Assembly: GCA_027622005.1 (NCBI GenBank)
Contig: JAQBZH010000026.1
Coordinates: forward strand, 1-33,674
From: Bacteroidota bacterium
GTDB taxonomy: Bacteria > Bacteroidota > Rhodothermia > Rhodothermales > UBA10348
Direction: 5' to 3'
DNA: 33,674 nucleotides
Below are positions 1 through 33,674 of the stretch, piece after piece (the first letter of the stretch is position 1; each line of letters starts with the position of its first letter). The position numbers and the translations under genes are program-made. The notes under the pieces are model-generated. The model did not search any database. It was not told where the DNA came from and was given only the letters and a program-made list of their open reading frames with translations.

Positions 1-26
1 GGGGTTGGGTTTTACCCAACCCCGCC
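1..26 (+). terminator. GGGGTTGGG hairpin, probable terminator of an upstream gene
   Basis: A perfect 10-bp stem (1-10 with 14-23) closes a TTT loop. The following GCC could extend the stem with bases outside the window. A TTTTT run follows at about 36-40, so on the plus strand it resembles an intrinsic terminator for a gene that lies before the window. A near-copy of the same hairpin is at 6775-6803, on the other side of the czc operon. Confidence 0.6.
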
Positions 27-165
27 GCCGCTTCCTTTTTATGTACCTTCTATAGCTGCTCCACTCGTGTGTCCTGTCGCAGCGTTCAACGCCAGCTCGC
101 TTCAAATAGTAGAAACCTTTTCGAAAAGCTCCGGTAACGTCTTTTTCATACTCTTCAAAAACGAG

Positions 166-600
166 TTGACCCGTATTTACCACATCCGAACACGATTCTC
201 TTGGCTGGCAGGCATGATGGCCTCGCTGATGATCCTTACTCCACTCGGATCTCACGCGGTTTCAACTGTTTTGTGTATTTCGGAAGATGGTCATATCCAC
301 GCCGAGAAGGCGATTGGCCTTAATTGTGACCGATCTGTATCAGATTTAAACCCCGATTCGCATACGGCCCATTCTGAAGGAAAATCGTGTACCGATCTAC
401 CACTTCCGTTTGGCAATGTCGATGACAGTGCTTCCTTCCAAAAAGTGAAGGCTCAGTTACCGCATGTGTCCCAATCAGTTACCGCATTTTTTCCTAACTC
501 ATCTTCCACTGAAATATTCAAATCAAATGAGTACAACGTGAGGATTGACAAAAATGCGCCGAAAGTACAGCACAAGCCCCCATTGGTTTTGAGAATTTGA
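166..600 (+). CDS. Small secreted Cys/His protein heading the czc operon
   Basis: No named family can be assigned with certainty. From the TTG at 166 the product is 144 residues. It has a basic N-terminus, a hydrophobic stretch at about residues 11-28 that looks like a signal peptide, and then a mature part with the motif C37-ISEDGH-43, C54 and C75 in a C-TDLPLP context. Small exported proteins with a C-x(3)-DGH motif and a C-x-D-x-PL motif are, as I recall, often encoded next to Czc-type pumps, and this looks like one. It ends in PPLVLRI, similar to the LLPILRL end of the small protein at 15796-16263. It lies upstream of czcC in the same direction. A role in periplasmic metal binding or sensing is inference. 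The frame stays open to a GTG at 67, but that start would put about 33 residues before the signal peptide; an ATG lies at 214. The start is uncertain. Confidence 0.6.
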   Translation: MTRIYHIRTRFSWLAGMMASLMILTPLGSHAVSTVLCISEDGHIHAEKAIGLNCDRSVSDLNPDSHTAHSEGKSCTDLPLPFGNVDDSASFQKVKAQLPHVSQSVTAFFPNSSSTEIFKSNEYNVRIDKNAPKVQHKPPLVLRI

Positions 601-603
601 TTC

Positions 604-639
604 TTTGACCTCTTTTCGATGCATTTGACCTCTTTTCGA
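604..639. repeat. Two 16-bp direct repeats, 20-bp spacing, before czcC
   Basis: The 16-mer TTTGACCTCTTTTCGA occurs at 604-619 and again, unchanged, at 624-639. The period is 20 bp, about two helical turns, so both copies face the same side of the DNA. It lies in the 118-bp gap between the small secreted protein and czcC. It could be a tandem operator or a duplicated promoter element: TTTG resembles the Bacteroidota -33 box, and ATCGTTTG at 650-657 vaguely resembles the -7 box. The repeat is seen directly; the function is inference. Confidence 0.5.
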
Positions 640-718
640 CGCCAGGGGCATCGTTTGGGAACCGCTACCTCCCAGAAGTTAGGGAGTTTTGTCATCCAGA
701 ATCAGAATTGGTGGAATT

Positions 719-2013
719 ATGTATTTCCGTTGTTCTCGTCCACGGGTCACGTGGCTGGGATTGTTGTTATTGATATTTTCGGGCTCCCTACCTGCAAACA
801 GCACACCCACTGGAGGATATTCGATCCCCTTTTTGCCAAAAACGACCCTAAGTGACACTTTAACTTTCGCGGTATCGCTAGAAAAAGTCCTTCAATACGA
901 TCCAGGAATTAGGGGCGCAAGCGCAAATCTCGACGCCGCATTGGCATACGAACGGGTGGCCTCTAAATTACCAGACCCACGATTAGAGCTGGAATCAGAG
1001 GATTTATCTTCCTCCGGTCCCGAAATTCCCATCTATACCTTCTCGTTGATTCAACTCATCGAGTTGGGTGGAAAGCGTGGTGCAAGGCGCGAAGTTGCCA
1101 CTAGAAAACACGCACTAGCTCAAATTGAAGCGGCTAGAACCCTTACCGATATTCGTTCGAAAGTACACATTCGCTATGCGGAGGCGGTTGCCAGGCAATC
1201 GAGTGCCAGGGCTTCACAAGCATCCCTAGAACTCGCACGGGCCACGGTAGAAGCCATCTCAGTTAAAGTCGATGTCGGGGAGCGCCCCTTCATTGACTTG
1301 GCTCGAGCACAAATTGCATTTGCAGACGCTACCATTGAGTACCGGCAAGCCGAGCTGGACAAAAACGCGGCCTTTTCCCATCTGGCCTCATTGTGGGGGT
1401 CGATTCCTGAGTTTTCTGTCGTTTCCGAAACGCAGCCGTTTCAAGAGGTGTTGGACCTTTCTTCCCTCCTAGAACTACTAAATTCTAGTGCGTTATCTCA
1501 ATCCTGGGAAGCTGAATTAGCCATTATCCGTTCGCAATTAGCGGTTGAAGCGTCCCAAAGAGTGCCGGACATTACCCTTTCGACCGGTCTTCGGAAGTAC
1601 GAAACTACTGGATCGAAAACGGCCGTAGTCAAATTGTCCCTCGCCATTCCCCTTTTTAACGGTAATCGAGCCCGAACGGCGGCCGCCCGGTTTCAAGTAT
1701 TTGGTGCAGAGGCCTATCGAGATGAAGTAAGTCAATTGGCCCGCATCCAGGTAATAGAAGCACATCGAAAAGCATCTTCAATAAACGTGGAAGTTGCCGT
1801 GCTGAAAGATGAAATCCTTCCGAAAGCCGAAACCGTGGCAGCCTTAATGAAAGAAGGTTATCAAGAAGGCAAGTTTTCGCTCCTTGAGTTGTTAGATGCT
1901 CAATATGTGCTGGCCCGTTCTAGGGCTCGTTTAGCCAATGCCATTCTGGAGTACCAAATTTCAACCGCTGAATTGGCCCGTCTAATTGAACCCGCAACCT
2001 TTTCAACAAATTA

Positions 2014-2014
<1 letters not shown>
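719..2014 (+). CDS. czcC: CzcC-like outer-membrane efflux protein (TolC family)
   Basis: This is the outer-membrane channel of a heavy-metal RND tripartite pump. The 431-residue product begins with a signal peptide (Arg-rich start, then a Leu-rich core ending near SLPANS). Two long alpha-helical, Ala/Glu-rich repeats follow, typical of the outer membrane efflux protein (OEP) family, including an LIQLIELGGKRGARRE segment characteristic of CzcC/CusC-type proteins. I chose ATG 719 because GGTGGA lies just upstream and the signal peptide starts there; a TTG at 689 would add ten polar residues. The stop overlaps the czcB start by one base (TAATG), so translation is probably coupled. The length is normal for the family. 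Assignment to Czc rather than Cus follows from the partner CzcA. Confidence 0.9.
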
Positions 2015-6739
<4,725 letters not shown>

Positions 6740-6774
6740 TTTTCTGCGGTTGAATTCGGGAGATTCTTTGTTGA

Positions 6775-6803
6775 GGCGGGGTTGGGTTTTGCCCAACCCC
6801 GCC
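6775..6803. terminator. Bidirectional hairpin between czcA and kamA
   Basis: A perfect 12-bp stem, GGCGGGGTTGGG (6775-6786) with its complement (6792-6803), closes a TTTTG loop. It sits between two convergent genes, 35 bases after the czcA stop and 8 bases beyond the kamA stop, so it can serve both strands. No long T-run follows on either side. Its core is almost identical to the hairpin at 1-26, including the flanking GCCGC and CTTCC. Confidence 0.7.
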
Positions 6804-6811
6804 GCAACTTC

Positions 6812-7927
6812 CTACAAACGGGGTAGCACAACCGAACTTTCGCCGGGGAGAGGCGCATCGTTCATCTCCGTCCAAATCTCTCCTCTGGTAGACTTCATAA
6901 CCACACCTTCTGCATTTCGGCCCAGTACGTAGTCCCGCGTCAAGGGGACTTTGCCAAAGGGCGTGTCCAGAATGTATTTCGGGATCGCAAAACCAGTTAA
7001 ATGCCCTTGCAACTCGTGCATGATGTGCATGCCTACCTCAATCGGCGTTCGGAAGTGCACCGTACCGCCAATAAGTTGAGCCTGGTACAGGTAATATGGC
7101 CGGATGCGCATGTTCACAAGACCCCGGCAGAGTTCGCGCATCGTTTCGACTGAGTCATTGATCCCTTTGAGTAGCACGGTTTGATTGCCCACAGGCACAC
7201 CCGCCCTCAGCAACCGGTCTATGGCTGCGCCCGCTTCCGGGGTCAATTCTTTCGGGTGATTAAAATGCGTATTGAACCAAATCGGATGATGCCGTGAAAG
7301 CACTTCGCACAGCTCTGGGGTGATGCGCTGCGGTAGTTTTACCGGCATTCTGGACCCAATTCGGATGATATCGACGTGCCCAATGGCCCGAAGCTCGGTT
7401 AGCAGCCAATCGATGTTGGCGTCTCCGAGGGTTAGGGGATCTCCGCCGGTCAGCAAAACATCATTAATTTCTGGATGCGCGGCGATGTAAGCGATAGCCT
7501 CACGCAATTCCCCTTTTCGCATCATGAACTCGGCCTCACCCACCATCCGCTTCCGCAAGCAATACCGACAATAAATCGCGCACTGGCTTGTCACGCAAAA
7601 TGCCACGCGATCGGGGTAGTTGTGGATCAGGTTTTTCACGGGCGAATGGGCCACTTCTTCGAGTGGATCCTCCAATCCGACCACATCGGGCGCCAGTTCT
7701 TCCATCAATGGAACCACCTGTCGACGAATCGGGCAGGTGGGGTCGGCCCGGTCCATCAGGGACGCGTAATAAGGGGTGATGGACCACTGAAATACGTCCT
7801 TTGTCGCTTCAATAGCCGCCATTTCCTCCGCGGTAGGTTCGAAATAGTCCCTGAGGGCCTCCTCAGACTCAATCCGATGCCGCATGTGCCAACGCCAATC
7901 ATTCCACTGTTCGGGGGTGTATTTCAT
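6812..7927 (-). CDS. KamA-family radical SAM aminomutase
   Basis: This is a lysine-2,3-aminomutase-family enzyme: a radical S-adenosylmethionine, PLP-dependent protein that moves an alpha-amino group to the beta position. At 371 residues it is near the family norm. The iron-sulfur cluster motif CxxxCxxC is at C116, C120 and C123 and is followed by RKRM. The SAM-binding GGDP is at 161-164. The PLP lysine is K326 in the GKVPL context. In clostridial lysine 2,3-aminomutase two aspartates (D293 and D330) bind the substrate side chain. Here the aligned positions read Q284 (YQAQL) and D321 (ILDTP), so one of them is replaced. The characterised glutamate version uses Lys and Asn instead. The substrate may therefore be neither lysine nor glutamate; that is inference. 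The ATG overlaps the stop of the ATP-grasp gene by four bases (ATGA), so the two are co-translated. Confidence 0.88.
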   Translation of the reverse strand: MKYTPEQWNDWRWHMRHRIESEEALRDYFEPTAEEMAAIEATKDVFQWSITPYYASLMDRADPTCPIRRQVVPLMEELAPDVVGLEDPLEEVAHSPVKNLIHNYPDRVAFCVTSQCAIYCRYCLRKRMVGEAEFMMRKGELREAIAYIAAHPEINDVLLTGGDPLTLGDANIDWLLTELRAIGHVDIIRIGSRMPVKLPQRITPELCEVLSRHHPIWFNTHFNHPKELTPEAGAAIDRLLRAGVPVGNQTVLLKGINDSVETMRELCRGLVNMRIRPYYLYQAQLIGGTVHFRTPIEVGMHIMHELQGHLTGFAIPKYILDTPFGKVPLTRDYVLGRNAEGVVMKSTRGEIWTEMNDAPLPGESSVVLPRL

Positions 7928-8907
7928 GGTTTTACCCTCTCAATAGCTTCTCGCAACACCTGAGCCAAAAAATCAGGGTAAGACAGCCCCATTAGCTCGG
8001 CCATGATCGCAAACGTTCCGTCCGGGGCAAAAGTGGGGAGTGGATTGATCTCTAAAAACCACTCCCGCCCCTCGGCATCCACCCGAAAATCAACGCGCGC
8101 AAAATCACGGCACTCCAGCTTATGAAAAATCTTCAGAGCAGCTGCCTGCAAACGCGCTTCCAATTCGGGTGAAAGAACGCCTGGCAGTGCATACGAATGA
8201 TCTACAACGGGTAGTCCTTTACGGTCGAGCACGTGTAACCCGATGCCAGTCTCGGTCTCGACCGCGCGCTGGATGACCGGGAGGGTACGCGGCGGACGGT
8301 GGCCCACTACGGCTACGGTAAATTCGCTTCCCTCCACAAATTCCTCAACCAGCGCATCCTGTTTATAGATTTGGATGATTTCAGTCACCTGAGCGCGCAA
8401 ATCATCATCCGAAAACACTTTGCTCCTAGCCGTTAATCCCTTCGCAGACCCCTCATATCTCGGTTTCACGAACAAGGGAAACGTTTTCGGCGCTGTGGAA
8501 AGATCGATTTGATCACCAGAAAATACGGAATAGGCCGGAGTACGAAGCCCAGCCGCCACCGCGAGATCTTTGGTCCACGCTTTGTCTAAACTCAGCGAAA
8601 GAGTGAGCGCATCCGACCCTACAAAAGGCACCCCCATCATTTCCATTAGCGCCGGAGCTTCCCCTTCCCGGTTGCGCCCCCGTCCACCTTCGGCAATATT
8701 CAGACCTACATCAAAACCCGGATTATCCATGTGGGGCAACAAGTTACGGGCAGGTCCGATACGAACCGGCACGTGGCCCAATGCCCTTATGGCGGATTCA
8801 AGCGCCTGCACCGTTTCAACGGGTTCATTTTCGACATCCGCATCGAAAGGCTCCCCGGGAGTCCAGGGATAGTCTTCAAAAAGATCGTAAATCAATCCGA
8901 TGCGCAT
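7924..8907 (-). CDS. D-Ala-D-Ala-ligase-like ATP-grasp enzyme
   Basis: This is an ATP-grasp ligase related to D-alanine-D-alanine ligase, which forms an amide bond through an acyl-phosphate. The 327-residue product has an N-terminal domain (MRIGLIYDL, then LNIAEGGRGRNREGEAP at 69-85). The ATP-grasp core carries K148 in FVKP, VEEFVEGSEF at 187-196, and the metal-binding RVDF and EINPLP (286-291). Classical Ddl enzymes start with a GGxSxE motif and end in EVNTLPG. Here the first is absent and the last reads EINPLPTF, so this belongs to a paralogous group rather than the cell-wall enzyme. It is the first gene of a two-gene operon with the KamA-family gene. A plausible job is to ligate the beta-amino acid made by that enzyme; this is inference. 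Confidence 0.82.
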   Translation of the reverse strand: MRIGLIYDLFEDYPWTPGEPFDADVENEPVETVQALESAIRALGHVPVRIGPARNLLPHMDNPGFDVGLNIAEGGRGRNREGEAPALMEMMGVPFVGSDALTLSLSLDKAWTKDLAVAAGLRTPAYSVFSGDQIDLSTAPKTFPLFVKPRYEGSAKGLTARSKVFSDDDLRAQVTEIIQIYKQDALVEEFVEGSEFTVAVVGHRPPRTLPVIQRAVETETGIGLHVLDRKGLPVVDHSYALPGVLSPELEARLQAAALKIFHKLECRDFARVDFRVDAEGREWFLEINPLPTFAPDGTFAIMAELMGLSYPDFLAQVLREAIERVKP

Positions 8908-8939
8908 GCTGACAGTGCCCGAATGGGCTAGGGTAAAAT

Positions 8940-8966
8940 AGTACTAGGTCGCAACCTACGAATACT
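8940..8966. promoter_or_regulatory. Imperfect inverted repeat in a divergent promoter region
   Basis: TAGGT (8945-8949) and ACCTA (8954-8958) form a short inverted repeat around CGCA. AGTA (8940-8943) and TACT (8963-8966) extend it outwards. It lies in the 126-bp gap between two divergent genes, so it could be an operator. The symmetry is short and could be chance. Confidence 0.2.
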
Positions 8967-9033
8967 GGTTCTTTTTGTGCGAACCTTATATTCTCTCTAT
9001 CTACAATTCACCAACGCCATATATCCTCTCAAG

Positions 9034-9864
9034 ATGAAAAGGACCATCTCTTCCCCATTCCATAACATGACTTCCGTGTTTTTCATTTTTGGATATGTTT
9101 TGGCTGGCTGTACTTCCGTCGAAACCGAAGCTCCGTTCGCGCTGCCTTCCGGAACGCTGGTTGACATGTCTTACGCCTATAACGATAGTACGATTTATTG
9201 GCCTACAGCCCCGGGTTTCGTTAAAACAACCGATTTTGAAGGGACGACGGAAGCTGGATTTTACTATACAGCCTATTCCATTAGTACGGCTGAACATGGC
9301 GGGACCCACCTGGATTCTCCCGTTCATTTCTCCGAAGGGAAGCTTTCAGTTGACCAGATTCCACTAGATCGGTTGATGGGATCCGCAATTGTCATCGACG
9401 TTCAGGCCCAGGCGGCCGAAAATCGGGACTATTTGATTTCTAAGGATGATATTTTGCTGTGGGAATCTGAAAACGGATCTATTCCAGAGGGCGCGATCGT
9501 TCTGTTTCGCACGGGGTTTGGCCAATATTGGCCCGATCGAGAAACCTACATGGGGACTGCTGTGCTAGGCCCGGAAGGCGCCAAGCTGCTTCATTTTCCG
9601 GGAATTGACCCTGGTACAGCCGCGCTCTTAGCCACGGAGCGCACTATAAAAGCGGTTGGAATCGACACGCCGAGCATCGATTTCGGACAATCAAAACTTT
9701 TCGAAACCCATCAGACCCTGTTTGGCGCCAATATTCCGGCATTTGAAAACGTGGCAAATCTAGACCAGCTACCAATCACGGGCGCCATTGTAATTGCGTT
9801 ACCGATGAAAATCGAAGGGGGCAGCGGCGGCCCCCTCCGAATAGTCGCTATCATTCCCAACTAG
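9034..9864 (+). CDS. Exported cyclase/kynurenine-formamidase-family lipoprotein
   Basis: This belongs to the cyclase family (Pfam PF04199), metal-dependent hydrolases that include kynurenine formamidase and isatin hydrolase. The metal-binding signature HGGTHLDSPVHF is intact and is followed by the usual IPEGAIVLFRTGF, VGIDTPSID and a GGSGGPLR end. Before the domain is a lipoprotein signal ending in the lipobox LAGC, so the enzyme should sit on a membrane outside the cytoplasm. That is less common than the cytoplasmic tryptophan-pathway enzymes. ATG 9034 gives 276 residues with a Lys/Arg n-region. A GTG at 8977 adds 19 residues, and ATG 9067 gives the shortest signal. It is divergent from the ATP-grasp gene and convergent with cusA, 21 bases away. 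The substrate is unknown. Confidence 0.82.
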   Translation: MKRTISSPFHNMTSVFFIFGYVLAGCTSVETEAPFALPSGTLVDMSYAYNDSTIYWPTAPGFVKTTDFEGTTEAGFYYTAYSISTAEHGGTHLDSPVHFSEGKLSVDQIPLDRLMGSAIVIDVQAQAAENRDYLISKDDILLWESENGSIPEGAIVLFRTGFGQYWPDRETYMGTAVLGPEGAKLLHFPGIDPGTAALLATERTIKAVGIDTPSIDFGQSKLFETHQTLFGANIPAFENVANLDQLPITGAIVIALPMKIEGGSGGPLRIVAIIPN

Positions 9865-9885
9865 TCCCGATTTGCGGAATCCATT

Positions 9886-12800
9886 TCAAACTCGTCGCAT
9901 CTGCCTTTCCCTCCAGAGGTAATAAATGACGGGGATGACAATGAGTGTTAGAATGGTAGAGGAAACCATGCCCCCAATCATTGGGGCTGCAATACGCTGC
10001 ATCACTTCCGAGCCTGTGCCGTGCCCCCACATAATGGGCAATAGTCCGGCCATGATCGTGGCGACAGTCATCATTTTGGGACGCACGCGTTCGACAGCCC
10101 CATGGATAACAGCCGCGTAAAGGTCTTTTAATTCCGTCATTTCACCGCGCTTCAGCCCAGCTTTGTACGCGTGATCCAGATAAATGAGCATGATGACACC
10201 CGTTTCTGCGGCTACCCCGGCTAAGGCTATGAATCCGACGCCAACCGCGACGCTGAGGTTGTACTCCAACAAGTAAACGAGCCATATGCCACCAACAGCG
10301 GCAAATGGCACCGAAAGCATGACAATTAAGCTTTCTTGCGCATTTCTAAAATTCAAGTACAGCAGGGCAAAAATCAGTAGAAGGGTGAATGGAATGACCA
10401 GTTTGAGGCGATCCTTAGCGCGCTCCATATACTCGTATTGACCACTCCAAACGAGCGAATATCCGGCCGGGAGCTTCAAATTCTGCGTCACAACGTCCTT
10501 GGCGTTCGCTACATACGTTCCTATGTCAATATCCCGAATATCGACCAAAACCCAGGCTGTCCGGCGGGCATTTTCGCTCTTAATGACGGGTGGACCTTTC
10601 GTTATCTCCATTTTAGCCACATACCCGAGTGGAATTTGATTGCCACGCGGTGTCGAGATAAGGACCCTTTCAAGGTCCACCAAATTGTCCCTCGTTTCCC
10701 TTGAATACCGAACATTGACCGGATAGCGCTCCAGCCCTTCTACGGTCTGAGTCACGTTCATTCCGCCAATGGCCGACATGATCACATCCTGGACGTCTCC
10801 GACCGTGAGGCCATACCGAGCTGCTTCGAGACGGTCTATTTTCCAATCCAAAAAGTTGCCGTTTACGGGCTTGTCTGGAAATGCGCTCAGTGTACCCGGT
10901 ATATCGTCTAAAAGAACAGCTATATCTGATGTCAACCGAGATAATACTTCCAGATCTGGTCCCATGACCTTGATCCCGACCGGTGTTTTAATTCCGGTTG
11001 AAAGCATGTCAATCCGGGTTTTGATGGGCATAGTCCAGGCATTGACCAAGCCCGGAAATTGAACGGCATCATCCATTTCTTCGATCAACTTTTCAACCGT
11101 CATTCCCGGTCTCCAATCCTCCTCCGGACGCAGCATGATGGTTGTTTCCAACATTGAAAGAGGGGCAGGATCGGTAGCCGTGTTAGCTCTTCCAACTTTT
11201 CCGAGCACGTGGTGGACCTCCGGAAAAGACATGATGATCCGGTCCGTTTGCTGTACCAACTCCCGCGCCTTGGTGATGCTGATCCCCGGATCGGTCGTAG
11301 GCATATAAAGAATATCACCTTCATTGAGAGCCGGCATAAATTCCGATCCGAGCTTCGACAATGGCCAAAAAGTGACGAGCAAAACGACGGTTGCGAGCGC
11401 GATCGTCCACCATTTGAACCGCAAGGCCATCTGGATACAGGGGCGGTAAATCGCCTGAAAGATCCGGTTGACAGGATTTTTCTTTTCCGGAATGATCTTG
11501 CCCCGGATAAAATACCCCATGAGCACCGGTACGACGGTTATCGCTAGAATGGCAGCAGCCGCCATGGCGTAGGATTTTGTAAACGCTAGCGGCTTAAACA
11601 ACCGACCTTCCTGGGCCTCTAGCGTGAAAACCGGCAAAAACGACAGTGTTACGATCAAAAGGGAATAAAACAGGGCCGGCCCAACCTCCTTGGACGCATC
11701 AATCACAATCTGCCAGTGGTCTTTCTTACCTCCATCCACCTCGAGATGCTTGTGCATATTTTCGATCATCACGATGGCCGCATCTACCATGGCCCCAATA
11801 GCAATAGCAATACCTGCCAGGGACATAATATTAGCGCTCAATCCCTGCGCGTTCATCACGATAAACGCCATTAAAATGCCCATCGGGAGCGTAAAAACGG
11901 CCACAAAAGCACTGCGGAAGTGTAGTAAGAACAGCAAGACAATGAGGGTTACTACGATGATTTCCTCGAGCAACTTGTCCTTCAAATTGTCGATGGCCCG
12001 AGTGATCAGTGTCGACCGATCGTAAGCGGCTTTGATGGTAACTCCCTCCGGCAGCCCGGCTTGCAGCTGTTCTAGCTTTTGTTTAACTCCTTCGATCGTG
12101 GCCAGCGCATTGGCCCCGTAGCGCATCACGACGACGCCTCCGACCGCCTCGCCCTCCCCGTTCCATTCAACCAATCCACGCCTGAGTTCGGGCCCGAGGT
12201 GCACGTTGGCCACGTTACTTATTAAAATGGGCGTCCCGTTTTTATCAACCCCAATCGAAGTGTTTTCGATGTCCTCGATCGATTTGATATACCCTAGCCC
12301 CCGAACCATGAATTCGGTTTCACCCATCTCAACGAGCCGGCCGCCAACGTCTGCGTTGGACCTCATGAGCGCCTGCCGAACCTGATTCAGAGGAATATCA
12401 TAAGCGAGCAGCCGATTGGGATCGACTTCTACTTGATATTGCTTTACATAGCCCCCAATAGACGCTACCTCGGCCACACCCGGAACACTGGTCAATTCGT
12501 ACCGCAAAAACCAGTCTTGAATGGAACGCAGCTGCTGTAGGTCGTATTTGTCCCCGCCGTCCAAAACATATTCATATACCCACCCGACCCCCGTCGCGTC
12601 CGGACCAAGAGAAGGGGTGATTCCTGCAGGCATCCGTCCGGAGGCAAAATTCAGGTATTCCAGTACCCGACTTCGGGCCCAATACATGTCGGTTCCTTCT
12701 TCAAAAATGATGTAGACGAAAGAAAGACCGAACATAGAATACCCCCGAACCGTCTTGGCAAACGGAACCGAGAGCATGGCTGTCGTTAGGGGATAAGTGA

Positions 12801-12993
12801 CCTGATCCTCCACGACCTGCGGAGCTTGGCCGGGATATTCAGTAAAAATAATAACCTGAACATCGGACAGGTCAGGGATGGCGTCGACGGAGGTGTTGAG
12901 AATCGCGTACCAACCCGTCACGGCCGTTATCGCGGCCAATACCAGAACCATAATCCTGTTTTTGACCGAAAATTCGATAATTTTTTCTAACAT
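9886..12993 (-). CDS. cusA: CusA-like Cu(I)/Ag(I) RND efflux pump
   Basis: This is an inner-membrane pump of the HME-RND family that exports monovalent copper and silver. At 1035 residues it is the size of E. coli CusA. The N-terminal signature DAIPDLSDVQVIIFTEYPGQ is CusA-type. The three methionines that bind Cu(I)/Ag(I) are all present as M564 (LYMPTT), M614 (PLSMLETT) and M663 (IDMLSTGIK). Each is exactly nine residues before the E. coli positions 573, 623 and 672. D404 in AMVDAAIVMIEN matches the proton-relay Asp405 of E. coli. It starts four bases after the cusB stop and is the last gene of the operon. Confidence 0.95.
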   Translation of the reverse strand: MLEKIIEFSVKNRIMVLVLAAITAVTGWYAILNTSVDAIPDLSDVQVIIFTEYPGQAPQVVEDQVTYPLTTAMLSVPFAKTVRGYSMFGLSFVYIIFEEGTDMYWARSRVLEYLNFASGRMPAGITPSLGPDATGVGWVYEYVLDGGDKYDLQQLRSIQDWFLRYELTSVPGVAEVASIGGYVKQYQVEVDPNRLLAYDIPLNQVRQALMRSNADVGGRLVEMGETEFMVRGLGYIKSIEDIENTSIGVDKNGTPILISNVANVHLGPELRRGLVEWNGEGEAVGGVVVMRYGANALATIEGVKQKLEQLQAGLPEGVTIKAAYDRSTLITRAIDNLKDKLLEEIIVVTLIVLLFLLHFRSAFVAVFTLPMGILMAFIVMNAQGLSANIMSLAGIAIAIGAMVDAAIVMIENMHKHLEVDGGKKDHWQIVIDASKEVGPALFYSLLIVTLSFLPVFTLEAQEGRLFKPLAFTKSYAMAAAAILAITVVPVLMGYFIRGKIIPEKKNPVNRIFQAIYRPCIQMALRFKWWTIALATVVLLVTFWPLSKLGSEFMPALNEGDILYMPTTDPGISITKARELVQQTDRIIMSFPEVHHVLGKVGRANTATDPAPLSMLETTIMLRPEEDWRPGMTVEKLIEEMDDAVQFPGLVNAWTMPIKTRIDMLSTGIKTPVGIKVMGPDLEVLSRLTSDIAVLLDDIPGTLSAFPDKPVNGNFLDWKIDRLEAARYGLTVGDVQDVIMSAIGGMNVTQTVEGLERYPVNVRYSRETRDNLVDLERVLISTPRGNQIPLGYVAKMEITKGPPVIKSENARRTAWVLVDIRDIDIGTYVANAKDVVTQNLKLPAGYSLVWSGQYEYMERAKDRLKLVIPFTLLLIFALLYLNFRNAQESLIVMLSVPFAAVGGIWLVYLLEYNLSVAVGVGFIALAGVAAETGVIMLIYLDHAYKAGLKRGEMTELKDLYAAVIHGAVERVRPKMMTVATIMAGLLPIMWGHGTGSEVMQRIAAPMIGGMVSSTILTLIVIPVIYYLWRERQMRRV

Positions 12994-12997
12994 GCGG

Positions 12998-14281
12998 CTA
13001 CTCGGAAATCGATTTGTGGTTCGTCATTTTTTGGATTGCTTCCTGCAACCGGCTTTCTGAGTCGATCAAGAATTGTGCGGAAGTCACCACCGTTTCACCG
13101 TCTTCCAAACCCCTTAAGATGTGAGTGAGACCATTTTCCGGCCCTCCTTCACCCCCCACTTCCACCTCCCGGGGTTCGAAGGATCCATTTTCGCTCGATA
13201 CAAAAACCAACGTTCGAGCCCCAGAGCGAATAATGGCCTCAGACGGCACCACGACCACATTTTTCAGTGTTTTTCCAGCAAGATGCACATTGGCAAACAT
13301 CCCCGGCTTCAATTCACGGCTCTCATTTGACACGACAATGCGGACGTGGACGTCCCGAGCTTGCTCTCGAAGCATCGGATAGATGTACGAAATAACCCCT
13401 TTATACACCTTTCCGGGCAGATAACTGAGTTCCACTTCTACGGTCTGCCCCAAATTGATCCAAGGCAACTCATAGTCGTAAAAACTGGCATGCACCCACA
13501 CCTGCTCCAGGTTGGCAATTTTATACAGGTTGGCGCCCTTATCGGCAAAACCACCCTCAACGGCGTCTTTTTGCAAAACGATGCCTGACACGGGTGATGT
13601 CACGGTTACCCTCTCCTGAACCTTTCGAGTGTGCCCTAAATGTTCTATAAATTCGGGTGACATTTCCCAATTCAACAGCCGCTTTTTAGTCGCCTCGACC
13701 ACCCTTTTAGCACCGGACGAAATGCTTTCACTTGATCCTTCTGGAAGCGAGTCCAGGTAGGCCATTGACCGAACGAACTCCTCTTGTGTAGACACCAACT
13801 CGGGGGAATAGATGTCGTAGAGGGGGTCTCCTTTTTTGACCGGGGCCCCTTCAAATCCGACGTAGAGTTGGTTAATCCATCCGGAAATGCGCGCATTCAC
13901 CAAGACAATGCGTTCTTCGTTGACCTTGACTTCACCAACAGTCCGAATAGAGCGAAACAGGTCCATTCGATGGACCTTCCCGTACCGGACGCCCATCTGT
14001 TGGGAGACCACGTCGCTGACCATGACACTGCCAGCCGACCGCTGGACTTTTTCTTCCTCATACACGGGAATTAAGTCCATCCCCATACTCGATTTACCAG
14101 GTGCGTCATAAATTTCTGTTGGAACCATTGGATCCCACCAATACAGAATTTTTGCTTCGGCCACCTCCGGCTCAGCGGATGCTTCATCCGCCGACCACAG
14201 ACCTGAGCGGCCCAACCAGAAGCCACCAACGGTCGTCACCAGAATCAATGCGACCAAATAAACATATTGAAAACGTTTCAT
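12998..14281 (-). CDS. cusB: CusB-like periplasmic adaptor with Met-rich metal site
   Basis: This is the membrane-fusion protein of the Cu/Ag pump. It has 427 residues from ATG 14281, chosen because a good GAGGAAG Shine-Dalgarno lies 7-8 bases upstream; a longer reading from 14311 would begin inside cusC. One N-terminal membrane anchor (about residues 6-23) is followed by the CusB-type N-terminal metal domain, YWWDPM (M52) then KSSMGMDLIP (M66, M68). These match the Cu(I)-binding methionines of E. coli CusB. The lipoyl, coiled-coil and beta-barrel domains follow (RISGWINQLYVGFEGAPVKK, then SPVSGIVLQKDAVEGG). It lies between cusC (13 bases upstream) and cusA (4 bases downstream). Confidence 0.94.
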   Translation of the reverse strand: MKRFQYVYLVALILVTTVGGFWLGRSGLWSADEASAEPEVAEAKILYWWDPMVPTEIYDAPGKSSMGMDLIPVYEEEKVQRSAGSVMVSDVVSQQMGVRYGKVHRMDLFRSIRTVGEVKVNEERIVLVNARISGWINQLYVGFEGAPVKKGDPLYDIYSPELVSTQEEFVRSMAYLDSLPEGSSESISSGAKRVVEATKKRLLNWEMSPEFIEHLGHTRKVQERVTVTSPVSGIVLQKDAVEGGFADKGANLYKIANLEQVWVHASFYDYELPWINLGQTVEVELSYLPGKVYKGVISYIYPMLREQARDVHVRIVVSNESRELKPGMFANVHLAGKTLKNVVVVPSEAIIRSGARTLVFVSSENGSFEPREVEVGGEGGPENGLTHILRGLEDGETVVTSAQFLIDSESRLQEAIQKMTNHKSISE

Positions 14282-14287
14282 GATGAT

Positions 14288-14294
14288 CTTCCTC
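14288..14294 (-). promoter_or_regulatory. Shine-Dalgarno of cusB
   Basis: On the minus strand GAGGAAG lies six bases before the cusB ATG and directly after the cusC stop. It is one of the few strong ribosome binding sites in the window and fixes the cusB start at 14281. Confidence 0.6.
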
Positions 14295-15635
14295 TTAAAA
14301 TAGTTCGGCAACTTGCCTGTTTAGATGGCCGGAAACACGATCCAGCATGAGTTGCCCAGCGCGTAACCGAGCAGCTATTTCTATTCGTTCGTTTTCAAGC
14401 TGAAAACCAGTGCGTTCTGCGTCTAATAGATCTAGAAAATCGCCTTTCCCGTTTGAATAAGAGGAAACCGAGGTTTCCAGAAGAGCGAGAACGGACGGTA
14501 ACAAAGACTTATCGATATGGTCAATTGACTTTTGGTCAAAATCTGTTTTGGCTTCGAGTTCATCATAAAGGGCCTGAATGGACTGTTTGGTAGACTCGAT
14601 TTGCTCTTCGATTGCCTGTCGTTGCAATTGAGACTCTTGTCTTTTTGATCGATTAGCTGATTGTGCGAGAGGAATCTTGACGGAAATCCCCACACCCAGT
14701 GCGTCGCGACCGTCAGAGGAAGCCGGTATGTCCGATTTTGCAATCATAAGCCAGTTTAGGCTAACTCCGAAGTCAGGTCGATTATAAAAGTCGATAAGCT
14801 TGGTTTGAGTGCCGTTTAGTTCGATAGATTGGGCTAATACTTGAAGCTCACTCCGGCTTGCTAAATCCAAGGAAGGAGTTTCATCTCGAAGACCAAATTG
14901 TTCGGTTTGTAGAATTCGAACGGGCTGTTGAACCCATCGCTCGATTACCAGACGGTTAGCCTGAATGGTTCGGTCAAAATCGAGGAGGGATTGTTCCAGC
15001 CTAGCGCGTTCCAATTGAATCTTGAGGATCGACTGTTGGCTTCCTTCACCGACTTCATACTTTCGAAGAGCCAGTTTTTCGTACCCGTCCAGCCTTTCCT
15101 CAAATGAATAGATCACCTCGCGTCTAGCTTCAGCCCTTCTAACGTCATTAAGCGCCAGTTGCGCCTCCAAAATGGCCCCCACAGCGGCGGTTTGAACATT
15201 CGTGTAACCCATTTCCGAATCTAGGCGGGCCATTTCCCTCATCAAAGATTGCTTCCCGGGATAAGGAATCATTTGCTCAACACGTAGGCCGAGAATCTGC
15301 TTACCTCTTGCAGTATAGACAGGTAACGGCTGTCCCGTTAGCATGACTATTGGATCTGGATATGCCCCAACGTACCCGGTTCTTTCCGAAACAGCGTCTG
15401 CGGCCGTCTCCAAAGAATGAATAGTCTTGTTCGACTCTATAACGAGTCGAATTAGGTCGGAGGCGAACGTAACGTCAACTGTATCAGCTGCAACCCTTTG
15501 CGAGCTTTGATCGCTTGGCCTCTCTGCTGAAATTGGAGATGTTTTATTCCCTAGGGCAGGGCCTGACGAAATAGAAAAGAAGAATAGATTAAGCGCGATC
15601 CAAACGGGAGTGCGATACTTTCGGAGAAAAGGCAT
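14295..15635 (-). CDS. cusC: CusC-like outer-membrane efflux protein (TolC family)
   Basis: This is the outer-membrane channel of the Cu/Ag pump. The 446-residue product has a signal peptide (RKYRTPVWIALNLFFFS, cleavage near the GPALG area). A mature part with two OEP-type helical repeats follows, including GLRVEQMIPYPGKQSLM in the first and GISVKIPLAQSANRSKRQESQLQ in the second. The second pattern, GYxxGKGDFLDLLDAER, is typical of CusC/CzcC proteins (here SYSNGKGDFLDLLDAER). About 160 bases separate it from the small secreted protein upstream, more than the other gaps in the operon, so it may also have its own promoter. I see no clear Shine-Dalgarno. Confidence 0.88.
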   Translation of the reverse strand: MPFLRKYRTPVWIALNLFFFSISSGPALGNKTSPISAERPSDQSSQRVAADTVDVTFASDLIRLVIESNKTIHSLETAADAVSERTGYVGAYPDPIVMLTGQPLPVYTARGKQILGLRVEQMIPYPGKQSLMREMARLDSEMGYTNVQTAAVGAILEAQLALNDVRRAEARREVIYSFEERLDGYEKLALRKYEVGEGSQQSILKIQLERARLEQSLLDFDRTIQANRLVIERWVQQPVRILQTEQFGLRDETPSLDLASRSELQVLAQSIELNGTQTKLIDFYNRPDFGVSLNWLMIAKSDIPASSDGRDALGVGISVKIPLAQSANRSKRQESQLQRQAIEEQIESTKQSIQALYDELEAKTDFDQKSIDHIDKSLLPSVLALLETSVSSYSNGKGDFLDLLDAERTGFQLENERIEIAARLRAGQLMLDRVSGHLNRQVAELF

Positions 15636-15795
15636 ACGGCTATACGGGCCAAAGTGATAAGGTGTTCGCTGATTCGTCTGCGAATTCAGCGGTGTTTTTT
15701 GGCGCGGCAGTACTTAGAAGGGTAGAAGCTTGGGGCTCCTTGCTAGGACTTACAACGCCAAGGCACTGGAGCATCAGCCTCCAGAAAACCTCCTT

Positions 15796-16263
15796 TTACA
15801 ATCGAAGAATGGGAAGTAGTCGAGTAGGAATCGATGAGCCCAAAGGAACGATTTTATGGAATAGCAAGGGACTCACTCGGCCCTTGTCGATCTCTCTTTT
15901 CAATTGTGCCGATAGGCTTACTTTCAGGCTTATCCCAGAAGGAACCGTTCCGGAGGGCGGAGATTCCTGTTCCATGAAACAATTGGAACACATTTCTGTC
16001 GAGGTTCCCTGTTCAAAACACGCTGGACAGTGACCACCATCGCAATCCATGGCGGCGAGTGCAACGATCACGATGGAGAAAGGAAAAGCTTTCGCTGAAT
16101 TAGAGGCCTGGACTAAACTATGCGCTGGTTGGGCAGCACTGTGGCCTGCATGGGTTTGGGACCTGGCAGGCAATTCGTGTCCTGCGTGCGCAGACTCTCT
16201 AGCCACCGCTGTCGGAGCTAATGTGGCCGCGAGAAACGTTATTATGACCAGAATTCCCTTCAT
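15796..16263 (-). CDS. Small secreted Cys/His-rich protein heading the cus operon
   Basis: I do not recognise a named family. The 155-residue product has a clear signal peptide (about residues 1-21, MKGILVIITFLAATLAPTAV with cleavage near ARE). Next is a His-rich stretch with two HAGH motifs (26-29 and 38-41) and H48. A Cys-rich block follows: C74, H78, C79, C82, C92 and C95, in DCDGGHCPAC and CSNC. The C-terminus is LLPILRL. Such spacing suits metal binding in the periplasm. Its position, first before cusC-B-A in the same direction, suggests a copper chaperone, buffer or sensor; that is inference. It parallels the small protein before czcC. The plus-strand reading frames over this region look like antisense shadows. 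Confidence 0.7.
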   Translation of the reverse strand: MKGILVIITFLAATLAPTAVARESAHAGHELPARSQTHAGHSAAQPAHSLVQASNSAKAFPFSIVIVALAAMDCDGGHCPACFEQGTSTEMCSNCFMEQESPPSGTVPSGISLKVSLSAQLKREIDKGRVSPLLFHKIVPLGSSIPTRLLPILRL

Positions 16264-16316
16264 GCCTGCAATTTATGACTCATTTAACCAAATACCGCTC
16301 ATAATTCTGTAAGTAG

Positions 16317-17192
16317 TTAGTGCAGAGACACGTTTCTTAAAAATCGTCGCACCGCATTTTCCGACCCAACCCAGCCCAAAAGGACGCCAGACCCGATCAT
16401 GGCGAGGCCAAAAGTGAGAACCGAGCCGAAATCCGGGTTTCCCAGTTGCGGTACGTAGGCAACGACGACCACGTGAATGACCCAGATAATAAAAAGGGCC
16501 AGAAGCGAGGCGATTAACCCTTGAATAACACCCTCTACTATGAAAGGCTGTCGAACAAAGGAATCCGTCGCGCCAACCAACTTCATGGTTCGAATCATTA
16601 AACGACGGGCGTAAATGGCGAGTCGAATGGTATTCGCCACTAAAAAGATGGATGCCAATAGGACCAACAGCCCCACAGCGCCGCCGATCATACTAAGCAG
16701 ACGTAAATTTCCCTGGACTTTGACCAAAAGGGGTCGATTAAACACAACCTCATCCACTCGATTCCACGACGAAAATTCGGCGACTAACAGATTGAGACTG
16801 TCCGAGTTAATGTATGCCGGCTCTACCCGAACCTTGATCGAAGCCGGAAGAAAGGCATCTTCGAAAAAAACGGTGGCCTCATCCCCAAATTCATTTCGAA
16901 AAATTTCCTGAGCGGCCTCTTTACTGACGTATTCGGCTTCAATGACGCCCGGCGATGCCTGAGCTCGAAGGAAAAGAGAATTGGCAATGTCATCGGACGT
17001 ATCGTCCAAAAATATTTCTACTTCTCCCACTCGTTGTTTTAACCAATCAGATACCTCGTTGGCTTGCCACATCATAATCGCGATTAAGCCTACCAAAACC
17101 AAAGCCACGGTCATCGCACTCGTGGACGCCACAGCCGAGAAACTGGAGCGCCTAAAGCCTGAAATGCCTTCTTTTATCGCGTATGGGAGCAT
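16317..17192 (-). CDS. ftsX: Cell-division ABC-transporter-like permease FtsX
   Basis: FtsX is the membrane half of the FtsEX complex, which activates peptidoglycan hydrolases at the division site. The product shows the FtsX plan: a short cytoplasmic start with MLPYAIKEGISGFRR, then TM1 (about residues 20-43). A periplasmic domain of about 120 residues follows (EVEIFLDDTSDD to VVFNRPLL). Three further TM helices bracket the conserved cytoplasmic loop RLAIYARRLMIRTMKLVGATDSFVRQPF. From ATG 17192 it has 291 residues; a GTG at 17210 adds six. FtsE is not next to it. The stop is 53 bases before the small cus protein, so read-through into the cus operon is possible. Confidence 0.93.
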   Translation of the reverse strand: MLPYAIKEGISGFRRSSFSAVASTSAMTVALVLVGLIAIMMWQANEVSDWLKQRVGEVEIFLDDTSDDIANSLFLRAQASPGVIEAEYVSKEAAQEIFRNEFGDEATVFFEDAFLPASIKVRVEPAYINSDSLNLLVAEFSSWNRVDEVVFNRPLLVKVQGNLRLLSMIGGAVGLLVLLASIFLVANTIRLAIYARRLMIRTMKLVGATDSFVRQPFIVEGVIQGLIASLLALFIIWVIHVVVVAYVPQLGNPDFGSVLTFGLAMIGSGVLLGWVGSENAVRRFLRNVSLH

Positions 17193-17277
17193 GTGGTAGT
17201 AAACAAGCACCTTGAGGAGGAAACGAGATCAAGTACCCAAACAAAACGGACATGTTGCATGAGTATCTGGGTTGTAC

Positions 17278-18819
17278 TCAATGTATGACGGATACCGGAA
17301 GGGAAACCGTATTCGTCCCGCTCGAGACCGAAAGAATATAAATCCCGCCTGGCAGCCCATTGATATCGATGGACGTCTGTCTCGCTCCTACCAGATGTGG
17401 GAAATCGCGTTTCAAAATCTGTCTGCCGAGTACATCGTGCAATTGGATGGATGCCGCGCTTATTTGGTCTGATTCGAACGAAACGCGAATCACATTTGAT
17501 GCTGGATTGGGCCACACCTCCAAATGGGAGATCGCGATGTCAAATGGGCTTTCCTGATTGTTATTGATCGGAATGTAAAATCCTCTGACCCAAAATGCTT
17601 CTCGAATAATCGATTCATGCTGCCCGCCAAATAGTTGGGTATCCGCTGCTAAAACATGGAGGGTAGCTTCGGAAAATTGGGTCTCAGTGGTGTGTTGTTT
17701 CAGGGCTTCAAGAGCCAATCGATCAACTACATCCGCTCCCAATTGAGCCCGCAAATCCCACAGGGTAGCGGCCCAAATCATCCCCCAAACGTAGTGATTG
17801 GCAAAGTTGTTGTAGGAGGCCTTGCATTTACCGTCGAGTTGATGGTAACGAAGGCAAAACCCGTATTCTAGGTCAGGATTGGGAAATCCGAACTTCCAAC
17901 TCCATACTGCAGGATCCAATACCAAGGTCCTGATTTCCCGATCGTTGGGAGGCCCCATACATGCCTGTCGATCGGGACACGTCACGACCCATTCGCCAAT
18001 CCGAGGATCGTTGGTATAAGTGGCCGTAAAATAGTCAGCATAGGCTTCGGACAACGCCCGGGTCTCGGCCGAATGCTCAGAATTTGGGTTAAATCCGAGG
18101 CTTGCGGCCACCAAATGGGCATATTCGTGGTAAATGAGGTCGTCCGAAAGGGCCGCATTTTTCATAAATATGTCCCCTAGGCGGAATTTTAAAACATTTC
18201 CTTCTGCACTTGCAAAAGCACCGTCCCCTACCACGTGAACTTTAGCATCTGCTTGGAACGCAATAGGCACTCCCATTCGCTCGATCCAGAATTTCCGCGC
18301 AAATTGATCCACGTGATAGTACACGTTTACTGCATCGAATCTAGAGCAGACGGAGACGTCGGTACTGCAATGCAGAGCGACCGATGTATCGGGAGGGAAG
18401 CGATAATCGGGGCCGTTTTTACCAGGGGCCGCGTCGATGGGGCCGTCTAGGCGTTCACTTCCAACTCGCACATATGGCCCTTCGAGCCGCAATCCATCAC
18501 CTAAAAGCCCTTCCAGTACCACTTCAGTTGCTCGAGAAGCTCTGGGATCGGTCAGAAAAACACTGGCAATTGCATCGGTTTGAAAGCTAAAAAGCTCCCC
18601 TGGACGCCTGAAGGAACGATAGGGCATACCAGCCCGAGGCTGAACTGGTACGAAAGCCATTTGGTTGTCTTCCAACTGCGCGATTTGATTGACCCACTCA
18701 ACGGGGCACAGTGCAGATGCGGGCAAAACTCCTGCTTCCAAAGGCAAAGAAGCCTGCGCCTGGCTCTGGATTGAAGTCAATCCAATCATCAGAATCCATA
18801 TGATCTTTTTGCAAATCAA
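17278..18819 (-). CDS. Secreted M36-like zinc metalloprotease with type IX sorting domain
   Basis: The 513-residue product starts with a signal peptide (MICKKIIWILMIG to SQAQA). The zinc site is HEYAH at 231-235, with the likely third ligand E258 in LSEAYADYF. The preceding VYYHVDQFARKFWIERMG and the later NHYVWGMIWAATLWDLRAQ match the layout of M36 (fungalysin-type) peptidases. The M36 propeptide (FTP) domain is not evident, so the N-terminal 160 residues are unassigned. The last 80 residues (VWPNPASN, then DVLGRQILK, then LPGGIYILSVSSG) are a type A sorting domain for the type IX secretion system. The enzyme should therefore be exported and anchored or released at the cell surface. The start is a TTG, chosen because the next ATG (18789) would cut off the Lys residues of the signal peptide. 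Confidence 0.85.
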   Translation of the reverse strand: MICKKIIWILMIGLTSIQSQAQASLPLEAGVLPASALCPVEWVNQIAQLEDNQMAFVPVQPRAGMPYRSFRRPGELFSFQTDAIASVFLTDPRASRATEVVLEGLLGDGLRLEGPYVRVGSERLDGPIDAAPGKNGPDYRFPPDTSVALHCSTDVSVCSRFDAVNVYYHVDQFARKFWIERMGVPIAFQADAKVHVVGDGAFASAEGNVLKFRLGDIFMKNAALSDDLIYHEYAHLVAASLGFNPNSEHSAETRALSEAYADYFTATYTNDPRIGEWVVTCPDRQACMGPPNDREIRTLVLDPAVWSWKFGFPNPDLEYGFCLRYHQLDGKCKASYNNFANHYVWGMIWAATLWDLRAQLGADVVDRLALEALKQHTTETQFSEATLHVLAADTQLFGGQHESIIREAFWVRGFYIPINNNQESPFDIAISHLEVWPNPASNVIRVSFESDQISAASIQLHDVLGRQILKRDFPHLVGARQTSIDINGLPGGIYILSVSSGTNTVSLPVSVIH

Positions 18820-18861
18820 ACCTGGTTCCGTGTTTCTCTTCTGGTATTTCGAACCGGGTGC

Positions 18862-19350
18862 TTAGATCAACTTTTCGAATCGATTCGCATCACGGTTTTT
18901 TCTGACCTGTTCAGGATCAAAAATCTGACCATTCATGGCAATATATACGCCTGAAGCAAGCGACTGAACAGCGCCTACGGCTACCCCAATATTGAATTCA
19001 GCATCGGTCTCCCGAAACCGGGCTGGCGCCAAGGATCCGACCAGAACGATAGTCTTATTCTTAACTCTTTGACTAATCGCCATTGCAGACTCCACCATCG
19101 TGTCCGTTCCGTGAGTCACGATCACGTGCGCCGTGTCGGTTCGAAGTACGTGATCTACTAGCGTCTGCCGATCCTCATCCGTAATGTCCAAACTATCCTT
19201 TTGGAAGACTCCCGTGACATCGTATTCAAATGTGGCCCCCACTCGGTCAAGGATTACTTTTATCTGTGGATCCCCGACGTGGTAGTTACTTTTCGCATCG
19301 AAATAAATCTTATCGATGGTGCCTCCGGTAGTCAAAATAGAAATTTTCAT
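18862..19350 (-). CDS. Single-domain asparaginase-like protein
   Basis: It matches the N-terminal domain of L-asparaginase type I/II but has only 162 residues, half the usual length. The catalytic set is complete: T11 in TGGTI, T82 and D83 in HGTDT, and K151 in the VRKNRD segment that aligns with Lys162 of the E. coli enzyme. The protein ends eleven residues after that lysine, so the C-terminal domain is missing but no active-site residue from this chain is lost. The missing half could affect tetramer assembly. Short versions of this kind exist as a recognised subgroup, so this is probably a real gene and not a fragment. It starts 42 bases after hutI in the same direction and is probably its operon partner. 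The substrate is unproven: asparagine is likely, and formiminoglutamate is a speculative alternative. Confidence 0.85.
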   Translation of the reverse strand: MKISILTTGGTIDKIYFDAKSNYHVGDPQIKVILDRVGATFEYDVTGVFQKDSLDITDEDRQTLVDHVLRTDTAHVIVTHGTDTMVESAMAISQRVKNKTIVLVGSLAPARFRETDAEFNIGVAVGAVQSLASGVYIAMNGQIFDPEQVRKNRDANRFEKLI

Positions 19351-19392
19351 CGGCTCAACTGAAAAAACGAGGACACACCATGCAGACGGCCC

Positions 19393-20625
19393 TCAATTTT
19401 TTTTATAGAAAACAGATCCATCGATCCAAGTTTTGGAACAGGTGTCGGACCGAAAATGATACAACCAATGTTCGACATCCGGTACTTCTAACTCAACGAA
19501 ATTTGCGCGCTTTCCAATCTCAATCGACCCGTAATCATGGTCTTTTCCAATCGCTTTCGAGGCCATCAACGTGGCTCCTTTTACCGCTTCAGCGGGTGTC
19601 ATTCGGCTCATGGTACACGCCAACATCATGGCAAGTGGTAGATCGTAACAAGGCGCGGATCCAGGATTAAAGTCAGTTGCGACAGCTACGTTGACCCCCG
19701 CGTCCAAAAATGACCGCGCTTTCATTGGGGGTTGATTGAGGTACAAGGAGGCAAATGGTAGACAAACCGCCGTCACCCGCGCCCGCGACATGGCTTCAAT
19801 GCCTTTGTCGGTGGTAAACTCGAGATGATCGGCTGAAATGGCGCCAACCCTTGCGGCCAATTCTCCGCCGCCTCCATCGCTTAGTTGATCGACGTGCAGC
19901 TTTGGAATTAGCCCGTGGGTTAGCCCAACGCTCAAAATGTGATCAGCTTCTGCCGCGGTGTAAGCCCCTTGTTCGACAAAAATATCATTGAACGAGGCTA
20001 GATTCTCGGAAGCCACGAACGGGATGAGTTCTTCGCAGATCATTTTAATGTAACATTCTCGGTTACACTTTTCATCCGGAGGGATGATGTGCGCTGCCAA
20101 AAGCGTGCTAACCACGTTTTGGGGCACTTTCAGGGCCAATTGACGATAGACTCGAAGGAGTTTTAGTTCGGCTTCCAAGGACAAACCATAGCCGGTCTTG
20201 CACTCGATGGCGGTCACTCCTATCTGAAGATATTTCTGGGCATAGGTCAAACAGTGTTCGAGCAGGTCCTCTTCTGAAGCTAACCTGGTCTGTGCCATAG
20301 TCTTCCGAATACCCCCGCCTGCCGCAGCAATATCCAAATAGCCCTTTCCTTCGATTCGCATGCGAAACTCGTCGGCCCGCCAGCCACTAAAAGCCAGGTG
20401 GGTATGGCAATCCACCAGCCCCGGAATGACGGTCCGTCCACCGGCTGAAAAACGCTCGAGGATTCCTAACTCGATAGGAAGATTCGACTCCTGTCCTACC
20501 CACACTATGCGCCCATTTTCAAATGCAATTGCAGCGTCTTGAATCGGGTAAATATCGGCTTGACGGCCACTATCCTTACAGGTCGCCAAATATCCAATAT
20601 CTCCGAGAACACCAGAATTACGCAA
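19393..20625 (-). CDS. hutI: Imidazolonepropionase
   Basis: HutI hydrolyses 4-imidazolone-5-propanoate to N-formimino-L-glutamate, the third step of histidine degradation, in the cytoplasm. The product shows the amidohydrolase metal motif PGLVDCHTHLAFSGWR. It also has the family signature GGGIRKTMAQTRLASEE, TAIECKTGYGL, the metal ligands H in AAHIIPP and KLHVDQLSD, and ATDFNPGS. I chose a TTG start at 20625, which gives 410 residues, close to the usual 400-420. It follows GAGAGGGG at a good spacing and overlaps the end of hutH by eight bases. The frame is open further upstream, but those residues lie inside hutH and do not match the family. Confidence 0.93.
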   Translation of the reverse strand: MRNSGVLGDIGYLATCKDSGRQADIYPIQDAAIAFENGRIVWVGQESNLPIELGILERFSAGGRTVIPGLVDCHTHLAFSGWRADEFRMRIEGKGYLDIAAAGGGIRKTMAQTRLASEEDLLEHCLTYAQKYLQIGVTAIECKTGYGLSLEAELKLLRVYRQLALKVPQNVVSTLLAAHIIPPDEKCNRECYIKMICEELIPFVASENLASFNDIFVEQGAYTAAEADHILSVGLTHGLIPKLHVDQLSDGGGGELAARVGAISADHLEFTTDKGIEAMSRARVTAVCLPFASLYLNQPPMKARSFLDAGVNVAVATDFNPGSAPCYDLPLAMMLACTMSRMTPAEAVKGATLMASKAIGKDHDYGSIEIGKRANFVELEVPDVEHWLYHFRSDTCSKTWIDGSVFYKKN

Positions 20626-22120
20626 GGAAACACCCCTCTCGTTCCACCACGGTATGCAAAATAGACGATTGAATGATCCCAAGGCTCGGCGTCAAATCGT
20701 CTTGAAAAAGGTAATCCTTCTCCCTGTGTGGGATGCGTGATCGGATTAGGGCGTGAGCTGCTGCGACTCCTTTACCCGGTTTTAAAGGCAGACGGTAGTC
20801 TAAGGCCTGAGCCGCGGTAAGTAATTCGATCGCAAATACATACTCAAGGTTTTTCAGCACCTGTAGCAGCTTAACTGCGCTAATGCTGCCCATTGATACA
20901 TGGTCTTCCTGGCCTAGCGACGTCGGGATTGAATCGACGGAGGCGGGATGACAGAGCACCTTGTTTTCCGAGACCAGAGCGGCAGCCGTGTATTGTGGAA
21001 TCATAAATCCCGAATTCAGCCCGGTTTCGGTCATCAATAGGCGCGGCAGGCCGTCATGCCCTTCCAAAAGTAGGTAGATGCGTCGTTCCGAGATCGACGC
21101 CAACTCGGCCAGGGCAATGGCTGCGTAATCCAGTGCCAAAGCCAGCGGTTGCCCGTGAAAATTTCCGCCGCTTATCACATCCCCATCTTCAAACACCAAA
21201 GGATTGTCCGTTACCGAATTCAACTCCGTTTCGATCATATCGAGAGCGTGCGAGAGCGCGTCCCGACTGGCGCCGTGAACCTGAGGGACGCATCGGAGAC
21301 AATAAGGGTCTTGCACTTTCCCACATCCCCGGTGGGATTCCAAAATTTCGCTATCTACCAGGAGAGCGCGCACATTTTCAGCAACCACTTGCTGGCCTTT
21401 ATGCGGCCTGAGAGCGTGCACTCTGGCGTCAAACGGACGGCTGCTACCCTGAAGCGCTTCCAGACTCATTGCTGCGAGCGTATCCGCTGTCCTCACTAAT
21501 TCCGTGGCGCGGTTCAAGATAAACGCGCCATATGCCGCCATAAACTGCGTTCCGTTGATCAAACTCAGGCCGTCCTTCGACTGCAATTCGATGGGCTCGA
21601 GGCCAGCCTTCGATAAGACTTCAGAAGCAGGTACGTGCTTGTCATTTTCGCCCCAAAAATAGCCCAGACCAATGAGGGGCAGCGACATATGCGCGAGTGG
21701 TGCCAAATCGCCGGAGGCGCCCACGCTTCCTTTGGATGGTACGACGGGTATCCAATCGTTCTTCGCCATCAGCAACAAGCGTTCAAACGTCCGCTCCGAA
21801 ACCCCGGAATATCCAAGCCCCAGTGCCTGGACTTTCAATGCCAGCATAATTCGGGTGATATCTTTCGGCATCGGATCCCCAACGCCGACGGCGTGACTCA
21901 CCAAGAGGTTACGCTGAAGCTGACTGAGGTGCTCATTTCCGATGCGCTTGTTGGCCAGTTTCCCAAAACCGGTGTTGACGCCGTAAACGGCTTCGCCCCC
22001 GGAAATGGCCTTTTCCAGCGTACGGCGGGATCTCGAAACCGCACTGGAATCCGCTGCCAAACCGCTCAGCATTGCTTCGATGTCGCGGTACAGGAATTTG
22101 ACCGATAGGTTGTGGCTCAT
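20618..22120 (-). CDS. hutH: Histidine ammonia-lyase
   Basis: HutH removes ammonia from L-histidine to give urocanate, the first step of the pathway. The 500-residue product has the Ala-Ser-Gly triplet that forms the MIO cofactor at residues 135-137 ([14 protein letters not shown]). It also shows [12 protein letters not shown] near the N-terminus, [11 protein letters not shown], and the [10 protein letters not shown] and QEDHVSMGS segments. The ATG overlaps the hutU stop by four bases (ATGA). The length is normal for the family. Confidence 0.96.
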
Positions 22121-23781
22121 CCGTTCACCATCGGTAAATCTACGCCGCGTTCGTTGGCCGTTTCGATGGCCACATCATACCCCGCATCGGCATGGCGCAT
22201 AACGCCTGTGCCCGGGTCGTTGGTCAGCACCCGTTGGAGGCGACGGTCAGCGGATTCCGTTCCGTCGGCCACGCAAACCATGCCCGAGTGTATCGAATAC
22301 CCGATTCCAACCCCACCACCGTGGTGAAGGGAAACCCAACTCGCCCCGGACGCCGTATTCAGCAGCGCATTGAGCAACGGCCAGTCAGCTATGGCATCCG
22401 AGCCGTCCTTCATGCTTTCTGTTTCCCGATTCGGGGATGCCACGGAGCCACTATCCAGGTGATCTCGTCCGATCACAATGGGCGCCGTTACCTTGCCCTT
22501 TTTGACCAACCAATTAAATTTTAGCCCCATTTCGGCCCGTTCCCCATATTCCAGCCAACAAATTCGGGCTGGTAATCCCTGAAAATGAACCTGCTTGCGG
22601 GCTTTGTGAATCCACCGAGCTAGAGCTTCCTTTTGTGGAAACGTCTCCAGAACGGCATCGTCAGTAACAGCGATGTCCGCCGGATCTCCCGAAAGAGCTG
22701 CCCACCGAAAAGGTCCCGAGCCCCTACAAAACAAAGGCCGAATAAATTCGGGCACAAACCCGGGAATCGTAAACGCCTCGGTCATTCCTCGGTGGTCCGC
22801 TACTTGTCCGCGCAGATTGTTGCCGTAGTCGAATACCACCGCACCGAATTGCTTTAAGTCCAACATCGCCTGAATATGGGCTTGCATGGCGTCCAAAACA
22901 GCGGCCTTGTAACCCGCTGGATCGTTGGTTCTAAAGAATTCGGCGGTGTCCGTCGTGTATCCTACAGGTAAATACCCCAATTCCAGGTCGTGGGCCGAGG
23001 TTTGATCTGTAACAATATCAGGTACGATTCCGCGTCGAACCAATTCGGGCAGGACTTCTGCAATGTTGCCGAGAAGCCCGACCGAGAGGGCGTCACCTTT
23101 TGCTCTCGCCACAAAAAGGAGGTCGAGCGCAGAGTCAAGATCTTCGCTCATAACGTCGCAGTATCCGGTCTCGACTCGCCTTTGAATTCTGGTCGGGTCG
23201 ACTTCAACGCAAAGACAGGTTCCACCGTTCATAGTCGCGGCCAGTGGCTGCGCGCCACCCATGCCCCCCAAACCGGCGGTCACAACCAATCGCCCGGCTA
23301 GCGTACCTCCAAAATATTGGTTAGCGCATTCGGCAAACGTTTCGTAGGTCCCTTGTAGGATGCCTTGAGTTCCGATGTAAATCCACGATCCAGCCGTCAT
23401 CTGGCCGTACATGGTCAATCCGAGCGCTTCCAGGCGCCTGAATTCATCCCAATTGCCCCAGCGAGGGACTAAATGGGAATTCGCTATCAACACGCGTGGC
23501 GCTTCGTCATGAGTTCTGAATACTCCGACGGGTTTTCCAGACTGAACCAGCAACGTCTCATCGTTTTCTAAACGCCTGAGAGTTTCAACAATCCTATGAT
23601 AGCTGGGCCAATCGCGAGCGGCTTTACCGCTGCCCCCATACACAATCAGATCTTCAGGGCGCTCTGCGACGGCCGGATCCAGATTGTTCATGAGCATCCG
23701 CATGGCCGCTTCCTGGTGCCATCCTTTGCAGGAAATGGTCGACCCTCTGGGTGCTCGAATAGCTGTTTGAATCAGCGACAT
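22117..23781 (-). CDS. hutU: Urocanate hydratase
   Basis: HutU converts urocanate to imidazolone-propanoate with tightly bound NAD+, the second step of histidine degradation. At 554 residues it has the normal length. Visible family segments are [18 protein letters not shown], the NAD-binding [21 protein letters not shown], and [16 protein letters not shown], which carries the conserved active-site cysteine. [17 protein letters not shown] is also present. It is the first of the three hut genes, overlapping hutH by four bases, and follows yceH by 42 bases. Confidence 0.96.
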
Positions 23782-23823
23782 AAATGTTTAGGCCATCAAA
23801 GATGATATTAATTTTAGCAAGGA

Positions 23824-24489
23824 CTACTCAAATTGGCGCCGAAACGCCTCAAATTTTTCTTCAAGTTCGGAAAGTCTGGATCGAATGTTTTCGAGCTCTT
23901 CGTTTAAATGCATTTTTGCACTGTCACCGAACCCCGAGCCGCCACCCGATGCGAGGCCCTCGGAAGCGGCGGCGGTATAAGCTTCAAGCGCATCTTGCCC
24001 TTCCAGCAGATGGCCGAATCGCTCGCCTTTTTGACCGGGTAAACGTCCAACGGAAACGACCAACGGTTCCTCAACTGATGCCAGAACGTCGAGGTGAGCG
24101 GCGACCTGTTCCATGGTGTCAAAAGTGGCCATCCGAGCAGTATGTGTTCGAAGCTCACCAACCGTCTGCGGTCCGCGGAGCATCAAGCTGGCAAGAATGG
24201 CCAATTGCTCCCGACCCAAATTCCAGTGTTGAGCCGCTGCGTGGCGAAATTTCTCGGTTCGGCTTCCAGCCACGGCTGCGTGTCCGACCAACCGATGACG
24301 CCCAAGTTCGTCGAGATTTTCCCGAATCTGGAATTCGCCGTATTCGACAACTGGATGTCGATTGGATTTTTGATTACACCCATTGGCCAACGCATTGAGC
24401 GTCATCGGGTAGTATTCGGGTGTACTAAGTTCCTTCTCAATCAAAACCCCCAAGACTCGTACGGCCTCAGGGCTTAAGTTTTTTTCCAT
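23824..24489 (-). CDS. YceH/DUF480 winged-helix protein
   Basis: The 221-residue product matches the YceH family (DUF480), proteins with two winged-helix domains and no firmly established function. The family start LSPEAVRVLGVLIEKELSTPEYYPMTLNAL and the motif CNQKSNRHPVVEY are clear. RGPQTVGELRTHTARM is the second winged-helix part. A low-complexity Ala/Gly linker and a Glu/Arg-rich coiled-coil tail (about residues 195-221) follow. It lies directly upstream of hutU in the same direction, so it may be co-transcribed. Whether it regulates the hut genes is unknown; DNA binding is only inferred from the fold. Confidence 0.9.
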   Translation of the reverse strand: MEKNLSPEAVRVLGVLIEKELSTPEYYPMTLNALANGCNQKSNRHPVVEYGEFQIRENLDELGRHRLVGHAAVAGSRTEKFRHAAAQHWNLGREQLAILASLMLRGPQTVGELRTHTARMATFDTMEQVAAHLDVLASVEEPLVVSVGRLPGQKGERFGHLLEGQDALEAYTAAASEGLASGGGSGFGDSAKMHLNEELENIRSRLSELEEKFEAFRRQFE

Positions 24490-24589
24490 GTTCTTTGCCT
24501 AGATCGAGGTCGCAAACCAATTAAAAAGACGAATCCTGAACAATTATTACCGGGCAGGACATAGAAGAAACGACAGATCTGCTCCCGGA

Positions 24590-25810
24590 TCAAATTCCTG
24601 AAGCGATCAGCAACTCAATGTCGCGATGGGGCATCCCAAACATCATAGCCAAGCTTTTTTTGGTTAAATGCTTTCGATATGTGTAAGTACCGTTTCGCAG
24701 ACCTACATCCGTCCATAAAGCGTCGTTTACCGAACTTGCATCGCCAATTTTGATAACATAAGGTACCAACACATTGGTCAAAGCATACGTCGCTGTTCGG
24801 GCCGCGTTCGAAGGCATATTCGGCACAGCGTAATGAATAACCCCGTGACGACGAAAGGTTGGTTTGGAGTGGGTCGTGGCCTGACTCGTCTCGACACAAC
24901 CGCCTTGGTCAATAACGGTATCAACAATAACAGATCCAGCCCGCATGGATGCCACCATGTCTTCTGTAACAATTATGGTTGCTTTTTGTCCGGCCTTCAA
25001 CATCGCTCCGATTACGACATCGGCAGTGAGTAGAGCTTGGGAAACGTATTGTTCGGTAGCCATGGCTGTGGTAATGCCCCGCCCGAGGTAGTGCTCAATC
25101 TGCCTAAGCGCACCTAAGTCGTTGTCCAGCACGATAACATGGGCGCCAAAGCCCAGTGCCGTTTTTGCTGCCCATTCTCCGACTACACCAGCGCCTAAAA
25201 TGACCACATTGGTCGGAGGCACGCCCGAAATCCCCCCCAGCATCACCCCTTTGCCTCCTTCGGCGCTTTCGAGCAATCGGGCCGCGGTTTGAACGGCCAT
25301 CGTACCCATAATTTCATGCATCATCCGGACAATGGGAAGGGTCCCGTCTGAGTCCCGGATAAATTCAAAGCCGATTCCGGTTACCCCTAATTCCATCAAC
25401 CGTTTTAAAAAGGTTGGAGACGTTACTCCCAGATGCAACGCCGAAATCAACACCTGTTTTTCGTGCATTAGACCGACTTCTAACTCCGTCGGTGGACCCA
25501 CTTTTACGATTAAATCGCTATTCAAATACAATTCGGAGTCGGTTGAAGCGATCGCCGAACCCGCGTCGGCATATTCAGCATCGGTAAAGTGAGCTCCTTC
25601 CCCCGCACCTTTTCCTACAACCACTTCGTGCCCGTTAGCCACGAGAACAGCTACTCCTGCAGGAGAAATGGACACTCTTCTTTCTTCGTTCGAACGCTCT
25701 TTTGGAATGCCAATTTTGATGGAATTACCCTTGGTCTCCACCACCTTTTGCCTCTCCTTTGAGAGAATACCGTGCTCAAGCCCCAATCCATGTAGTGAAG
25801 GTACTTCCAT
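24590..25810 (-). CDS. ald: Alanine dehydrogenase
   Basis: This is an NAD-dependent enzyme interconverting L-alanine with pyruvate and ammonia. The 406-residue product carries the KIGIPKERSNEERRVSISPAGV start at about residue 31, SALHLGVTSP, and the Rossmann motif GAGVVGEWAAKTALGFGAHVIVLD. VIVDTVIDQGGCVETSQATTH and YAVPNMPSNAARTATYALTN are also present. About 30 extra N-terminal residues precede the catalytic domain (GLGLEHGILSKERQKVVE). A comparable extension is, as I recall, common in Bacteroidota alanine dehydrogenases, so the ATG at 25810 is credible. It lies 100 bases upstream of yceH and 108 bases downstream of the RNA methyltransferase. Confidence 0.93.
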   Translation of the reverse strand: MEVPSLHGLGLEHGILSKERQKVVETKGNSIKIGIPKERSNEERRVSISPAGVAVLVANGHEVVVGKGAGEGAHFTDAEYADAGSAIASTDSELYLNSDLIVKVGPPTELEVGLMHEKQVLISALHLGVTSPTFLKRLMELGVTGIGFEFIRDSDGTLPIVRMMHEIMGTMAVQTAARLLESAEGGKGVMLGGISGVPPTNVVILGAGVVGEWAAKTALGFGAHVIVLDNDLGALRQIEHYLGRGITTAMATEQYVSQALLTADVVIGAMLKAGQKATIIVTEDMVASMRAGSVIVDTVIDQGGCVETSQATTHSKPTFRRHGVIHYAVPNMPSNAARTATYALTNVLVPYVIKIGDASSVNDALWTDVGLRNGTYTYRKHLTKKSLAMMFGMPHRDIELLIASGI

Positions 25811-25918
25811 GAGAACGCGCCCAATTCCTGATGAGAAGACAATTTGCGAAAGCCGGTCGGCTTTATAGCTAAGATCAATGAATATACGATCTTATACGAA
25901 TGGTTTCCACGCCTTAAG

Positions 25919-26689
25919 TCAATTCCAATGTGACATAATGATGCTTCCAGCCACGGCGGCGTTGAGCGACTCTACAGCGCGTGATTGATCCTCTCCCGGT
26001 ACCGAAACGGTTCCTTTGACCAGGGATCGTACTTCTTCGGAAACTCCGTTTGCCTCGCTTCCGATCACCATCATGGAATGAGCACCTGGTTTCCATTCCT
26101 TTATAGACACCCCGTTCATATCCGCTATGCGGACATCAACACCCGCCCGAATATTCGTAGTCAAAAACCCGGGTAGATATTCAACCTGTTCCAAAACCAC
26201 ATCCCAAAGCCCACCCATGGTGGCGCGAACGGTTTTAGGGGCGAAAAAATCGGCCGTTCCTGGACCCGAAACCACCGCTTCAATGCCAAACCAGGCAGCT
26301 GATCGAATCAACGTGCCTACATTTCCCGGATCTTGAACCCCATCGAGTACGAGCACGCGGCGCATACACGAGATACAAAGGGTTGTTGGCTCAGGTAGGC
26401 GCGCAACCGCTAAAATTCCCGAAGGAGAAGATGTGTCCGATAACTTAGCCATCACCCGATCCGAAATCATCGTAATAGCGCCAATCTGACCCTTCAAGGC
26501 CTTCTTCAACCGAATGTCCGCCATAATATCGGCGGTCGCGAGGATTTCAAACAGCGGAGCTTCAGCTAAAAGCGCAGATTCCACACTTCTGAGCCCTTCC
26601 ACGATATAGGATTGATGCTCATCGCGTCCCTTTTTTCGCTTCAAAGACACGATTTCCTTGATTCGTCGTTCTGTGATTTCGGAATTCAT
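25919..26689 (-). CDS. SpoU/TrmH-family RNA 2'-O-methyltransferase
   Basis: This is a SPOUT-superfamily enzyme that methylates ribose 2'-OH in rRNA or tRNA using S-adenosylmethionine. The 256-residue product has an N-terminal substrate-binding domain (RIKEIVSLKRKKGRDEHQSYIVEG). The three SpoU motifs follow: LDGVQDPGNVGTLIRSAAWFG, MMVIGSEANGVS, and SLNAAVAGSIIMSHW. The target base cannot be told from sequence. It is divergent from glutamate dehydrogenase, with roughly 200 bases between their likely starts. Confidence 0.92.
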   Translation of the reverse strand: MNSEITERRIKEIVSLKRKKGRDEHQSYIVEGLRSVESALLAEAPLFEILATADIMADIRLKKALKGQIGAITMISDRVMAKLSDTSSPSGILAVARLPEPTTLCISCMRRVLVLDGVQDPGNVGTLIRSAAWFGIEAVVSGPGTADFFAPKTVRATMGGLWDVVLEQVEYLPGFLTTNIRAGVDVRIADMNGVSIKEWKPGAHSMMVIGSEANGVSEEVRSLVKGTVSVPGEDQSRAVESLNAAVAGSIIMSHWN

Positions 26690-26895
26690 AGCGCCCTGGG
26701 CCTGATTAGGATGCGAAAAGTGAAGAATGGAATAGAATGAGGTTGGGGGTCACGGGATTAAGCTACGGCAGCAGTACCTTTGTGCGAAACGGAATCGATG
26801 GCTTCGGCTATGTTTCCAATGAATCATTTTATCAGTTACCAAACAGTGCCTTGGCTTTTGGAAGCGCTTTTCCTGCCAGGGACCCAATATTTGCG

Positions 26896-28200
26896 ATGCA
26901 ATTCAACGATCCATACAAGAAAGCCGTCTACCACGAACCGGCCCCTTTGTCAAACGAAGATAACCCGTTTGAGGCGATGGTCGAGCGCTTCGACGGGGCT
27001 GCTAAAATCCTGGATTTGAATCCAGGTTTTTACGAGTACCTCGTTACTCCGGCCCGCATTCACATTACCGCTATTCCGGTTATGATGGACACGGGTTTGA
27101 TCAAAATGTTTGAAGGTTACCGCGTTATCCATAGCGATATCTTAGGCCCATCTAAAGGCGGCATTCGCTATGCGCCAGACGTGAATCTGAACGAAGTCAA
27201 GGCTTTGGCTGCGTGGATGACCTGGAAGTGTGCCATCGTCAATGTGCCGTTTGGTGGCGCAAAAGGGGGCGTTGTTTGTAACCCGAAAGACCTTAGTCCG
27301 GGCGAATTGGAGCGTTTAACGCGTCGCTATACGGCTAACCTAGCGGATGTGTTTGGACCGGATAAGGACATCCCAGCGCCGGATATGAACACTAACGAAC
27401 AGATCATGGCGTGGATTCTGGATACCTACTCTATGCGCATCAAGCGGACCGAACCTGCTGTGGTTACTGGAAAACCGATTCTACTTGGCGGCTCCGAAGG
27501 ACGGCGCGAGGCCACGGGTCGCGGCGTTATGACCGTAACATTGGCCGCTATGGAGCGCCTGGGCATGCGCGCGTCAACGAGTACTGTTTCCGTCCAGGGT
27601 TTTGGAAACGTAGGTTCTGTCGCAGCCGATCTATTGTCGCAACAAGGTTGCACGATTGTAGCCGTATCTGACGTTTCGGGTGGATACTACAACAAGAAAG
27701 GACTGGATATTCATGCCATGATTGAGTATTCCAAAACGCACGGAAATAGCCTGGAAGGTTATCCAGACGCCGATCCGATTTCGAATGAAGACCTTTTGAC
27801 TCTGGACGTCGACGTGTTGGCCCCATGCGCCAAGGAAGATCAAATCTCTTCCCGAAATGCGGAGAAAATCAAAGCAAAAATTATTGTGGAAGGCGCAAAC
27901 GGACCAACCACAGCAAAGGCCGACGCGATGTTGAAGGCGAACGGATGCGCCGTGATTCCAGACATTTTGGCCAATGCCGGGGGCGTCACGGTATCCTACT
28001 TTGAGTGGGTGCAGGACCGTCAGGGATATTTCTGGACGTTGGACCGCGTAAATCGTCGTTTAGACCGGATGATGCGGTCGGCTTTTGATTCAGTTTATGA
28101 CAAAGCCCAGGAGCACGATACGACGCTTCGCATTGGCGCCTACGTGCTTGCGATTAAAAAAGTGGCCGATGCTTTGCGTTTACGCGGCATTTATGCCTAA
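26896..28200 (+). CDS. gdhA: Glutamate dehydrogenase
   Basis: This hexameric NAD(P)-dependent enzyme interconverts L-glutamate with 2-oxoglutarate and ammonia. From ATG 26896 the product has 434 residues, the usual length, beginning MQFNDPYKKA and then NPFEAMVERFDGAAKIL. The catalytic lysine region is PFGGAKGGVVCNP; DIPAPDMNTNEQIMAW, the Rossmann motif QGFGNVGSVA and VEGANGPTT are also present. The frame is open to an ATG at 26737, but those 53 residues are unlike the family and fill most of the divergent promoter gap, so I rejected them. It completes histidine catabolism by deaminating the glutamate product. Cofactor preference is not assigned. A strong hairpin follows 36 bases after the stop. 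Confidence 0.93.
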   Translation: MQFNDPYKKAVYHEPAPLSNEDNPFEAMVERFDGAAKILDLNPGFYEYLVTPARIHITAIPVMMDTGLIKMFEGYRVIHSDILGPSKGGIRYAPDVNLNEVKALAAWMTWKCAIVNVPFGGAKGGVVCNPKDLSPGELERLTRRYTANLADVFGPDKDIPAPDMNTNEQIMAWILDTYSMRIKRTEPAVVTGKPILLGGSEGRREATGRGVMTVTLAAMERLGMRASTSTVSVQGFGNVGSVAADLLSQQGCTIVAVSDVSGGYYNKKGLDIHAMIEYSKTHGNSLEGYPDADPISNEDLLTLDVDVLAPCAKEDQISSRNAEKIKAKIIVEGANGPTTAKADAMLKANGCAVIPDILANAGGVTVSYFEWVQDRQGYFWTLDRVNRRLDRMMRSAFDSVYDKAQEHDTTLRIGAYVLAIKKVADALRLRGIYA

Positions 28201-28236
28201 AGGCAGCTTAAAAGCTGGCAATATCGACTTTGTAGA

Positions 28237-28269
28237 CAACCGGCCTTTCTATTTTAGAAAGGCCGGTTG
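28237..28269 (+). terminator. Strong 15-bp hairpin after glutamate dehydrogenase
   Basis: A perfect 15-bp stem (28237-28251 with 28255-28269, core CCGGCCTTTCTA) closes a TTT loop 36 bases after the gdhA stop. No long T-run follows on the plus strand. It most likely ends or stabilises the gdhA transcript. Confidence 0.75.
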
Positions 28270-28326
28270 ATCTTCGCTTCGATTGGTCGCATCTTGGGAT
28301 CCTTAGATAATTGTTCAGAATCCCGT

Positions 28327-28935
28327 ATGGCCGTATTACTAAAATTGGGGTGCACCGGGTGGTTCCTCCTGTTCATAACGGCCGGAAGTTCACCCGCATT
28401 CTCTCAGATCTCGCACCGTAACGCCCTGGTAAACATCGCGTTATCGTGTTTTACACCCGTTTTATCAGGGTCTTCAGCGATTCAAATTCAGGCTTCGGAC
28501 CGATCGGACATCATTTCTCCAGGGGTTGAACAGGGCTTACTATCCCGAGGATTTACGATCTCAACGGAATCAGGCAAGGCTAAGCTCGTTTACGACGTTG
28601 AACTGGCGCAGGTTGTCTTGGAAAATGCTGCCCAAAATCAATTGACTCGTCGGGTCACCCTAGGATTGAATTACCAAGTGTTGGGTTCGGGTGATGGCGA
28701 GGAAACGCTAAGTACCGTGTTAAATTCCGGTACGTGCTCCGATTCTACCACCGATCTTATCGAACGAGAAATGGCCTCAAAGCTCGCCTACGACGGCTTT
28801 TCAGTCACGAATCCCGCCATCCCACCAAAAAAAGGGATCACCCGATATATACAGCCTCTTATTTTGATAGCGGCCTCTGCGGTCGGTACGTACTTGTTTT
28901 TTAATTTGCGTAGCCGGCGGGCGGATAGTAGATAA
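28327..28935 (+). CDS. Unassigned exported protein with C-terminal membrane helix
   Basis: I do not recognise a family. From ATG 28327 the 202-residue product has a signal-like N-terminus (LLKLGCTGWFLLFITAG, then SSPAFSQ). A middle domain of about 130 residues mixes predicted beta strands (SDIISPGVEQGLLSRGFTIS, AKLVYDVELAQVVLE, RRVTLGLNYQVL). One C-terminal transmembrane helix (PLILIAASAVGTYLFFN) ends in a basic tail, RSRR. This gives a periplasmic domain held in the inner membrane. The stop overlaps the start of the Ig-like lipoprotein gene by one base (TAATG), so the two are probably made together. A TTG at 28267 was rejected because it lies in the terminator hairpin. Confidence 0.75.
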   Translation: MAVLLKLGCTGWFLLFITAGSSPAFSQISHRNALVNIALSCFTPVLSGSSAIQIQASDRSDIISPGVEQGLLSRGFTISTESGKAKLVYDVELAQVVLENAAQNQLTRRVTLGLNYQVLGSGDGEETLSTVLNSGTCSDSTTDLIEREMASKLAYDGFSVTNPAIPPKKGITRYIQPLILIAASAVGTYLFFNLRSRRADSR

Positions 28936-30650
28936 TGAAAAAATATTTCTTGTTTGTGCTATGTAGTTTGCCGCTTGCGTGTGCCGTTCCGGTACCACCT
29001 ACCGGTGGTCCGCCCGACCAAAAACCTCCAACCGTCCTGGAGACCATCCCAGCAAACGGGATGACGCATTTTACGGGTCGGGATATCGAGTTTGTGTTCG
29101 ATGAGCCAGTCGATTTACGCTCATTTACATCGGCTTTTTCCATTTCACCCGATGTAAGTGGAACGCCAATCATATCCGGATCAGGCCGCCGGATTCGGGT
29201 CCGATTGCCTGAGGACCCCCGCCCCGAAACCACCTACATCATTTCCCTCGAAACCACACTCCGGGACGTCCACAACGTCGTTTTGGAGCGTCCTATTACC
29301 CTCGCTTTTTCAACGGGAGCGGTCATTGACGCGGCAAAAATGTCAGGTTTGGTGGTCAAATACCTCGATGGAACCCCGCTTTCAGCAATCGATGTGTTCG
29401 CCTATGCCGCTGACGATTCGACGTCACTCAGTCTACCACCTCTTTATCGGACGCAAACAGGCAAATCGGGCGAATTCCGTTTCGAGCACGTGGCAGCCCG
29501 CGATTACTTTGTAGTGGCGGTATCCGACCGAAACCGGAATAGAAAACGGGATGTCGGCGAAGCCATCGGAATTTCGCCCGTTCATTATTTGACCGCTGAC
29601 ACGCTTGGCACCGCTCCAACCCAGCCTTGGATTATGGCCAACTTTGACACAGAGCCCCTCGTGCTGGAAAGGGTAAGAGCTGTTTCCACCCAAGATCTCG
29701 AACTTCGTTTTTCGAAGCCATTGGATGTGAATGTCAATGTATCTACTCCGTTCAGTACGGTAAACGGAACCAATTTGGCTGTTTATGACTCTTTGGACGT
29801 CAAAGTCTCCGACCTCGAAGTCTATTTTAAAGAGACCAAATCCCGCGTCCTTTTTGCCCGATCATCCGTCCTGACTCCCGGATCTTACCGCGTGAAAGGC
29901 ACCGTGGCCGTTGCTGATTCCAGTCAAAATGCAGCTTCCCAAATCGCTTCGTCTTTCGTCGTGGCCAGTAACACACCCGCGGCAATTGGACCCGCCTTTT
30001 CCAGGTGGATGCCGGATTCCTCAGTCGTAACGACGGCGCTACCAAGAACCATTTGGCCAACCGAAGTCTTTGGGTTTCGAACGGATCGGCCGGTGGCGGA
30101 CGCCCGGTATTCGGCTACCCTTCGCGACACGTCCGGAACGACCCTCACCGTCCACTTCTCCAAAGAGGACGCCACGTTTTTCGTATTTGATAAAACCACC
30201 GATTTCTCTTTCAATCAGCCCTTTTTTCTCGACATCAATCAAAAAGATTTCGGAGGATTGGACTCCTTGGTTACCGGATTTTTTCAGTTTGCAACCGATC
30301 GTCAGCTGGGATCACTCTCCTTTGTTGCGAAGACGGAGCCAGACAGGTCTTCGCGCAACCTGATTGTCGAGGGATTTGATGCTTCAAACAAATCGGTATT
30401 GCTGTTCAAAAACGTCATTTCAGGAGGGAATCACGTTGTAATAGACAAACTCCCGGGTGGCAAAAGACTCTTTTTGCGGGTGATATGGAGCTCGAAAACT
30501 CGATGGTTTCCCGGTCAATTGAGCCCTTGGCTCCCGGCGGACCCCTTAACGTGGATTGACGTAAAGGAACCTATTCGAGCTCGTTGGGAAACGGCGCTTC
30601 CGGACACCGTCTCGTTTGATCAGCGCCCACGACCTTCAGAGCGAAAGTAA
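28935..30650 (+). CDS. Ig-like domain lipoprotein (SbsA-type Ig)
   Basis: The 571-residue product starts with a lipoprotein signal ending in the lipobox PLAC (Cys16). The mature start reads PPTGGPPDQKPPTV. An SbsA-like Ig domain follows at about residues 31-130 (ETIPANGMTHFTGRDIEFVFDEPVD, then TTYIISLETTLRDVHN, then LAFSTG). This layout is common in Bacteroidota outer-membrane lipoproteins. Next is a carboxypeptidase-regulatory-like beta domain (about 135-205), with SGLVVKYLDGTPLSAIDVFAY and SGEFRFEHVAARDYFVVAV. The remaining 350 residues are beta-rich and unassigned. It is coupled to the small membrane protein upstream. A structural or surface-assembly role is inference. Confidence 0.85.
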   Translation: MKKYFLFVLCSLPLACAVPVPPTGGPPDQKPPTVLETIPANGMTHFTGRDIEFVFDEPVDLRSFTSAFSISPDVSGTPIISGSGRRIRVRLPEDPRPETTYIISLETTLRDVHNVVLERPITLAFSTGAVIDAAKMSGLVVKYLDGTPLSAIDVFAYAADDSTSLSLPPLYRTQTGKSGEFRFEHVAARDYFVVAVSDRNRNRKRDVGEAIGISPVHYLTADTLGTAPTQPWIMANFDTEPLVLERVRAVSTQDLELRFSKPLDVNVNVSTPFSTVNGTNLAVYDSLDVKVSDLEVYFKETKSRVLFARSSVLTPGSYRVKGTVAVADSSQNAASQIASSFVVASNTPAAIGPAFSRWMPDSSVVTTALPRTIWPTEVFGFRTDRPVADARYSATLRDTSGTTLTVHFSKEDATFFVFDKTTDFSFNQPFFLDINQKDFGGLDSLVTGFFQFATDRQLGSLSFVAKTEPDRSSRNLIVEGFDASNKSVLLFKNVISGGNHVVIDKLPGGKRLFLRVIWSSKTRWFPGQLSPWLPADPLTWIDVKEPIRARWETALPDTVSFDQRPRPSERK

Positions 30651-30706
30651 TCCTCCGTTGATGTTTTTCGAAACCGTTTGGGAATTGAAGCGCAAATAAT
30701 GGTTTG

Positions 30707-32326
30707 ATGATGAATCCTTTGGCGCATATGGCCCCGGTGTTGAGTTCCGCTTCCATGCGCGAAGCGGATCGGGTGACCATTGAAGAATTGGGGATTCCGG
30801 CTCATACGCTCATGGAATCGGCAGGCCGAGAGGCCGCCGAAGTCGCTGAGGAAATGATTGAGGTCATTCTGGATGTACGGCGGGAGCGCAGCGAATGGGT
30901 GGATGAGCGGGTTCAGCATCCGACCGCTCATATTGTTTGTTTATGTGGCAAGGGAAACAATGGAGGCGACGGCCTCGTGATTGCCCGCTATCTTGCGGGT
31001 CGCGGGCATCGGGTTTCAGTCGTGTTATTTGGAGATAAGTACTCAGGGGCCGCGGCTACCAATCTGGCCATCTTGAAAAAAGTGGCGGACCATCACTCGG
31101 TGGTTGTCGTGCCTTACATCAACGAATCAACCCTCGATGAGTTGGGGCCCGTAGACCTCGTTGTCGATGCTATCCTTGGGACCGGGCTTCAAGCGAATGT
31201 TAAACCTCCCGTTTTGGAAGTCATCGGTTGGGTAAATCGGCAACCTGGCGCCATCCTTTCGGTGGATATTCCAACCGGCTTAAACGCCGACTCCGGCCAC
31301 GTCTTAGGGAATGCGATTAAGGCCCACGTGACGGTCACAATGGGGGCGCTAAAGCCCGGTTTATTGATTGAGGATGGGCCGGATATTGTTGGTGCCCTTC
31401 AGGTTGTGGACATCGGCATCCCACCTTTCGTATTGGAATCGAGCCTGTTGGGAGAAGCAGAAATCCGCGTCTCAGATGCCGTTTTCGTGTCATCGTGCCT
31501 ACCCACCAGGAGCCGTAAAGACCACAAATACACTTACGGGCCCACCATCGTTGCCGGTGGTTCTAAGGCCTTCCCGGGAGCGCCGGTCCTGGCTAGTTTA
31601 GGCGCGGCCAAAATCGGAAGTGGGTATGTTTTCTGTTTATGTCCGGATGATATTAAATCGCTACTGGAAGAAAAGCTGACAGAAATTCCCGTTGAATCCT
31701 GGAGCGATGGGGGCGATGTCGCACTGGCTTCAATGCTTGAAAGGCTCGGCACGCGCTGGACCAAAACCAAGGGCTTTTTGATCGGTCCCGGACTCGGTCG
31801 TGACGCTAAAACGACCGGCCTTGTCAAATCTCTCCTAAAGGCGCATTCAGGCCCTGCTGTGGTGGACGCCGATGCGCTATATGCTCTTCGCAACGAGCAA
31901 GTCTGGGTAAAAGCAGCGTCCAACGGACAGTGGATTTTTACACCACATGAGGGCGAATTCGCTATGTTGATGGGTAGCGAAACGCTCGGTATTAACCGAA
32001 TAACTGCCGCCAGGTTATTGGCGAAAGAGTGGAATGTAGTGGTGTTGCTGAAGGGTTTACCCTCCATTGTGGCGTCTCCTGAAGGAAGAGTAGTTATCAA
32101 TTCCACTGGAAACCCTTCAGTGGGTACAGCGGGCACCGGCGACGTCCTAAGCGGAATGGTGGCTGGCCTCGTTTCTATGGGTCTCTCGCCATTTTTTGCA
32201 GCCGTTTGCGGAATTCACATCGCTGGAACTGCGGCTGATCTATACGTTGAAGAGCACGCAGCAGGCTCCATGATGGCCAGCGACATCGTTGAATGGCTGC
32301 CACGGGCCCTGGCATCGTATCGATAA
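30707..32326 (+). CDS. nnr: Bifunctional NAD(P)HX epimerase/dehydratase
   Basis: This metabolite-repair enzyme restores hydrated NADH and NADPH. The N-terminal half (about residues 1-225) is the epimerase (YjeF_N), with MREADR, the GKGNNGGDGLVIARYL loop, DAILGTGL and SVDIPTGLNADSG. The C-terminal half (about 240-539) is the ADP- or ATP-dependent dehydratase of the ribokinase-like fold. It shows KYTYGPTIVAGGSKAFPGAPVLA, LIGPGLGRD, VDADALYAL, TPHEGEFAML and GTGDVLSGMVAGL. The fused form is the usual bacterial one. The start is one of several near-by codons (TTG 30704, ATG 30707, 30710 and 30728); I give the first ATG. It lies 56 bases after the Ig lipoprotein gene. Confidence 0.94.
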   Translation: MMNPLAHMAPVLSSASMREADRVTIEELGIPAHTLMESAGREAAEVAEEMIEVILDVRRERSEWVDERVQHPTAHIVCLCGKGNNGGDGLVIARYLAGRGHRVSVVLFGDKYSGAAATNLAILKKVADHHSVVVVPYINESTLDELGPVDLVVDAILGTGLQANVKPPVLEVIGWVNRQPGAILSVDIPTGLNADSGHVLGNAIKAHVTVTMGALKPGLLIEDGPDIVGALQVVDIGIPPFVLESSLLGEAEIRVSDAVFVSSCLPTRSRKDHKYTYGPTIVAGGSKAFPGAPVLASLGAAKIGSGYVFCLCPDDIKSLLEEKLTEIPVESWSDGGDVALASMLERLGTRWTKTKGFLIGPGLGRDAKTTGLVKSLLKAHSGPAVVDADALYALRNEQVWVKAASNGQWIFTPHEGEFAMLMGSETLGINRITAARLLAKEWNVVVLLKGLPSIVASPEGRVVINSTGNPSVGTAGTGDVLSGMVAGLVSMGLSPFFAAVCGIHIAGTAADLYVEEHAAGSMMASDIVEWLPRALASYR

Positions 32327-32363
32327 TTGTCTCTTCCTTGATCCTTTTCTCTACTGTCAATTC

Positions 32364-32753
32364 ATGCTCCTTCGCATAAGACCTATTACCCTGGCGCTCT
32401 CCTGGACCCTTCTCATTTTGGTGCTTCTCTCCATTCCGGGTAAATCTGTCCCAAGAGTAGCCATAATGGAGTTCGACAAATTTATTCACGCGGGGCTGTT
32501 TTTTGTTTTAACCACACTTTGGCTTCGCGCCGTGGCGGCTGAAAACGTTACAAGGGCGCTGGTCGTGCTGGGCTGTATCGTCGTTTTTTCTTTCGCCTCA
32601 GAGTGGTATCAAGAATGGCTTCCCTTTGACCGAACGGCCGATTTGTTCGATGCCGTGGCCGATTCCATAGGTGCGCTGATCGGAATTTTGGTTTGGGCAA
32701 TCGCGATGGTGAAACGAAAAAAATCCGACCAGGGAATAGCTTCGCTCAAATAA
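32364..32753 (+). CDS. VanZ-family membrane protein
   Basis: The 129-residue product has four predicted membrane helices. It carries the VanZ-family features: an early helix with LSIPG, then EFDKFIHAGLFFVLTTLW, EWYQEWLPFDRTADLFD and a final helix after ADSIGALIGI. VanZ-like proteins are widespread and mostly uncharacterised; only the teicoplanin-resistance VanZ has a known phenotype, and this one need not confer resistance. I chose ATG 32364 because the 25 residues upstream lack hydrophobic or family character. It starts 37 bases after the NAD(P)HX repair gene and may be co-transcribed with it. Confidence 0.85.
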   Translation: MLLRIRPITLALSWTLLILVLLSIPGKSVPRVAIMEFDKFIHAGLFFVLTTLWLRAVAAENVTRALVVLGCIVVFSFASEWYQEWLPFDRTADLFDAVADSIGALIGILVWAIAMVKRKKSDQGIASLK

Positions 32754-32879
32754 TTTTACTCCTTAGGAGCAACTCGGAACGAATCATGGGGTCTTAATAG
32801 TGAATGTGAGGTCGAAAACTGAAAAAGATTGCTATTTGTTAGGGAGGGTCTGTCGTTTTCACTTTCGATTTAGCAAGAG

Positions 32880-32912
32880 TTGACGTATAATTTCGCCTCG
32901 GTCCTATTTTGG
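32880..32912 (+). promoter_or_regulatory. Possible Bacteroidota-type promoter of tonB
   Basis: In the 208-base gap before tonB, TTGAC at 32880-32884 and TATTTTGG at 32905-32912 are about 20 bases apart. They loosely resemble the TTTG and TAnnTTTG boxes of Bacteroidota housekeeping promoters. The match is imperfect. Nothing else stands out in this gap. Confidence 0.25.
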
Positions 32913-32961
32913 CCGTTGCGCACAGCTTTAAAGCGAACTAAGAAGCGCCCATTACAGAATT

Positions 32962-33624
32962 ATGGCACTCAAAAAAACAGATAAAGCGAACCTCCGCCTT
33001 CGGTACCCGCTTTTTATTCAGATAGGAATACTTCTCACCCTGACGTTGTTGGTCGTGGCCTTTCGCCTCCCCGTGTCAGTAGTAGAAAATTTTGAAGTTA
33101 GTCTCTCGGACCAGGAAGTCGTCCAGATGGAGGAAATGGTTCAGACTCAACAGCAAGAGAAACCACCCCCACCACCGCGTCCACCGGTCCCTGTTGAGGT
33201 TCCGAACGACGAAGTGTTGGAAGATGATGTGCTAGACCTCGACATGTCTTTGGACATTGACGTCGCTGTTGATCTTCCACCACCACCACCTCCTCCAAAA
33301 AAGGAAGTAGAAGAAGCCGAGCCTGAAATCTTTGTGATTGTAGAGCAAACGCCAGAGCTTATTGGTGGTCTTTCCGAGCTTCAGAAAAAAATTAAATACC
33401 CAGAAATCGCGAGAAAAGCAGGGGTTGAAGGCCGGGTATTCTTGCAATTCGTAGTTGACGAGAAGGGAAATGTGCACGACCCAATCGTAACCCGCGGAAT
33501 CGGAGCCGGATGCGATGAAGAAGCTATTCGCGCCATTTTGACTGCCAAGTTTAAACCAGGCAAACAGCGTGGAAAGGCGGTTAAGGTTAAAATGTCTCTT
33601 CCAATCACTTTCCGGTTGAAGTAA
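32962..33624 (+). CDS. tonB: TonB-family energy transducer
   Basis: TonB passes proton-motive energy from the ExbBD complex to outer-membrane receptors. The 220-residue product has a cytoplasmic basic start, one transmembrane anchor (about residues 17-34), and a periplasmic linker. The linker has two proline runs (PPPPPRPP, PPPPPPP) separated by a very acidic stretch, DDVLDLDMSLDIDVAVDL. The C-terminal TonB domain contains PELIGGLSELQKKIKYPEIA, EGRVFLQFVVDEKGNV and KVKMSLPITFRL. This form is usual in Bacteroidota relatives. No exbB or exbD gene is adjacent within the window. A hairpin follows 27 bases after the stop. Confidence 0.93.
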   Translation: MALKKTDKANLRLRYPLFIQIGILLTLTLLVVAFRLPVSVVENFEVSLSDQEVVQMEEMVQTQQQEKPPPPPRPPVPVEVPNDEVLEDDVLDLDMSLDIDVAVDLPPPPPPPKKEVEEAEPEIFVIVEQTPELIGGLSELQKKIKYPEIARKAGVEGRVFLQFVVDEKGNVHDPIVTRGIGAGCDEEAIRAILTAKFKPGKQRGKAVKVKMSLPITFRLK

Positions 33625-33651
33625 GAAACACCGTTTGATTTGTTGAAAAGG

Positions 33652-33674
33652 GTCGGCGAGCTTTGCTCGCCGAC
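33652..33674 (+). terminator. Hairpin after tonB, cut by the window end
   Basis: A perfect 10-bp stem, GTCGGCGAGC (33652-33661) with its complement (33665-33674), closes a TTT loop. It is most likely the tonB terminator. The window ends on its last base, so a following T-run cannot be seen. Confidence 0.65.

Follow-up and report, generated by a model that had tools for sequence, protein, structure and literature searches.

The window considered here, a stretch of 33,674 nucleotides on contig JAQBZH010000026.1 of a bacterium of the class Rhodothermia (Bacteroidota), contains a compact unit of two genes, a Ddl-like ATP-grasp carboxylate-amine ligase followed by a KamA-family radical SAM aminomutase (Table 1). 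Both reading frames are open and complete, and the junction, read directly as ...GGGTAAAACCATGAAATAC, contains the four bases ATGA that are common to both genes, just as the first-pass annotation of this DNA had described. That description, including a two-gene unit enclosed by convergent and divergent neighbours, is accurate except for the order of the genes, since transcription runs from the ligase into KamA. The convergent neighbour downstream of KamA is a CusA-type RND pump gene that ends at position 6739, and the divergent one is a PF04199 gene of a kind often conserved beside the pair.

Table 1. Features of the ligase-KamA unit and its immediate surroundings
Feature	Position	Strand	Details
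Ddl-like ATP-grasp carboxylate-amine ligase gene	7924..8907	minus	327 aa, ATG to TGA; first in unit
KamA-family radical SAM, PLP-type amino acid 2,3-aminomutase gene	6812..7927	minus	371 aa, ATG to TAG; second in unit
ATGA stop/start overlap, ligase-KamA junction	7924..7927	minus	read from sequence
Hairpin GGCGGGGTTGGG-CAAAA-CCCAACCCCGCC, 3' of the KamA stop, between convergent genes	6775..6803		read from sequence
Short divergent intergenic region, presumed promoter of the pair	8908..8976		gene layout, sequence
PF04199 (Cyclase / arylformamidase-like) gene, divergent	8977..9864	plus	PF04199 E 6e-39

The hairpin beyond KamA, with its perfect 12-bp stem, is the probable transcription end of the pair; it is missing from the terminator scan because it has no T tail. 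At the other end, a promoter scan of the presumed promoter region returned no sigma-70-like match. The PF04199 protein begins with a lipoprotein-type N-terminus containing a lipobox-like LAGC, and a PF04199 gene from one cluster lies beside the pair in 16 of 60 stretches from the class, some of which repeat a genome. It is a conserved neighbour whose membership in the pathway is unproven, and possibly one that is co-regulated with the pair while acting in another compartment. In six loci from other families of the class (L079, L081, L083, L085, L089 and L113), a probable GntR-type regulator, named from sequence, stands divergent from the ligase and is a candidate pathway regulator. Genes of two CusA/CzcA heavy-metal RND efflux systems, which differ from each other and are oppositely oriented, flank the pair (689-6739 and 9886-15635). 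Apart from these lineage-specific neighbours (PF04199 and the probable GntR-type regulator), no third conserved gene was found across the compared loci; neither an exporter, nor a resistance or immunity gene, nor a third biosynthetic gene is conserved alongside the pair there, and the loci therefore offer no independent hint to the product. A reading as a defence system was dropped, PADLOC having given no match.

Relationship of the two proteins to known families

The family names given in the first-pass annotation, KamA and Ddl-like ATP-grasp, are borne out by profile searches. The ligase scores 106.6 bits against PF07478 (gathering score 24; E 1.6e-30), which places it within the ATP-grasp Ddl-type fold, and its predicted model aligns with the Ddl structure 8evv over 293 residues (Z 27.0, rmsd 2.9); the closest solved structures are Ddl or Van ligases throughout. 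Common to the two enzymes, besides the fold, is the ATP/Mg site, the residues D273, E286, N288, R271, K148 and K109 being invariant across the ligase alignment. Where the ligase differs from Ddl is in its substrate-recognition residues and in its clade. Against the Ddl model TIGR01205 it reaches 138.9 bits, below the curated cut-off of 245.65; KY has become K230-G231 and HSL has become DGT, and the N-terminal EVS motif, the omega-loop aromatic and the serine that holds the second D-Ala have all been replaced. We take E15, Y216 and S281 of Ddl to be the residues that bind D-Ala, and the ligase has no equivalents of them. In the ligase tree, the window clade splits from Ddl with support of 100/100. 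Could the ligase nevertheless be the only Ddl of the cell, an outcome that the first-pass annotation had named as fatal to its own reading? This is rejected, because a separate, true Ddl is encoded on another contig of the genome (C28; 268 bits against TIGR01205, above the cut-off) and because the D-Ala residues are replaced.

The KamA-family protein exceeds the cut-off of the family profile TIGR00238 (340.6 versus 199.2 bits) but falls below those of the profiles for lysine 2,3-aminomutase (AblA, TIGR03820; 440.9 versus 525.4), arginine 2,3-aminomutase (BlsG, TIGR04468; 452.7 versus 600), glutamate 2,3-aminomutase (TIGR04368; 438.2 versus 650) and EpmB (TIGR03821; 250.2 versus 369.3). Because the arginine, lysine and glutamate scores lie within 15 bits of one another, the profiles assign no substrate. 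The predicted fold aligns with lysine 2,3-aminomutase 2a5h over 327 residues (Z 34.6, rmsd 2.6, 41% identity), and the alignment equates the CxxxCxxC cysteines C116, C120 and C123 with C125, C129 and C132, the PLP lysine K326 with K337, D321 with Asp330, and R125 with R134, which presumably binds the substrate carboxylate. The epsilon-ammonium of lysine is, we assume, gripped by Asp293 together with Asp330. Only the second of these is kept in the window protein; Gln284 stands in place of Asp293 in every KamA protein of the clade whose sequence extends over this position, whether it is encoded near the ligase or far from it. With one lysine-gripping Asp turned into an invariant Gln, the substrate would be unlike that of known KamA enzymes. 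In nearly all members of the clade Arg112 has become Asn, and Thr133 is replaced by Leu; relative to lysine 2,3-aminomutase, the R112-to-N and D293-to-Q changes could mean that activity is lost or changed. The cysteines 268, 375, 377 and 380 of lysine 2,3-aminomutase, which we take to bind Zn, are not matched either, the position of C268 being occupied by Ser, Asp or another residue and the short C-terminus containing no Cys. A tree of 73 KamA proteins recovers the window clade as one group (support 100/99), and a profile of the clade, run over 394 genomes of the phylum, scores at least 563 bits inside the class and at most 439 outside it. By these sequence measures the window protein belongs to a new KamA clade, which probably has a new substrate specificity; the two clades and the residue changes are direct observations, as are the genes themselves and the co-inheritance described below.

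The homology of this KamA to EpmB brings to mind the beta-lysylation of EF-P, in which a KamA homologue is likewise followed by an attaching enzyme, and one may ask whether the ATP-grasp enzyme attaches KamA's beta-amino acid to the lysine of EF-P in place of the EpmB/EpmA system. The EF-P of the genome carries a PGKG lysine loop, and EpmA, a LysRS paralogue unlike the ATP-grasp partner seen here, was not found in the genome, the best match to TIGR00462 (244.9 bits, cut-off 286.9) being a full-length lysyl-tRNA synthetase. On the other hand, the loop lysine is identical in the EF-P of class genomes without the pair, the EpmB score is well short of its cut-off, neither the window nor any compared locus showed linkage to efp, and the known ATP-grasp enzymes of the Ddl type act on free amino acids. 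We therefore regard a role in EF-P modification as quite improbable.

Co-inheritance within the class and related loci beyond it

How firmly are the two genes tied to each other? Profiles for the ligase family (A1) and for the KamA clade (A2) were applied to 195 genomes of the window's class, 73 of which carry the ligase family, 75 the KamA clade and 70 both (Fisher p 8e-43, a value that ignores shared descent). Forty-three of the 70 pairs are adjacent (within 300 bases), with the ligase preceding KamA every time, and a further 14 lie within 5 kb. In the remaining 13 genomes, distributed over six families (f3, f6, f9, f10, f15 and f19), the genes are unlinked yet both retained, in four cases on one contig at distances of 108 to 615 kb, and all unlinked KamA copies examined bear the same residue signature. 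KamA occurs without the ligase in five genomes and the ligase without KamA in three; some of these are incomplete, but one (G020) is 99% complete. A set of 19 related contigs carrying the ligase at 52-79% identity agrees with this picture: KamA follows directly in 16 of them and within 3 kb in two (the record titles read Rhodothermales, Rhodothermaceae, Rhodothermia, Rhodothermus, Bacteroidetes, Bacteroidota or plain bacterium). The gene-neighbourhood search that the first-pass annotation had proposed thus finds the adjacency to be widespread, and its concern that the pair might be unique to this genome has proved unfounded. A stronger point, independent of the Fisher p, is the arrangement of the 70 pairs, and retention of both genes when unlinked very probably means that they are steps of one process. 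In one genome (G180, contig C138) the pair is present twice, inverted and with identical scores, which could be an assembly palindrome.

This shared inheritance bears on two explanations that would separate the genes. The first, suggested by the exclusively Ddl and Van character of the nearest solved structures, would have the ligase serve peptidoglycan as a second D-Ala-D-X ligase, with KamA an unrelated passenger. It must contend with the true Ddl elsewhere in the genome, the replaced D-Ala motifs, the fully supported split between the clades and the co-inheritance of the ligase with KamA even when unlinked, and is hardly credible. The second starts from the fact that in some anaerobes lysine fermentation begins with KamA, and would have it feed lysine degradation while the ligase belongs to some other pathway. 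It too is very hard to sustain, given the tight pairing with the ligase and the lack of catabolic neighbours; the alpha subunit of lysine 5,6-aminomutase also had no match in the genome, a weak argument because the control had none either.

Pairings of a similar kind occur in other lineages. Among sampled genomes of other Bacteroidota classes, 51 contain both a related ligase and KamA, and in 42 of these the two are linked within 4 kb, on the same strand every time. Usually two ligase genes come first (ligase 1 and ligase 2), followed by the gene of a 159-aa acetyltransferase, judged GNAT-like by its sequence and without an NCBIfam match, and then by KamA (L121, L122, L123, L128-L133 and L135-L138). 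Such operons, of which no description was found, resemble the window pair in that related Ddl-like ligases, scoring below the cut-offs of the Ddl models, stand co-oriented beside KamA; they differ in having two ligases and an acetyltransferase, and a KamA that retains both lysine-binding Asp residues. A simpler arrangement is found in G466, where a single related ligase, the nearest outgroup to the window ligase clade (support 97/81), adjoins a KamA that passes the cut-off for lysine 2,3-aminomutase (558.7 versus 525.4).

Outside Bacteroidota, the distribution is known here through plasmid records only. A plasmid of Thioflavicoccus mobilis (L062:2656-8137) encodes a diaminobutyrate transaminase, SbnA, an SbnB-like protein, a related ATP-grasp enzyme and KamA, with the ATP-grasp gene situated between the diaminopropionate cassette and KamA; to judge from its gene content, the cluster likely makes a peptide of diaminopropionate and a beta-amino acid. 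On two rhizobial plasmids (L065:6965-9424 and L066:5493-8101), KamA adjoins an ATP-grasp-like gene whose annotation reads biotin carboxylase subunit; this KamA is of another type, with Cys for Asp330, and its partner is of another ATP-grasp-like type.

A possible two-step route to a beta-amino-acid amide

The first-pass annotation had proposed that a beta-amino acid is made and then ligated. The coupling of the two genes is strongly supported, both by their co-inheritance, unlinked cases included, and by the KamA/ATP-grasp neighbours of other lineages, whereas the chemistry, that is the substrates, the product, the direction of coupling and the physiological role, is what we infer. KamA, relying on a [4Fe-4S] cluster, S-adenosylmethionine and PLP, would shift the amino group from the alpha carbon of a free L-amino acid to C3 and so yield a beta-amino acid, as its family and its kept catalytic residues suggest. 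The ligase, judging by its fold and its kept ATP/Mg residues, would convert a carboxylate into an acyl phosphate and then join it to an amine, and the product would be an amide or a dipeptide containing the beta-amino acid. We assign a probability of about 0.6 to the pair being a dedicated two-step pathway in which a beta-amino acid is made and then amide-joined to a second small molecule.

Logic of this kind has precedents. In the blasticidin S cluster (a Kitasatospora record), as in the window, a KamA-family enzyme, BlsG, which makes a beta-amino acid, and an ATP-dependent carboxylate-amine ligase, so named by its annotation, are found together; this ligase is presumably the enzyme that couples BlsG's product to a second moiety. 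The residue pattern is reversed, however, for BlsG keeps Asp293 and has Thr at the Asp330 site, and blasticidin S is made by an antibiotic cluster with a transporter and many genes, in contrast to the two-gene unit of the window. The negamycin cluster of Kitasatospora purpeofusca likewise unites beta-lysine formation with an ATP-grasp gene (PMC12154649), but it also contains a hydrazine-forming heme enzyme, none of which was seen near the window pair. The pair would be a variant of a known "KamA plus amide ligase" logic, one that is at work in the making of blasticidin S and, it appears, of negamycin. The first-pass annotation knew of no description of the pair, and in the open-access literature, a coverage that leaves out most subscription journals, we too found no paper that describes it or that joins a 3-aminomutase with an ATP-grasp enzyme, nor any assay of an enzyme from either clade; its suggestion of novelty is tempered, though, by the similar logic of these two antibiotics.

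What, then, might the product be? Very likely the two genes together make an undescribed small molecule, and this is more likely to be cytosolic than to be a protein modification or a part of the cell wall; the conserved gene content, which includes neither an exporter nor immunity genes nor a third enzyme, points to a simple cytosolic molecule derived from common metabolites. An osmolyte or another core metabolite is a plausible candidate. The osmolyte alternative, taken specifically, would be a special case of the beta-amino-acid and ligation pathway. Saline or thermal settings are the source of some carriers (their titles include a Rhodothermus sp. and GSL.Bin MAGs, GSL in our reading being Great Salt Lake), beta-amino acids act as osmolytes in other organisms (PMC1224877), no exporter is conserved beside the pair, and the related operons include a GNAT gene. 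A parallel would be AblA/AblB, also a two-gene unit with a KamA-family enzyme, which produces the osmolyte N-epsilon-acetyl-beta-lysine; its partner is an acetyltransferase, however, and that of the window an ATP-grasp ligase. As the first-pass annotation had noted for the locus, this acetyltransferase is absent: a profile search for AblB (TIGR03827) drew a blank across the whole, 97.5% complete genome while its controls matched. The solutes named for Rhodothermus marinus, moreover, are mannosyl compounds (PMC1224877). An osmolyte role in particular thus strikes us as rather unlikely.

Returning to the two-step pathway in its broader form, we suggest, tentatively and at somewhat less than even odds, that a hitherto undescribed dipeptide or amide of a beta-amino acid is formed by this KamA subfamily together with an ATP-grasp partner dedicated to it, that this compound is among the core metabolites of the class, and that the pair is a reduced cousin of the ligase-ligase-acetyltransferase-KamA pathway of other Bacteroidota classes. 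If this is true, a beta-amino-acid pathway would form part of the ordinary metabolism of the class, outside antibiotic clusters; a new KamA specificity would be there to be worked out; and many Bacteroidota genes that resemble D-alanine-D-alanine ligase would be something else.
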